55,482 nt of DNA, taken from positions 1-55,482 of the forward strand of contig JAUIKM010000038.1 in NCBI GenBank assembly GCA_030430495.1, in the 5' to 3' direction. The position numbers were made by a program, and so were the translations under genes. Positions 1-55,482 of the stretch are shown piece by piece. The notes below the pieces were generated by a model, which saw nothing but the letters and a program-made list of their open reading frames with translations, searched no databases and was not told the origin of the DNA. Positions within the stretch are counted from its first letter, which is position 1. The number at the start of each line of letters is the position of its first letter. Origin of the DNA: a bacterium (GTDB taxonomy: Bacteria; Bacteroidota; Ignavibacteria; Kapaibacteriales; UBA7675).

Positions 1-308
1 AACCACCGACAGTTTAAACGGCGTCCTTCGAGTGCTCGGTCGACTTTCGATTGATTTCTTCCTTTCGTCAAGGCAACTCTTCTCAACCACCGACAGCTTC
101 CACGGCGTCATTCGAGTGCTCAGTCGACTTTCGATTGATTTCTTCCTTTCGTCAAGGCAACTCTTCTCATCCACCGACAGTTTAAACGGCGTCCTTCGAG
201 TGCTCGGTCGACTTTCGATTGATTTCTTCCATTCGTCAAGGCAACTCTTCTCAACCACCGACAGTTTAAACGGCGTCCTTCGAGTGCTCGGTCGACTTTC
301 GATTGATT
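1..308. repeat. 84-bp direct tandem repeat array, 3.7 copies, truncated by the window edge
   Basis: Copies begin at 1, 85, 169 and 253, exactly 84 bp apart. The fourth breaks off near 308. Copies differ at only a few positions: copy 2 differs mainly around 97-101, 110 and 122, and copy 3 at 170 and 231. There are no unique spacers, so this is not a CRISPR array. The period is 28 codons, so open frames run through it on both strands, but none has a ribosome-binding site or a recognisable product; I treat it as non-coding. The array probably continues left of the window. Confidence 0.9.
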
Positions 309-372
309 CGTTCCGACCGGCACGGCGGCACTTCACAAACACAGGCAATCAACCTCAAGCACTTCTGGTGCG

Positions 373-494
373 TAAATCGACATTCGAGAATCTCTCACCT
401 TCCGGTGACGCGACACTTTACACTCGACGACTACCCGCCTGTTAAACCGACATTCATGTGTTTTACACTTCCCGGTGATACGGCACTATACTCA
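373..494. repeat. Imperfect direct repeat pair, about 52 bp, offset 70 bp
   Basis: The segment starting at 373 (TAAATCGACATTC) recurs at 443 (TAAACCGACATTC). Both continue into a similar stretch with a small CACC/GGTG hairpin followed by GACACTTTACACTC or GGCACTATACTC. It belongs to the same gene-free block as the 84-bp array and shows no coding signal. A similar CTCACCTTCGGTGG hairpin occurs at 27339-27352. Confidence 0.6.
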
Positions 495-497
495 CGC

Positions 498-507
498 TGA
501 CAAACAA
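498..507 (-). repeat. Dispersed 10-mer TTGTTTGTCA (copy 1)
   Basis: An exact copy of the dispersed word, reading TGACAAACAA on the plus strand. It lies in the gene-free stretch downstream of trmO. The other exact copies are at 580, 6839, 9846, 12979, 13020, 27367 and 28323. The role is unknown. Confidence 0.6.
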
Positions 508-579
508 AACAATCATCGAGCCTGAAGCCCGAGCAAAGCGAAGGGTTTCAAAGCGGTCATGCCCAGGCAGGTCGCCGAG

Positions 580-605
580 TGACAAACAACGCCGGAAGTC
601 CGGCG
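580..605 (-). terminator. Probable terminator downstream of trmO
   Basis: On the minus strand a hairpin with arms CGCCGGA and TCCGGCG (590-605) is followed directly by TTGTTTGTCA. This resembles a short rho-independent terminator 75 bp past the trmO stop codon. The tail is the dispersed 10-mer rather than a pure T tract, so its efficiency is uncertain. Confidence 0.5.
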
Positions 606-679
606 GCAGTCATACATGCCCTCGCGAGGCACAAGCGTGCGATTGTTAAATTTGGATTCCAACGCCAAACACGCTCTGT

Positions 680-1174
680 TTAATCGCCCGAAGCGCCGCC
701 CGCCGCGTAGTAAACGCGCATGATCTCGCGCGACCAGTCCGGCTGCGTCGTTTTTTCCTGCGGACCGAATTCCTGCATCCACGGCTTGATGTCCAGTATC
801 GGCGTGCCGTCCACCACGTCGAGCCCCGCCACAGTCAACGTCAGTTCGTTAACACTCAACAGGCGGCAGCGCGAAACGCCGATGCGATTCGGACGGTTCT
901 TGCCGCGCTGTGCAAAGATGCCCACCTTCGGCCAGTCCTCGCGGTTGCGCGGGTGCCGCGCCCCGGATACAATCCGGGACTCGTTAACCAGATGAAAATA
1001 AAACACAACCTCAAGGTGTGAAAAATCCTCCAGCCCCGCCAGGGCGTCCGCGCCGAAACGACGGCCGTCAATCGCTATTTCCGTCCTGACGTCCGCCCAG
1101 TAGTCGTCGCGCGGCGTTACAATGTCATTGTGCGCCCGGCCTACCGCCCGCAGTTCCACCTGTGCAAAGTCCAT
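680..1174 (-). CDS. trmO: tRNA (N6-threonylcarbamoyladenosine(37)-N6)-methyltransferase TrmO
   Basis: A 164-residue protein of the TsaA/YaeB/TrmO family, which uses S-adenosylmethionine to methylate t6A at position 37 of tRNAs that read ACN codons. Visible family motifs are the DALAGLEDFSHLEVVFYFH block (about residues 43-61), RHPR followed by KVGIFAQRG and RPNRIGVS (about 73-101), and LDVVDGTPILDIKPW (about 118-132). The chosen ATG at 1174 has GGGAG about five bases upstream; the frame stays open 30 bases further, but only without a ribosome site. It is compact, because the extra C-terminal domain of longer E. coli-type members is absent. It stands alone, with a probable terminator at 580-605. 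Confidence 0.9.
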   Translation of the reverse strand: MDFAQVELRAVGRAHNDIVTPRDDYWADVRTEIAIDGRRFGADALAGLEDFSHLEVVFYFHLVNESRIVSGARHPRNREDWPKVGIFAQRGKNRPNRIGVSRCRLLSVNELTLTVAGLDVVDGTPILDIKPWMQEFGPQEKTTQPDWSREIMRVYYAAGGASGD

Positions 1175-1274
1175 AAAACTCCCGGATAAACACTTGCAGC
1201 GCAAGCCGGTTGTACGCCACCCGACGCCCGTTAAACCGCCCCGGTTGCAGTTCGTTGCATACCGCCGCTGTATT

Positions 1275-1312
1275 AAACAAAACAGGTCGGCTCCCGCTGA
1301 GGAAACCGACCT
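1275..1312 (-). terminator. Rho-independent terminator after the UPF0173 gene
   Basis: On the minus strand an 8-bp perfect stem CAGGTCGG/CCGACCTG (1283-1290 with 1305-1312) encloses a 14-base loop and is followed by TTTTGTTT. It lies 27 bp past the stop codon of the gene at 1339 and separates it from trmO. Confidence 0.75.
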
Positions 1313-1338
1313 GAGATTTCAATCAATCACGCTCAACC

Positions 1339-2028
1339 TCATTTGCGCAGTTCAAGCGTCGCACCGCCGATATCCATCAGGATTAAACGCTTGTGCGATT
1401 TTTCAAACAGTGCAAGCGCTTTGTCGCGGTCAATTTTAATCCAGGGGAAGGTGTCGTAATGCATACCGACGATAGTGTCGCAGTTAACAAAGTTGGCGGC
1501 CTCCAGCGCGTCGGCCGCGTCCATTGTGAAGTTGCCGCCGATCGGCATTATGGCAACGTCAATCTTGTACTGCTGCGCCAGTAATCGCATGTCCGTCGTC
1601 AGCGCCGTATCGCCGGCGTAGTAGAGACAGCCCTCGTCATTGGAAATGACAAAACCGCCCGGAGCGCCGGCATAACTGCCGTCCGGGAACGAGTTCGAAT
1701 GCACGGCGTTCACCATTTTAACGCGGCCAAAATCGAAGTCCCAGGCACCTCCGATATTCATCGGGTGTCCGTTGTCGACGTCCTGCGCCGCACACCAGTT
1801 TACGAGTTCAAAAACCGAAACGACTTTGGCGCCGGTGCGTTTGGCGATCGCAATCAGGTCGGCAATGTGGTCGCCATGGCCGTGCGACGCCAGAATGTAA
1901 TCGCATTCGATCTTGTCGATGTCGATATGCGCCGCCAGTTCGTTCGGCGTAATAAATGGGTCAAACAGGATCTTTTTACCTGCGGTTTCCAGCAGGAAAC
2001 AGGAGTGCCCGTAGTAGTGGAGTTTCAT
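1339..2028 (-). CDS. UPF0173 metal-dependent hydrolase (metallo-beta-lactamase fold)
   Basis: A 229-residue protein with the UPF0173/YtkL layout. It starts MKLHYYGHSCFLLET. It has the metal-binding HGHGDH motif at residues 49-54, a further histidine in AVHSNSF near 110, the aspartate in YYAGDTALT near 139 and a histidine in GMHYDTFP near 190. Together these form a binuclear metal site. The length matches the family, and no signal peptide is present, so it is cytoplasmic. The physiological substrate of the family is not known to me. It is the last gene of a likely three-gene minus-strand operon: the gene upstream ends 19 bp before its start, and a terminator follows. Confidence 0.9.
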   Translation of the reverse strand: MKLHYYGHSCFLLETAGKKILFDPFITPNELAAHIDIDKIECDYILASHGHGDHIADLIAIAKRTGAKVVSVFELVNWCAAQDVDNGHPMNIGGAWDFDFGRVKMVNAVHSNSFPDGSYAGAPGGFVISNDEGCLYYAGDTALTTDMRLLAQQYKIDVAIMPIGGNFTMDAADALEAANFVNCDTIVGMHYDTFPWIKIDRDKALALFEKSHKRLILMDIGGATLELRK

Positions 2029-2047
2029 GGTAGTGTTCTGAATGTGT

Positions 2048-2716
2048 TTAATTAAACGGATCGGCGACTTTACTGACCTTCACCACAACGTCGTCTTTTT
2101 GCCCCGCCGCGCCTTTGACGACGTCGATGCGGCGATTGACGATGCGGCCTTTGCTTTTGAGGTATTGTTTAACTGCGTCGAGGCTGCCGCTGCCGGCCAC
2201 GCTCACTTCAACGTGCACCGTGCGGTTGTCCATCAGCAGTTGAGCCAGTTTGTCGAGGTCGCGTTTGCCTTCGGCCGTGAGTGATGCGCCGCCGCCGAAA
2301 GCCTTGCTTTCCATCAGCACATTGCCGGCTTTGATCATGCGCACGCCCAACTTGCGTTCGGCTATGTAATATTCGCCCATTTCGACGATCTGCACCGTGT
2401 CTTCCGTCGTCAGGATATCCACGCCGGAAAAGCGGATCGTGTAGACGTGGCCCTGATCAACCACGCCTTTGATCAGTCCTTCCTTCGGCGTCGTGCGCCC
2501 TTTCAGAATGTTATTGCCTTCTTCATCGGTAATCTTGTACTCGACAACCACCGGTTTGTCCGTGGCTTTGTCGACAACGCTGCAGAGAAGAAGCGAGGAT
2601 TTGTTGGCCTGCGCCGCTGCTTCAACGGACGCAAACCCCAGGAACGCACAAGCGAGCGCCGCGGCCGCAAGTGCAATCTTGACAGAAGCTTTGATTCGAG
2701 TGGTTTGAAGATTCAT
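2048..2716 (-). CDS. Exported protein with a degenerate OmpA-like C-terminal domain
   Basis: A 222-residue protein. Residues 1 to about 35 form a signal peptide (positive start, an alanine-rich hydrophobic stretch, and a cleavage site around ASVEAAAQA). Next comes a beta-rich segment in which VVVEYKITDEEGN and KGRTTPKEGLIKG resemble carboxypeptidase-regulatory/SusD-tail sandwich folds. The C-terminal third (from about 145) looks like an OmpA peptidoglycan-binding domain, with LTAEGKRDLDKLAQLL, a VHVEVSVAG strand and a helix. However, the usual D and R residues that contact peptidoglycan are not clear. It lies 33 bp downstream of the crotonase gene and 19 bp upstream of the UPF0173 gene. The function is unknown. 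Confidence 0.7.
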   Translation of the reverse strand: MNLQTTRIKASVKIALAAAALACAFLGFASVEAAAQANKSSLLLCSVVDKATDKPVVVEYKITDEEGNNILKGRTTPKEGLIKGVVDQGHVYTIRFSGVDILTTEDTVQIVEMGEYYIAERKLGVRMIKAGNVLMESKAFGGGASLTAEGKRDLDKLAQLLMDNRTVHVEVSVAGSGSLDAVKQYLKSKGRIVNRRIDVVKGAAGQKDDVVVKVSKVADPFN

Positions 2717-2749
2717 CGCAGTGTTCGCCTTCCTATTGATGTTAGTCGT

Positions 2750-3514
2750 TTATTTCGATTTTTTCAGGAATCCGGCTATACCCGCCTGGCAGTCGTCCGT
2801 CATGCGCGCCAGTGCGTTCATGGAAACCGCGTATTGCAGGCCGGCGTCGAGAGACATGCCCTGCAGCGCATTCAGCATCTCCTTGCTGAGCGCCAGGGCC
2901 GAAGCGCTGTTTTTTACCAGCTTCGCGGCCAGCTCGTCCACCGCCGTATCCAGTTTGTCGTCGTCGACGACGTGACTGATGAGTCCCAGGTGCTCGGCTT
3001 CTTCCGCGCCGATAAACTCGGCCGAAAGGATCAGCCGGCGCGCGCGCGTGTCGCCCAGTTTGCGGATCAGGTAGACCATGACAATCGCCGGAATAAATCC
3101 GATGCGCACTTCCGAATACCCGAACGTCGCACCGGAACGCGCCGCCACCACGAAGTCGCAAACCGTGGCCAGGCCGCAGCCGCCCGCGATGGCCGGACCG
3201 TGCACCTTGGCTATCACCGGCTTGGGACAGGTATAAATACTGCGAAAGGCCGCTTCGAGTTGGGCGGAATCCGCTTTGTTTTCCAGGATCGAAAAATCGG
3301 CCAGCTGTTGAATGTAGCCCAGATCGGCGCCGGCACAGAAAGCCGGGCCATTGCCGGAAAGCACCACGGCACGCACGGCGTCGTCAACGCTCACCTGCCG
3401 CACGGCATCGTGCAGATCGCGCACCAGTTCGGAGCTGAGAGCATTGCGTTTGTCGGGACGGTTAAGTCGGATGTGCGCTACGGCGCTCTGAATTTCGAGT
3501 TCGATCAGACTCAT
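2750..3514 (-). CDS. Enoyl-CoA hydratase/isomerase family protein (methylglutaconyl-CoA hydratase-like)
   Basis: A 254-residue crotonase-fold protein. It has RLNRPDKRNALSSELV (about 17-32), the oxyanion-hole segment GNGPAFCAGADLGY (about 62-75) and GPAIAGGCGLATVCDF (about 113-128). GYSEVRIGFIPAIV follows at about 138-151. Of the two catalytic glutamates of classical hydratases, the second is kept in SEVRIG, but the first position (GGGCE in enoyl hydratases) is glycine. The SEVRIGFIPA signature resembles methylglutaconyl-CoA hydratases, so leucine or branched-acid degradation is a reasonable guess. I chose the ATG at 3514 because the only start further upstream is a TTG with no homologous sequence. 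It is the first gene of the operon. Confidence 0.85.
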   Translation of the reverse strand: MSLIELEIQSAVAHIRLNRPDKRNALSSELVRDLHDAVRQVSVDDAVRAVVLSGNGPAFCAGADLGYIQQLADFSILENKADSAQLEAAFRSIYTCPKPVIAKVHGPAIAGGCGLATVCDFVVAARSGATFGYSEVRIGFIPAIVMVYLIRKLGDTRARRLILSAEFIGAEEAEHLGLISHVVDDDKLDTAVDELAAKLVKNSASALALSKEMLNALQGMSLDAGLQYAVSMNALARMTDDCQAGIAGFLKKSK

Positions 3515-3762
3515 AAAAGCTGGATGTTGCCTGGTTGTGTCAGATCTGATAATGTGCCGGGGGGAAGGATTCAGGGACAAATGCGATGACGCATGAGGGG
3601 AGCGGCAACGTGTACTCCCGCGCGGAAAAATACAATTTTTTGGCCAAAGCGAAAGTGCGCCGACGGTCGGGTTACTTCCGACAGCGCTTTCCGCATTTAT
3701 TCCGATCTATTACCTGATTTGGGCCTGTTTTTGGCCTGATTCTCTTGTTAGTCGCGCAGATG

Positions 3763-6696
3763 TCAGCGACCAACCAGCAGGGGAAGTCCCTGCACCGCGG
3801 CGCCGGAGGTCAGACGCAGCAGATAGGTGCCGGCGGGCAAAGCGCGGCAGTCCAGCTGCATCGCGGTCGCTCCCGGCGCAGCGCTTGCACTGATGCCCGT
3901 CGGGCGGCCGAGCAGGTCGACGACTTCGACATGCACGACGCCGGCAGCCGGCGGGCCGCTCAGCACCGCCGTGCCCCGCACCGGTTGCGGGCTGACGCTC
4001 CACTTGTTCAGGGAGGCGGTGCGGGACTCAACGCTGAGGACTGCCTGATTGACGGCCTGCTCGACGGCCGCATCGACGTCTTCCAGTTCGTCGACCGCAC
4101 CGAAAATGATGCTGAGTTCGCGCGTTTCGCCGTCATTCCACTCGCCGGGGAACTGCAATCCGACGACCGCGGCCAGCTCGCCTCGCTCGCCGAAGGTGAG
4201 CGAGGTGCCGCTCGTGAGCGAACGAATTTTCTCCTGATCGCTGAAGCCGTCGTAGGTGCCGAAGGGCGTTCCCGACACCTGCGGATCATTGTCAAAAATA
4301 GCCAGTTGCGCCTCGGCTTCACCTTCATACGTATAAGCGCCAAAGACCGCCACCGGGTATTCAGGCCGGTTCTCAACAATGCCGATGGCTCCGGCCGTGA
4401 TGTCGGGCGCGCCGGGGACGTCATCAACGGAATACAGCTCGCCGAGGTCGTTCGAGCCGCGCGGGCCGACGTCCCAGTCCAGGTAGACGCCGATTGCCGC
4501 GTCGTGCAGAGTGCGCAGGCCCGTATTCGTCACCGCCAGGTCCAGACGAACGACGCCCGGATCCGCCGTCCTGTAATTGACGCGCTGCTCCACGCGCAGC
4601 CCGATCCTCTGATTCTCGTCGTCCTTGAAGTCTTCCACTATGGACGTGCCGTCCGCTATCCGCCACGGCTGCACCGGGACAAAGTCGTCCGACGACACAC
4701 TCGGATCGGCGCTTTTTACCGCGCTGACTACGCGCCCGTCGCGGTCGACCGCCATCAGACCGCCCTGAAACAGGATCGAGCCGGGGCGATCGGAACCATA
4801 CTGAAAACCCACGCCGAAATCTGCGCGCGTCAGCCCCGCAAATCCGATCGAGCCGCGGTCGCCCATGGAAAAGCGCACACGCCCGTTTTCAAACGTGGCA
4901 AAACCGGGCCGGTCCTGATAGTCCGTATCATAAGGCAGCAGAATAAAATCGCGGTAGCCGCCTTCCACGCCGTCGCTGATGTCCAGACGGAAAAAGACGC
5001 CCTCTTCTTCCGACGATCTGCTCTGAACAAAACTGAGACCTTCGAGGATCATACCGCTGTCCGCGTTGAACTGTTCAACCACCACGGTACCGTTGGCAAC
5101 GTTGAGAACATTCTGAGTATCGCCGACAATCGACAACGTGACCTCAAGGTTCTGCCCCGCCCCAAGGTGATTGTACAGATGAATCGACAGACCGGCTTCC
5201 GCGTCGGGCTGTGGAACGTCAATCTGCCCTTCCGCGCCGTAGAGTTCGTAGTAGTTGGCGGTTATTGAGGGCGTGGCGAATGGATCGCGCGTCATGACGT
5301 TCAGCATGTCCACGCGGCCGGGCAGCAAAGAAGCGTATTCCGGTTCGGGATTGCGCTCCAGAATCGGCACGGCGCACTGCCGCACAAACTCCAGCGCCTG
5401 CACCGCCGAAAGATCCGGATGCATCCCGCGCGCCTGCGCCACCACGCCGGAAACTATCGGCGTGGCCGAAGAACTCAGGTCAAAACGCCCGTAGGTATTG
5501 TCGTTGTAGGTCGTCAACGCGCGTTGGCCCGGCGCCATGATGCGCACGTTCGGCCCTAAAGCCGATTCCTCCGCCACGTCGTCGTCGTCCCAGGTCAGGC
5601 CGACGCCCAGCACGCCGGCATAGCCCGCCGGGTAGTGCGGCCGCGTGTCGCCGTGGTTGCCGCCGCCGGCTACCACCGCCACGTCGCGGCTGACGCAGTA
5701 ACTGATGATGGCGCGATTGATTTCCGAATAGGAGAAGCTGCCCCAGGAGCAGTTGAGTACGTCGAAACCCATATTGGCCGCGTAGACCACCGACTCCCAC
5801 AGGAAACTCGGGCCGCCGTTGTTCGGCTGTGTTTTCATCGGGAAAATGCGGCATTTGTTGCCGGTACCGACGATACCCTCATCGTTGTTGGCCGTCGCGC
5901 CGGCGATGCCCGCCACCGCTGTGCCGTGTCCGTCGCCGATTGTGACGCCGGGAGTGGAACCGTCGACGGCCGCCGCAAAGTTGCAGCCTTCCCAGTCGTC
6001 CACATAGCCGTTGCCGTCGTCGTCCAGACTGTTGAACGGCGTCTCGCCCGGATTTTTCCAGAGGTTGCCCTGCAGGTCCATGTGCTGCTGGAAAATGCCG
6101 CTGTCGCTGATGCCGATGACGATATCGGGATCGCCGTCGTAAATCTCCCAGGCTTCCAGCGCGCGGATCGTTTCGAGCAGCTCCTGGTCGGGAATGCGCG
6201 GGTCGTTGGGCGTGCCGTCGCCCATAAGGAAATGCGGCTGGTAGACCGGTTCGGCGACTTCAATTTCGGGGAATGCCATCATCAGGCGCTGCGCGTAGTG
6301 CTCGGGGATTTCATCCGGAGTGTAGGTAATCGTAAAACTGCGCAGCAGCGGCGCCTCGGCTTCCATCAACTCGGCGATGCTGCGGCCGCTGCGCTGGATA
6401 CGATCCAGGCTGTGCAGCTTGCTGTTGAACGTCAGCGACTGCTCCGGCGCGAGCAGGCGTTTGACGGACGTGATCTCCGTCATGTTCAGCACGGATTGCA
6501 GCTCCGCCGGCATGCCGGCGTTGGCGGCCAGCCGGATGTTGAGCGTTTTGGCCGCCACCGGATCAAGACGCCCGATCTGCGGCGCGGCCGGCAAGATTTC
6601 CAACCGGTTCGCCGCTTCAATCCGCGGGACAAACAAGAAAATGGCCAGAGAGAATATCCAGAGCGCCGCCGAAGGCCGTTTGCGTAACATCGTCAT
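3763..6696 (-). CDS. Secreted subtilisin-like serine protease with type IX sorting domain
   Basis: A 977-residue protein with a signal peptide (1 to about 29) and a pro-region. The S8 peptidase domain has catalytic Asp198 in GISDSGI, His257 in GDGHGTAVAG, oxyanion Asn347 in VAGGGNHG and Ser409 in SSSATPIVSG. A calcium-loop-like DDDGNGYVDDWEG sits at about 225-237, as in many secreted subtilases. Residues 480-890 are beta-rich. The last ~80 residues (SPQPVRG, then VEVVDLLGR, then ALPAGTYLLRL) match the C-terminal signal recognised by the type IX secretion system, so the enzyme is probably exported through the outer membrane. ATG codons at 6696 and 6690 are both possible. It is monocistronic and divergent from the Lrp gene. 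Confidence 0.92.
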   Translation of the reverse strand: MTMLRKRPSAALWIFSLAIFLFVPRIEAANRLEILPAAPQIGRLDPVAAKTLNIRLAANAGMPAELQSVLNMTEITSVKRLLAPEQSLTFNSKLHSLDRIQRSGRSIAELMEAEAPLLRSFTITYTPDEIPEHYAQRLMMAFPEIEVAEPVYQPHFLMGDGTPNDPRIPDQELLETIRALEAWEIYDGDPDIVIGISDSGIFQQHMDLQGNLWKNPGETPFNSLDDDGNGYVDDWEGCNFAAAVDGSTPGVTIGDGHGTAVAGIAGATANNDEGIVGTGNKCRIFPMKTQPNNGGPSFLWESVVYAANMGFDVLNCSWGSFSYSEINRAIISYCVSRDVAVVAGGGNHGDTRPHYPAGYAGVLGVGLTWDDDDVAEESALGPNVRIMAPGQRALTTYNDNTYGRFDLSSSATPIVSGVVAQARGMHPDLSAVQALEFVRQCAVPILERNPEPEYASLLPGRVDMLNVMTRDPFATPSITANYYELYGAEGQIDVPQPDAEAGLSIHLYNHLGAGQNLEVTLSIVGDTQNVLNVANGTVVVEQFNADSGMILEGLSFVQSRSSEEEGVFFRLDISDGVEGGYRDFILLPYDTDYQDRPGFATFENGRVRFSMGDRGSIGFAGLTRADFGVGFQYGSDRPGSILFQGGLMAVDRDGRVVSAVKSADPSVSSDDFVPVQPWRIADGTSIVEDFKDDENQRIGLRVEQRVNYRTADPGVVRLDLAVTNTGLRTLHDAAIGVYLDWDVGPRGSNDLGELYSVDDVPGAPDITAGAIGIVENRPEYPVAVFGAYTYEGEAEAQLAIFDNDPQVSGTPFGTYDGFSDQEKIRSLTSGTSLTFGERGELAAVVGLQFPGEWNDGETRELSIIFGAVDELEDVDAAVEQAVNQAVLSVESRTASLNKWSVSPQPVRGTAVLSGPPAAGVVHVEVVDLLGRPTGISASAAPGATAMQLDCRALPAGTYLLRLTSGAAVQGLPLLVGR

Positions 6697-6827
6697 TGCC
6701 GGGTTCCGTCAGGATAGCTGAAAATTCTGTGTGTCGGGGAAAGGACGCCGGCCGCAGCCGCCGCAGTAAATTACGATTTACGCTCAAAAAACACGCCCTG
6801 GGACGCACCGTAACAGAAAGAGCCCTT

Positions 6828-6848
6828 TAAAACCCCTCTTGTTTGTCA
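6828..6848 (+). repeat. Dispersed 10-mer TTGTTTGTCA inside a 21-bp repeat (copy 3)
   Basis: The 10-mer occupies 6839-6848. With the 11 bases before it, it forms a 21-base word that is repeated exactly, in inverse orientation, at 28323-28343. This copy is in the intergenic region between the divergent subtilase and Lrp genes. Confidence 0.75.
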
Positions 6849-6915
6849 TCGATCGTCAGGGCAAAATTATATTAGGTGTTTGGATTGCATCGCAAAATAA
6901 TTTTAAGTTTGCAGC

Positions 6916-7422
6916 ATGAAAAACGGACACAAAGCCCTGCCGTATTACCTGGACAACGTCGACAGACAGCTGTGTGAGGAGCTGCAATCGAGCGGTCGCA
7001 CGCAGTATTCGGTCCTGGCCGAACGCGTCGGTCTCTCCGTGCCGGCGGTTCGCGAGCGCATCATCAGGCTGGAACAACGCGGCGTGATCCGCGAGTTCAG
7101 CGCCGTGCTCAATGCGGAAGCATTCGGGCTGGACCTGACGGTTTTTGTGTTCGTCAGCCTGGCCGGCAGCGACAACTTTGCCGGTTTTATCGACCTGTGC
7201 CGCACGCGGCCCGACATTCAGGAGTGCCACGCCATTACCGGCCAGGCCAGCCATCTGCTGAAAATCCGCGCGCGCAACCGCGCCGCGCTGGAAGTGATCC
7301 TCTCCGAAATTCAGCGCTGGCCGGGCGTGCACAGCACCCAGACGCATCTGGTCCTCTCGACGCATGCGGAGACGCACGCCATCGACACGAGTGCGACCGA
7401 AGAACGCGAATTCGCAGTCTAA
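6916..7422 (+). CDS. Lrp/AsnC family transcriptional regulator
   Basis: A 168-residue protein. The N-terminal winged helix-turn-helix covers about residues 12-60 ([13 protein letters not shown], then [28 protein letters not shown]). The C-terminal RAM/AsnC ligand-binding domain runs from about 68 to 150, with the usual [20 protein letters not shown] and [10 protein letters not shown] strands. These proteins form octameric discs that sense amino acids and bind upstream of target genes. The next gene, glutamine synthetase III, starts only 44 bp downstream on the same strand. Co-transcription, and control of nitrogen assimilation by glutamine or another amino acid, are therefore likely (inference). 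Confidence 0.93.
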
Positions 7423-7466
7423 TCCAGCATACATTGTCTTTTTATCGCGAATCAGGATGTATTTCC

Positions 7467-9671
7467 ATGCATGCCAGCAATCTGAATTTTGACAGACTTC
7501 AACCTCCCGCCTCGAATCCGATCGGCTCCAACGGAGCGGCGCGCAGCAACGGCACTCGGCCTTTCCCGGCGGATATCAACTCAATCTTCGGCGAGCAGAC
7601 GCTGACGGTGGAGATGATGCGCGATACGCTGCCGCGCGATGTCTACAAGAAACTGCAGGCCACCGTGGAACACGGCGCGCGCCTGGATACTTCCGTGGCG
7701 GAAGCCGCCGCGGTCGCAATGAAAAAGTGGGCCATCGACCATGGCGCGACGCACTTTACACACTGGTTTCAACCGCTGACGGGTAGCACCGCGGAAAAAC
7801 ACGACAGCTTCGTGACGCCCAACAAAGGCGGCGGCGCGATGTACGAATTCTCCGGCAAGGACCTGATCCAGGGCGAGCCGGACGCCTCTTCCTTCCCCAG
7901 CGGCGGACTGCGCGCCACCTTTGAAGCGCGCGGCTACACGGCATGGGATCCGACTTCGCCGGTGTTTATCATTGAAAATCCGCGTGGGGCGACGCTCTGC
8001 ATCCCGACGGTTTTTGCCTCCTGGACGGGCGAAGCGCTCGACCACAAAACTCCGCTGCTGCGCTCCATCGACGCGCTTTCCCGCGAAGCCTGCAAAGCGC
8101 TCAAACTCTTCGACATGGATGAAGACAAAGTCGTCACGACCGTCGGCGCGGAGCAGGAGTACTTTCTGGTGGACCGCGAGTACTTCTACCGCCGCCCCGA
8201 TCTGGTGGCCTGCGGTCGCACGCTCTTCGGCGCACCACCGCCGCGCGGCCAGGAGCTGAGCGACCACTACTTCGGCTCAATTCCCGACCGCGTGCTGGCC
8301 TATATGTCCGACGTCGAGTACGAGCTGTATCGCCTGGGCGTGCCGGTTAAGACACGCCACAACGAAGTAGCTCCGGGACAGTACGAGCTTGCGCCGATCT
8401 TTGAACACAGCAACATCGCAGCGGACCACCAGCACCAGATCATGCAGACACTGCGCCGCCTGGCGGGCAATTACGGCCTGGTCTGCCTGCTGCACGAAAA
8501 ACCATTTGCCGGCCTGAACGGCAGCGGCAAACACAACAACTGGTCGATGAGCACGCCCTCGGGCGTCAACCTGCTGGAACCGGGCGACACGCCGCACTCC
8601 AACCGCCTCTTCCTCTTTTTCTGTACGGCGGTGCTGACGGCGGTGGACCGGCACCAGGATATCCTGCGCGCCACGGTGGCCAACGCCGGCAACGACCATC
8701 GCCTGGGCGGCCACGAAGCGCCACCGGCGATTATCTCCGCCTTCCTGGGCGAGCAGCTCAGCGCAATTTTCCGCAATATCGTGGAAGGCACGGAAGGCCA
8801 GACGCCGGAAGCCGGCCTGCTCGGTCTGGGCGTGCCCACGCTGCCGCCGCTGCCGCGCCACGCGGGCGACCGCAACCGCACCTCACCCTTTGCTTTTACC
8901 GGCAACAAGTTTGAATTCCGCGCGCTGGGCTCCAGCCAGACGATCTCCTTCGTCAACGCGGCGCTCAACACGATGGTCGCCGAATCGATTGCCGACCTGA
9001 CCGCCATGGTCGAGTCCAAAATGAACGAGGGCAAATCGCTCGGCCTCGCCCTGCGCGCCACGATCAAACACTATATCGCCAAACATCAGCGCATCATTTT
9101 CGACGGCGACGGTTACTCGCAGGAATGGATGGAGGAAGCTGAAAAACGCGGCCTTCTCAACCTCAAGAATTCGGTCGACGCCTATGCAGCGCTCAACGCA
9201 GAGAAAAACGCGGCGCTCTTTGAGAAGTACGAAGTCCTCAACAAACGCGAGCTCAAGGCCCGCGTGGACGTCATGTACGACCAGTACTTCAAGACATTAA
9301 GCGTTGAGGTCGATTCCAGCATTTCAATTGCACAGCGCATCATCCTGCCCGCCGCTTTGCGCGCAATGAACGAACTCGGTACAACCCTGCGCCACATCGG
9401 CAAGGTCGACATCCAGAGCGCTGAGACGCACGGCCTGCTGGAGCGTCTGACGCAGCACACGGACCAACTGCAGCGCGCCATTGCTCAAGTGCGCGACGCC
9501 GCGGCCATCTTCGACGCGGATTGCGGTACGGAGGAACTGGCGGCGCACACAACGAATCAAATCCTGCCGGCCATGGAGGAGCTGCGCGCTGTGGCTGATA
9601 CACTCGAAAGGTTGGTTCCCGACAATCTGTGGCCGCTGCCGAGTTATGAGGAGATGCTGTACATCAAGTAA
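7467..9671 (+). CDS. glnN: Glutamine synthetase type III
   Basis: A 734-residue enzyme of the GSIII (GlnN) class, which makes glutamine from glutamate, ammonia and ATP; the length matches the ~700-730 of the class. Hallmarks are [17 protein letters not shown] (about 101-117), the [20 protein letters not shown] block (about 144-163), [12 protein letters not shown] (about 220-231), [15 protein letters not shown] (about 352-366), [12 protein letters not shown] (about 408-419) and [11 protein letters not shown] (about 480-490). I place the start at the ATG at 7467, which has AGGA upstream; the frame is open further left but runs into the lrp gene. The gene ends in a strong terminator. Confidence 0.96.
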
Positions 9672-9699
9672 AATGGTGCGTGGCAAATGCAAACAGCAA

Positions 9700-9735
9700 C
9701 GGCTGCCGGAGTGGACTCCGGCAGCCGTTTTTTTT
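9700..9735 (+). terminator. Strong rho-independent terminator after glnN
   Basis: A perfect 12-bp GC-rich stem, CGGCTGCCGGAG with CTCCGGCAGCCG, has a TGGA tetraloop and is followed directly by eight T residues. It is 28 bp past the glnN stop codon. Confidence 0.97.
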
Positions 9736-9758
9736 GTTCGTCAAACAGCCATTAAACA

Positions 9759-9784
9759 GCTGTGTGCCCTTGGACCCTCACAGC
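9759..9784. repeat. Dispersed stem-loop repeat, copy A
   Basis: GCTGTG (9759-9764) pairs with CACAGC (9779-9784) around a loop containing TGCCCTTGG. A near-identical element lies at 30416-30444. A separate small palindrome, CGTAGGT-TT-ACCTACG, follows at 9790-9805. Both are in the gene-free interval between glnN and mdh. Confidence 0.5.
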
Positions 9785-9845
9785 GCATGCGTAGGTTTAC
9801 CTACGTGTTTTCAACCGCAAACCCGCCGCCCAACCCCAAACCCGC

Positions 9846-9855
9846 TGACAAACAA
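9846..9855 (-). repeat. Dispersed 10-mer TTGTTTGTCA (copy 4)
   Basis: An exact copy, TGACAAACAA on the plus strand, in the intergenic region downstream of mdh. On the minus strand it is preceded by a T-rich run (TTTTTTCTT), about 95 bp beyond the mdh terminator. Confidence 0.6.
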
Positions 9856-9948
9856 AAGAAAAAACACGCCGCAAACCAGAAGTGAAGCCTCGAAATTATC
9901 AGCGCAGGTCCGCAGGACTCATGCGCCGAAACTCAAACCGCCAAACAT

Positions 9949-9998
9949 AAAAAAAGCGGGAAGCAACATGCCCGCAGACAAGTGTCGCTCCCCGCTTT
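9949..9998 (-). terminator. Rho-independent terminator after mdh
   Basis: On the minus strand, AAAGCGGGGAGC (9987-9998) pairs with GCTTCCCGCTTT (9953-9964), 12 bp with one G-T pair, and is followed by a T run (9949-9955 read as A on plus). It begins 37 bp past the mdh stop. Confidence 0.9.
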
Positions 9999-10034
9999 AC
10001 ACTGGAGAATTTTCGTGGCCGTAACGGCCGGCTA

Positions 10035-10973
<939 letters not shown>

Positions 10974-11235
10974 CTATGCTCGGTCTTGCTATACGTGAAT
11001 ACAGTTCTGGATTATCGTGAGGGATGGACCAGAAGCCAAAACGTCAAATTTACAATGATTTCGGCACATTCGGAAACCCCGACCGGGCGCGTCACGGCCG
11101 CCGTAAACACTGAGAATATTTTGGCAACATGTTCGACTATGCTCACCCGTCGACAGGCCGCGAAGGCCGGTGCGCCGCCACGGCGCGGTTATACTCACGG
11201 ACTGAACCATTGGAACATACAGGAGAAAAATCAGC

Positions 11236-12123
11236 ATGGCCAAACGAACGGCAATTCACATCGACAGCAGCACAAGAGCAATTATCACCGGCGCGTCGAG
11301 CGGCATCGGCGCGGCCCTGGCCGTCGCAATGGCCAAACGCGGCGCTTCCGTAGCGCTGTTGGCACGGCGCCGCGAGCGCCTCGAAGCCGTTGCCGAACAG
11401 GTCCGGGAAGCGGGCGGCACGGCACACGTCATCACGGCCGACATCAGCAAACGCGACCAGGCCGAAGCAGCCACGCGTCAGGCCGTCGAACTGATGGGCG
11501 GCGTCGACGTGCTGGTAAACAACGCCGGCCGCGGCAACATGGCCTCGGTGGAAGACACCACGCAGGAGATGATCGAAAGCATGTTTGCGCTCAACGTCTA
11601 CGCGCTCTGGTACACCACCGGCGTGGTCCTGCCGCACATGAAGGCGCAGCACAAAGGGCACATCGTCAACATTTCCAGCGTGGCCGGCACGATGGCTTTT
11701 CCCTTCAACAGCGCCTACGTGGCCGCCAAACACGCCTGCACCGGATTTACGGCCGCGCTGCGCAGTGAACTGGTCGAGACCGGCGTGGAAGCCAGCGCCG
11801 TCTACCCCGCCGGCGTCGAAACGGAGTGGGGCGACGTCACCGAAGGCGGCGCAATCGGTTCGCTGTTTTTCCAGGGCATTAAAAACTCGCGCAAAATTGC
11901 GCGCGAGCGCGACGTCGACCTGGCGCCGCTCAGCCCGATGATTGCCGCGGACGAGGTGGCGCAGATAATCATCGATTCCATCGAAAATCCGCAGCGATGC
12001 GACATTTTCACGCACAACGGCACTCTAGACCATGCGGTGCACGCACTCGTAGACCGCCCGACGCTGGAGCAACGCTTCACGCCGGTCTATCTGGGCATGC
12101 GCAAAAGCTACGAGGAATTGTAA
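11236..12123 (+). CDS. Short-chain dehydrogenase/reductase (SDR), classical type
   Basis: A 295-residue Rossmann-fold oxidoreductase. The cofactor motif TGASSGIG is at 18-25, NNAG at 95-98, the catalytic serine is Ser148 in NISSVAG, and Tyr161 and Lys165 are in YVAAKHA. The arginine-rich LLARRRERLE after strand 2 suggests NADP preference. The substrate cannot be told from sequence. An AGGAG sits nine bases before the ATG. The gene is divergent from mdh and followed at 162 bp by a membrane-protein gene. The ~35-residue C-terminal tail beyond the core fold is not recognised. Confidence 0.9.
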   Translation: MAKRTAIHIDSSTRAIITGASSGIGAALAVAMAKRGASVALLARRRERLEAVAEQVREAGGTAHVITADISKRDQAEAATRQAVELMGGVDVLVNNAGRGNMASVEDTTQEMIESMFALNVYALWYTTGVVLPHMKAQHKGHIVNISSVAGTMAFPFNSAYVAAKHACTGFTAALRSELVETGVEASAVYPAGVETEWGDVTEGGAIGSLFFQGIKNSRKIARERDVDLAPLSPMIAADEVAQIIIDSIENPQRCDIFTHNGTLDHAVHALVDRPTLEQRFTPVYLGMRKSYEEL

Positions 12124-12212
12124 ACAAATTCGTATTTTGGTGTCTTGCCCCAAGTATCCACAAGGGTCAAAGAAAGCGTGTAACCGAGCCTTTGATCCTG
12201 GTTTGTTGTGAC

Positions 12213-12239
12213 GCGGAAGGCCATCTGGCGTCCTTCCGC
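12213..12239. repeat. Hairpin with CCATCTGG loop region
   Basis: GCGGAAGG (12213-12220) pairs with CCTTCCGC (12232-12239) over an 11-base loop, between the SDR and the membrane-protein gene. No T tract follows, so it is not a classical terminator. The arms and the CCATCTGG centre closely resemble the hairpin at 33234-33259. Confidence 0.5.
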
Positions 12240-12284
12240 ATTCTGAATGCTTAAACGGACAAGTTATAAAGGACTGAAATCAGC

Positions 12285-12863
12285 ATGGAACCGCTGAAGT
12301 TTAGGAAACGAATAGATTTACCGGACCTGCCGCCTTCCCCACAGACTCTGAACAACGTACGCGCGCACCTGAAACTGAGTGTTATCTGGTCGCTCGTCGG
12401 ATTCATCGCGGTCCTCGGCGTGCCGTTGATTGCCGGGCGCGAAGGCATCCTGGCTCTGGTCATCGCCCTGCCGCCCGCCATTCTGTGCGGCAACGCCTGG
12501 GTGCAGATTCTGCGCAAACACCCCATCTGGATCGAACAGAAATCTTCGCTGCGCAGCCTGCTTTCGGGCGCGCGCAGACAGGAACCGACGCTGTTCTGGC
12601 TGGGTATGGTCGGCGCGGTGCTCATCGGCGGACTGACTTATGTACTGGCCGCTATTCCCGTCGTCGGCACAGCCGGACTGCTTTTTGCGGGCACGGCTTT
12701 TGTGCTGGAGATGCTGGGTCTGTATCTGATAATGGTGGGCTGCGCGGCGCTGCCGCTTCTGTTTCACCTGCGCAAACGCCTGCGCGACTTCCACAATCGC
12801 GAACGCGTAACGGCGCGCCTGGCGACGCTGTTCATCGAGAACTACGACTATCACAAAAACTGA
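12285..12863 (+). CDS. Membrane protein of unknown function, four predicted helices
   Basis: A 192-residue protein with a basic N-terminal tail and four hydrophobic segments: VIWSLVGFIAVLGVPLIA (about 34-51), GILALVIALPPAILCG (about 55-70), FWLGMVGAVLIGGLTYVLA (about 104-122) and GLLFAGTAFVLEMLGLYLIM (about 130-149). It ends in a charged C-terminal tail (LRKRLRDFHNRERV). I do not recognise the family. It lies downstream of the SDR gene but 162 bp away, with a hairpin between, so co-transcription is uncertain. A good terminator follows at 12900. Confidence 0.7.
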   Translation: MEPLKFRKRIDLPDLPPSPQTLNNVRAHLKLSVIWSLVGFIAVLGVPLIAGREGILALVIALPPAILCGNAWVQILRKHPIWIEQKSSLRSLLSGARRQEPTLFWLGMVGAVLIGGLTYVLAAIPVVGTAGLLFAGTAFVLEMLGLYLIMVGCAALPLLFHLRKRLRDFHNRERVTARLATLFIENYDYHKN

Positions 12864-12899
12864 ACATCCGGATCTTTCGGATGCGACAGCTTACGTTTG

Positions 12900-12928
12900 A
12901 GGCCGGTCATTTTTGATCGGCCTTTTTT
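12900..12928 (+). terminator. Rho-independent terminator after the membrane-protein gene
   Basis: AGGCCGGTCA (12900-12909) pairs with TGATCGGCCT (12914-12923), one G-T wobble, with a TTTT loop and a T6 run, then GTTTGTGG. A weaker hairpin, CATCCG/CGGATG, precedes it just past the stop codon. Confidence 0.92.
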
Positions 12929-12978
12929 GTTTGTGGCGGAGCACCGGCCGTTCTTCTGACTGATCTAAACAGCCGCTT

Positions 12979-13029
12979 TTGTTTGTCACGCGGGGACAAA
13001 CTGAAAGTATCTATCTGCGTGACAAACAA
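12979..13029. repeat. 13-bp inverted repeat built from two copies of the dispersed 10-mer
   Basis: TTGTTTGTCACGC (12979-12991) and its exact reverse complement GCGTGACAAACAA (13017-13029) flank 25 bases. The first arm also pairs partly with GGGACAAAC at 12994-13002. The element sits between two convergent genes (ending at 12863 and 13042), where a bidirectional transcription stop would be expected. There is no T tract after either arm apart from the arm sequence itself. Confidence 0.85.
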
Positions 13030-13041
13030 GAGAACCAAGTC

Positions 13042-14016
13042 CTAACGTGGTTTGGCGGAGTTGGAAGCGCCTTTTTGCGCGGTATCGTTTTTGAGGCGTT
13101 CCAGGTGGTCGCGCTCGGATTGTTTGCGTTTGGCTTCCATTTCCAGAATCTCGCGCGGCGTGGGCGGGATCAGTTCGGAAGTCATATTGCCGTCCTGATC
13201 GTACTCGCGTTTGTAGAGCAGGCGGCCCTCCTCGAAGTTCAGCTCGGCCTTGAGCGCGCCGTCGGTGTAGAAAAACTGCGAGATGCCGTTGCTGCGGCCT
13301 TTCTTGAACGACTCGCGGCTCTGGAGCGAGCCGTCTTCGTAATACGTTGTGGACGTGTCGTCCATTTTACCCTGAAAGTAGTGCGTGGCCATTTCTATCT
13401 GCCCGTTCTGGTAGTAGTAGCGCGCATCGCCGTGAAGTTTACCGTCTTTGTAGTTCTCCTCGCGTTCCAGGCCGCCGTCCTGAGCAAAGTTGCGCAGGAT
13501 GCCGTGTTTGCGGTTGTTTGTAAACTCGGCCTCCTGCAGCAGCGCACCATCGCTGTAGTAACTGCGCACCCAGCCGTTTTTAATGCCCTCATTGTAATTC
13601 GCCGCGTTTTTGAGCTTGCCGTTGATGTAGTACACGCGCCACTCGCCGTCGCTCAGGCCCATGACGAGATTCCCTTCGTAAAAGAGTTCGCCGGTGGGGT
13701 AAAACGCGCGTTCCCGACCGTGGCGGAGGCCGTCGACGTAATTCGTTTCCACCGCCAGTTCGCCGCCCGGATAGAGCAACTCCCAGGGGCCTTCGCGCTT
13801 GCCGTCGACCGTTTTGCCCTCGCCGTCGAGCGAGTCGTTCTGAAAGTAAAATTCCAGGTGCGTCGGGGAAGGTTTGACGTCTTTGGGTGTGTCAGTTTCG
13901 ATTGCCGCGCCTTTTTCACCGTCCTGTGCAATAGCGGTCGAAATTTGCAGCAATGTCCCGACAAACAGCAGGAACAGGAGTCCAAATACCGGTCGCGAGG
14001 CGTAGTCAGTCTTCAT
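13042..14016 (-). CDS. Exported MORN/YwqK-type repeat protein
   Basis: A 324-residue protein with a signal peptide (about 1-30, ending ISTAIAQ). From about residue 58 there are eight repeats of roughly 24 residues with the pattern G.R.G.W..YY.DG.L..E..Y.DG (for example LRHGRERAFYPTGELFYEG). This is the MORN-like variant in proteins often labelled 'toxin-antitoxin YwqK family antitoxin'; nothing here supports an antitoxin role. Such repeats form an extended beta meander and probably act as a periplasmic or outer-membrane scaffold. The C-terminus is charged and helical. The ATG at 14016 overlaps the end of the DUF2520 gene by 11 bp, implying translational coupling, and GCGGAA precedes it. Confidence 0.85.
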   Translation of the reverse strand: MKTDYASRPVFGLLFLLFVGTLLQISTAIAQDGEKGAAIETDTPKDVKPSPTHLEFYFQNDSLDGEGKTVDGKREGPWELLYPGGELAVETNYVDGLRHGRERAFYPTGELFYEGNLVMGLSDGEWRVYYINGKLKNAANYNEGIKNGWVRSYYSDGALLQEAEFTNNRKHGILRNFAQDGGLEREENYKDGKLHGDARYYYQNGQIEMATHYFQGKMDDTSTTYYEDGSLQSRESFKKGRSNGISQFFYTDGALKAELNFEEGRLLYKREYDQDGNMTSELIPPTPREILEMEAKRKQSERDHLERLKNDTAQKGASNSAKPR

Positions 14017-14926
14017 CAAAATTCCGCAGCGTGGAAAGAATGTCGTCAAAATTGGCGCGGGTAATGCCGCCCTGCGCGTGCGCCAGTTCAGCCGTCATAC
14101 GCGTGGCGGCGGCAAATGCGCGACGGAGCGCCGGCTTGTCTTGCAGCGCCGTCATATGCCGACGAATCGTCGCGACGTCGCCGCGCACGATCGGTCCCGT
14201 CAGCACACCGAGCGGGCCGTCGACGTCGTTGAGCGCCGCCAGCGCATTTCCAAGCGACTGACGCATGATCGGCGCGAGAAATTTTGCCGCGGGGATGTCG
14301 GCGGCGGCGGACAGCGCACGGGCAAGCTCCACACTGGCAACCATGACGTTGGAAGCAGCCACGGCGGCGGCGTGATAGAGCGCTTTTCCGCCCGCCGTGG
14401 GCCCGTCAAAAAAATGAGCGGAGCCGCCCAGGGCGGCAATCCAATGCGCCAGAGTCGGCCGCTCGGCCGCATCCGCTTCCACGCCCCAGGCAATTCCGTC
14501 AAAGGCGGCGGCGGAATTGCGATCGGCAAAGGTCTGAAATGGATGCGCCGCCGCCGTGGGCCAGCAGCGGTCCAGGGTCGGCTCGTCAAAGACTTCGCGG
14601 CCGAGCGAACCGGCGCAGTGCATGAGCAGCACCTCTTGCGCCGGCGGCAGTTCCGCAATCTCGGCGACGAGCGATCTTATCTGCGCATCGCCGACACAGA
14701 GTACAAGAGCGTCAAAGTCCTCGCCGCCAAAGGCGGCGCGCAGCGAGCTGTACAGCTCAACGGACTGCAACGCGAGCGGCAACTGGTCGAGAACGCGATC
14801 CGGCCGGGGGTGCACAAAACAGACACGTTCCGCGCCAAAGCGCGCGGCCAGACTGGCGCCCAGGCGACCAGGACCCACAATACACATGCGATTGATCCGG
14901 CGACTGCCGTCGGGGTTTTCGGGCAT
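14006..14926 (-). CDS. Rossmann-fold and DUF2520 domain protein
   Basis: A 306-residue protein. The N-terminal NAD(P)-binding-like domain begins RMCIVGPGRLGASLAARFG (about 13-31) and contains VLLMHCAGSLG near 110. The C-terminal DUF2520 helical domain (from about 165) contains GKALYHAAAVAASNVMVA and GPIVRGD. The family resembles NADP-dependent dehydrogenases such as pyrroline-5-carboxylate or 2-dehydropantoate reductases, but its reaction is not established. The start at 14926 has GGAAG six bases upstream; an ATG at 14941 is the alternative. It overlaps the MORN gene start. Confidence 0.88.
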   Translation of the reverse strand: MPENPDGSRRINRMCIVGPGRLGASLAARFGAERVCFVHPRPDRVLDQLPLALQSVELYSSLRAAFGGEDFDALVLCVGDAQIRSLVAEIAELPPAQEVLLMHCAGSLGREVFDEPTLDRCWPTAAAHPFQTFADRNSAAAFDGIAWGVEADAAERPTLAHWIAALGGSAHFFDGPTAGGKALYHAAAVAASNVMVASVELARALSAAADIPAAKFLAPIMRQSLGNALAALNDVDGPLGVLTGPIVRGDVATIRRHMTALQDKPALRRAFAAATRMTAELAHAQGGITRANFDDILSTLRNFDED

Positions 14927-15172
14927 TGAATCTTCCGCCATGCCGAACCGGCCGGAATTGCCGGTTTTCAGGTTGAAAAAACGGGCGCGTTGTATCTTGC
15001 GCGAATTCTTGATGGCTGCGAGTGCAAAAAACGGGAACTTTTCAACAAAACGCACGTTCCAGTCGCGACTCCGGCGTAAAAGCCGGTCCGCTCATCTACC
15101 GCTCTCGCAGTATTTTCACAACAATTCGGATCGCGCCGCCGACCTCTGAATTTTCATGCTCCGGAAATCTCT

Positions 15173-16144
15173 ATGTCCGACTATCTGCAAACTACACGCG
15201 ACGTTTACAAGGAAGCTGCGGAGTCGCCGCAAATCGGTCTGTGCTGCACAACGACGCCGGTCTGGCGCTTGCCGGGCCTGAACATGCCGCAGCGCATGCT
15301 GGACATGAATTACGGCTGCGGCTCGACGGTGCATCCGCGCGATCTGGACGCAGGCAACCGCGTGTTGTACGTCGGCGTGGGCGGCGGCATGGAGCTGTTG
15401 CAGTTTGCCTATTTCACGCGGGCGACGCACAGCGTGGTCGGCATCGACTCCGTGCCGGAGATGCTTGACGCCTGCCGGGCCAACCTGCAGACGGCGGCGG
15501 AGCAGAACGACTGGTTCACACCGGACATGGTCGAGTTGCGCGCGGGCGATGCGCTTTCGCTGCCGGTGGAAGACGAACAGATCGATCTGGCGGCGCAGAA
15601 CTGCCTGTTCAACATTTTCCGCGAAGACGACCTGAAGCAGGCGCTGCGTGAGATGTACCGCGTACTCAAACCGCACGGCCGCCTGATTCTATCGGACCCT
15701 ATCTGCGACGACGAGATGCCGGAGAGCCTGCACCAGGACGAGAAACTGCGCGCGCTGTGCCTGAGCGGTGCGCTGCCGCTCGAGCAGTACGTCGGCCTGA
15801 TGACGGAAGCGGGCTTCGGCACGATAGAAATCCGCGCAAGGCGGCCTTATCGAATTCTGGATCCGCGCAGCTACAACACCGACCGCCGCATTGTAACTGA
15901 GAGCGTGGAAATCGCGGCTATCAAGGACCCGATGCCCGAAGACGGGCCCTGCATTTTCACGGGCCGCCACGCCGTTTACATCGGGGCAGACGAACTTTTT
16001 GACGACGGCAAGGGCCATACCCTGCTGCACAACCAACCGCTGGCTGTTTGCGACAAAACGGCTGATGCGTTGAAATCACTTGGGCGCAACGACATATACA
16101 TCACAGAATCAACCTACTTTTACGATGGAGGAGGATGTTGCTGA
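15173..16144 (+). CDS. arsM: Arsenite S-adenosylmethionine methyltransferase (arsenosugar-type ArsM)
   Basis: A 323-residue methyltransferase. A conserved cysteine pair (Cys24-Cys25 in GLCCTTTPVW) precedes a class I SAM-binding fold with VLYVGVGGGMELL (about 65-77), VVGIDSVPEML (about 88-98) and AGDALSLPVEDEQIDL (about 125-140). The protein ends in GGGCC. The cysteine pair and the Cys-Cys tail are typical of the ArsM subgroup associated with arsenosugar synthesis, which methylates As(III). I see no arsS, arsR, arsC or efflux pump nearby. The last 27 codons are duplicated just downstream. ATG at 15173; CCGGAA upstream gives a weak ribosome site. Confidence 0.88.
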   Translation: MSDYLQTTRDVYKEAAESPQIGLCCTTTPVWRLPGLNMPQRMLDMNYGCGSTVHPRDLDAGNRVLYVGVGGGMELLQFAYFTRATHSVVGIDSVPEMLDACRANLQTAAEQNDWFTPDMVELRAGDALSLPVEDEQIDLAAQNCLFNIFREDDLKQALREMYRVLKPHGRLILSDPICDDEMPESLHQDEKLRALCLSGALPLEQYVGLMTEAGFGTIEIRARRPYRILDPRSYNTDRRIVTESVEIAAIKDPMPEDGPCIFTGRHAVYIGADELFDDGKGHTLLHNQPLAVCDKTADALKSLGRNDIYITESTYFYDGGGCC

Positions 16145-16225
16145 TGGGGTGAAATCGCTGGGGCGCGACGACATACACATCACAGAATCAACCTACTTTT
16201 ACGATGGAGGAGGATGTTGCTGATG
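16061..16225 (+). repeat. 79-bp tandem duplication of the arsM 3' end and intergenic junction
   Basis: Copy 1 (16061-16139) is the arsM 3' end. Copy 2 (16140-16218) repeats it with about ten substitutions, and a third GCTGATG follows at 16219-16225. Copy 2 still reads as ADGVKSLGRDDIHITESTY and on to GGGCC-stop in its own frame, although 79 bp puts it out of phase with arsM. Differences are mostly synonymous or conservative (N to D, Y to H). The GGAGGAGG that encodes the Gly tail doubles as the ribosome site for the next gene. Confidence 0.92.
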
Positions 16226-17281
16226 CGCATCTTGACGGTCTTATTGATTTGTGTCTTTCTGTCCGGTTCGAAACTCTGCGCCCAGGAGAAAACCACCGGC
16301 AGCTTTCAACTGGAAGGCCTGAGTGAAAAATCTTATGCCGTTTACGTCCCGACTCAGTACGATAACCAAAAGCCTTCCGGCATGATTCTCGTACTGCATC
16401 CGCGGAACACGGCGCGCTGGACTGCCGCCGCCTGGCGCGACACGCTGACGGCTTTTGCGGAGGCCAATCAACTGCTGATGGTAGCGCCGGACGGCGGCCC
16501 CGACGGCTCCGTTGCCGACCCTGACGACGAACTGTTTCAGCGCGCGCTGATCGACTCGATGAAGACCTGGTACAACGTCGACGACAAACGCATTTACGTA
16601 TTCGGCTTTTCGTTTGGCGGGCGGGCGGTTTATACCTTCGGCCTCCAGCATCCGGACGTTTTTGCCGGTTATCTGATTCTCGGCCCGGCGATTCAGCTTA
16701 GCGAGGTATCGGTGCAGCTGCGCAGCAACGCATTCGGGAAGCCGTTCTATCTGATCAACGGCAGCCAGGATGCTCCGCATATCCGTTTCACGCCCTTTGT
16801 GGACATGCTGGAAGAAGAGGGCGCAATCGTCAACTCGCTGCTGTTGCAGGGCGTGCCGCACACGATCGACTTCAACAATCGCAATCAGATTCTGAGCGAT
16901 GCCTTTCAGTGGCTGGACACGGTCGGCCGCACGGCCACGGACGTGGCGGAACACCCGCAAGCGGCCGGACGCAATTTGCGTCTTTTCCCGAACTCGGTCG
17001 ACCGCGCGGCACTGCCGAATCTGACGCTGGAGGTACGACCGACGGTCACGATCCCCGGCTCGCTCGGCGGCTCGGCGACAACCTTCAATCTGCCGGACTC
17101 CTACCGCATGGGTCCGCAGCCGGTGCGCGTGGAAATCATCAGCGCCGCCGGCGCTCTGGTCTGGACGAGCACACTCGGCCCGGACGGCACGATCGGGATT
17201 CCCTCTTTGGCGGCGGGCCGCTACTTTGTGCGCATGCACTTTGCGTCCGGCCCCGAGGACGCCGACCTGATTGTTCAGTAG
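16223..17281 (+). CDS. Secreted alpha/beta-hydrolase (esterase) with type IX-like C-terminal domain
   Basis: A 352-residue protein with a signal peptide (MRILTVLLICVFLSGSKLCA). The hydrolase domain resembles LpqC/PHB-depolymerase esterases: ILVLHPRNTARW near the oxyanion hole, nucleophile Ser in FGFSFGGRAVY (about 134), Asp in NGSQDAPH (about 184) and His in GVPHTID (about 212). The last ~90 residues, with VRVEIISAAGALVW and SLAAGRYFVRMHF, look like a type IX secretion sorting domain. The start at 16223 uses GGAGGAGG nine bases upstream and overlaps the duplicated arsM stop as TGATG; the ATG at 16214 has no room for a ribosome site. A terminator follows at 17307. Confidence 0.85.
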   Translation: MRILTVLLICVFLSGSKLCAQEKTTGSFQLEGLSEKSYAVYVPTQYDNQKPSGMILVLHPRNTARWTAAAWRDTLTAFAEANQLLMVAPDGGPDGSVADPDDELFQRALIDSMKTWYNVDDKRIYVFGFSFGGRAVYTFGLQHPDVFAGYLILGPAIQLSEVSVQLRSNAFGKPFYLINGSQDAPHIRFTPFVDMLEEEGAIVNSLLLQGVPHTIDFNNRNQILSDAFQWLDTVGRTATDVAEHPQAAGRNLRLFPNSVDRAALPNLTLEVRPTVTIPGSLGGSATTFNLPDSYRMGPQPVRVEIISAAGALVWTSTLGPDGTIGIPSLAAGRYFVRMHFASGPEDADLIVQ

Positions 17282-17306
17282 ATGCCAGTTAATCACGCAG
17301 TTTAGG

Positions 17307-17341
17307 AACACAAAAGGCCGCCGGAAGCGGCCTTTTGTGTT
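17307..17341. terminator. Bidirectional rho-independent terminator
   Basis: A 15-bp perfect stem, AACACAAAAGGCCGC with GCGGCCTTTTGTGTT, encloses a five-base loop (CGGAA). The A/T part of the stem gives U-rich tails in both directions. It is 25 bp past the esterase stop codon. Confidence 0.93.
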
Positions 17342-17960
17342 TTCGGATTTTTCGATCGGACGGGGCCGCGCCGAAACGGGACGCACAGAGGATCCGCACT
17401 CTTCGATGACTGGTCGTCTTGACCAATATTCTACAGGATTGTTCGATCGGACGGTTTTTGGGCCAACACAAAAAAGGGTCCCGCTCCGCCGCCTGTCCAT
17501 TTTGCTTGCGATTTTTCACTCCAGGGCGCTCCCTTCCGGCCCCGGTAATCGCGGATTTTTCTCCGGGGAACGCATCCCTTCCGGCGGGATTCCCCTGACG
17601 CGGCGCGGCCGAGCCTCCGGACGGCTCGACACAGGCAACATGAGGCTAAATCGGCTTCTCATCAAGCGGAAAAGATTCAACGGGCGGGTTTTGCCGACAA
17701 GCGGGCGAATTTTCGTGGTAATGTGACGCCCGAATGCGGTTGACTTCCGACAGGCGCGGCGGCCGGTGAACTGTCGGACTCGACGACGGGCACTGAGACT
17801 TCAGTCTCTGAGCTTGTTGTGATTCAGGGAGACCGGCAGCTCGACGACTGTCGGCCTCCGGCCCGATGACAAGCAAAAATGCAAGGGAGCCTGCTACCGC
17901 CGGCGCAGCCAAGGGAGCAAAGCGGTCAGAATGGTTCGCGTTCGCGATGAATGCGCGGAC
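17342..17960. other. Gene-free interval between the esterase and cysS
   Basis: About 620 bp with no supportable gene. It contains short repeated bits, such as CGATCGGACGG at 17354 and 17444 and CCCTTCCGGC in two places near 17530 and 17575. There is also a small palindromic stretch (GAGACTTCAGTCTC around 17795). Open frames here have no ribosome site, odd composition and no recognisable product. No terminator for cysS is obvious. Confidence 0.5.
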
Positions 17961-19421
17961 TCAGTCCTCGTTTTTGATGAGTTCGTAGCCGCCGGCGTTG
18001 TCCTTGACAAAAAAGCCGGCCGCCTGGATTTTGTCGCGCAGGACGTCGGCTTCCTGCCAGTCGCGGCGCTTGCGAGCCTCGATGCGCTCCTGTGCCCAGC
18101 GCTGCACGTCTTCCGGAACCTCCAGCCTGACCTCCGGTCGCGGGCCGAACTCCCAGGCGGCAAAAACGTCGTTGAACTCGCGGAAAAAGTCGAGCAGAGC
18201 CGTTCGCGTGTCGGCGTTGAGACGCGGCGGCTGGTACTGTTTGAAAAAGGAGAAAATCTCGCCGATGGCTTTGGGCGTGTTGAGGTTGTCGGCCAGGTGG
18301 GCAAACACGGCCTGACGGAAAGCCGCCACGTCAACTGCTTCCTTGCCCGGCTCCCCCTCGCCGAGGCGGTAGATATAATCCTGAATGCGGGCGCGCGCCT
18401 TTTTGCAGGCCTTGATGCCCGCAAAGGTGAAATTGAACACCGAAGCGTGATGCGCAGCCAGCACGTGATAACGAATGTCGATCGGATCAAAGCCCTTGTC
18501 CATCAGATCGCGCAGCGTGAAAAAGTTGCCGGCGGACTTGGACATCTTGCGGCTCTCGACCTCAAGGAATTCGTTGTGGCACCAGAAGCGCGTCGGCTCA
18601 ACACCGTAGCCGGCCTTGCTCTGCGCTATCTCGTCCTCATGATGCGGAAAGCGGAGATCAACGCCGCCCGTGTGGATGTCGAAGGGCAGGCCAAGCAGAT
18701 CCGCCTCCATCGTCGAGCACTCGATGTGCCAGCCGGGGCGACCAGGGCAGGCATGGCCATCGACCTCAAACTCCCAGTAGGGTTCGCCCTCGCGGCGCGC
18801 TTTCCACAGAACAAAATCGCTGACCTGATCGCGTTCGTACTCGTCGGCGTCGATGCGGACGCCGGCCTGGAAATTGTCGAAATCGATGTTGACGAGCTTG
18901 CCGTATTTGTCGGCGGCGGACCAGGCGTTGACGTCGAAGTAGACGCTGCCCTCGCGCACGTATCCAAAACCGTTGGCGACGATACGGCGGACGAGGTCCT
19001 GCATCTGCTCGATGTATTCGGTGGCGCGCGGCAAGGCGACCATCTGATCGGGATCGATGCCCAGGGCGCGCAGGTCGCTAATGAAGGCGTCGGAGTAATA
19101 ATCGGTAAAGCGGCGCAGGTTGTCGATAGGGTCGTCGCTCTGCGGTCCCATTTCCGCCTTCCACGTAGAAGCGCCGATTGCGCTGTCGCGAATGGTCTTG
19201 TCGTCGATATCGGTGATGTTCATCACCCAGCGGACGTTATAACCGCCGACGACGCGCAGGACGCGCTGCAGCAGATCGGGAAAGAGAAAGGAGCGCATGT
19301 TGCCGATGTGGGCATAAGAATACACCGTGGGACCGCAGGAATACATTCTGACGGTATTGCCTTCCAGCGGCTTAAATGGCTCCAGCTTGCGCGTAAGGGT
19401 ATTGAATAACTCGATAGTCAT
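17961..19421 (-). CDS. cysS: Cysteinyl-tRNA synthetase
   Basis: A 486-residue class I aminoacyl-tRNA synthetase that charges tRNA-Cys. The HIGH-type signature is AHIGNM (about 37-42). Cys29 in YSCGPTVY, the cysteine in HIECSTM (about 223) and HHEDE (about 248-252) form the zinc site that selects cysteine. KMSKS is at about 281-285 in ESRKMSKSAGN. The length is slightly above the usual 460-470. The C-terminal DALR-type helical domain contains NTPKAIGEIFSFF. A bulged hairpin in the upstream region (19456-19494) could be a leader structure, but it does not look like a T-box. Confidence 0.97.
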   Translation of the reverse strand: MTIELFNTLTRKLEPFKPLEGNTVRMYSCGPTVYSYAHIGNMRSFLFPDLLQRVLRVVGGYNVRWVMNITDIDDKTIRDSAIGASTWKAEMGPQSDDPIDNLRRFTDYYSDAFISDLRALGIDPDQMVALPRATEYIEQMQDLVRRIVANGFGYVREGSVYFDVNAWSAADKYGKLVNIDFDNFQAGVRIDADEYERDQVSDFVLWKARREGEPYWEFEVDGHACPGRPGWHIECSTMEADLLGLPFDIHTGGVDLRFPHHEDEIAQSKAGYGVEPTRFWCHNEFLEVESRKMSKSAGNFFTLRDLMDKGFDPIDIRYHVLAAHHASVFNFTFAGIKACKKARARIQDYIYRLGEGEPGKEAVDVAAFRQAVFAHLADNLNTPKAIGEIFSFFKQYQPPRLNADTRTALLDFFREFNDVFAAWEFGPRPEVRLEVPEDVQRWAQERIEARKRRDWQEADVLRDKIQAAGFFVKDNAGGYELIKNED

Positions 19422-20151
19422 CGTTCGTCAAGATCGGTTTGTGACATGCACCTGCTTGCACCCGAAAACTAACAAAATGCTTTCGGGCGTGCAACGACGC
19501 ACGCACCGGGCGGATCATTGGGCAAACGAGGCAAACGACAATCAAAAAGGCAGTGAAAAGCAAAAAATCAACGGTTTTCAACTTATTGCTGACGAGGTAT
19601 GATTGGCAGTCAAATCATCCAAGGATAAAACAAATGGCAGGCAATGTCAACGAAAAAATGAGCGCCGCCAATATTTTCACTCAAAAAAGTTTTTTGTGGC
19701 GCAGGGCCGAATTTGTCCCTCGGTTTTTCCAATAAATCACCTATTTACGCAATGTGACTTATGAGAGTCAGGCGGTATTCTCACAATTAACTGAAACGAC
19801 GATTCTTAAACACGGCAGGCGAATTAAATGAAACCAATCCGACACTTACCGTGTACTAGGGTCATCGGACAAACACAGACCCCGAAGTCCGGCCGAAAGG
19901 CACGGTACAACACATGGCACGGTGTTGGACGGCGGAAACAGGGGTAGCCGAAACGGGGCGAAACTGAAACAGGGACAGATTTTTCCTGAGACAAAATTCA
20001 CGATCGCGGTTCGGCAAGAAATCAAACGTTTTGTTTAACCAAATGGTGGCAGGAGGCCTGAGCGAAAAGATGTTCAACCCGAAAAATGGAGTTGTGCGTA
20101 TGTCAGGTTGACACTCATTATGTTTATTCCTTTACACGAAGGAGGAGAGCT
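19422..20151. other. Intergenic region between divergent cysS and prkA
   Basis: 730 bp with no supportable gene, more A+T-rich than the flanks. TTGCACCCGAAAA (from 19456) pairs imperfectly with TTTCGGGCGTGCAA (19481-19494) and would lie in a cysS leader. CAAAAAAGTTTTTTG at about 19682 is a small palindrome. It must contain the promoters of both genes, but none stands out. GGAGGAG at 20141-20147 is the prkA ribosome site. Confidence 0.5.
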
Positions 20152-22086
20152 ATGGTTAGCGTGCAGGAATTACAACGGATGATAGAAGATGATCGGCGTG
20201 ACAACCCGAAACAGTCCTGGAAGGGGACCTTCATCGACTATCTGCATATGCTCCAGGAAACCCCTGAAGTAACGAAACTTGCCCACACCCGCCTCTACAG
20301 AGCGCTGACGCAGGCTGGATCACGAAATATCCTCGATACCAGCGACGCCCGCGTAAAGCGTTTGTTTAACGACGATCCCATTCCCGTATACAGATTTTTT
20401 GAAGACGAATTTTTCGGCATCGAAAAGACGATTGCCAAAATCGTCCGCTATTTCCATTCCGCAGCATTAAAAGGTGAAGAAAGCCGCCAGGTCCTCTACC
20501 TGATGGGCCCCGTCGGCGCAGGTAAGAGTTCGCTGATTGAAAAGATCAAACAGGCGTTGGAACAAGCGCCGCCGTTCTACGCCATCGAAGGCTGCCCGAT
20601 GCACGAAGAACCGCTGCACCTGCTGCCGCGGCACCTTCGCCCCGAGTTTGAAGGCATGCTCGGCGTGCACATTGAAGGCGATCTCTGCCCGATATGCCGC
20701 CGTCGCCTGAAAGAAGAATTCGGCGGGCGCTACGAAGAGATGCCGGTTGTTTCGCGCGAGTTTTCCAAGCGCAACCGCACCGGCATCGGGATGGTGCCGC
20801 CGGTCGATCCGAACAACCAGGATACCTCCGTGTTAATCGGCTCGGTCGACATTTCCAAGCTCGACATGTATTCGGAAGGCGACGCCCGCGTCCTCGATCT
20901 CAACGGCGCGTTAAACGTCGGCAACCGCGGTCTGGTGGAATTTATTGAAGTCTTCAAGAACGAAACAGAGTACCTGCACGCCATGATTACGGCGACGCAG
21001 GAAAAGTCGATTCCGGCGCCGGGACGCCACGGCATGATTTATCTGGACACGGTAATCGTGGCGCACTCGAACGAAGCCGAATGGCAGAAGTTTAAGGCTG
21101 ATCACACTAATGAAGCTATTCTTGACCGCATCGTGGTTGTTAAGGTGCCGTACAATCTGCGCCTGAGCGAAGAGGTCAAAATTTATCGTAAAATTATTGG
21201 CGCATCCGACTTCAACGCGGACATCGCACCGCACACGATTGAAATCGCATCCATGTTCGCTTTGTTAACGCGCCTGGAGCCGACAAACAAGTGCGACCTG
21301 ATGACCAAACTTCGCATCTACAACGGCGAAGAAGTCGTCGAGCAGGGATCGACCAAAAAGCTGGATGCACGCGAACTCCGCGAGGATGCGCGCAACGAGG
21401 GCATGACCGGCATTTCGACGCGTTTCATTATGAAAGCGCTCGACAATGCCCTGTCCGACAACTTCGAGGGCAATTGCATTCACCCGATCAATGTGCGCGA
21501 AGCGCTGATCAAAATGGTGAAGGAAACGGAACTGCCAGAGGACACGCGCAAGCGCTACCTCGGTTTCCTGCAGGACACACTGCACAAGGAATACCTGAAA
21601 GTCCTCGAAAAAGAAATCGCCAAGGCCTTTGTCTACAGCTATCAGGAGCAGGCCGAACAGTTGTTCCAGAATTATCTGGACCACACCGAAGCTTATGTTA
21701 ACAAAACCAAGGTGCGCGACCGCAACACCAGAGAAGAGCTCGAACCGGACGTCGATTTCCTCGCGATGATCGAAGCGCAGATCGGCATCACCGGTTCCGC
21801 CTGCGACGGCTTCCGCCAGGAAGTTATCGCCTACCTCTGGTCGGCATCGCGCCGCGGCGTCACCTTGACGTTTTCGAGTTACGAGCCGCTGAAAGAAGCG
21901 ATCGAGAAACACCTGATGGTGTCCGTCCGCGACATCAGCCGCATCGTGACCAAAGCACAAACGCGCGACGGCGAGCAGGAACAAAAATACGGCGACATGG
22001 TCAGGAGCATGATCGCCAACGGTTACCCGGCTTCCTGCGTAGACGTCATTCTCAAGTACGCAGCCAATCACTTGTGGAAAGACTGA
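20152..22086 (+). CDS. prkA: PrkA family serine protein kinase / AAA+ protein
   Basis: A 644-residue protein. The N-terminal PrkA AAA+ domain has a Walker A motif GPVGAGKSS at 119-127 and a kinase-homology region in the C-terminal third (from about 420). It matches the usual ~640-residue family. PrkA proteins act in starvation, stationary-phase and sporulation responses. In E. coli the counterpart YeaG works with YeaH, whose homologue is encoded downstream here. The ATG at 20152 follows GGAGGAG with correct spacing; the frame is open a further 66 bases without homology. A 10-bp stem hairpin (22111-22145) follows the stop codon. Confidence 0.94.
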   Translation: MVSVQELQRMIEDDRRDNPKQSWKGTFIDYLHMLQETPEVTKLAHTRLYRALTQAGSRNILDTSDARVKRLFNDDPIPVYRFFEDEFFGIEKTIAKIVRYFHSAALKGEESRQVLYLMGPVGAGKSSLIEKIKQALEQAPPFYAIEGCPMHEEPLHLLPRHLRPEFEGMLGVHIEGDLCPICRRRLKEEFGGRYEEMPVVSREFSKRNRTGIGMVPPVDPNNQDTSVLIGSVDISKLDMYSEGDARVLDLNGALNVGNRGLVEFIEVFKNETEYLHAMITATQEKSIPAPGRHGMIYLDTVIVAHSNEAEWQKFKADHTNEAILDRIVVVKVPYNLRLSEEVKIYRKIIGASDFNADIAPHTIEIASMFALLTRLEPTNKCDLMTKLRIYNGEEVVEQGSTKKLDARELREDARNEGMTGISTRFIMKALDNALSDNFEGNCIHPINVREALIKMVKETELPEDTRKRYLGFLQDTLHKEYLKVLEKEIAKAFVYSYQEQAEQLFQNYLDHTEAYVNKTKVRDRNTREELEPDVDFLAMIEAQIGITGSACDGFRQEVIAYLWSASRRGVTLTFSSYEPLKEAIEKHLMVSVRDISRIVTKAQTRDGEQEQKYGDMVRSMIANGYPASCVDVILKYAANHLWKD

Positions 22087-22110
22087 CCCCCCGAGCATTC
22101 CCGGCATATT

Positions 22111-22145
22111 GAGTCGCCGCGCAACCCCAGGGCCTGCGGCGACTC
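22111..22145 (+). other. Intercistronic hairpin after prkA
   Basis: GAGTCGCCGC (22111-22120) and GCGGCGACTC (22136-22145) form a perfect 10-bp stem with a 15-base loop. No T tract follows, so it is more likely an mRNA processing or 3'-end stability structure inside the operon than a terminator. Confidence 0.6.
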
Positions 22146-22249
22146 CCGCCGAACAAGTCGTACAGCCGGAGGTATTCCGGCGCGAGCGCGGCAAAATTTG
22201 CCGCATCAGGAGCAACACAACTTAACATTCTCTTCCGGGAGGCGTCGAC

Positions 22250-22453
22250 ATGAAAAAGCGATTTCCCATCATCCCCGAACTCGATCCCGAAATGGACGAG
22301 TTGCGAAAGCAAACTCAGAAACCAGGTAAACGCACCGGCTCCAACGCCGGACGCAAACGCAAAAAGCGGAAATCAGCAACGGGATTTAACACAATGACGG
22401 CAGGTAGACGAGTTAACAACGGCAAGACACGCAAAAGCGGACGAACGCTGTGA
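22250..22453 (+). CDS. Small, highly basic protein of unknown function in the prkA operon
   Basis: A 67-residue protein. About 21 residues are Lys or Arg, nearly all after position 18, including the cluster GRKRKKRK (34-41). The first 18 residues are different: MKKRFPIIPELDPEMDEL. GGGAGG lies seven bases before the ATG, which is why I accept so short a gene. It sits between prkA (163 bp upstream) and yeaH (337 bp downstream), in the same direction. I do not recognise the family. The basic, low-complexity tail suggests binding to nucleic acid, ribosomes or an acidic partner (inference). Confidence 0.6.
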   Translation: MKKRFPIIPELDPEMDELRKQTQKPGKRTGSNAGRKRKKRKSATGFNTMTAGRRVNNGKTRKSGRTL

Positions 22454-22790
22454 GGTGAATAAACAGCAACGTAAACCGACAATGTCGTAGCTCTCCAGAG
22501 TGTCGGTTCCCGGCAGTCGGTTCGGAATCAAGGTGCTTGGATCAAGCAGTCGTCGCACATTCCAGTAATTGATGAGTTGAAGGTAAATGGAAGTGTGAAT
22601 TTCGGATCGATGCGCCGGGGCCGGCGCTCGTTTTTGGAGGCAATTTCCCCAACTTAACACAATACTCGCAACATATATGAAAAGACTACTCGTGAACAGA
22701 TGGAGAATGGTGATTAACATGAAGTGAATTCACGGATCCCCGGGCCGCAAGGCTTTCTCGACTGTTTAATGGTCGAAAGGATGGAGAGAT
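22454..22790. other. Gene-free interval inside the prkA-yeaH-spoVR cluster
   Basis: 337 bp without a gene. AACCGACA (22474-22481) pairs with TGTCGGTT (22501-22508) around a 19-base loop. This could be a processing or attenuation hairpin or hide a separate promoter for yeaH-spoVR. GGAG just before 22791 is the yeaH ribosome site. Confidence 0.5.
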
Positions 22791-24140
22791 ATGATTGAAT
22801 TTGTCATACGCGAATGGCAGCCCTCCGAGGCGCAACGCAGCGACAGAAGCGCCGGAGACAGGGCACGACACCGGCAGAAAGTACGCGAGGCTATCCGCGA
22901 GAATATCGCGGACATCATAGCCGAAGAATCGATTATCGGACGCAACAACGACAAAATTATCAAAGTGCCGATCCGCGGCATCAAAGAATACCGCTTTGTC
23001 TACGGCGACAACAACAACCCTCAGGTCGGCGAAGGCAATGGCGACGAACAAACCGGCCAGGTGCTCGGCCAGGGCGACGACCAGCAGCAGGGCGAAGGCC
23101 AGGCCGGCGACCAGAAAGGCGTCGACTACTACGAGACCGACGTCAGCCTGGAAGAGCTGATCGACATTATGTTCGAAGACCTGGAACTGCCATTCCAGGA
23201 GCGCAAAAAACTGCGCAATATCGAGACGGACAGCAACCGCAAGAAGATTGGCTACCGCAAAAAAGGCGTCAGATCCAACCTGTCCCACTATCGCACCGCG
23301 CTGGAACGCGTGCGACGCATGCAGGGCGTTAAACGCCGCCTGGCGCTGCTCGAACAGCAGATTGAGGAAGTTGAACAGCTGCTCGAATCGACGCGTGACG
23401 TAAAGTCCGATGTGCGCATCAACTACTCCAAAGAACTGGCCTTCCTGCGTGATAAACACGCGGAGACGCAGGCGCTCTTAAACAGCAACGCCGACGATTC
23501 CGATGCGGCGACCGGTACTGTAGCAGCGCCGCGTTTTCCCTTCCGCGAAAGCGACCTGCGCTACCATCATCATCGCAATAAACTGCGACCGGAATCAAAC
23601 GCCGTGGTGATGTGCATCATGGATACCTCCGGCTCGATGGACACGCTTAAAAAGTACCTGGCACGCAGCTTCTTCTTTCTGCTCTTCAGTTTTGTGCGGA
23701 CAAAATACGACAAGGTGGAAGTGGTGTTTGTGGCACACAGCACCGAAGCCCAGGAAGTGACCGAGGAAGAGTTCTTCACGAAGGGACAGTCGGGCGGAAC
23801 CTACATCTCCTCCGGCTACAACAAAGCGCTCGAAATCATGCAGGAGCGCTACCATCCAAGCCTGTGGAATGTCTATGCCTTCCACTGTTCCGACGGCGAC
23901 AATTTTCCCAATGACAACCAGAAAACGGCGGAAGCCGCGCTTGAGCTGTGCGAGCACTGCAACCTGTTCGGCTACGGTGAGATTAAACCGAATGGCAAAC
24001 GCTCCTACGAAAACAGCATGCTGAGTTTTTTCGAGAAAAACATCGATGCCGACAACTTCCGCTCTCTGTTAATTAACGGCAAGGAAGATATCTGGAACGC
24101 CTTCCGCGATTTTCTTTCCGCCGAGCGAGGTGCGTCATGA
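22791..24140 (+). CDS. yeaH: YeaH/DUF444 family protein with von Willebrand-like metal-binding motif
   Basis: A 449-residue protein of the UPF0229/DUF444 family. The N-terminus has the DRSAGDRARHRQKVREAI stretch and IPVRGIKEYRF-like KVPIRGIKEYRF. A Gln/Gly/Asp-rich linker occupies about 75-110. A VWA-like fold holds the MIDAS motif in MDTSGSMD (Asp278, Ser280, Ser282). Family members work with the PrkA/YeaG kinase in stress adaptation. It is well expressed by appearance (GGAG before the ATG), and its stop overlaps the spoVR start by 4 bp (ATGA), showing translational coupling. Confidence 0.93.
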   Translation: MIEFVIREWQPSEAQRSDRSAGDRARHRQKVREAIRENIADIIAEESIIGRNNDKIIKVPIRGIKEYRFVYGDNNNPQVGEGNGDEQTGQVLGQGDDQQQGEGQAGDQKGVDYYETDVSLEELIDIMFEDLELPFQERKKLRNIETDSNRKKIGYRKKGVRSNLSHYRTALERVRRMQGVKRRLALLEQQIEEVEQLLESTRDVKSDVRINYSKELAFLRDKHAETQALLNSNADDSDAATGTVAAPRFPFRESDLRYHHHRNKLRPESNAVVMCIMDTSGSMDTLKKYLARSFFFLLFSFVRTKYDKVEVVFVAHSTEAQEVTEEEFFTKGQSGGTYISSGYNKALEIMQERYHPSLWNVYAFHCSDGDNFPNDNQKTAEAALELCEHCNLFGYGEIKPNGKRSYENSMLSFFEKNIDADNFRSLLINGKEDIWNAFRDFLSAERGAS

Positions 24141-25642
24141 GAAACTATCAATTGCAGGATCTGCACGACTGGGCCGAACGCGCGTCCGCGATGGCGCAGG
24201 AATTTGGGCTCGACTGTTTTCCGCAGGAATTTGAAATCTGCGATCACGAGCAGATGCTCGGCTACATGTCCTACTCCGGCATGCCCTCGCACTACCCGCA
24301 CTGGTCCTACGGCAAACAGTTTGAAAAACAGAAGACGATGTACGACTACGGCGTCTCCGGGCTGCCGTACGAAATGGTGATTAACTCCAATCCCTGCCTG
24401 GCCTACCTGATGCGCGACAACTCCCTGCTGCTGCAGGTCCTGACAATCGCGCACGTGTACGGCCACAACGACTTCTTCAAGAACAACTTCACGTTCGCGC
24501 ACACACAGCCCGAGTACGTTCTGCCGAGCTTTAAAATGCACGCCGACCGCATCCGCGGCTACGTCGAGGATCCGGGCATCGGCATCGAACGCGTTGAGGC
24601 TATGATCGACGCCGCGCACGCGCTCTCGCTGCAGTGCCGACGCAACATGCAGATTAAACGCAGCTCGCCCGATCAGGTCCGCGAGCAGATCATTCGCAAC
24701 TATGAACGCGAAGCCGGCGACAACTACGACGAAGACGAACTGCGTCGCCGCCTGCGCCACAACCCGCCCGCGCCCGAAGAAAACCTGCTGGAATTTATCC
24801 GCGATAACAATCCCGAACTGGCCGAATGGCAGCGCGACATCATCTCGATAGTCGTCGCGCAGACGCGCTATTTCATTCCGCAGATGGAAACCAAGATCAT
24901 GAACGAGGGATGGGCCTCATACTGGCATCACACCATCATGAGTTCCCTGGATCTGCCGCAGGACATGCACATGGAATTTCTCGTGCGCCACGCCCAGGTC
25001 TTGCGCCCGCATCCCGGCGGATTAAATCCCTATCATCTGGGCTACAAAGTGCTCAACGCCATTCGCATCTGGTACGACGGCGCGATTGATGAAAAGACGC
25101 TGCGACCGGATGAACACTCGCTCTTTGTTAAAATGCGCGAAGACTTCGAACGGCGCGACGCGATTCCCTTCGATACGCGCGACGTCAGCGGAACACAGAA
25201 ACTGTTTCAGGTGCGCGAGGCCGACCGCGACAAGTCCTTCCTGCGCCAGTACCTGACGCCGGCGATCATGGAAGACCTCAACCTCTTTGAGTTTGAACAC
25301 CGCCGGAATCACCGCGGTCAACGCGTCGGAATGGTGACGAACACGTCGAACACGGAAGGCTGGCGCCACGTCAAAGAGTCGCTGCTCGCCAACATCGGCA
25401 CGGAATCGTTGCCCGTTATCAAAATTGAAGACGCCGGATTTGACGGCGTCGGTACGCTGCTGCTGAGGCACTACAGCGACGGCCGCGAACTGGAAGCGTC
25501 CTACGCCCAGTACACGCTTAAATATGTTAAACAGCTATGGCACCGAGCCGTACGCCTGGAGGCGATTATCGCAGGGAAGGAAACCGCATTTACGGTCGAC
25601 ATGGAAGGGAAGCTGGATACGAAACAAAGAAAAGCGGCCTGA
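24137..25642 (+). CDS. spoVR: SpoVR family protein
   Basis: A 501-residue protein of the SpoVR/YcgB family. Conserved blocks are FPQEFEICDHEQMLGYMSY (about 28-46), IAHVYGHNDFFKNN (about 103-116), MNEGWASYWHHTIM (about 255-268) and HPGGLNPYHLGYKV (about 294-307). The family is needed for spore cortex formation in Bacillus but is common in non-sporulating bacteria. There it travels with prkA and yeaH, as here; its molecular activity is not established. Histidine/glutamate pairs in YGHNDF and NEGWASYWHH look like a metal site (inference). A terminator follows at 25679. Confidence 0.94.
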   Translation: MRNYQLQDLHDWAERASAMAQEFGLDCFPQEFEICDHEQMLGYMSYSGMPSHYPHWSYGKQFEKQKTMYDYGVSGLPYEMVINSNPCLAYLMRDNSLLLQVLTIAHVYGHNDFFKNNFTFAHTQPEYVLPSFKMHADRIRGYVEDPGIGIERVEAMIDAAHALSLQCRRNMQIKRSSPDQVREQIIRNYEREAGDNYDEDELRRRLRHNPPAPEENLLEFIRDNNPELAEWQRDIISIVVAQTRYFIPQMETKIMNEGWASYWHHTIMSSLDLPQDMHMEFLVRHAQVLRPHPGGLNPYHLGYKVLNAIRIWYDGAIDEKTLRPDEHSLFVKMREDFERRDAIPFDTRDVSGTQKLFQVREADRDKSFLRQYLTPAIMEDLNLFEFEHRRNHRGQRVGMVTNTSNTEGWRHVKESLLANIGTESLPVIKIEDAGFDGVGTLLLRHYSDGRELEASYAQYTLKYVKQLWHRAVRLEAIIAGKETAFTVDMEGKLDTKQRKAA

Positions 25643-25678
25643 GCCGCCGAATGAATGGGAAGAGAGCCTCCAGCATCC

Positions 25679-25714
25679 GGGGCGTGATCGCGAGTCCAAC
25701 CGCGATTGCGCCCC
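25679..25714 (+). terminator. Terminator after spoVR
   Basis: GGGGCGTGATCGCG (25679-25692) pairs with CGCGATTGCGCCCC (25701-25714), a 14-bp stem with two G-T pairs and an 8-base loop. GCCTGTTTAA follows, so the T tract is weak. It lies between convergent genes and could work in both directions. Confidence 0.7.
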
Positions 25715-25720
25715 GCCTGT

Positions 25721-26470
25721 TTAAGTCCCTTGTTTCCTGTCGCTTTGTTTCAGAATCGCCGTCAGTGCGTTGTGATAGTCCGGGTACATGCTCAGGTCGT
25801 TGTGATGTCCGTCGCGCACCGTGTGTAAAATGGAATCGTCGCCCAGCATCTGCGCCAGACGCACGCTGCAGTCGTAGGGCACAATTTCATCCTGCGTGCC
25901 GTGGATCAGGTCCACAGGAATATCCACCTCGCGCAGCATCGCGCCAATGTCGAAGCTGTAGTCCAGCGGCAAGCCCGCCGGCAGCATCGGAAACAGCGTC
26001 CGCGCCAGGTCCGGCACGCTCACAAAAGGCGTCTCCAGAATCAGCTGACGGCAGGTGCTGACGCGCGCCAGGTGTGTCATCATCGCCGTGCCCAGCGAAC
26101 GCCCGTACAGAATGATGTCCTGCTCCGAAAATCCCAGGCGCGCGCGCTGCAGCACACACTCAACATCGCGGTAAAATTGCGCTTCCGTGCCGACATCACC
26201 ACTGCTCTTGCCGTAGCCGCGGTAGTCGTAAATGATAACCTCGTAGCCGAGTTCATTAAACACGGCCGCCACAGCTCCCCAGGAAGCCAGATTGCCGGCG
26301 TTGCCGTGCGCATAGACCACACAGCCGCGCGGAATGTCCAGGCTGAAGTGCAACGCGTTTAACTTCTCGCCGTCCTCCGTCGCGATAAACATCTCGCGGC
26401 AGTCCGGCCCGAAGTCGAATTCGTAGTCGGCACGCAACGTTTCCGGATAAAACAGAATGTCTCTCAACAC
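25721..26470 (-). CDS. Alpha/beta-hydrolase (BEM46/serine aminopeptidase S33-like)
   Basis: A 249-residue hydrolase. YAHGNAGN (about 53-60) forms the oxyanion hole, the nucleophile serine is in LYGRSLGTAM (about 126), the aspartate in HGTQDEIVPY (about 193) and the histidine in DGHHNDL (about 222). RGYGKSSG is also typical. No signal peptide is seen; some relatives are membrane-associated. I put the start at the GTG at 26470 because GGAGGAG lies six bases upstream. A TTG at 26512 in the same frame lies inside the clpP terminator and is unlikely. The substrate is unknown. Confidence 0.85.
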   Translation of the reverse strand: MLRDILFYPETLRADYEFDFGPDCREMFIATEDGEKLNALHFSLDIPRGCVVYAHGNAGNLASWGAVAAVFNELGYEVIIYDYRGYGKSSGDVGTEAQFYRDVECVLQRARLGFSEQDIILYGRSLGTAMMTHLARVSTCRQLILETPFVSVPDLARTLFPMLPAGLPLDYSFDIGAMLREVDIPVDLIHGTQDEIVPYDCSVRLAQMLGDDSILHTVRDGHHNDLSMYPDYHNALTAILKQSDRKQGT

Positions 26471-26496
26471 CCGGCGCTCCTCCGCTGAAATAGAAT

Positions 26497-26541
26497 AAAA
26501 AAGCCGCCGCAAGCTCCCGGTCGGGGCGCGTTCGCGGCGGC
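26497..26541 (-). terminator. Rho-independent terminator after the clpP-like gene
   Basis: On the minus strand GCCGCCGC (26534-26541) pairs with GCGGCGGC (26503-26510) around a 23-base loop and is followed by T6. It is 35 bp past the stop codon at 26576. Confidence 0.85.
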
Positions 26542-26575
26542 GAATAATCTGCCGTGCTTTTGTTTAAGCGCGGCC

Positions 26576-27151
26576 TCAGTCCAGGTCGCCGACCGACTCG
26601 ATGATACGGCCCGGCAATCCGTATTCAATGGCGTCTTCCGCCGTCAGCCAGAAATCGCGCAGCGTGTCTTTTTCGACGCGTTCCAGCGGCTGCCCCGTCG
26701 CTTCCGCCAGAATGCGGTTGATGCGCGCGCGCGTCTTCAGAATCTGGTCCGTGTGAATTTCCAGGTCGCTTGCAGGTCCGCGAGCGCCGCCCAGCGGCTG
26801 GTGAATCAGGAAACGCGTGTTCGGCAGGCAGACGCGTTGGTCCTTCGGCACAGATACATAGATCAGCGTCGCCGCGCTCACCACCCAGCCCGTACCGATA
26901 ATTATCACCTTCGGTTTGATAAAACGAATCATGTCGTGAATCGTATCGCCGGATTCCACGTGGCCTCCGGGCGAGTTAACGAGCACGCGAATGTCGTCGT
27001 CTGATTCGGCCGCCAACGCCAGCAACTGAGCGCAGACTCTCTCCGCCAGATCCATGTCGATTTCGCCGAAAATCGTCACGACGCGCGCCTTGAGCAGTCG
27101 TTCCTGCAGACCGTTTTTGGCTTTGTCTTCTTGCTTTTTTTCCTCTGCCAT
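26576..27151 (-). CDS. ClpP-like serine protease
   Basis: A 191-residue ClpP-fold protein. The catalytic triad aligns as Ser92 (in GWVVSAATL), His117 (FLIHQPLGG) and Asp166 ([11 protein letters not shown]), and the [10 protein letters not shown] oxyanion segment is at 59-68. The canonical context of the serine (A-A-S-M-G) is replaced by V-V-S-A-A. The N-terminus is short and lysine-rich ([14 protein letters not shown]) instead of the usual axial-loop sequence. It is therefore a paralogue or divergent form rather than the standard ClpP; a partner ATPase is not encoded nearby. It is cytoplasmic. Confidence 0.85.
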
Positions 27152-27588
27152 GCATCAACTCCACTGTATTGCTGGTCCGTAAAATTCCGGTTCTATCGGC
27201 AAGAATGACCGATGGATCACTGACGCACGCGCGCCGCCTTTCATGTATCGACCGCAAAATCCCCCTTTTTTGGCCTATTACCGCATTTTCCCGCCGCAGC
27301 CGCTTCAGCTCCCGGCTTTGATCTGCTTTTCAGAGCGCTCACCTTCGGTGGCTTCTCATGACCTTCTTGTTTGTCACCGGGTGTGAAGCGGCGCGGTATT
27401 TGTGCATTGCGCCGCACGGCCGCCGGAAAGATATTGCGCGAACTGTTGGCGAGTGTTCAACTGGCCGCGCGGCGCGCGGCGCACAACTGTTTTAGAAATC
27501 TTTTACATGTCAGTGACGCCTACGTAAAATCTTCGTGGTATTTAGGGCCTTGCTCAACGCATAGAGATGGTTAAGAGATGATGCAGAA
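27152..27588. other. Gene-free interval between divergent clpP-like and HAD-fusion genes
   Basis: 437 bp with no supportable gene; a 67-codon open frame at 27371 has no ribosome site or family. It contains a CTCACCTTCGGTGG hairpin (27339-27352) similar to the repeat near 394 and 464. It also contains an exact TTGTTTGTCA at 27367-27376. Confidence 0.5.
27367..27376 (+). repeat. Dispersed 10-mer TTGTTTGTCA (copy 7)
   Basis: An exact plus-strand copy in the intergenic region upstream of the HAD-fusion gene. On the minus strand it is followed by GAAGG. Confidence 0.6.
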
Positions 27589-29025
27589 ATGAAAGAACGA
27601 CTTTCGATCCTGGTTTCACACCTGGAGCGAATGAGATCAAAACATCCGGACGAGCGGCTGCTGATGTTGCTCGACTTCGAGGGTTCCGTCTTTGATCTCA
27701 CTTCACTCCTGCCGCCACTTCTTCTCGACTTCGACGCCGCAATGGACGCCGAACTCAGCGGCCGTATTCGCGTCAAACCACAGCCGACCGCCACGAACCG
27801 CCTGGACGACCTGCTGGCCACCCGCGCGTTAACACGTTCGGAAATTAGCCGCGTGTGGGCCTGGTATCACAGCAACTATTCGCTGGCCGGTCCCGACTTC
27901 GACGAGTTGCGCATCTTTGAAGGAGTGTTGCCGCTGCTCTCCTGGCTGCAATCGCAGCCAAACGTCTTTGTGGGCATCGTCACCAGCCGCCCGGAAGAAC
28001 GGCGGGCCGACACGCACGCCTTCCTGCGCCGCGCCGCATCGCGCGCCCGCATCCCGCTGCGGGACCCACTCCTGGCCATGACGCCCGGCCGCCCTTTCAG
28101 CGAAAAAACCGGCGGGCTTGCCGCCAACACGCGCTACTTTCAGGAACAGGGCTTTTGCGTCTTTGCCGTTGCCGGCGTCTGCGAAACGGATGCCGCGCTG
28201 TTAAACGACATCGACGCCCAGCGCGAAATCCTGGTTCTGCCATTTGGCCCCGTCTTTGCCCAACCCAAAAAATTAACAGCGAAAAAAGCTCCAGGCACAG
28301 CGCCGCCGGACATCGCTCCCGCTGACAAACAAGAGGGGTTTTATCAGAGTGAAAGTCCGGGCGGAATCGATCTGGCGTGGACGCGCGTCAATGACATGCA
28401 AACGCTGCACAGTTTTCTCGACTCCTCGATCCGCTGGGCCGAAATGGACGTGTTCCAGGACCCCGTCAGCCGCGACCTGATTCTGCGCCGCAACAGTTTT
28501 AACCAAACGCCGCTGCAGCGCCACGAGGACATCCTGCTGCTGGAAGTGTGCCTGTACAAGTGCCGCCGCCACGGGCGCGGAATTAAACTGGATTTCAAGG
28601 AAGGCGGCGACCTGATCGATCGCGTTATCGAAGTGGTGCGCGCACACGATTTCCCCGACACCGACCTGTGGTTTAACGGACATGTGGAGCGATTCCACGA
28701 AAACGGATTCCGCCGTCTGGCCGCAGCGTTTCCCGGCGCGGCGATTCAGTGCCCGATTCACTTCATGGAATCGACGATCATGGAATCGCCCAACAAAGCG
28801 CTCGAAATATTGACGATGTTAAAAAGCTGGGGCGTGCGCCGTTTTTCCATCAATTGGTTAACACAGAACAAACGCGCGATGATCGACTACCTGTCCCGCT
28901 GGGGTTTTGAAGTTAACATCTACAACGTCCCGAACCACGAATCTTTTGTGCAGGCGCTGCACCTGCTGCCGCGATCCATTTCCACCGACTTCCGCGCGCA
29001 GCCCTTGCAACTGCCGCTTGTTTAA
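27589..29025 (+). CDS. Two-domain protein: HAD-like domain fused to a menorin/FAM151-like (GDPD-type barrel) domain
   Basis: A 478-residue protein. The N-terminal half is HAD-like: motif I is LLDFEGSV with the Asp29 nucleophile, but the second acid is Glu31 and the next position is Ser. Motif II is in GIVTSRPEERR near 129-139. A low-complexity linker (about 228-254, PPDIAPADKQEG) contains the dispersed 10-mer in its DNA. The C-terminal half resembles DUF2181/menorin, related to glycerophosphodiester phosphodiesterase barrels: WAEMDVFQD near 283-291, GIKLDFKEGG near 324-333 and LWFNGHVERF near 351-360. Substrates are unknown. The stop overlaps that of the convergent endonuclease V gene. Confidence 0.6.
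   Translation: MKERLSILVSHLERMRSKHPDERLLMLLDFEGSVFDLTSLLPPLLLDFDAAMDAELSGRIRVKPQPTATNRLDDLLATRALTRSEISRVWAWYHSNYSLAGPDFDELRIFEGVLPLLSWLQSQPNVFVGIVTSRPEERRADTHAFLRRAASRARIPLRDPLLAMTPGRPFSEKTGGLAANTRYFQEQGFCVFAVAGVCETDAALLNDIDAQREILVLPFGPVFAQPKKLTAKKAPGTAPPDIAPADKQEGFYQSESPGGIDLAWTRVNDMQTLHSFLDSSIRWAEMDVFQDPVSRDLILRRNSFNQTPLQRHEDILLLEVCLYKCRRHGRGIKLDFKEGGDLIDRVIEVVRAHDFPDTDLWFNGHVERFHENGFRRLAAAFPGAAIQCPIHFMESTIMESPNKALEILTMLKSWGVRRFSINWLTQNKRAMIDYLSRWGFEVNIYNVPNHESFVQALHLLPRSISTDFRAQPLQLPLV
28323..28343 (-). repeat. Dispersed 10-mer inside a 21-bp repeat (copy 8), within coding sequence
   Basis: TGACAAACAA at 28323-28332 plus the 11 bases after it repeat 6828-6848 exactly in inverse orientation. 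Here the word encodes part of the flexible linker between the two domains of the HAD-fusion protein. Confidence 0.75.
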
Positions 29026-29711
29026 GTCCGGGCCATGTCCTTTTTGATCTCCGCGACGCGTTTGTCCGCCAGGCGCGTCGGCTCCGGCAGTCGCAGCCCG
29101 CGGCCGCAGCGCAGGACCGTGTTCACCGCCTCGTCCAGCGTCGTTTTGTGTCCGATGCTCACGTAGACCGGCTTAACATTGTCGCGCGTGCGCAGCACCG
29201 CGCCCAGTTCCTCGCCGTCTTTGGCCAGCAGTTGCGTGCGGTTGCCGCGCTGTGGACCGGGTTCCACATGCAAGCCAGTCAGGCGGCTCTTGGCGCAGGC
29301 GACGGAGGGCATGTCGCACAGCAGGCCAACGTGTGAAGCGATACCCAAACGACGTGGATGGGCAATGCCGTGACCGTCGAACATCAACAGATCCACCCGG
29401 TGCTGAACTTTTTCCAGCGCGGCCAGAATCGCCGGCGCCTCGCGGAAACTCAGAAAGCCGGGAATGTAGGGGAACAGAGTCGGCGCCGTCGCGTGCTGTT
29501 CCTCCACGATGCAGGATTTCTCCATATCCCAGACGATTGCCGCAGCCAGGCACTCGCGCCCTTCCGCCGGAAAGGCGCAGTCCAGTCCCGCCGCGTAACG
29601 CAGTTTGCCGAGACTGCCGCGGCGGATGATCCGGCCGGCCAGTTCGCGTTGGACTGCGGCAGCCGCCTGCGTGTCGATGTCCCAGTCGTGCCGTGCCGCG
29701 GGAAGTTTCAT
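29022..29711 (-). CDS. nfi: Endonuclease V
   Basis: A 229-residue enzyme that nicks DNA (or RNA) next to deaminated adenine (inosine). Family motifs are AAGLDCAF with the catalytic Asp (about 44), FPYIPGFLSFREAPAIL (about 80-96, the wedge-forming PYIPG), LLMFDGHGIAHPRRLGIASH (about 108-127, second catalytic Asp) and PVYVSIGHKTTLDEAV near 180-195. All catalytic acids appear intact. The length is normal. It is convergent with the HAD-fusion gene: the two TAA stops share the palindrome TTAA, leaving no room for a terminator between them. Confidence 0.93.
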   Translation of the reverse strand: MKLPAARHDWDIDTQAAAAVQRELAGRIIRRGSLGKLRYAAGLDCAFPAEGRECLAAAIVWDMEKSCIVEEQHATAPTLFPYIPGFLSFREAPAILAALEKVQHRVDLLMFDGHGIAHPRRLGIASHVGLLCDMPSVACAKSRLTGLHVEPGPQRGNRTQLLAKDGEELGAVLRTRDNVKPVYVSIGHKTTLDEAVNTVLRCGRGLRLPEPTRLADKRVAEIKKDMART

Positions 29712-29760
29712 GTCCGTTCTTCAGTTTCCAGTTAACAGATGAGGTGAGTTAAACAGGTCC

Positions 29761-30261
29761 TCAACGACGCGATGCCGGGCGCAGCTGTCCGCGCGCCCAG
29801 GAGGCGGCGAGCAGCAGAACCAGGGCGATGATGTTAATGCCGAAGCGCATGAGGTCCGCCGGCGGGTCGAAGTTCAATACAAATTGTCCGCCCAGATCGA
29901 AGTTCATCCTGAAGCCGGTCGCGCTGTCGAATTGCAGATACCAGGCCGCGCCGGTGTAGAAGTAATACTGCGCCGGCACTCCGCTGAATCCGAATGACTT
30001 GAATACGAGCAGTGGGTACATCAATAGCCAGGCGCGCGTTTGTGCGTTGCGGCATTTCCACGCCGTAATAATCGTGAAGATCGCCAGCGCCAGCAGCAGT
30101 CCCATGCTGATGAATTCCCCGTCGCCCGCCGGATTGCCGCCGAACAGCAGACCGAGAATAATGCCGGCGTGGATGATGGCAATTGAGGCCAGCGTGATTT
30201 CCGCCGCCACGACGCCGCTGATCACGTTTTGTGCTAGTTGTTTTCTGCTCCTGTGTTGCAT
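29761..30261 (-). CDS. Membrane protein of unknown function
   Basis: A 166-residue protein with four hydrophobic segments: VVAAEITLASIAIIHAGIIL (about 17-36), GLLLALAIFTIITAW (about 54-68), a weaker AWLLMYPLLVFKSFG (about 77-91) and FGINIIALVLLLAASW (about 139-154). Between the last two is a periplasmic loop with YYFYTGAAWYLQFD. No family is recognised. GGAAAG precedes the ATG at a good distance. It lies 49 bp upstream of the endonuclease V gene on the same strand and may be co-transcribed. Confidence 0.7.
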   Translation of the reverse strand: MQHRSRKQLAQNVISGVVAAEITLASIAIIHAGIILGLLFGGNPAGDGEFISMGLLLALAIFTIITAWKCRNAQTRAWLLMYPLLVFKSFGFSGVPAQYYFYTGAAWYLQFDSATGFRMNFDLGGQFVLNFDPPADLMRFGINIIALVLLLAASWARGQLRPASRR

Positions 30262-30614
30262 CGATCTTTCCGGCAGTGTGATTGCGCCGCCGCGGCGCTT
30301 TGTGTTCAGTTTCGAACTGCAAGATACACAGCATGAGATTGTTGTCCGTGATTTGGTCGGAGAGAAGCGGGTGAGGCGGAGCCAGTTTCAGGCCCAACTA
30401 CGCAAAACTATGTAGGAGCTGTGTGCACTTGGGGCTCACAGCTCAAAAACTTATCGTGCCAAAAATTTTTTGTTCCGAATTCTCCCCTCAACGTCCGGTT
30501 TTCCGCCTCAACCGTTTTTTACGCGCGCGAAGCGCGGTCGCGCCGCTCCACGTCTCAATTCCAACCGCCGCCCCAGGAGCCGAATATTTTCACACCCAAA
30601 TCGTATCTCTCCCC
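30262..30614. other. Gene-free interval with a dispersed stem-loop
   Basis: 353 bp between divergent genes. It contains the stem-loop repeat at 30416-30444 and A/T-rich sequence around 30450-30480. The radical SAM frame stays open to 30423, but the added residues are not family-like. No clear promoter is seen. Confidence 0.4.
30416..30444. repeat. Dispersed stem-loop repeat, copy B
   Basis: GAGCTGTG (30416-30423) pairs perfectly with CACAGCTC (30437-30444) around a 13-base loop with TGCACTTGG. It is nearly the same sequence as 9759-9784 (GCTGTGTGC, CTTGG and CTCACAGC shared). A TGTAGG/ACTATG-type A+T-rich flank precedes it. Confidence 0.55.
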
Positions 30615-31676
30615 ATGCAAGCCGGTAAAAAAGCCATCAAAGGACGCGGCGCGGCCGAAAACCCCGCCCACCGTTTCACCACGATCAGCCTGGAGCGCGA
30701 TCCGGACTGGAACGAGGACGACCCCGCGCCGCAGACGCAGATTCTGCGCGACGAGGCCCGCAGCATTCTCGTGCGCAACAACAGCCCCGACGTGCCCTTC
30801 GAATACGGCATCAATCCCTACCGCGGCTGCGAACACGGCTGCATCTACTGTTATGCGCGCCCCTCCCATGAATACTTCGGGCTGTCCGCCGGCGTGGACT
30901 TCGAAAGTAAAATCCTCGTCAAAGAACACGCGCCGCGGATGCTGGCGCGCGAACTGGCGCGGCCGGGCTGGAAACCGCAGGTCATCGCACTCAGCGGCAA
31001 TACCGACGCTTATCAGCCGCTCGAACGACGCCTGAAAATCACGCGCGGCTGCCTGGAAGTACTGCGCGATTTCCGCAATCCCGTCGCCATCATCACCAAG
31101 AATGCACTGATTACGCGGGACCTCGACCTGCTGCGCGACTTAAACAACTACGACGCCGCGGCCGTCATGATTTCCGTCACGACGCTCGACGGCGCTCTGA
31201 CGCGCATCCTGGAACCGCGCACCTCGCAGCCCGCCAAACGACTCCTGGCCATTCGCAGCCTCGCCGAAGCGGGCATCCCCGTCGGCGTCATGGTCGCGCC
31301 GGTCATACCCGGAATCACCGACCACGAGACCGCCGCCATTCTGGAAGCCGCCGCTTCCCACGGCGCAACACGCGCCGGATATGTTAACCTGCGTCTGCCG
31401 CTGAGCGTCGCGCCGCTGCTGGAAACCTGGCTGGAAGAGCACTACCCCGACCGCAAAAACAAAGTCCTCAATCGCGTGCGCTCCATGCACGCCGGCAAAC
31501 TTAACGTCAACAACTTCGGCGCGCGCATGCGCGGCGAAGGCGCCTACGCCGACCTGTACTCACAACAGTTTAAAATTCTCTGCGAACGCTTCGGCTTAAA
31601 CAAACAAAGCGACAAATCGCTCAGCACCGCACATTTTCGCCGCTATGACCCCACACAGAACGAGCTGTGGCAGTAG
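30615..31676 (+). CDS. Radical SAM protein of the PA0069/Rv2578c (SPL-like) family
   Basis: A 353-residue protein. The iron-sulfur cluster motif is Cys72-x3-Cys76-x2-Cys79 in GCEHGCIYCYARP, preceded by PFEYGINPYRG as in the family. ALSGNTDAYQPLERRLKITR (about 116-135) and the VSVTTLDG-like ISVTTLDGALTRILEPRT follow. The family is related to spore photoproduct lyase in sequence, but its reaction is unknown to me. I chose the ATG at 30615 (MQAGKKAIKGRGA) because alignment to the family begins there; no Shine-Dalgarno is visible. Residues 1-50 contain the conserved RFTTISLERD stretch. Confidence 0.88.
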   Translation: MQAGKKAIKGRGAAENPAHRFTTISLERDPDWNEDDPAPQTQILRDEARSILVRNNSPDVPFEYGINPYRGCEHGCIYCYARPSHEYFGLSAGVDFESKILVKEHAPRMLARELARPGWKPQVIALSGNTDAYQPLERRLKITRGCLEVLRDFRNPVAIITKNALITRDLDLLRDLNNYDAAAVMISVTTLDGALTRILEPRTSQPAKRLLAIRSLAEAGIPVGVMVAPVIPGITDHETAAILEAAASHGATRAGYVNLRLPLSVAPLLETWLEEHYPDRKNKVLNRVRSMHAGKLNVNNFGARMRGEGAYADLYSQQFKILCERFGLNKQSDKSLSTAHFRRYDPTQNELWQ

Positions 31677-31893
31677 TTCCAATCACCCGGGACGCAGACA
31701 CAAAACACCCGGCTGTTTAACACGCCGTTGCCGTCAACAGCGCTCCTGCAAAGTGCTTAACCAGATGTTCATACAGTTTTAACCGCACCCAAACAGCCAC
31801 GCAACAAATTCAGACTATATTGGGCGTTTTCTCTGCGTCGGCTCGGCTCCCCCCAAATACTCCATTCTTTTCTATTCACACCTGGATGTTTAC

Positions 31894-33183
31894 ATGAAGC
31901 GATTGTTTCAAATGCGCTTGTTATTACTGGCCGGCACCTGCCTGCTAATCAGCACGGGCTGCGACGACGACAACGGCACTGAGCCGAACACGGGACCGAA
32001 CTATCCTTCCACGCCGGTGGAACTGATGCCGCGCCCCTCGCTCGCCACCTTCGGCGACGTCAACGTCTGGCACGGCGGTTATGGCTCCGGCATGGCGCTG
32101 GACCTGACGTCCGACGAACACTTCTACATTATGACCGACCGCGGCCCGAACTTCGACGGCGCGGACGGCGACTCCAAAGTGTTTCCGATCCCCTCGTTCA
32201 GTCCCGTCATCGGCCGCTTTAAACTTGAAAACGGCGAAATGAATCTCGTCTCCTCCATCGTACTCAAAGATGCGAGCGGCACGCCGATCACCGGCTTGCC
32301 GAACCCCGTCGGCGCCGGCGGGACGGGCGAGACGCCCTCAGACCTCGACGGCAATGTCCTGCCTTTCGACGCCAATGGCCTCGATCCCGAAGGCATTCAG
32401 TTCATGAGCGACGGTACGTTCTGGGTGAGCGACGAGTACGGTCCCTACATGGTCCACTTCAACGCCGGCGGTACAACCATCGAGCGCCTGAGCCCCTTCT
32501 CCAGCGGCCGCCGTCTGCCGCTCGTGCTGCAGAAACGACGCCCCAACCGCGGTATGGAAGGTCTGACGATCACGCCGGACCAAAGCAAAATTGTCGGCAT
32601 CATGCAGTCCTCGCTCGACAACCCGAGCAAAAGCGTGCGCTCGACCTCCAAAGTGACGCGTATCGTCGTTTTCGACCTCGCGACCGGCACGTCGAAACTC
32701 TTCCTCTACGAGCAGGAAGCCCCGGCTCTGAGCAACAGCGAAATCCGCGCCGTCTCCAACACGGAATTCATCGTGCTCGAACGCGACGGCGCTTTCCAGG
32801 ACGCCGGCGCAGTCTACAAACGCCTCTACAAAATCGACATCAGCAATGCCACGGACGTGCTGGGCGACGATACAGAGAACGGCATGATGATCAACGGCAA
32901 GACGCTGGAAGAAAGCACGCGCTCGGAAATCGAGGGCGCCGGCATCAACTTCGTGACAAAGAGCCTGGTGTTCGACATTCTCTCAATCTCCGGCGGTTAT
33001 CCGCACGACAAACCGGAAGGTTTTGTGATCATCAGCAGCACGCGTATCGGCATCATCAACGATGATGACTTCGGCGTGGATGACAACGGCAACGGCGGCC
33101 TGGTGCAGAAGCTGCTGCCGGGAACGACGACGACCGACAGCAACAAGATGTACTTCGTGACGCTCTCGACGCCGCTCTTCTGA
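31894..33183 (+). CDS. Lipoprotein with an esterase-like phytase domain
   Basis: A 429-residue protein with a lipoprotein signal peptide (MKRLFQMRLLLLAGTCLLISTGC; modified Cys23), followed by the acidic DDDNGTEPN. The rest fits the 'esterase-like activity of phytase' beta-propeller family: SGMALDLTSDEHFYIMTDRG (about 68-87), LDPEGIQFMSDGTFWVSDEYGPY (in two blocks, about 165-187), RGMEGLTITPDQ (about 218-229) and KPEGFVIISSTRIGIINDDD near 376-395. Acidic residues suggest calcium binding. It is probably anchored in the outer membrane. A strong hairpin terminator follows at 33234. Confidence 0.85.
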   Translation: MKRLFQMRLLLLAGTCLLISTGCDDDNGTEPNTGPNYPSTPVELMPRPSLATFGDVNVWHGGYGSGMALDLTSDEHFYIMTDRGPNFDGADGDSKVFPIPSFSPVIGRFKLENGEMNLVSSIVLKDASGTPITGLPNPVGAGGTGETPSDLDGNVLPFDANGLDPEGIQFMSDGTFWVSDEYGPYMVHFNAGGTTIERLSPFSSGRRLPLVLQKRRPNRGMEGLTITPDQSKIVGIMQSSLDNPSKSVRSTSKVTRIVVFDLATGTSKLFLYEQEAPALSNSEIRAVSNTEFIVLERDGAFQDAGAVYKRLYKIDISNATDVLGDDTENGMMINGKTLEESTRSEIEGAGINFVTKSLVFDILSISGGYPHDKPEGFVIISSTRIGIINDDDFGVDDNGNGGLVQKLLPGTTTTDSNKMYFVTLSTPLF

Positions 33184-33233
33184 TTCAACTGATTCACGCC
33201 GCTTCAAGTGCGAAGCGCCTGTTTAAAACCACG

Positions 33234-33259
33234 GCGGGAAGTCCATCTGGACTTCCCGC
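33234..33259. terminator. Hairpin terminator between convergent genes
   Basis: GCGGGAAGTCCA (33234-33245) and TGGACTTCCCGC (33248-33259) are perfect complements, with an effective ATCT loop. TGCTGTTTTG follows on plus and CGTGGTTTTAAAC on minus. It can serve both the phytase-like gene (plus) and the GAF gene (minus). Confidence 0.8.
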
Positions 33260-33292
33260 TGCTGTTTTGCGTTAAATCTGTCGGCTCGGGAC

Positions 33293-35788
33293 TCAGAGAT
33301 GTTCGCCCGGCTCCGCTGCAACTTCGGCTGTCGCACGCCGCGTGCCGCGGCCGTTCAGACGCAGGCGTTTGCCCGCCTTCTCGCGACCGTTCAATTTGCC
33401 GCGGGCCGCCTGAGTGCCGCTCACCGTCACGCGCAGCGCGCGAAGACCGGACACACCCTGCATATCTTCCAGCTCAAAGCTTTCGATCTGCGGCTCGATG
33501 CTACCGACGCTCTGCAGGTAGTGCAGATATTCCTCGTATTCGCGCGCTTCTTTGTTCTGCGAATAGACGATCGCAATCTTGCCGGGCTGCGTCAGCCGCT
33601 CGCCGCTGCTCTTCACCACGGCTTTGTCGATCCGCTTTTTGATGATCTCGTAGCGGATGTTGTACGCGCCGTCCACGTCGAACTGTTTTTCGTCCACGCG
33701 GAAGCGAATCGCCAGCGGCGTGTCCTGCACCAGAATCAGGTGCGCCGACTCCAGCGGCAGCGGCAGGTCGTCGCGCAGACGATCGGTGCTCACCGCGGCT
33801 TCGCACATCGCTTCCAGCTGCCACAGACGCAGATTTTTCAGGTACATGCGGTCAAAGTAGCCGTCGGCGTTCAGCGACGCGCCGATGTACATGCCGTGAT
33901 CCACGCCGTCGCTTTTGTACTTCTCGAAGTAGTGCGGGAACATCGCCTGCGCGCGTTCCTGCGCTTTTTCCAGAATCTGCCCCACCGTGTCGTTGATGCG
34001 CGCCACGCTTTCGTCGAATTCGCGCCGCTTTCGGTACACGATGTTCAGCTCGGGCGAGAGACTGTCGTAGTACACGCGCACAATGTCGTCCACGCGCGTC
34101 GAGTAGGTCCGCAGATGCTGGAACAGCGGCTCGACTTCGCTGCGCAGGTAGTCGAGTATTGAGAGTTCATCGCCCGAGCCCAGGTGTTCAATCACCGAGT
34201 CGACCATGCCGCTCAGGCGAAAATCCAGCTCGTCGAAAATCGGCATGGGTTTGACCGCCGCCGCCGCGCGCACCACGTCCAGCGCCAGGCTCAGCTGGCC
34301 GGCCAGGTCGGCGCGGATGCACTCGTTGCGCTGCGTGCTGGAGCCGCGGATGTCGGACAGGCCGTAGAGCGGGTAGACACCTTCAAAAACAATCGGCTCC
34401 ATCTCGCCCGCGGAGCGGTCCTGCCCCGGCTGACGCGCCAGCACGTTGACGGCCGCGCGGTGAAAACGCCACTCGACCGCCGGGTGAATCGCCGTGCATT
34501 CGTTCTTGATGATCTGCTGAATTTGTGCGTTCAGGTCGTCCACGCTGCGTTTCATCGCCACGGCGAACATCGGCAGCAGCTGCCGCAGCTTCAGTGTGTT
34601 CAGGCTCGTCAGGTCGCCGCCGTTCGGAGAGGCCAGCTCGATCATGCCGACGACATTGCCGTCGTGTATCAGCGGCGCTACCGCGATGTTGCGCAGTCCC
34701 GCGCGCAGCAGCAGTTCTTCCGTGCCGCGCCGGTTCGGCAGGCGCTCCAGGTCCGTTTCCACCTCAAATCCGCCCGCCTCGTAGGCGCGTTGGTAGACGG
34801 AGTCCTTGAAAGCGTCGCATTTCAGTCCGCAGTCGTCGGTCAGAATCAGACTGCGGCCCAGTCGGCCCGCAAACATCATCATCGTTTCGTAGTCATTCGC
34901 AAAGGGCGTGATGCCCAGACGCAGGTCGCGACGACGCATGATATTGCGCACGGCGCGCTCCAGGCGGTCGAAGGACGCGGCATTTGTCAGCGCGTCCGAC
35001 TCGATCAGCCGGTATTTCAGGCGCGACAGCGTTTCCTGTTCACTTACGTCCGTCGCCGCAAAAATCGAGACGCCGCTGAAAACAAACAGGTCCAGCGGCA
35101 ACAGACGCGACCACATCTCCAGGTCGGTCGAATTTTTCATCAGGGCGTCGATGTCGTCGTCGCTCAGTTGCGGCAACTCCCCGTCCACCTTGATATCCAT
35201 AAATCGCGGGTCGATCTCGCTGCGGAAGTGCAGGTCCAGTCCGTCCGCCGGGTTCTGCGCGGTGAACACAAACGGTGCGATGTGCTCAAAACGGCGACCG
35301 TAAAACCGGGCCAGAATCATGCTGTAGGCGCTCATGATCTTGGCCTGGACCACGCTCTCCATGTCCATGTTGACCTGCACGTGTTTGTGCGCGCCGTCTT
35401 CTCCGCTCAGGTAGTCGCGGAACTTCTGCGTGGCGTAGACCAGATCCGTCGAAAAGGGCCGGAAAGCGCCCACAAAAGCCTCGTTCTGCTGCGCCGGCGG
35501 AATCACCGCGGTCAGCATGCATTCTATCAGGTCCATGTTGGCGGAGACGGTTTCCATGTCCACTGCTTCGGCCAGCAGGGCGGGCGCCGCTTCCACGCGG
35601 TCCACCACTTCCTGCGCCATCGTGGAGTGCATGCCTTTTGTCTGCCGCACCAACGACCGCCAGAACTCCAGAAGTTGTTCAAAACTGAGCCGGGACCGCA
35701 GGTGTACGCCGCGCGAACGCAGGTAGTCGTCCACCTCGCCGATATTGATTCGACGGTCAGTATTCGATGTAGTAGTTGTAGCTGTCAT
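33293..35788 (-). CDS. Large GAF-domain protein, Bacteroidota type (paralogue 1)
   Basis: An 831-residue soluble protein. The N-terminal ~290 residues are helical. A GAF domain occupies about 295-420, including LGRSLILTDDCGL and IAVAPLIHDGNVVGMIELAS. A long conserved C-terminal part follows: ECTAIHPAVEWRFHRAA (about 440-456), FEGVYPLYGLSDIRGSS (about 475-491), AMFPHYFEKYKSDGVDH (about 637-653), FDVDGAYNIRYEIIKKRIDKA (split about 725-745) and ERLTQPGKIAIVYSQ (about 753-767). I know this architecture as a widespread 'GAF domain-containing protein' of Bacteroidota with no assigned function. The last 40 residues are basic and variable. The ATG at 35788 is chosen over an upstream GTG. The neighbour upstream is a paralogue. 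Confidence 0.8.
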   Translation of the reverse strand: MTATTTTSNTDRRINIGEVDDYLRSRGVHLRSRLSFEQLLEFWRSLVRQTKGMHSTMAQEVVDRVEAAPALLAEAVDMETVSANMDLIECMLTAVIPPAQQNEAFVGAFRPFSTDLVYATQKFRDYLSGEDGAHKHVQVNMDMESVVQAKIMSAYSMILARFYGRRFEHIAPFVFTAQNPADGLDLHFRSEIDPRFMDIKVDGELPQLSDDDIDALMKNSTDLEMWSRLLPLDLFVFSGVSIFAATDVSEQETLSRLKYRLIESDALTNAASFDRLERAVRNIMRRRDLRLGITPFANDYETMMMFAGRLGRSLILTDDCGLKCDAFKDSVYQRAYEAGGFEVETDLERLPNRRGTEELLLRAGLRNIAVAPLIHDGNVVGMIELASPNGGDLTSLNTLKLRQLLPMFAVAMKRSVDDLNAQIQQIIKNECTAIHPAVEWRFHRAAVNVLARQPGQDRSAGEMEPIVFEGVYPLYGLSDIRGSSTQRNECIRADLAGQLSLALDVVRAAAAVKPMPIFDELDFRLSGMVDSVIEHLGSGDELSILDYLRSEVEPLFQHLRTYSTRVDDIVRVYYDSLSPELNIVYRKRREFDESVARINDTVGQILEKAQERAQAMFPHYFEKYKSDGVDHGMYIGASLNADGYFDRMYLKNLRLWQLEAMCEAAVSTDRLRDDLPLPLESAHLILVQDTPLAIRFRVDEKQFDVDGAYNIRYEIIKKRIDKAVVKSSGERLTQPGKIAIVYSQNKEAREYEEYLHYLQSVGSIEPQIESFELEDMQGVSGLRALRVTVSGTQAARGKLNGREKAGKRLRLNGRGTRRATAEVAAEPGEHL

Positions 35789-35868
35789 ATCTTTGCCCGC
35801 ACCTGATTGCACCGCAGGGAATAGCTCCGGCGCCTTGAGGCCTTTACGCTGCGCGTAGGCCTGCCTGA

Positions 35869-38343
35869 CTATTTTGTTTGTCCCGCAACGGCATGCGCCG
35901 TGTTGTCGAATATCGCCGCAATTTGTTGTGTCGCCTCGGCCGAAAGTCCGGTCGCCCCGTTGGAGGCCCCCGCGCCCCTGACTCCGCCCGTCGCTGCGCC
36001 GACGGTCACGCGCAGGGCCTGCATTCCCTGGATGCCCTGCACCGGGTCGAGTTCCAGCGCTTCGACGCCAGGTTCCAGGAAGCCGGCCGCCGCCAGAAAT
36101 TCAAAATATTCGCGGTATTCAAGCGCGGCTTTGGGCTGCGAGAAAACGACGGCAATCGCGCCGGGTTGCGTCAATCGTTCCGCCGTGCCGCGAACTTTCA
36201 CCTTGTCGATCCGCTTTTTGATGATTTCATAACGCAGGTTGTACGCGCCGTCCACGTCGAACTTTTTGTCGTCCAGCCGGAAGCGCACGGCCAGCGGCTC
36301 GTCGTGCACCAGCAGCAGATGCGAGGTCTGCATCGGAACCGTCAGCTCGCCGGCCAGTTCCCGCGTGCGCCGCGCCACGCGGCACAGCAGCAGCAGTTGC
36401 CACAGCCGCAGGTTGCGCAGGTACATGCGGTCGAAGCTGCGCCGCTCCACCAGCGAAGCGCCGACGTACATCACGTGTTCGATGCCGTCGGACTTGTACT
36501 TCTCAAAATAGTGCGGGAACATCGCCTGCGCGCGGTCCTGCTCCTGGTCCAGAATTGTTGATATTTCGTCGTTCAGGCGCTGCAGCGACTGGTCGAACTC
36601 GCGGCGGCGGCGGTAGACCATGCCGGCGTCGGCGTCCACGGCGTCGGTATAAGCGTCAATCGCCGCGCCGACCGGCGCACCGAAACCGCGCAGGCGGTCG
36701 AACACGCTTTCGACGTCGCTGCGCAGGAAGTTGACGATGCCGCTTTCGTCGCCCGAGACCACGCCGCGACGGATGTGCGCTTCGTGCTCGCGGATTTTGT
36801 AGCGGATTTCGCGCAGAATCGGCATCGCGTCGATTTCCAGCGCCGCGCCGATCACCCGCTGCGCCAGGTCCAGCTGTTCCAGCAGATCGCACTGAATGGC
36901 CGCGTTGCGCAGGCCGGTGGCGTCGCGCACGTCGCTCAGGCCATAGAGCGGATAAACCTCGTCAAACACCAGGTCGCGCATTTGCACCGTGGCGTCGCGG
37001 CGGCGCTCCTCCAGCAGCTTGATGGCCGCGGAGCGGAAACGCCACTCCACCGTCGGGTGAATCGAGGTGTATTCTTCCTTGATCAGCGCCTCAACGCGGT
37101 TGTTCAGTTCTTCCGTGCTGCGGTCCAGCGCAACGGCAAACAAAGGCAGCAGTTCGCCGATTTTGATGAGGTTGACGCGGTTGAACGAGTAGGCTTCGGG
37201 GCTGCCGAGTTCGAGCATGCCGACGAGTTCGCCGTCGTGCAGCAGCGGCGCCACAACGACGTTGCGCAGACCGATCGCCAGAAAGCGCTCCTCCAGCATG
37301 CCCGGCTGTTCCAGCTGCTGCAGATCGTCGATGAGCTCAATGCGACCCGTGCGCGCCACGCGCGCATACAGCGAGTCTTCGAGCGCGCGCGACGTCGCCA
37401 GGCACTGTTCGGTCAGCGCCAGGCTGCGCCCCAGTTGACGCGAGAGTCGCAGCGTGTTGTCCAGTCCGGCCGAGTAGGCCGCCACGCCCAGGCGCATGGT
37501 CGGGCGTTTAAGGTAGCTGCGAACCTTGCGCTCCAGTTCGTTGAATGCATCTGGCGCGGTCAACGCACTTTTCTGCAGCAGATCCAGACGCATACCGGAC
37601 AGCATTTCCTGGTCGGTGATGTCCGTGGCATGGATAATCGAGAAGCCGCGCATTTCAAAGTTTTCCGGCGGCAGGATGCGCATCCAGGTGTCCAGGTCGG
37701 TCATGTTGGAACGCAGCTCGGTCAGATCGGCATCGCTCAACTCCACGCGCGGTCCACGTTCAATGATGCGCAGAAAACGCCCGTCGATCATGATTTTGTA
37801 GTGTCGTTCCATGCCCGTGTCGGGATCGGGAACGACAAAAACCACCGGAAATTCGTAGTTGAGTCCGATGCCGTAGATCTGCCCCAGAATGGCCACGTAC
37901 ATGTGCACCATACGCGCCAGGAGCATCTGGCCCGGATCAAAATTCATCGTGAAGTTGATTTCGTCTTCGCGCAGTTTGATGTACTTGTCAAAATCGCGCG
38001 TGGTGTAGAGCGGGCGCATGTCGTCGGGAGTGACGGCGGCAATCAGATGGCGTTCCCATGCGCCGGGCGCAACGACGCCGGACATCAGAAATTCAACGAG
38101 CGTCCGGTTGCGTTCCACCACGTCAAACGATTCGATCGGCCCGTGCAGTTCGCTGCACTGCTCCACCAGGTTAAACTGTCGGCGCCACTCGGCCTGCAGC
38201 GGATGTTCGCGCGGCAGCAGATCGTTGCGCCAGTACTCGCGCAAAACGTCGAAACTCAACGTCATCCGCAGCGGCGGCGCGTTTTTTCCGGCACAGGTAA
38301 AAAGTGTCTGATGAAGGGATGCGCTGTCAATGCCTGTTTTCAT
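35869..38343 (-). CDS. Large GAF-domain protein, Bacteroidota type (paralogue 2)
   Basis: An 824-residue paralogue of the next gene, with the same order of parts. A divergent helical N-terminus precedes a GAF domain with LGRSLALTEQCLATS and VVVAPLLHDGELVGMLELGS (about 300-420). TSIHPTVEWRFRSAAIK, FDEVYPLYGLSDVRDA, AMFPHYFEKYKSDGIEH, FDVDGAYNLRYEIIKKR and ERLTQPGAIAVVFSQ follow. The C-terminal part is far more conserved between the two than the N-terminus, suggesting a shared core and different inputs. The 80-bp gap to the downstream paralogue and identical direction suggest an operon arising by tandem duplication. The start is ATG at 38343, without a clear ribosome site. Confidence 0.8.
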   Translation of the reverse strand: MKTGIDSASLHQTLFTCAGKNAPPLRMTLSFDVLREYWRNDLLPREHPLQAEWRRQFNLVEQCSELHGPIESFDVVERNRTLVEFLMSGVVAPGAWERHLIAAVTPDDMRPLYTTRDFDKYIKLREDEINFTMNFDPGQMLLARMVHMYVAILGQIYGIGLNYEFPVVFVVPDPDTGMERHYKIMIDGRFLRIIERGPRVELSDADLTELRSNMTDLDTWMRILPPENFEMRGFSIIHATDITDQEMLSGMRLDLLQKSALTAPDAFNELERKVRSYLKRPTMRLGVAAYSAGLDNTLRLSRQLGRSLALTEQCLATSRALEDSLYARVARTGRIELIDDLQQLEQPGMLEERFLAIGLRNVVVAPLLHDGELVGMLELGSPEAYSFNRVNLIKIGELLPLFAVALDRSTEELNNRVEALIKEEYTSIHPTVEWRFRSAAIKLLEERRRDATVQMRDLVFDEVYPLYGLSDVRDATGLRNAAIQCDLLEQLDLAQRVIGAALEIDAMPILREIRYKIREHEAHIRRGVVSGDESGIVNFLRSDVESVFDRLRGFGAPVGAAIDAYTDAVDADAGMVYRRRREFDQSLQRLNDEISTILDQEQDRAQAMFPHYFEKYKSDGIEHVMYVGASLVERRSFDRMYLRNLRLWQLLLLCRVARRTRELAGELTVPMQTSHLLLVHDEPLAVRFRLDDKKFDVDGAYNLRYEIIKKRIDKVKVRGTAERLTQPGAIAVVFSQPKAALEYREYFEFLAAAGFLEPGVEALELDPVQGIQGMQALRVTVGAATGGVRGAGASNGATGLSAEATQQIAAIFDNTAHAVAGQTK

Positions 38344-38536
38344 GCTTCGGTCCGGCACGGTGTGGTACGATGCTGATTGCCGGCGCCGAGGCCGGTTCTG
38401 CAATGCCAGACGAAACGATCAAAACTGAAAAAGAGTGCCGCACGAGCCGGCCGACGATTTTGAACAGCCCGGAACATCCCGGATCGGAGTTGTGCGACCG
38501 GCTCAAATGCACCGGCATTCGATCTGCACGACTAAC

Positions 38537-38567
38537 AAAAAGCGGCTGTTAAAACGGCTGTGGCCGC
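38537..38567 (-). terminator. Possible weak terminator after the lipoprotein gene
   Basis: On the minus strand GCGGC (38563-38567) pairs with GCCGC (38542-38546) around a 16-base loop and is followed by TTTTTG. The stem is only 5 bp, so read-through into the GAF genes is likely. Confidence 0.35.
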
Positions 38568-38577
38568 AGGCCCCGCG

Positions 38578-39216
38578 TCAGTATTTCAGGGCAATCTGAA
38601 TAGTGATGTTTTGCGGTTCGATCAGAAATTTGTCGTCGACGAGGAGTTCTTCTTCGATGGCGATAATGTACTGCAATTGTAACGTGCCTTCCTGGCCGCC
38701 GATGTTGTCCAGCGTTGTAACGACCTGAGTGACGGGTTCCGCGCCACCGCCGTTGGGGAGCAGGTGCCGGGTTGCGATATCGCCGAAACCGGGGAAAACG
38801 CCCAGCTCGACGTAGCTTTCTTCTCCGAGTTTGAGCGGGTCTTTGGCGAGCGAGGTCGCGGGCAGATCCAGGCCCAGGGCGGCCACCACCACCTGCTGTT
38901 CGATCAGTTCCTGAGTATCGACAAGTATGGCTTCGAGATTCAGGCTGATAAAGGACGGATTGACGGGGTCGTCCAGACGCAGTTCGATGGGGATTTCGGT
39001 CACCGGCTGCATCAGATGCGGCGGATAGTCATCGATGCTGACAATGATGGCGGCATCCACGACTTCGACCTGTTGCAGCGCGATAGGATCAAAATCAAAG
39101 GTGCGCGGCGTTGAGACTTCGTCGGCCTGGGCGCATCCCGCCAGAACGAGCAGGATACATGCGGCCGGCAGGCGCAAAAAACGCAGCAGAGCGGGAACTG
39201 ACTTTATGATTTTCAT
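38578..39216 (-). CDS. Lipoprotein of unknown function in the sigma-factor operon
   Basis: A 212-residue protein with a lipoprotein signal (CILLVLAGC, modified Cys28). The mature part is rich in hydrophobic/acidic beta strands (VEVVDAAIIVSIDDYP, TEIPIELRLDD, QYIIAIEEELLVDD) and ends in ITIQIALKY. This looks like an all-beta, possibly carbohydrate-binding-like or Ig-like fold, but I do not recognise a family. It begins 36 bp after the anti-sigma gene, so it is almost certainly co-transcribed with the sigma and anti-sigma genes. It may be the periplasmic or outer-membrane partner of the sensor (inference). Confidence 0.75.
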   Translation of the reverse strand: MKIIKSVPALLRFLRLPAACILLVLAGCAQADEVSTPRTFDFDPIALQQVEVVDAAIIVSIDDYPPHLMQPVTEIPIELRLDDPVNPSFISLNLEAILVDTQELIEQQVVVAALGLDLPATSLAKDPLKLGEESYVELGVFPGFGDIATRHLLPNGGGAEPVTQVVTTLDNIGGQEGTLQLQYIIAIEEELLVDDKFLIEPQNITIQIALKY

Positions 39217-39252
39217 ACTGATCTCATTGTTGCAATTAACAGCGCGGCAGCG

Positions 39253-40542
39253 CTAGAACCGAACGGACGCGCCGTAGAACCAGCCGAGTTTATCGGACGT
39301 GAAACGCGCACCGTTGATGTTGTACCACAAACGACTGAATTCAACGCCCAGCGACAGCACAATCGGTTCTTCCGGCGTTGTGCGCAGACCGAGAATGCCC
39401 TTGCCGAGCGGGCCGACTTCCGAGGTTCCAACGATGCTCTGGACGTAGGGGAACACCACGTCGACGGGAGAGAGAACGCGCAGGTCGTAGCGCGTCACCA
39501 GACCGGCCCAGAACAGCTGCGGATTCTGGCGCACGGTTGCGGCGCGGTCCAGAATGACGGTGCGATATTCCTGGCCGAAGGACTCGCGGCCGCCTTCAAT
39601 TCCCAGCACAAAGTTGTTGCCGAATTCATAGGTGAAAGCCAGCGAGCGATCCGCCGTAAAGCCGTCCACCTGCGAGGGCAGGGTTATGTCGGGGCTGGAG
39701 TTGCCGATCAAAGTGCGCAGTTCGATACTGAAATCCATGTCGCGCAGTTCTTCAAGTTCAGCCGCGAATTCGGCTATGTCGAGCGGCGCGGTTTCGGCGC
39801 GCGTTTCACTTTGACTCGGTCGCCCAAGTCCGGCAATCAGCACGGCGTCGGTCGTCGGCAGCGGAGCGCTCCTCAAGACCGGCGTCTGAAGCGACGCCGG
39901 TTTTTGAGGACTACTGTGCGACTCAAGGTCAGTACTTTCGGGATCACGCAATTGTCGGTCGGCAAATTCTGTGCTGTTCGCATTGTCGGTCGTGACATCG
40001 GGTGTGGGCGCGGGCGCGGGCATGGCGCGGACGACGGTTTTCCGTGAGGGCTGCGCGGGAACGACGGGAATGTGCGCCGGCAGTTCAGAACTCGCAACAG
40101 TCGGGGAACCAGACCCGATCTGTTCCGGCCAGGGGAATGGCATCGGTACTTCGACGGCGGCATAACGACTGCCGTCCACTTCGACTTCGTCCTGACCGAA
40201 GCCGCCCATGGAGACCAGCGTCAGCAGCAGCGCCACGATGGCGCCGCCGGCGGCGGCCAGAGCGTGCGAACCCCAGCGACGCAGACCGCCCATTGCGCGC
40301 GCGCGCCAGGAGAGACTCGTCGAGGCCGCACCGTAGCCGAGCGCGGCAAAAATGTGCGCGCCGGCGGAAGCCGGAGCGGCAATGGTCGGGATGTCCTGTT
40401 GGACAATCGACCCGATGCGCAGGTGTTCCTGGAGCACCCGTCGCAAGTCGGAATCGACGGATAACTGCTGGAACAGGTGCTCCTGGTCGGCCTGGTCCAG
40501 GTCGCCGTCCAGAAAATCACGCAGCATAGTTTCTGAATTCAT
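39253..40542 (-). CDS. Anti-sigma-like membrane protein with predicted outer-membrane beta-barrel C-terminus
   Basis: A 429-residue protein. Residues 1-60 (LRDFLDGDLDQADQEHLFQQ) resemble the helical sigma-binding end of anti-sigma factors, without zinc ligands. A single transmembrane helix is at about 92-114 (ALAAAGGAIVALLLTLV). A long Pro/Ser/Thr-rich linker covers about 130-260. The C-terminal ~165 residues alternate polar and hydrophobic strands (SLAFTYEFGNNFVLGIEGG, IVLSLGVEFSRLWYNI) and end in WFYGASVRF, with the terminal Phe typical of outer-membrane barrels. GAGGTGAC sits just before the ATG, 16 bp after the sigma gene. It could span from cytoplasm to outer membrane (inference). Confidence 0.7.
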   Translation of the reverse strand: MNSETMLRDFLDGDLDQADQEHLFQQLSVDSDLRRVLQEHLRIGSIVQQDIPTIAAPASAGAHIFAALGYGAASTSLSWRARAMGGLRRWGSHALAAAGGAIVALLLTLVSMGGFGQDEVEVDGSRYAAVEVPMPFPWPEQIGSGSPTVASSELPAHIPVVPAQPSRKTVVRAMPAPAPTPDVTTDNANSTEFADRQLRDPESTDLESHSSPQKPASLQTPVLRSAPLPTTDAVLIAGLGRPSQSETRAETAPLDIAEFAAELEELRDMDFSIELRTLIGNSSPDITLPSQVDGFTADRSLAFTYEFGNNFVLGIEGGRESFGQEYRTVILDRAATVRQNPQLFWAGLVTRYDLRVLSPVDVVFPYVQSIVGTSEVGPLGKGILGLRTTPEEPIVLSLGVEFSRLWYNINGARFTSDKLGWFYGASVRF

Positions 40543-40558
40543 GATGTCACCTCGGCCT

Positions 40559-41125
40559 TCACTGAAATTTCTCGATGTCGGCCAGATAAGGCGAAAGAAT
40601 GCTCCGGATGCGCTCTTTGGCGCGCCACACCCTGTTTTTAAGTGCCGGAACAGTATCGCCTGTTATTTCCGCGATTTGTGAATACGACATGCCTTCGTAC
40701 TCTTTCAACACAAAAGCCTCACGATATTTGATATCGAGCAGGCCGAGAGCGGTCTCGATCAGATTGAGCAGATCGCGACGCTCGTAACTTTCGTCCCGGC
40801 TGGAGAAGGAAAAGTCATCCAGGTCCAGGAACTGTTTTTTGTCGCGCCGGTGGTTGTAGCAGAGGTTGCGGGCAATCTTGAACAGATAGGACGGGACGTT
40901 CTGCACCTCGTATTCCTTCTGCGCCGCGCGATGGAAACGAATGAAGGTTTCCTGGTACACGTCCTGCGCATCGCGATCATCGCCCAGAATCTTGACGCAG
41001 TACATAAAAACGCGATTGCCGAAACGGGCATACAATTCGGCGAAGGCGCGTTCGCCCTCCGCCCTGCCTTTGGCAATGCGTTTGTACAAGTCGAGATCGC
41101 TCGTGTCCTTATTAATCCTCTGCAT
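40559..41125 (-). CDS. RNA polymerase sigma factor, ECF type
   Basis: A 188-residue sigma-70 family protein. Region 2 is at about 24-95: FAELYARFGNRVFMYCVKIL, then DAQDVYQETFIRFHR and LFKIARNLCYNHRR. Region 4 is at about 122-178: LLDIKYREAFVLKEYEGMSY, then IAEITGDTVPALKNRVWRAK. There is no region 1.1 or 3, as usual for ECF factors. It heads a minus-strand operon with the anti-sigma-like gene 16 bp downstream, the usual arrangement in which the membrane protein holds the sigma factor until a signal arrives. ECF factors often transcribe their own operon; the target promoter cannot be read from one copy. Confidence 0.95.
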   Translation of the reverse strand: MQRINKDTSDLDLYKRIAKGRAEGERAFAELYARFGNRVFMYCVKILGDDRDAQDVYQETFIRFHRAAQKEYEVQNVPSYLFKIARNLCYNHRRDKKQFLDLDDFSFSSRDESYERRDLLNLIETALGLLDIKYREAFVLKEYEGMSYSQIAEITGDTVPALKNRVWRAKERIRSILSPYLADIEKFQ

Positions 41126-41329
41126 GCAACCTGCCGTGAAACGCCGGGTACTTCTGCGGCCATGCCGGCCTTTGTCCGGCGTAGATCGTCAAACGTCCGT
41201 CGGGCGCACAATGCCGGTCCAGGGACCGCTGTGCGCGCGGCTGCGACGGAATGGCCCTAAGACACAGCCTGGACAAAAATAGTCTCACACAGGTTGAAAG
41301 GTAGTGACTGCGGCCGGCGGAACGGTGAT

Positions 41330-43411
41330 TCAGCTGAAGCGACGCAGATATTCGAGGGTGTCGCTCTGGGCGTCACGCAGAGTATTGCCACGGACGGCGA
41401 CGTAGCGGTTGGCCAGACGCTGATCGATAATGCGCGCCTTGACGTTGTCTTCTTCGTGCAGCGACATCAGATCGCGCATGAGGTTGCGCACCTCCGGGTC
41501 GTAGAGCGGCACGGCTACTTCCACGCGCGAATCAAGATTGCGGCTCATCCAGTCGGCCGAGGCGATGTACATTTTTTCGCGGCCGCCGGCGTGGAACACA
41601 AAAACGCGCGGGTGCTCAAGGTAACGCCCGACAATGCTGGTTATGCGGATGTTTTCACTCTTGCCGCGCAGTCCCGGCACCAGACAGCAGATGCCGCGGA
41701 TAATCAGGCGCACTTCCACCCCCGCGGCGGACGCGCGGTAGAGGCGTTTGATCATTTTGCGGTCTTCGAGCGAGTTCATTTTGGCGAAGATGCGCGCCGG
41801 TTCGCCGGCTTCGGCCGCGGCGATTTCGGCGTCGATAAGAGCGTTGAATTCGCGGCGCATGCCGGCCTGCGCCACCAGCAGGTGTTTAAATTTTTTGTCC
41901 GCCATGTCCTGCCCTCGCAGTCCTTCAAACACGCGCCCAACTTCCGTCACGATGGGGGGCGCGGCAGTCAGCAGCCCGAAGTCCGTGTAGATGCGCGCGG
42001 TCTTTTCGTTGAAGTTGCCGGTGCCGATGTAGGCATACTCGCGCAGTTTGTCGTTTTCGCGGCGCGTCACCCAGGCGACCTTGGCATGTACTTTCAGCTC
42101 CGGCAGGCTGTATAGCACTTCCACGCCTGCCTTCTGCATTTCCTCGGCCCAGTAGATGTTCAGTTCTTCGTCAAAGCGCGCTTTGACTTCCACAAAAGCG
42201 ACGACCTGCTTGCCGCCGGCGGCGGCGCGGATCAGCGCCTGCACGATTTCCGAGTTCGACGCCACGCGGTACAGCGTGATGAACATCTGCTCCACGTCCG
42301 GGTCCGCGGCGGCTTCGCACAGAAACCGGGTGACATAGCCGAAGGACTGATGAGGGAAATGCAGCAGCCGGTCTTTGGCCGCAATCGCTTCGAACATGCC
42401 CGGCGCTTCTTCCAGCGCCCGCACTTTCAGCACTTCCTGAGGCGGATATTCCAGGTCACCGCGCCCGAAGGTCGGGAAAGTAAAAAAGTCGTTGAAGTTG
42501 TGGTATCGACCGCCCGGCACCAGGTCTTCGCGGCTCAATTCAAAAGAGTGGCGCAGAAAAGCCAGAAAACCCTCGGGCATGTCCATGTCGTAGAGAAAAC
42601 GCGCCGGAACGCCGACGTGGCGTTTTTTGATGCCGGCCCGGATCCTGGCCACGAGGTCGCCCGAGGTCTCGTCGTCCAGGTACATTTCCGCGTCGCGCGT
42701 CAGCTTGATCGAATAGGTCGCAAGCGGGTCGTGACGCGGGAAAATCAGCGGCAGACTGTCGCGGATGATGTCGTCCAGGAACATGACGGCATGGCCGCGG
42801 CGCGAAGCGGGAATCTGGACAAAACGCCCCAGTACTTCAGATGGAATTTCGAGGATGGCCCAATTGGAGCGACGTGTCCGTCGGAAAGCGCCGCGGTCCT
42901 GGTCTTTCTCGATCAGCTGCACGGTCAGGTAGAGCGCCTTGTTTTTGAGAAAGGGCGGATTCGTCTCTTCGTCGATGATGACCGGCTGCAGCAGTTGCTG
43001 GACTTTTTCGCGAAAGTAGCGCCGCACAAAGCGCCGTTGGGCGCGCGTAATCTGGCGCTCCGTGGGTATGTGAATGCCGGCGGCGTTCAGTTCCGGCAGG
43101 ACCTCGCCACGGTAGATTTCACCGAAGTTGTCTTGTTGTTTTTTGACGATGCGATGAATGCGGCGCAGCAGTTCGCGCGGCTCGATATCGCGTTTTTTGG
43201 TCTTGTGTTTGGGCAGCGAAGCGAGGCTGCGCGCCAGGGCAACGCGCACACGGAAAAATTCGTCGAGATTCGAGGAGAAAATGGCCAGGAAGCGCAGCCG
43301 CTCAAACAGCGGCACGCCGACGTCGGCAGCTTCCTGTAGTACACGGTGGTTAAATGCCAGCCAACTGATATCGCGGTCGTGATATCGCAGGTCCTTGTCG
43401 GGGGCCGTCAT
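41330..43411 (-). CDS. ppk1: Polyphosphate kinase 1
   Basis: A 693-residue enzyme that reversibly polymerises the terminal phosphate of ATP into polyphosphate. The N-terminal domain starts with DRDISWLAFNHRVLQEA (13-29) and IFSSNLDEFFRVR (about 44-56). The catalytic histidine is in LPELKVHAKVAWV (about 440). A second conserved histidine lies in RVFVFHAGGREKMYIASADW, and the YIGTGNFNEKTARIYTDFGL block is intact. The length is normal. It lies 26 bp downstream of sixA in the same direction, so the two are probably co-transcribed; the pairing of polyphosphate and phosphohistidine enzymes is notable. Confidence 0.95.
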   Translation of the reverse strand: MTAPDKDLRYHDRDISWLAFNHRVLQEAADVGVPLFERLRFLAIFSSNLDEFFRVRVALARSLASLPKHKTKKRDIEPRELLRRIHRIVKKQQDNFGEIYRGEVLPELNAAGIHIPTERQITRAQRRFVRRYFREKVQQLLQPVIIDEETNPPFLKNKALYLTVQLIEKDQDRGAFRRTRRSNWAILEIPSEVLGRFVQIPASRRGHAVMFLDDIIRDSLPLIFPRHDPLATYSIKLTRDAEMYLDDETSGDLVARIRAGIKKRHVGVPARFLYDMDMPEGFLAFLRHSFELSREDLVPGGRYHNFNDFFTFPTFGRGDLEYPPQEVLKVRALEEAPGMFEAIAAKDRLLHFPHQSFGYVTRFLCEAAADPDVEQMFITLYRVASNSEIVQALIRAAAGGKQVVAFVEVKARFDEELNIYWAEEMQKAGVEVLYSLPELKVHAKVAWVTRRENDKLREYAYIGTGNFNEKTARIYTDFGLLTAAPPIVTEVGRVFEGLRGQDMADKKFKHLLVAQAGMRREFNALIDAEIAAAEAGEPARIFAKMNSLEDRKMIKRLYRASAAGVEVRLIIRGICCLVPGLRGKSENIRITSIVGRYLEHPRVFVFHAGGREKMYIASADWMSRNLDSRVEVAVPLYDPEVRNLMRDLMSLHEEDNVKARIIDQRLANRYVAVRGNTLRDAQSDTLEYLRRFS

Positions 43412-43437
43412 GCGGAAAACCTTTCTTCAGCGTACAA

Positions 43438-43953
43438 TCAGTCCGACAGATCGTCCAAATCCGTGTACTTCCTGGGGTACTCAAAAAACACCACCGTACC
43501 GGAGTGCCCGACGACGTCGGTCCAGTGCTCAACATCAAACTCAACGGCTACGATGGCGCTCGTCGGAATGTTGTCGATGCGGTAGTTGCTCAGACTGTTG
43601 GAGAGCCAGGTCAGGCTGGGATTATGGCCGAAGAGCATCAGCGCGGCATGCCTGTCCGACACCGAGTGAATAACCTCAAGCAGGTCGTCGGGCGTAGCTT
43701 CGTAGATGCGCTCGTCGGTCCGCAGGCGTTTGAGCGGGTAACCGACGTGCTCGGCCAGGATGCGCGCGTAGGTAATGGCGCGGCTTGCGGGACTGGAGAT
43801 AATGAGATCGGGTTTGATGTTCATGCGGTTGAGCACAGCTCCCATCAGCGGAGCGTCGCGCCGGCCGCGAGAATTGAGCGGGCGCTCAAAGTCGCTCAGT
43901 TCTTCGTACTTCCAGCTCGATTTGGCGTGCCGAGCCAGGTAGAGAGTCTTCAT
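43438..43953 (-). CDS. sixA: SixA-type phosphohistidine phosphatase
   Basis: A 171-residue histidine-phosphatase-superfamily protein. The phosphoacceptor RHA motif is at Arg8-His9 (YLARHAKSSW), with a conserved arginine in SRGRRDAP, SSPASRAITYARIL near 53-66 and the second catalytic His110 in LFGHNPS. SixA removes phosphate from histidine residues of signalling proteins such as HPt domains or the nitrogen phosphotransferase. The start is ATG at 43953. It precedes ppk1 by 26 bp. Confidence 0.93.
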   Translation of the reverse strand: MKTLYLARHAKSSWKYEELSDFERPLNSRGRRDAPLMGAVLNRMNIKPDLIISSPASRAITYARILAEHVGYPLKRLRTDERIYEATPDDLLEVIHSVSDRHAALMLFGHNPSLTWLSNSLSNYRIDNIPTSAIVAVEFDVEHWTDVVGHSGTVVFFEYPRKYTDLDDLSD

Positions 43954-44040
43954 GCATGTGCTCCGGATGTGCGGCTTCGGGCTCCGCGCATGCTGCTGGT
44001 TTTTCTTCTCATCGCCGGATACGTCGGCCGGCGGCCGGCC

Positions 44041-45276
44041 TTACACCGGATGGGCGGTCAGGACAGCCACGGCAAAAGCCAGGATGGAGAGGATAAGCCC
44101 GTACATAAATACGTCGTAGGAAATGCGCAGGAACTTGTACTTGCGGCTCAGGACGCGGCCGAGAAAAAACAGGTCTTTTGTAAGACTGTCGTAGAGGTAT
44201 TCGCGGTCGCTCATCATCTCCCGCATGCCCCAGACATAGTCGTCAAGGGTAACATTAAAAAAATTGCCGAAGAACAGGAGGTTGACGCGCCGTTCCTTCA
44301 CGTCCGTCTGCGTAAAGGTGCCCTCCGTCACTTTGGGTCTGGTGGAGATGGTCGCAAAAATCAGCGTCACCACACAAACAGTCAGCAGCATCAGCGTCGG
44401 CGCAATCAGATGATCGTTGGCCTCCAGATTGCCGACGAGCAAACTTACCACTATGGAAATTATGATCGCGTTAACGCTGATAAGCATGTTGGCTTTGTTA
44501 TCGGCGATGGCGCTGAGATTGATGTGATTGCGCATGGTGACGCGGAACATCGTTTCGATGCCGCGGTCGGGCACAATCTGCTTGTTTTTGATGGATTCGA
44601 GCTTTTTCTTCTGGACCTTGATTTTTAGCGAGTCTTCCTCCGCCTTGCGTTTGCGCTTGCGCACCTTCTTTTTCAGCCTGGCTATCGTCGCCATCTTGTT
44701 TGGCTGATAGCGGGCAAGCGCATAGTCGGTAAAGAACTGGTGCTCCATCAGGAAGCTGACGCTTTTTTTCATCCACTCCACATCGTCGTAGCGCTCCTGC
44801 GCGGCGTGTTCCCATTCGACGCGCAGCAGGTCGTTGGTCTTCAGATAGGTCTCCAGCCCGACGTGGTGCAGATCGGCGTCGCAGATCACTTTTTCCATCA
44901 AGGTCTGCGGAAAAGGCGGGTATTTCGTCACGAGAATCAGCGAACGCACGCTATCGATTTTTTCGGCGGAATATCCCCGGTGCTGCAGGAACTCGGCGGC
45001 CATGTCGGCGCTGCGTTGTTCGTGATTCACGCGCCCGTCCACATAACCGACATCGTGGAACCAGGCGGCGATCTCCACCAGCTCCATTTCAGCGTTGTTC
45101 AGACCGGACGCGGTCCCGATTTCACGGGCGGCTTCCACCACGGCAAGCGTGTGGCTGTAGTTGTGATAGAGGTAATTGTTGCCCAACTGGTTTTTGAGCA
45201 CTTCGGCAACGTGCTCGCTCACATCCTGCAGCAGTTGATTCCGCTCCCCTGAAATTTCCTGGCTGGTCGTTGTCAT
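44041..45276 (-). CDS. HD-domain phosphohydrolase fused to a Pycsar-effector-type (PycTM) membrane domain
   Basis: A 411-residue protein. The HD domain (about 30-190) has His38/His42 in LYHNYSHT, His74-Asp75 in AAWFHDVGYVDG and an acidic pair in ICDADLHHVG. A very basic coiled stretch (199-232, KKKVRKRKRK) leads to a PycTM-like domain (about 238-411): GIETMFRVTMRNHINLSAIA, DNKANMLISVNAIIIS, helices at about 265-283 and 290-312, then YDSLTKDLFFLGRVLSRKY and a last helix near the end. PycTM domains are membrane effectors of cyclic-pyrimidine anti-phage systems, but no cyclase is encoded near this gene. ATG at 45276 is preferred over an upstream start that lacks homology. Confidence 0.82.
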   Translation of the reverse strand: MTTTSQEISGERNQLLQDVSEHVAEVLKNQLGNNYLYHNYSHTLAVVEAAREIGTASGLNNAEMELVEIAAWFHDVGYVDGRVNHEQRSADMAAEFLQHRGYSAEKIDSVRSLILVTKYPPFPQTLMEKVICDADLHHVGLETYLKTNDLLRVEWEHAAQERYDDVEWMKKSVSFLMEHQFFTDYALARYQPNKMATIARLKKKVRKRKRKAEEDSLKIKVQKKKLESIKNKQIVPDRGIETMFRVTMRNHINLSAIADNKANMLISVNAIIISIVVSLLVGNLEANDHLIAPTLMLLTVCVVTLIFATISTRPKVTEGTFTQTDVKERRVNLLFFGNFFNVTLDDYVWGMREMMSDREYLYDSLTKDLFFLGRVLSRKYKFLRISYDVFMYGLILSILAFAVAVLTAHPV

Positions 45277-45361
45277 TCCCACTCGGCTCAATAACGTGCA
45301 GGCAGCACCCGAAAAAAAGCGCAAAGTATGGATATTTAGCGCGCGGAGCAATCAGCGCCGG

Positions 45362-47692
45362 CTATTTGCGCGGCGAGTCGTTGGAATCGAGTTCGCGGGC
45401 CTGTTCGCGCAGGCTTTTGTTGTGGTCCTGATCACTGTTTTTTGTGTCGTCCTGTCCGGCGCCGCGCGTATCGATGTCGAGCCACTCGCGCAGACTGTTC
45501 TCCTCGTCGCGCACGGGCTTCGGCGGCGCGGGTTCTTCCGGCGGCGCTTCAAGCGGTTCTTCGCGGCCGATAAAGGCGCTCTCGCTGACGGGCCGCACCA
45601 TTTTGGGCTCTTCCACAACGTCGAACTGAAAGGCCAGCGCATCCTGGTAGTTCAGCAGCGGGTCGTTGTAAGTCTGCTGCATAAACTTGGCCCAGATTGG
45701 CGCGGCGGCGCGGCCTCCCTGGCCGTCTTCATTGGGAAACTTGACCAGAATATCGTCAAAGCCTACCCAGACGCCGGCGCAGAGCTGCGGAGTATAACCG
45801 ACAAACCAGGCGTCGGTGTAGTCGTTCGTCGTCCCTGTTTTACCGGCGGCGGCTTCAATTGGAAAGAGCGAGCGAACGCGGACGGCGGTACCGCCGTTGA
45901 TCACGCCGCGCAACATGGACGTCATGCGCGCCGCCGTGCGCTCGGAGATTGCATCCGAAGCTTCCACCGCGCCTTTGCGGTCGTAGATCACATTGCCGAA
46001 GCGATCTTCGATGCGCTCAATGGTATAGGGTTTGACGTGCACCCCGCGGTTCGGGAACACCGCATAGGCGCTGACCAGCTCCAGCGGGGACACCAATTCG
46101 GAGCCCAGAGCCATTGCGGGCACAGCCTGCAGCGGAGACTCGATGCCCATGCGCCGCGCAATGGCGCGCACTTCCTCGGGCGTGGCGTACTCCGTGATCA
46201 GGCGGCCGGCAACCGTGTTGATCGAAAATTTCAATGCCGTGGCCAGACTGACGGTCCCGCTTGTATAACGCGGATGCGGCGACAGTTCCCACACGTCGTC
46301 CGTTCCCGGCAGATCGTAGGAAAACTCACCCGCCTGAACCAGACTGTCCGGAGCAAGGTAATCGTGCTCCAGGACCGTGGCATACAGGAAAGGTTTAAAT
46401 GCCGAGCCCGGCTGCCGTTTGATCTGCGTGGCGCGGTTCAGCGTATAACGTTCGCTCTTGCCGAACTTGGATGAACCGACCAGGGCGCGGATTGCGCCGC
46501 TGGAGGGATCGACGGCCGGGAAACCGATCTGGATGCGCGTGGCCTCCACCTTGACGTATTCGGCAAATTCGTCTGAGTTGCGCAGGCTGTCCAGGATCGC
46601 GTCGCGCGCCTCGCCGCTTGAATTGCGATACTCGGGCGTCTGGCGCGCAAACTTGTTGACCAGCGCTTTCAACACACTTGCATTGCGTTTCCACGACCAC
46701 TGTTTGTCGAATTGTTTCTGGAGTTTGGCCAGGTGCTCCTGCACCGCCGCATTGGCGTAGCGCTGCATGCCGGCGTTCAGCGTGGTGTGAATCACCAGGC
46801 CGTCGCGATAAAAATTGAGTGCTTTTTCTTTGAGCAGCGGATGACCGCGCAACTCCTGGCGCACCATCTCAACAAAGTGCGGCGCGATGCTGCGGCGTTG
46901 AATGGTTTCCTCCGGCTCCGCAAAGACAATTTCTTCTTCCAGCGCCGCGCGGTATTGCTCTTCCGTCAGGTCGCCAACGGCGCGCATACAGCTGAGAACC
47001 GTGTTGCGGCGCAGCAGGCCCGGCTCGGGATTGCTGCGGCTGCTGTAACTCGACGGATTCTTCAGTACGCCGACCAGATAGGCGCACTGCGAGGTCGTCA
47101 ACTCCAGCGGCGACTTGTTGAAAAAGAGGTGCGCCGCCATTTTAAGGCCGTAGGCGCCGCGCCCGTAGTACACCGTGTTTGTGTACAGGCCCAGGATTTC
47201 GCTCTTGGTGTAGCGCCGCTCTATTTCTATGGCCGTAAACAGCTCGCGGACCTTGCGCGCCAGCTTGCGCTCGTGTGTAAGGTAGAGGTTGCGCGCCAAC
47301 TGCTGCGTCACCGTTGAAGCCCCCTCGCCGGTCGCAAAAAAGATGTTGTTGCGCACGGCGCGCAGCAGCCCCCAGGTGTCGAGCCCCCAGTGGTCGTAGA
47401 AGTTGCGGTCCTCCGTGGCGATCAGGGCCGCAATGAAGTCGTCGGGAATGCTGTCGCGCGAGAGCTGCGTGCGGCGCTGCCGGTCGAACAGAATCTCCAG
47501 GACCTCGCCGTCTTCGCTCAACACCGTGCTGGCCAGGTCGCCGCGCGGATTCTCCAGCTGCGCCAGCGAAGCCAGTTGCCCGCTGGTGACGCTGTATACG
47601 TAAATGCCCACGCCGAGGGTCGTCATGAACAAGAGGGCAAACAGCGTCCAGAAAATGTATTTGGCTCGCAAGCGCACTTTCATTGTTGTCAT
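45362..47692 (-). CDS. Penicillin-binding protein 1A (bifunctional glycosyltransferase/transpeptidase)
   Basis: A 776-residue inner-membrane enzyme that polymerises and cross-links peptidoglycan. One N-terminal helix is at about 12-33. The GT51 domain has catalytic Glu94 in IATEDRNFYDHWG and GASTVTQQLARNLYLTH (124-140). The transpeptidase has Ser430-x-x-Lys433 (PGSAFKPF), SIN at 490-492 and KTG at 618-620 (AAGKTGTTND). The C-terminal ~70 residues are charged, Pro/Glu-rich and probably disordered. The start overlaps the stop of the upstream OmpA lipoprotein gene (ATGA). The two are therefore translationally coupled, and the lipoprotein may act with this enzyme. Confidence 0.96.
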   Translation of the reverse strand: MTTMKVRLRAKYIFWTLFALLFMTTLGVGIYVYSVTSGQLASLAQLENPRGDLASTVLSEDGEVLEILFDRQRRTQLSRDSIPDDFIAALIATEDRNFYDHWGLDTWGLLRAVRNNIFFATGEGASTVTQQLARNLYLTHERKLARKVRELFTAIEIERRYTKSEILGLYTNTVYYGRGAYGLKMAAHLFFNKSPLELTTSQCAYLVGVLKNPSSYSSRSNPEPGLLRRNTVLSCMRAVGDLTEEQYRAALEEEIVFAEPEETIQRRSIAPHFVEMVRQELRGHPLLKEKALNFYRDGLVIHTTLNAGMQRYANAAVQEHLAKLQKQFDKQWSWKRNASVLKALVNKFARQTPEYRNSSGEARDAILDSLRNSDEFAEYVKVEATRIQIGFPAVDPSSGAIRALVGSSKFGKSERYTLNRATQIKRQPGSAFKPFLYATVLEHDYLAPDSLVQAGEFSYDLPGTDDVWELSPHPRYTSGTVSLATALKFSINTVAGRLITEYATPEEVRAIARRMGIESPLQAVPAMALGSELVSPLELVSAYAVFPNRGVHVKPYTIERIEDRFGNVIYDRKGAVEASDAISERTAARMTSMLRGVINGGTAVRVRSLFPIEAAAGKTGTTNDYTDAWFVGYTPQLCAGVWVGFDDILVKFPNEDGQGGRAAAPIWAKFMQQTYNDPLLNYQDALAFQFDVVEEPKMVRPVSESAFIGREEPLEAPPEEPAPPKPVRDEENSLREWLDIDTRGAGQDDTKNSDQDHNKSLREQARELDSNDSPRK

Positions 47693-49542
47693 TCCTGCAG
47701 AATTTTCCTGATTTCCACCCGCCGACAGCGCGTGTACCAGGTCTCGATGTCTTCACCGTCACGGCGCAGGAGCGGCCTGGTTTCGCCGGCCGAATTTGTG
47801 ACCAGCAGGTTCTCTGCTACGCCGCGCGCCATCAGTTGTTGCTTCAGAAATTCGGCGCGGCGGCGCCCCAGCATCAGGTTGTACTCCTCCGAGGCTTTCT
47901 CGTCGGTATGCCCGATCAGGACAATCGACTTGATCGATTTTTGATACAAACTGATGTGATTGGCCAGCGTAGCGACGGCTTCCTGCCAGGTTTGATTGGT
48001 TCGGCGGCCGTTGCTGTCCAGGATATTCGGATAGGGTTCCTGGTAGATGTCGTTCGGAAAGTTCAGCCGCAGCGTCAGGTCGGCCGTCAACTCAAAATCG
48101 CGCAGCAGTTCTCTGTCGCCCGGCTCGTCAATTTTGCTCGACCGCGGAAAATAGGTCTCGGCCTGTGCGATAACTTCCACGCCGCCTTCAACCTGTCCCT
48201 CCAGCCTGTACGCGCCTTTGTTGTCCGTCTGAGTGCGCGCTTTGATCTCGTCCGACTTGAGTTCTTTCAACGTCACTTCCACCTCGGGCAGCGGCTTCTG
48301 AGAACTTTTGTCGATAACCCGGCCTTCAACCACGACATCGCGCGGCCGGTCGGATGTGGGCTCGTCGGGCGCTTTGACTTCGGGTTTGACTTCTGGTTTG
48401 ACTTCGGGCGGCGGTTCAAATTCCGGGCGATTCAATGCCACGGTGTCCACGCGGCGGATCGGCTCTTTCGGCGCGGCTTTGACCGGCTCTTTCGGCGTCG
48501 CGGCGGCTATGGTCGGGTCCGTCGGAACGTGAACGGCGTGCATCACAAACACGTCAAATCCACCGTGGCGACCGTCTGCCGTGCCTGCGGGTGCATTCTG
48601 ATTGGAAGCGTAATACAGCAGCGTGTCGTGCCGTGCAGGCGTCGATGGAAATATTTCGTCCGACGCCGTATTTAACGGCCTTCCCATGTTTGTCACTGTT
48701 CCAAAAGCTTCATGCGGGCGACCGGCCCGGAGCGCTTCAAGATCGAGGGAAACCGAAAAGATGTCATAGCCGCCCACCGTTTCGTGACCGGCCGAGGAAA
48801 AGAGCAGCGTTCGGCCGTCGGGCGTGATAAAAGGTGAGAGTTCATCACAGATCGTATTCAGCGCCGGGCCGCAGTTCCGCGGTTGCGACCACGCACCATC
48901 GCCGCCGCGCAGGCTGTACCACAGATCCGTCCCGCCGAGCGAAGCGGGCCGCTCCGAAGCAAAAATGATCACATTCCCGTCGGGCGACGAGCCTGGATGG
49001 CCGTCCCACCACAGCGGCGCGTTGAGTGCATCGAGCAGACGAATATCACTGAAACCGTCGCGCCCGCGCTCGGCAATATAGATGTTGGCATCGCCGGTGA
49101 CGGCCGTATCCGCCACGCCGCTGAACAGGACGATCGGTTTGACGCCGCCGCCGCCAAAGGTGCGGATGCCGGGAGCGGAATACGCGCCCGTGCGCGTGCC
49201 CGCCGCCGCGTTCCGCAGTTCCACGCCGACCAGCGACTGCACGGATCCATCCCCGCCGGTAAGCAGAGCATCGCGATCCGTGCGGAACGACAAAGCAAAT
49301 TCACCGGCCGGGCTGTTGATGCCGGCCACGTGTTCAATTTTCAGATAGGACGTTCCGGGGCGGCTGCGAGCCGTGTCGAAAGGAGTGCCGCGCCATTGCC
49401 CGGGGCGACATTCCACGACGGGTTCGGGGCAGTCGAGATCATAGTCTTTCGGCACGGATGGAACACAGGCCTGCAAACACGCCAGGGCAAGCAGCGCCGC
49501 CGCGGATGTCAGGAGGTTTATTTGCCTGCCGTTGATGTTCAT
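47689..49542 (-). CDS. OmpA-family lipoprotein with PD40 propeller repeats
   Basis: A 617-residue protein with a lipoprotein signal (LALACLQAC, modified Cys26). Residues about 130-350 contain PD40/TolB-like repeats (GSSPDGNVIIFASERPASLG, SPFITPDGRTLLFSSAGHET). A linker with three PEVK-type repeats (PEVKPEVKPEVK) follows, then a carboxypeptidase-regulatory-like sandwich (VVVEGRVIDKSSQKPLPEVE). The C-terminal OmpA peptidoglycan-binding domain contains SIVLIGHTDEKASEEYNLML with the conserved Asp, followed by a GRRRAE motif. It probably links the outer membrane to peptidoglycan. ATG at 49542 is chosen because the lipobox follows at the right distance. Coupled to the PBP1A gene by an ATGA overlap. 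Confidence 0.88.
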   Translation of the reverse strand: MNINGRQINLLTSAAALLALACLQACVPSVPKDYDLDCPEPVVECRPGQWRGTPFDTARSRPGTSYLKIEHVAGINSPAGEFALSFRTDRDALLTGGDGSVQSLVGVELRNAAAGTRTGAYSAPGIRTFGGGGVKPIVLFSGVADTAVTGDANIYIAERGRDGFSDIRLLDALNAPLWWDGHPGSSPDGNVIIFASERPASLGGTDLWYSLRGGDGAWSQPRNCGPALNTICDELSPFITPDGRTLLFSSAGHETVGGYDIFSVSLDLEALRAGRPHEAFGTVTNMGRPLNTASDEIFPSTPARHDTLLYYASNQNAPAGTADGRHGGFDVFVMHAVHVPTDPTIAAATPKEPVKAAPKEPIRRVDTVALNRPEFEPPPEVKPEVKPEVKAPDEPTSDRPRDVVVEGRVIDKSSQKPLPEVEVTLKELKSDEIKARTQTDNKGAYRLEGQVEGGVEVIAQAETYFPRSSKIDEPGDRELLRDFELTADLTLRLNFPNDIYQEPYPNILDSNGRRTNQTWQEAVATLANHISLYQKSIKSIVLIGHTDEKASEEYNLMLGRRRAEFLKQQLMARGVAENLLVTNSAGETRPLLRRDGEDIETWYTRCRRVEIRKILQE

Positions 49543-49656
49543 GATCGTGCGTCGTTTTGTCCGATGCCTTGTGTCCGGCCTGAACCGGGCTGAAAGTTTG
49601 TGCTGGGGGCCGGCCTGCACGTGATTCGCATCAGCCGTACCGATATTGATCCTGGT

Positions 49657-50262
49657 TCAGTGGAAGATGCGCGGCAGTTGCAGGGCGCGGTCCAGCATGC
49701 GCATAAACTGCACGCGCGAAATCTCGATGGCGCCGAGGCTTTCCATGTGCGGATTGATGTACTGCGAATCCAGCAGCAGAAAGTCCTGCTCCCGCAGGCG
49801 CTGCGTCAAGTGCACAAAGGCGACCTTGGAGGCTTCGCTCACGATGGAAAACATGGACTCGCCAAAAAAGGCGCCGCCGATCTGCATGCCGTAGAGTCCG
49901 CCGACCAATTTACCGTCCAGATACGTTTCAACCGAATGCGCAAAACCCCGCCGGTGCAATTCCATGTAGACCTGGATGATGTCTTCTGAAATCCACGTGC
50001 TCTCTCGGTCGGCGCAGCCGCGAATAACCGCCTCGAAATTGCGATTGACGGCAGGTTCGAACACGCTGGATTGTACGACCTTGCGCAGCGAGCGGGAGAC
50101 CTTGACGGCGTCCAGCGGAATGATGGCGCGCGGATCGGGCGCGTGCCAGTACAAATCGCCGGTTTGTTCGTCGGCCATTGGAAAATAGCCGTTTTCGTAT
50201 GCCCAAACGACCAGTTCGGGGGTAAAAAGTTCCGTATGATCGTCGGACGCACGCGTGGTCAT
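49657..50262 (-). CDS. aat: Leucyl/phenylalanyl-tRNA-protein transferase
   Basis: A 201-residue enzyme that adds Leu or Phe from aminoacyl-tRNA to proteins with N-terminal Lys or Arg, marking them for ClpAP (N-degron pathway). Family motifs are AYENGYFPMAD (about 21-31), YWHAPDPRAIIPLD (about 38-51), the WISEDIIQVYMELHRRGFAH stretch (about 91-110), GGLYGMQIGGAFFGESMFS (about 122-140) and LLLDSQYINPHMESLGA near 161-177. The length is a little under the usual 210-230 but all blocks are present. The start overlaps the trmB stop by 4 bp (ATGA). Confidence 0.94.
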   Translation of the reverse strand: MTTRASDDHTELFTPELVVWAYENGYFPMADEQTGDLYWHAPDPRAIIPLDAVKVSRSLRKVVQSSVFEPAVNRNFEAVIRGCADRESTWISEDIIQVYMELHRRGFAHSVETYLDGKLVGGLYGMQIGGAFFGESMFSIVSEASKVAFVHLTQRLREQDFLLLDSQYINPHMESLGAIEISRVQFMRMLDRALQLPRIFH

Positions 50263-50936
50263 GACTTCCGCACCTCACATCGCAGGCGTGTGTAGCCGAA
50301 GCCGCGATTTATACTCAAGATCTCCTGATCCGTTTTTACCGGCAATTCCCATTGTTCGTCACTGCATTCGACGTAGCTGAATCGCGGGTGCGCGTCGAGG
50401 ATTTTGCGTTGGTAGGCGTCGACGTCCGGCACGTCGGTCATCAGATAGAGAACGCCGTCCGGTTTGAGCACACGAGCGCATTCGTCCAGAAATGCGGCCG
50501 TAAAGGCGCGCCGTTTGTTGTGGCGTTTTTTGAACCAGGGGTCGGGGAAAAAGTAGAAAATACGCTCAATGGAATCGCTCGCCACAAAGGGAATACCGTT
50601 GACGACGGAATACCAGACCACGGCGGCATTGTCGATCTTTTCACCTTTGATCACGCCATCGATCCACTCGACCGGTGCGCGCCGCACTTCTATGCCCAGA
50701 ATGTTTTGTCGGGGACATGTCTGGGCGTATTCGAGTAAAAAATGGCCCATTCCGCAGCCGATGTCAAGCAGCTCCGGCGCGCCGCCGTCGGCAAACACCT
50801 GCGACCAGTCCAAAGATGTATACAGCGGCGGGTAGTCGGCGTCGCCGAGTTGCTGCCGGTCGTGCGGCAGGTAATAATTGGGACTCGTGTGATGCCGCAT
50901 ACGCGGCACGGGGTATTTGCTGTAGTCTATCGACAC
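50259..50936 (-). CDS. trmB: tRNA (guanine(46)-N7)-methyltransferase
   Basis: A 225-residue SAM-dependent enzyme that forms m7G at position 46 of tRNA. The SAM motif is LLDIGCGMGHFLLEYA (about 56-71), with NILGIEVRRAPVEW following. The catalytic RIFYFFPDPWFKKRHNKRR (about 126-144, PDPW-K-RH signature) and a TDQE-type segment near the C-terminus (KTDQEILSINRGF) are present. The start is uncertain: I chose the GTG at 50936, giving SIDYSKYPVPRMRHH; ATG at 50900 gives a shorter form. An ATG at 51047 would overlap mlaE. It is the middle gene of mlaE-trmB-aat. Confidence 0.9.
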   Translation of the reverse strand: MSIDYSKYPVPRMRHHTSPNYYLPHDRQQLGDADYPPLYTSLDWSQVFADGGAPELLDIGCGMGHFLLEYAQTCPRQNILGIEVRRAPVEWIDGVIKGEKIDNAAVVWYSVVNGIPFVASDSIERIFYFFPDPWFKKRHNKRRAFTAAFLDECARVLKPDGVLYLMTDVPDVDAYQRKILDAHPRFSYVECSDEQWELPVKTDQEILSINRGFGYTRLRCEVRKS

Positions 50937-51021
50937 GGCCAAAAAGTATGGTTGAGTGAATGGATGTAGGCTTGCGGCTGCGCCGCGTCCGGCAGACTCC
51001 GGAACTGCGGTGCGGCGACAA

Positions 51022-51882
51022 TCAAAAAACAGCGCCAAAAAAGGCATCCAGAATCAGTATGCTGGCGGCCGAAAGCGTAAAGGAACGCACGGTGCTCTGC
51101 CCGACGCCCTCCGCCCCGCCGGCTGTTTGAAAACCAACGTGACAACCGATTATTGCCGTCACGCCGCCGAAGACAAATGCCTTGAAAAGGCTGAGAATGA
51201 TTTCCGACAACTGAAAATAATAGGCAATCGAGTCGAAAAATGCCACGGCGGAGAAGTCGAACTTGAGCGAGGTCAGGATAAACGCGCCGGCAATGGCCAC
51301 CACGTTGGAAAAAACCGCCAGCACGGGCATCATGGCCAGGGCGGCCAGAACGCGCGGCATGGCCAGATAGCGGTGTTTATCGATTGCCATCAGTTCAAGA
51401 GCGTCGACCTGTTCGGACACCTGCATCGTGCCGATCTGCGCCGTGATTGCCGCACCGACGCGGCCGGCGATAACGAGAGCCGTCAGCACCGGAGTCAGCT
51501 CGGTAAAAATGACCGTCGCGACGGAACCGCCGATGAATGGCTTGGCGATGCCGATCAGGTTAAACTTGGCAAAGAGATTTGTCGCCTGCAGCGCGGCAAT
51601 TGCACCGGTAAACGACCCGATCAGAATGACCAACGGCAGGGAGTCGGCCCCGACGATGCCCATCTGTTCCAATATCAGTTTGCGGTCGCGGAAGATGCGC
51701 GGCAGGTAGCGCACGACGTGTCGCGCCAGGAGAACTATCTGGCCGAACTCAGCGACAAAACCAAGAATTGCGCGGCCGATACGGGCAATAATTTCCAGTC
51801 GGACCTTCCCCCACGCCTCAGTCTGTCCGGCGTGTTTAAAACGTGCGCAGCGTCCAAACAGAACGCCGCCGAATAGAATCAA
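51022..51882 (-). CDS. mlaE: MlaE-family ABC transporter permease (phospholipid transport)
   Basis: About 286 residues, an integral membrane protein of the MlaE/YrbE family, which with an ATPase and an MCE protein moves phospholipids between membranes. Family blocks are AILGFVAEFGQIVLLARHVV (about 34-53), ILIGSFTGAIAALQATN (about 86-102), the FTELTPVLTALVIAGRVGAA stretch with TAQIGTMQVSEQVDALE after it (about 125-162), and the C-terminal VTAIIGCHVGFQTAGGAEGVG. No ATG or GTG is in frame at a sensible place after the luxR terminator; I used the TTG at 51882. MlaF and MlaD are not adjacent. It is the first gene of an operon with trmB and aat. Confidence 0.88.
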   Translation of the reverse strand: MILFGGVLFGRCARFKHAGQTEAWGKVRLEIIARIGRAILGFVAEFGQIVLLARHVVRYLPRIFRDRKLILEQMGIVGADSLPLVILIGSFTGAIAALQATNLFAKFNLIGIAKPFIGGSVATVIFTELTPVLTALVIAGRVGAAITAQIGTMQVSEQVDALELMAIDKHRYLAMPRVLAALAMMPVLAVFSNVVAIAGAFILTSLKFDFSAVAFFDSIAYYFQLSEIILSLFKAFVFGGVTAIIGCHVGFQTAGGAEGVGQSTVRSFTLSAASILILDAFFGAVF

Positions 51883-51971
51883 CGCACAAAAATACGCGCT
51901 TGAGGCTGAATATCCCAGCCGGGAAATCCGCGGCCGAACGGGGCCGCACAAAAGCAGGCGCGGGAACAAAC

Positions 51972-52003
51972 AAAAAGAGGGGATGCGCACTGGGCGCATC
52001 CCC
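51972..52003 (-). terminator. Rho-independent terminator after the LuxR-type gene
   Basis: On the minus strand GGGGATGCGC (51994-52003) pairs perfectly with GCGCATCCCC (51979-51988), with a five-base loop, followed by TCTTTTTG. It lies 36 bp past the regulator's stop codon and separates it from mlaE. Confidence 0.92.
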
Positions 52004-52038
52004 GGGATGCTGCGGGGCAAATGACCGAATCAGTCATC

Positions 52039-52710
52039 TCAATTTGATTCAATCACGCCGGTTCGCAGCGCATATCGTATCAGGTCGGCGTGGTCGCGCA
52101 AATGAATTTTTTCCATGATGCGCGCGCGGTGGCTGGCGACCGTCTTGATGCTGATTTTTAATCTGGCGGCGATGTCGCGGGTCGCCGCGCCTGCCGCCAT
52201 CAGCGCAAACACCTGGTGTTCGCGCCGCGACAACATGGCTCGTGGCGACCCCTGAACGGGCGCAACCGAGGGGCTGTGATCCGCGAGTAGGGAAGCGCTG
52301 GTGTATTCTCCGCTCAGGAGCCGCCGAACCAGGTCTGTCAATCGGCGCGTTCCTGCACGCCGATTGAAAATGATATCCGCGCCGGCTTGTCTGGCCAGGT
52401 CGTCAAAACCGGCCTGGGCACAGTTGCCAAGTGCAAGTATTCTGAGTTTCTCCGTGCTCTCATCCGGCAGGTCGAGTACAAGTGTTTTCAAAGTTTTGAG
52501 GAGTTCAAGTCCTGCGCCCCAGGGCGCGCCGACGTTGACGATACAAATGCGCGGCAGTGATTCTGCGCGGTCCGCGGCAAAGATCGCTTGAAGATCGGAC
52601 GCGTTGCCGGCGCAGCGCACCCGCACGCCAAGCTCGCCGGCAAGCAAAAGTTGCATTCCCACCCGCGATATACCGGCGGGATCAATTACAAGCACAGTAG
52701 TTTCCAGCAT
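52039..52710 (-). CDS. LuxR/NarL-type regulator with degenerate receiver domain
   Basis: A 223-residue protein. The N-terminal ~125 residues fold like a response-regulator receiver (TTVLVIDPAGISRVGMQLLL), but the phosphorylation site is Asn59 (ICIVNVGAP) instead of Asp. The acidic pair near residue 10 is D-P, and the usual Thr/Ser and Lys positions are not conserved. The C-terminal LuxR helix-turn-helix (about 158-215) is intact: LSRREHQVFALMAAGAATRD, then IAARLKISIKTVASHRARIM. It is thus a pseudo-receiver regulator unlikely to use phosphotransfer; there is no histidine kinase gene nearby. Its own terminator shows it is monocistronic. It is divergent from the XRE gene. Confidence 0.87.
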   Translation of the reverse strand: MLETTVLVIDPAGISRVGMQLLLAGELGVRVRCAGNASDLQAIFAADRAESLPRICIVNVGAPWGAGLELLKTLKTLVLDLPDESTEKLRILALGNCAQAGFDDLARQAGADIIFNRRAGTRRLTDLVRRLLSGEYTSASLLADHSPSVAPVQGSPRAMLSRREHQVFALMAAGAATRDIAARLKISIKTVASHRARIMEKIHLRDHADLIRYALRTGVIESN

Positions 52711-52793
52711 AGTCCGTGTTCCGCTTTATTGTGAAGAGTTGATTCCGGCCGCCGCCGGGCCGCTTACAGCGCAGATCAGTGAGTCAACAACAA

Positions 52794-52880
52794 CGCCGAC
52801 AATCCCCCCGCCCTCAGGAGCACAGAATTCAGTGCGGCTCCCCGACTGCTTTTACAGCAGGGGCGGGAGGATTGTCGGCG
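52794..52880. repeat. Long inverted repeat (20-bp arms) between divergent regulators
   Basis: CGCCGACAATCCCCCCGCCC (52794-52813) and GGGCGGGAGGATTGTCGGCG (52861-52880) are complementary at 19 of 20 positions. The 47-base interior contains a further nested hairpin (GGAGC...GCTCC, 52817-52841) with CAC/GTG continuation. No T tract or target-site duplication is evident. It may be a structured leader RNA, a regulator-binding cruciform, or a tiny MITE-like element. Confidence 0.85.
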
Positions 52881-52992
52881 GGTGCAGCAGCAATATCCGG
52901 TGTACAATGGGGCGCGATTCCCATTTGTATGCCTTCCCCTGTGAATGTTCACGAGCACAAAGTCCTGCGCGCCGCCACTGCTTTGATAAAAC

Positions 52993-53021
52993 TTGCTTTT
53001 GCATCGCTTTTGATGTAAATT
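52993..53021 (+). promoter_or_regulatory. Weak candidate promoter for the XRE/UmuD-like operon
   Basis: TTGCTT (52993-52998) and TAAATT (53016-53021) are 17 bases apart, with 3/6 and 4/6 matches to the sigma-70 consensus. It lies 83 bp before the XRE start. The consensus of this organism's main sigma factor may differ. Confidence 0.25.
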
Positions 53022-53080
53022 CGTCCGCAAATCGTTTTTCTCAATCGCTATGCAGCAAAATTAATCTCGAAAGAGATAAC

Positions 53081-53125
53081 ATGCAAGCACAAAATTCACT
53101 GCTATGGCAATTGGCGCACGTTTAA
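53081..53125 (+). CDS. Possible 14-codon leader peptide overlapping the XRE gene start
   Basis: An ATG at 53081 opens a 14-residue frame (MQAQNSLLWQLAHV) that ends at TAA 53123-53125, so it overlaps the XRE start codon at 53104 in another frame. AAAGAG precedes this ATG at a sensible distance, whereas no ribosome site precedes the XRE ATG. Ribosomes finishing the leader could reinitiate at 53104 (translational coupling). It could equally be chance. Confidence 0.3.
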   Translation: MQAQNSLLWQLAHV

Positions 53126-53688
53126 GAAAGTACCGCGGACTTCGCAGCATCAAGCAGTACCAACTGGCACAAGCGCTGAATATCTCTCAGGGCTTCCTCT
53201 CGGAGGTCGAACAGGGCAAAAAAATTCCCGGTGGAGATATTCTCCGTTCTCTTAAGACGAAGTATCCCGAGATCAATCTCAATTGGTTGATTGCGGCGGA
53301 AGGCAAGATGATTGTGCAGGCCGCCTCGGACCTCCAGGAGGCGGAACTGTCCGCCCAGATGCAGCAGGAACTGGAAAAGCTGCGGCGCGAAAATGAACGT
53401 CTGACGGCCAAGATTGAAGCCCTGACGGACGTTTTGATTCAGCGGCAATTCGACGATCGAAAGCTCGTCATGGACAAACCCGCGGAGCTGGACAACGAGC
53501 CAAAGGCGGAGTCCCGCGCCGGCGGTTCCGCCCGCAAGGACGACAAATTGGAAGTTTTGGACGTCGAGGCTATTTCCCCGCAAACAATTCCGGCGCTGAC
53601 GCCGCAAATCATCGAAACACTGGTGGCGCTGGCCAAAAACAGCAGCCAGTTCCTGGAACAAGTAGGTGGTACCCATGAAGGTAGTTAA
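53104..53688 (+). CDS. XRE-family helix-turn-helix regulator with coiled coil
   Basis: A 194-residue protein. The HTH_XRE-like domain is residues 3 to about 60 (IGARLRKYRGLRSIKQYQLA, then ALNISQGFLSEVEQGKKIPG), ending in the NLNWLIAAEGKM typical of phage-repressor-like proteins. A coiled coil follows at about 78-112 (LSAQMQQELEKLRRENERLT). A variable charged linker and a short helical C-terminus with TLVALAKNSSQFLEQV complete it. It lacks the S24 peptidase half of CI/LexA-type repressors. That activity is encoded by the next gene, which overlaps it by 14 bp, so the pair looks like a split repressor (inference). Confidence 0.88.
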   Translation: MAIGARLRKYRGLRSIKQYQLAQALNISQGFLSEVEQGKKIPGGDILRSLKTKYPEINLNWLIAAEGKMIVQAASDLQEAELSAQMQQELEKLRRENERLTAKIEALTDVLIQRQFDDRKLVMDKPAELDNEPKAESRAGGSARKDDKLEVLDVEAISPQTIPALTPQIIETLVALAKNSSQFLEQVGGTHEGS

Positions 53689-54124
53689 AATCATCGACTG
53701 TAACCCCGAAACCGAACTGAACATCACCATGTTCGGCCACAGCATTTCCGCCGGGCAGCCGACGCCCACTGAGGGATACACGGAAGGCGCGATTGACCTG
53801 AACAAACACCTGATCCGGCACCCGCGCTCGACGTACTTCGTCAAGGTCAGCGGCGACTCGATGGTGGACGCGGGCATCAGCAACGGCGGTATACTGATTA
53901 TCGATTGTGCGGTGGAGCCCTGCCACGGCGACGTCGTCATCGCCCGTCTGGACGGCGACCTGACGGTTAAACGCTACGAGATTCGACCCGAGGGCGAATA
54001 CCTGGCGGCTGAAAATCCGGCTTACCCGGACATTCTGATCACACCGGAATCCGATTTTCAGATTTTGGGTGTGGCGATTCATGTAATTCACTCGCTGTCG
54101 TCTTCACACGGCATGAATCTTTGA
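53675..54124 (+). CDS. UmuD-like S24 family autoprotease
   Basis: A 149-residue protein closely resembling UmuD. It has a self-cleavage-type site Ala26-Gly27 in HSISAGQPTPTEGY, then AIDLNKHLIRHPRSTYFVKV. Catalytic Ser62 is in VSGDSMVDAGIS and Lys99 in DLTVKRY. Each is two positions later than in E. coli UmuD (cleavage at 24-25, Ser60, Lys97). No umuC polymerase gene follows; the next gene-like signal is over 1.3 kb away. AGGTGG lies five bases before the ATG at 53675, and the start overlaps the XRE gene by 14 bp. It may process the XRE partner, or partner a distant UmuC. Confidence 0.9.
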   Translation: MKVVKIIDCNPETELNITMFGHSISAGQPTPTEGYTEGAIDLNKHLIRHPRSTYFVKVSGDSMVDAGISNGGILIIDCAVEPCHGDVVIARLDGDLTVKRYEIRPEGEYLAAENPAYPDILITPESDFQILGVAIHVIHSLSSSHGMNL

Positions 54125-54172
54125 CTTCCACCTTTGCCGGTTAAACACAAGAATCAATCGCAAGAATTGAAA

Positions 54173-54199
54173 CGGGCGAACCCTAAAAACGTTCGCCCG
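54173..54199 (+). terminator. Terminator after the UmuD-like gene
   Basis: CGGGCGAAC (54173-54181) pairs perfectly with GTTCGCCCG (54191-54199) around a 9-base loop, followed by CTTTCTGTG. The T tract is weak, but the position, 49 bp after the stop, fits. Confidence 0.65.
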
Positions 54200-54360
54200 C
54201 TTTCTGTGTTGCCTCAGTTTACAGCGGACAGAAAACTTCACTGGTACTTTTTCTTGGTGTCCCGGGATTTCAAGGAGTTGTGATTGGAAACTTTTGGGCG
54301 GCGCCTGGAGTAGGGCGCTGAATTGCATTGTTCGCAGCCATTGACTATTCAGCTGCGATT

Positions 54361-54712
54361 TTTAAACAACGACTATTTTGTTTCGACTGTTGACAAAATC
54401 TTCCTGACGTCGACACTTTGCTTTAACATTTTGACAGCAAATGTTGGCACCGACTGTTGACGTCAACGTCTTGACGTCGACGCTTGACATTGACTGTGGA
54501 CAACAACTGCTGGCTTCAATTGTTAACTTCTACTCTTGATTTCATTTTTTTCGTCGTCGCTTGCCTTCAACATTTCGACAGCAGGTGTTGACGCTGACTT
54601 CAGACTTCAACTGTTAAATTCCGCTCTTGGTTTCAGTTTCTTGTCGTCGTCGCTTGACTTCAACTTTCGGGAAGCAGACGTTGACGCTGACTGTTGACGT
54701 CTACTGTTGGCC
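54361..54712. repeat. Degenerate direct repeats of about 91-93 bp, rich in TTGAC
   Basis: CTTCAATTGTTAACTTCTAC from 54514 recurs as CTTCAACTGTTAAATTCCGC from 54605, and the following CTTCAACATTTCGACAGCAG (54564) recurs near 54657 as CTTCAACTTTCGGGAAGCAG. A third, more diverged copy starts near 54430. The block is full of TTGAC and GTCGAC words, including the palindrome GTTGACGTCAAC. No gene is supported. Confidence 0.6.
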
Positions 54713-55475
54713 AACGAGGCATGACTACGAGAACAATATTGGCGATTAAACAAAAGCGTGCATTTGGCAGGAGTCGTCGGGCGCTGTGAAGTTGAAACAG
54801 CGCCCAGGTTAATAGACAAAGAGTTTCAAGTTTATTGAGGGTTTAATGGTTCTTTGAGTGAAATCAATGGGCGCCATCCCGCCGCCGCCGCCAGAAAAAT
54901 CAAACCGCAATCCATGAACCGGCCGTCCGGCGCCAAACCCCAAGGGCTCCCGGATTCAGACGGCCTGCTACCTCCACCACCTCGAACGGCGTCCCGTTCG
55001 CATTTGCAACATGCAATCTTTTGCGGCTCCCCCTCCGAATAATAAACTGATCGTAGCAATTTTCGTGATTAAACGCGCCACTTTGACGCCTGAGCGGTCG
55101 CGTTCTCATGGAAACACCGTCATGCGACGACTTTTATAACAAGGTCGCACACTGATGTCTCTACGCTTGTTGTGTGGTTCAGCTGCTCCGGGCTGAATAC
55201 TGCCGGCCTGCACTTTTATTTACCGAGGATAAATTATTTCCTTGACTTGCGATACCAGAAGGCCCAATTTGCACCCGAAACAGTGTCTTCCATTACATCA
55301 AGAGTGGAAGTGTTTTTTGCATCTGAGGCCACTCTTCGAATGAAATCTCGGAACACAGCAACCGCCGCCACACCAGTGCTCCAGGCCGGCGTTGCGACTT
55401 TTGGCAAATCAGTCATTCAAGAGGAATTGCACGGTGACCGCACTCTGCTATCCTCAAATACCTGGAGAAATTTCC
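54713..55475. other. Gene-free interval at the right end
   Basis: About 760 bp with no supportable gene. A 60-codon open frame on the minus strand (55234-55416) has no ribosome site and no recognisable product. TTAAAC-type words occur at 54747, 54845 and 55067. The A+T content is higher than in the coding blocks. Confidence 0.45.
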
Positions 55476-55482
55476 ATGATTA
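55476..55482 (+). CDS. Possible start of a gene cut off by the window end
   Basis: An ATG at 55476 has GGAGAAATTTCC before it (GGAG eight bases upstream), a good ribosome-site arrangement. Only two codons are visible, so nothing can be said about the product. Confidence 0.3.

Follow-up and report, generated by a model that had tools for sequence, protein, structure and literature searches.

A candidate trans-envelope anti-sigma receptor of the Dma kind, and the lipoprotein motif that accompanies its barrel, in the Kapaibacterium lineage

Introduction

Can a single polypeptide report the state of the outer membrane directly to a sigma factor? Three genes raise this question. They lie on the minus strand of the DNA analysed here (the window, i.e. 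a whole contig of 55,482 bases from a genome of 5.6 Mb):

40559..41125, minus: gene of an ECF sigma factor of 188 aa, with Pfam Sigma70_r2 and r4_2 above the cut-off
39253..40542, minus: gene of an anti-sigma/barrel protein of 429 aa (the middle gene), C-terminal end ...ASVRF
38578..39216, minus: gene of a lipoprotein of 212 aa, lipobox LAGC, Cys28

The tight packing of sigma, anti-sigma-like and lipoprotein genes had been pointed out by an earlier reading of these letters (hereafter the sequence-only reading), and the three-gene feature is confirmed as real: the gaps are 16 nt between sigma and middle genes and 36 nt between middle and lipoprotein genes, and GAGGTGA is found 5' of the ATG of the middle gene. 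A polyphosphate kinase gene (43411-41330) lies upstream of the sigma gene.

The same reading took such layouts for uncharacterised ones, which has to be corrected, since the architecture is published with mutant phenotypes in Bacteroides and Phocaeicola, as given in passages of PMC13088901 and PMC9308784. Those of PMC13088901 describe the Dma ('dual membrane-spanning anti-sigma') proteins of Bacteroides, which comprise an anti-sigma domain, a membrane helix, a disordered tether and a barrel. B. thetaiotaomicron vesiculates more when it lacks Dma1 or Dma2, by way of Das1 or Das2; the effects of the dma2 deletion require das2, and the proteins are described there as occurring solely among Bacteroidota. 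The passages of PMC9308784 concern the pair M0N98_03761-03760 of Phocaeicola vulgatus, in which an anti-sigma factor of this layout represses the sigma regulon genetically. This pair is induced by the envelope-damaging antibacterial protein BcpT, its regulon lengthens the O-antigen, and the EcfO pair of B. fragilis is cited there.

Results

Predicted architecture of the middle protein

Neither the middle protein nor the lipoprotein could be assigned to a credible family of Pfam or NCBIfam; a sub-threshold match of the middle protein to AWPM-19 (Pfam, 0.026) was not retained. When the members of its family were scanned singly the matches were all weak (RseA_N in 4 of 20, zf-HC2 in 3 of 20, OMP_b-brl in 1 of 20). 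Profiles and structure prediction nevertheless delimit four parts:

40339..40542, minus: N-terminal anti-sigma domain, residues 1-68, three helices, from the N-terminal profile against the PDB
40207..40263, minus: predicted inner-membrane helix, residues 94-112, the most hydrophobic 19-mer (mean KD 2.23)
39736..40206, minus: unstructured linker, residues 113-269, pLDDT below 50
39256..39735, minus: predicted 8-stranded outer-membrane beta-barrel, residues 270-429, with terminal Phe, from AlphaFold2 and PDB fold matches

A full-length profile compared with the PDB remained weak (RsiW 0.15, RseA 0.52), and a profile of 33 N-termini was clearer. Against 177,635 PDB sequences its top three matches are RsiW (9.3e-5), RseA (0.0094) and DdvA (0.04), all anti-sigma factors, and the entries concerned also contain the sigma partner, SigW with RsiW in 5wuq and SigmaE with RseA in 1or7. 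What had been described as a cytoplasmic helical start is, by profile, an anti-sigma domain, and the outcome that would have spoken against that description, an N-terminus that does not fit sigma region 2/4, was not observed. The AlphaFold2 model, computed from 4 input sequences (pTM 0.41, mean pLDDT 52), places helices at residues 3-11, 17-29 and 31-48 with a pLDDT of ~70.

A single inner-membrane helix had also been proposed and agrees with the hydrophobic 19-mer at residues ~94-112; all 20 members have such a 19-mer, located within residues 83-141. The Pro-rich linker is present as well (13% Pro), with a length of 157 aa where ~130 had been claimed. All 20 members have a linker of 116-180 residues, and its sequence is unconserved. 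Its length therefore seems to matter, as expected for a tether that crosses the periplasm. In the model the pLDDT is below 50 at residues 43-146 and 148-267.

For the C-terminal part AlphaFold2 (4 sequences) predicts eight membrane strands between residues 270 and 428, plus a short hairpin, with a pLDDT of ~80. Compared with solved outer-membrane barrels, this model gives a Z of 16.3 for NspA (2.6 A/139), 16.0 for OmpA (2.7 A/145), 15.3 for OprF and 14.2 for OmpW. The porin of a Legionella secretion machine reaches 17.0 but with a worse rmsd (4.3), and the PsbO barrels of photosystem II are lower (Z ~10 to 11). The outer face of the barrel is hydrophobic and variable, the inner face more polar and, in most strands, better conserved; the conserved charged residues R276, E316, E320, R351 and E401 all lie on the inner face. 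With the outer face defined as whichever was the more hydrophobic, a hydropathy difference of this size between the faces arose in 56 of 5000 permutations. Of the 20 members 12 terminate in F and 2 in Y. The barrel-like end with terminal Phe that the sequence-only reading had noticed is in line with these predictions, and a soluble periplasmic fold, which would have contradicted it, is not what they give.

Pairing of the sigma factor with the middle gene

The sigma factor of the window matches Sigma70_r2 (1.2e-14) and r4_2 (3.1e-12) in Pfam and, by phmmer, solved ECF sigmas including SigW (5wuq) and SigmaE (1or7). We looked for its counterparts beside 41 genes encoding both domains (20 loci from the search of 61 genomes, L036 and 20 genes in further stretches). 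In 40 of the 41 an ECF sigma gene lies on the same strand at most 162 nt upstream, L069 being the sole exception; this adjacency is more than chance. Among the 27 ECF-like sigmas in the genome of the window, the seven best scores against the window's sigma, itself included, belong to those adjoining the seven full-length copies of the middle gene.

The partners also diverge together. Over 40 pairs the distances between sigmas correlate with those between anti-sigma domains (r 0.65) and with those between barrels (r 0.62), values reached in neither case by any of 2000 permutations. Both correlations hold within the window's genome (9 pairs; 17 and 27 of 2000 permutations for anti-sigma domain and barrel, respectively). 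For G002 (11 pairs) the correlation with the anti-sigma domain holds (22 of 2000), while sigma-barrel co-divergence is not significant among its 11 copies (r 0.22, 257 of 2000). That the sigma tracks the anti-sigma domain and not the barrel in this genome would fit a binding of sigma at the N-terminus and a freer exchange of barrels.

Upstream regions were compared for the same 40 pairs; after removal of those shorter than 120 nt, 36 were kept as distinct entries. Seven of the 36 have a sequence GTAAC-N15..19-GTTA ~36 nt ahead of the sigma start codon (mean of 0.05 in shuffles), namely those of L003, L008, L012-L015 and L036, so that six belong to family f2 of the relatives and one is L036. 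It looks like the ECF promoter of a leaderless, self-regulated operon in those relatives. The motif is absent upstream of the window's sigma gene and anywhere else in the window, and we therefore do not extend this putative autoregulation to the window.

Distribution and copies of the family

Matches to the middle protein were found in 60 of 61 genomes of the Kapaibacterium lineage, its own included, with up to 22 in one relative's genome. With the family profile the window's genome gives 14 matches at E of at most 0.01, of which 7 are essentially full-length. Two more divergent genes of the window's genome match weakly at both ends. The divergent copies of this genome at L065:4172-5617 (481 aa) and L066:3953-5596 (547 aa) have sigma genes.

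A barrel-only match is found in the same genome (L027/L064). The locus (L064:5167-6945, G000:C25) has a frame of 265 aa with a signal-peptide-like segment, and neither an anti-sigma domain nor a sigma gene; it is a natural split of the receptor.

Across the phylum 72 of 296 genomes match, and outside the order the matches are mostly short frames covering the N-terminal domain only. Three genomes of the same class (G179, G212, G252) have long frames; that of G252 codes for both domains and lies 12 nt downstream of a sigma gene. A search of plasmids gave no match to the family, and NigD_N, used to look through 148 genomes for Bacteroides-like relatives that would carry true Dma proteins, gave none.

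A lipid-proximal motif in the downstream lipoproteins

The lipoprotein, which had been suggested to be an accessory, gains support in this role from a motif at its mature start that is specific to the partner:

39103..39135, minus: lipid-proximal partner motif, residues 28-38, mature N-terminus CAQADEVSTPR, score 8/8

We inspected the region downstream of 42 genes (the 41 two-domain genes and the barrel-only one), of which L003 stands at a contig end. A lipoprotein follows in 37 of the 41 testable cases, 36 being credible and that of L063 being assigned by eye; none was credible after L065, L066, L076 and one gene of L068. In an alignment of 41 lipoproteins, tandem copies included, the only part that is alike is C-x-S-(P/A)-x-(D/E)-h-(D/E)-T-P-R at the mature start. 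On an 8-point score, defined on the same sequences that it scores, 31 of the 41 reach 7 or 8 and 34 reach at least 6. Three unrelated lipoproteins from the same set of loci, the sole controls, do not exceed 3 of 8; a fourth control entry turned out to be a motif lipoprotein with a wrongly placed start. Seven of the 41 score at most 5, among them carriers of DUF4397 (2), Ig (1) and DUF4847 (1) with scores of 3 to 5, so that some neighbours may be unrelated.

Beyond the motif the lipoproteins are diverse: clustering at E 0.001 leaves 32 groups, 27 with a single member, and 20 of these singletons score 7 or 8. Among the matches listed, which concern 10 of the 41 lipoproteins, the motif carriers account for one TIG and two HYDIN/ASH/Cep192-like domains, the latter below curated cut-offs. 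Divergence among related ectodomains, and not a swapping of domains, could account for this diversity. A structural model of the window's lipoprotein (4 sequences, pLDDT 42) was useless and was discarded.

We then searched genomes for the motif at the DNA level. A strict pattern was too narrow (3 matches in 12 genomes, all beside barrel genes). A relaxed pattern gave 31 matches in the 61 genomes against 7 for the reversed pattern; the lipoprotein of the window itself is not recovered by it, owing to a Ser at a position where D/E/N/K is required. A hydrophobic segment immediately precedes the Cys in 16 of the 31, each of which directly follows a barrel gene; the other 15 lack both such a segment and, within a flank of at most 1.5 kb, a barrel gene. 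Six of the 16 linked matches come from outside the set that defined the motif (G011:C79, G045:C11, G017:C105, G015:C10, G022:C50 and G006:C178), the last three all being from one genus.

The barrel-only gene of L064, which has no adjoining sigma gene, is nonetheless followed by a motif lipoprotein with a score of 8. This indicates that the motif goes with the barrel and not with the sigma factor, and on these sequence grounds we read it as a candidate dock on the barrel.

Discussion

Comparison with known systems

The system of the window has the same four parts as Dma, in the same order and beside an ECF sigma gene, the comparison being one of architecture and not of sequence; according to the passages of PMC13088901, Dma2 also belongs to a three-gene operon. 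The two differ in lineage (Kapaibacterium here, Bacteroidales for Dma), in number (7 full-length copies here against 3 named Dma proteins in B. thetaiotaomicron) and in the downstream neighbour, a motif lipoprotein here and BT_1557, annotated DUF4943, for Dma2. On architecture it is a Dma-type system in a new lineage, which belongs to Bacteroidota by its NCBI lineage but is far from Bacteroides. With the M0N98_03761-03760 and EcfO pairs it shares a predicted periplasm-spanning anti-sigma factor with a C-terminal outer-membrane barrel, encoded downstream of the sigma gene. The Phocaeicola pair differs by its induction by BcpT, and the passages of PMC9308784 carry no motif of a lipoprotein adjacent to the barrel.

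RsiW and RseA share with the middle protein, by profile match, an N-terminal sigma-binding domain. They have one inner-membrane helix each, as predicted here, and end in soluble periplasmic domains. The window protein instead continues to what is predicted to be an outer-membrane barrel, and it is not a classical anti-sigma factor of the RseA/RsiW type. Nor does it correspond to FecR/FpvR cell-surface signalling, which has a FecR domain and a separate TonB-dependent receptor: the predicted barrel here is fused and 8-stranded. Neither the window protein nor, in the 25 of 31 families listed, the 20 members gave a match to FecR. The signal of RcsF-OmpA/OMP goes to a phosphorelay. In that Escherichia coli sensor (PMC7553776, PMC4942254) a lipoprotein and an outer-membrane barrel likewise sense the envelope state. 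It has no anti-sigma factor, and its barrel and inner-membrane part are separate proteins.

The titles and abstracts surveyed contain nothing on such proteins in Kapaibacterium or on the lipoprotein motif. Relative to this literature the scale of the family, the conserved length of the tether, the barrel-only paralogue and the partner motif are new.

Proposed mechanism and alternatives

The middle protein is, in our judgement, probably a trans-envelope anti-sigma receptor of the Dma kind with the lipoprotein docked on its barrel. Its N-terminal domain would keep the ECF sigma bound at the inner membrane, and the long unstructured tether would span the periplasm and end in the small barrel of the outer membrane. 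The lipoprotein would sit on or beside the barrel by its conserved lipid-proximal segment, leaving its variable part as the likely contact to a ligand or to another component of the envelope. A change at either of these outer-membrane components, whether by a ligand, by damage, because assembly fails or because the lipoprotein is lost, might then be relayed along the same polypeptide, through tension or, more likely, proteolysis, so as to free the sigma factor, which would transcribe its own genes and other envelope genes.

Instead of a receptor for a ligand the barrel could be a client of the barrel-assembly machinery: should assembly fail, its unfolded aromatic-ended C-terminus would be met by periplasmic proteases, and the resulting cut would free sigma. 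The F or Y that ends many members fits this proposal, as does the RseA pathway, in which DegS is triggered by exposed C-termini of outer-membrane proteins. A further point in favour is that the Phocaeicola pair is induced by a toxin, the response to which overlaps that to a BamA inhibitor, as stated in the passages of PMC9308784. For one general signal, however, seven full-length copies here and 22 matches in a relative would be redundant, and mostly different lipoproteins follow each copy; we hold this explanation to be unlikely, if still worth reckoning with. We give little credence to the barrel being an anchor only, with periplasmic sensing through the linker or the sigma/anti-sigma pair and with the lipoprotein as a product of the regulon. 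The linker is long and a possible protease target, and the promoter-like sequence found ahead of the operon in some relatives points to an autoregulation under which the downstream genes may be mere outputs; but it is the interior of the barrel that is conserved, the linker being kept in length only, and a lipoprotein with the motif is also present after a barrel-only gene, which lacks a neighbouring sigma gene.

The motif itself might be a general signal of the lineage for sorting or surface export of lipoproteins rather than a docking site. It stands directly after the lipidated Cys, where sorting signals lie, and includes acidic residues. This explanation is already disfavoured, and very improbable in our opinion, because all 16 signal-bearing matches in the 61 genomes directly follow a barrel gene, with none in other lipoproteins, and because the three unrelated lipoproteins score so low.

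Returning to the receptor docked by its lipoprotein, a more specific version can be put forward tentatively, and we hold it to be somewhat less probable than its negation: the copies would form a modular two-membrane receptor array, in which a constant sigma/anti-sigma/barrel chassis and a constant lipid-proximal dock are combined with lipoprotein ectodomains that can be exchanged and so provide every copy with a separate input. If so, sensors would evolve by swapping whatever follows eleven residues.

These data suggest that single-chain signalling from the outer membrane to a sigma factor is not a speciality of Bacteroides, being common and expanded as a form of ECF control in a lineage far from that genus. 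How a Dma-type barrel could learn something and pass the signal on is a question that the partner motif makes approachable. As the candidate dock is short and conserved and a barrel-only paralogue exists, this question can be tested with small constructs.

Genomic surroundings

The closest named relative of the middle protein comes from a Candidatus Kapaibacterium metagenome bin (L034). The neighbourhood is kept there, in the order of a kinase gene, the sigma gene, the barrel protein gene and three tandem lipoprotein genes, and the product of the kinase gene resembles, by eye, the polyphosphate kinase of the window.

Other loci of the window deserve mention. On the minus strand, 33293-35812 and 35869-38403 encode adjoining large proteins with 41% identity across 793 residues, the second of the pair having a match to a GAF domain. 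Also on this strand, the product of 44041-45351 joins an HD domain to a Pycsar-effector transmembrane domain (PycTM, 4.4e-34); genes for a histidine phosphatase and for the polyphosphate kinase lie nearby. The plus strand carries consecutive PrkA kinase, DUF444 and SpoVR genes at 20086-25642.
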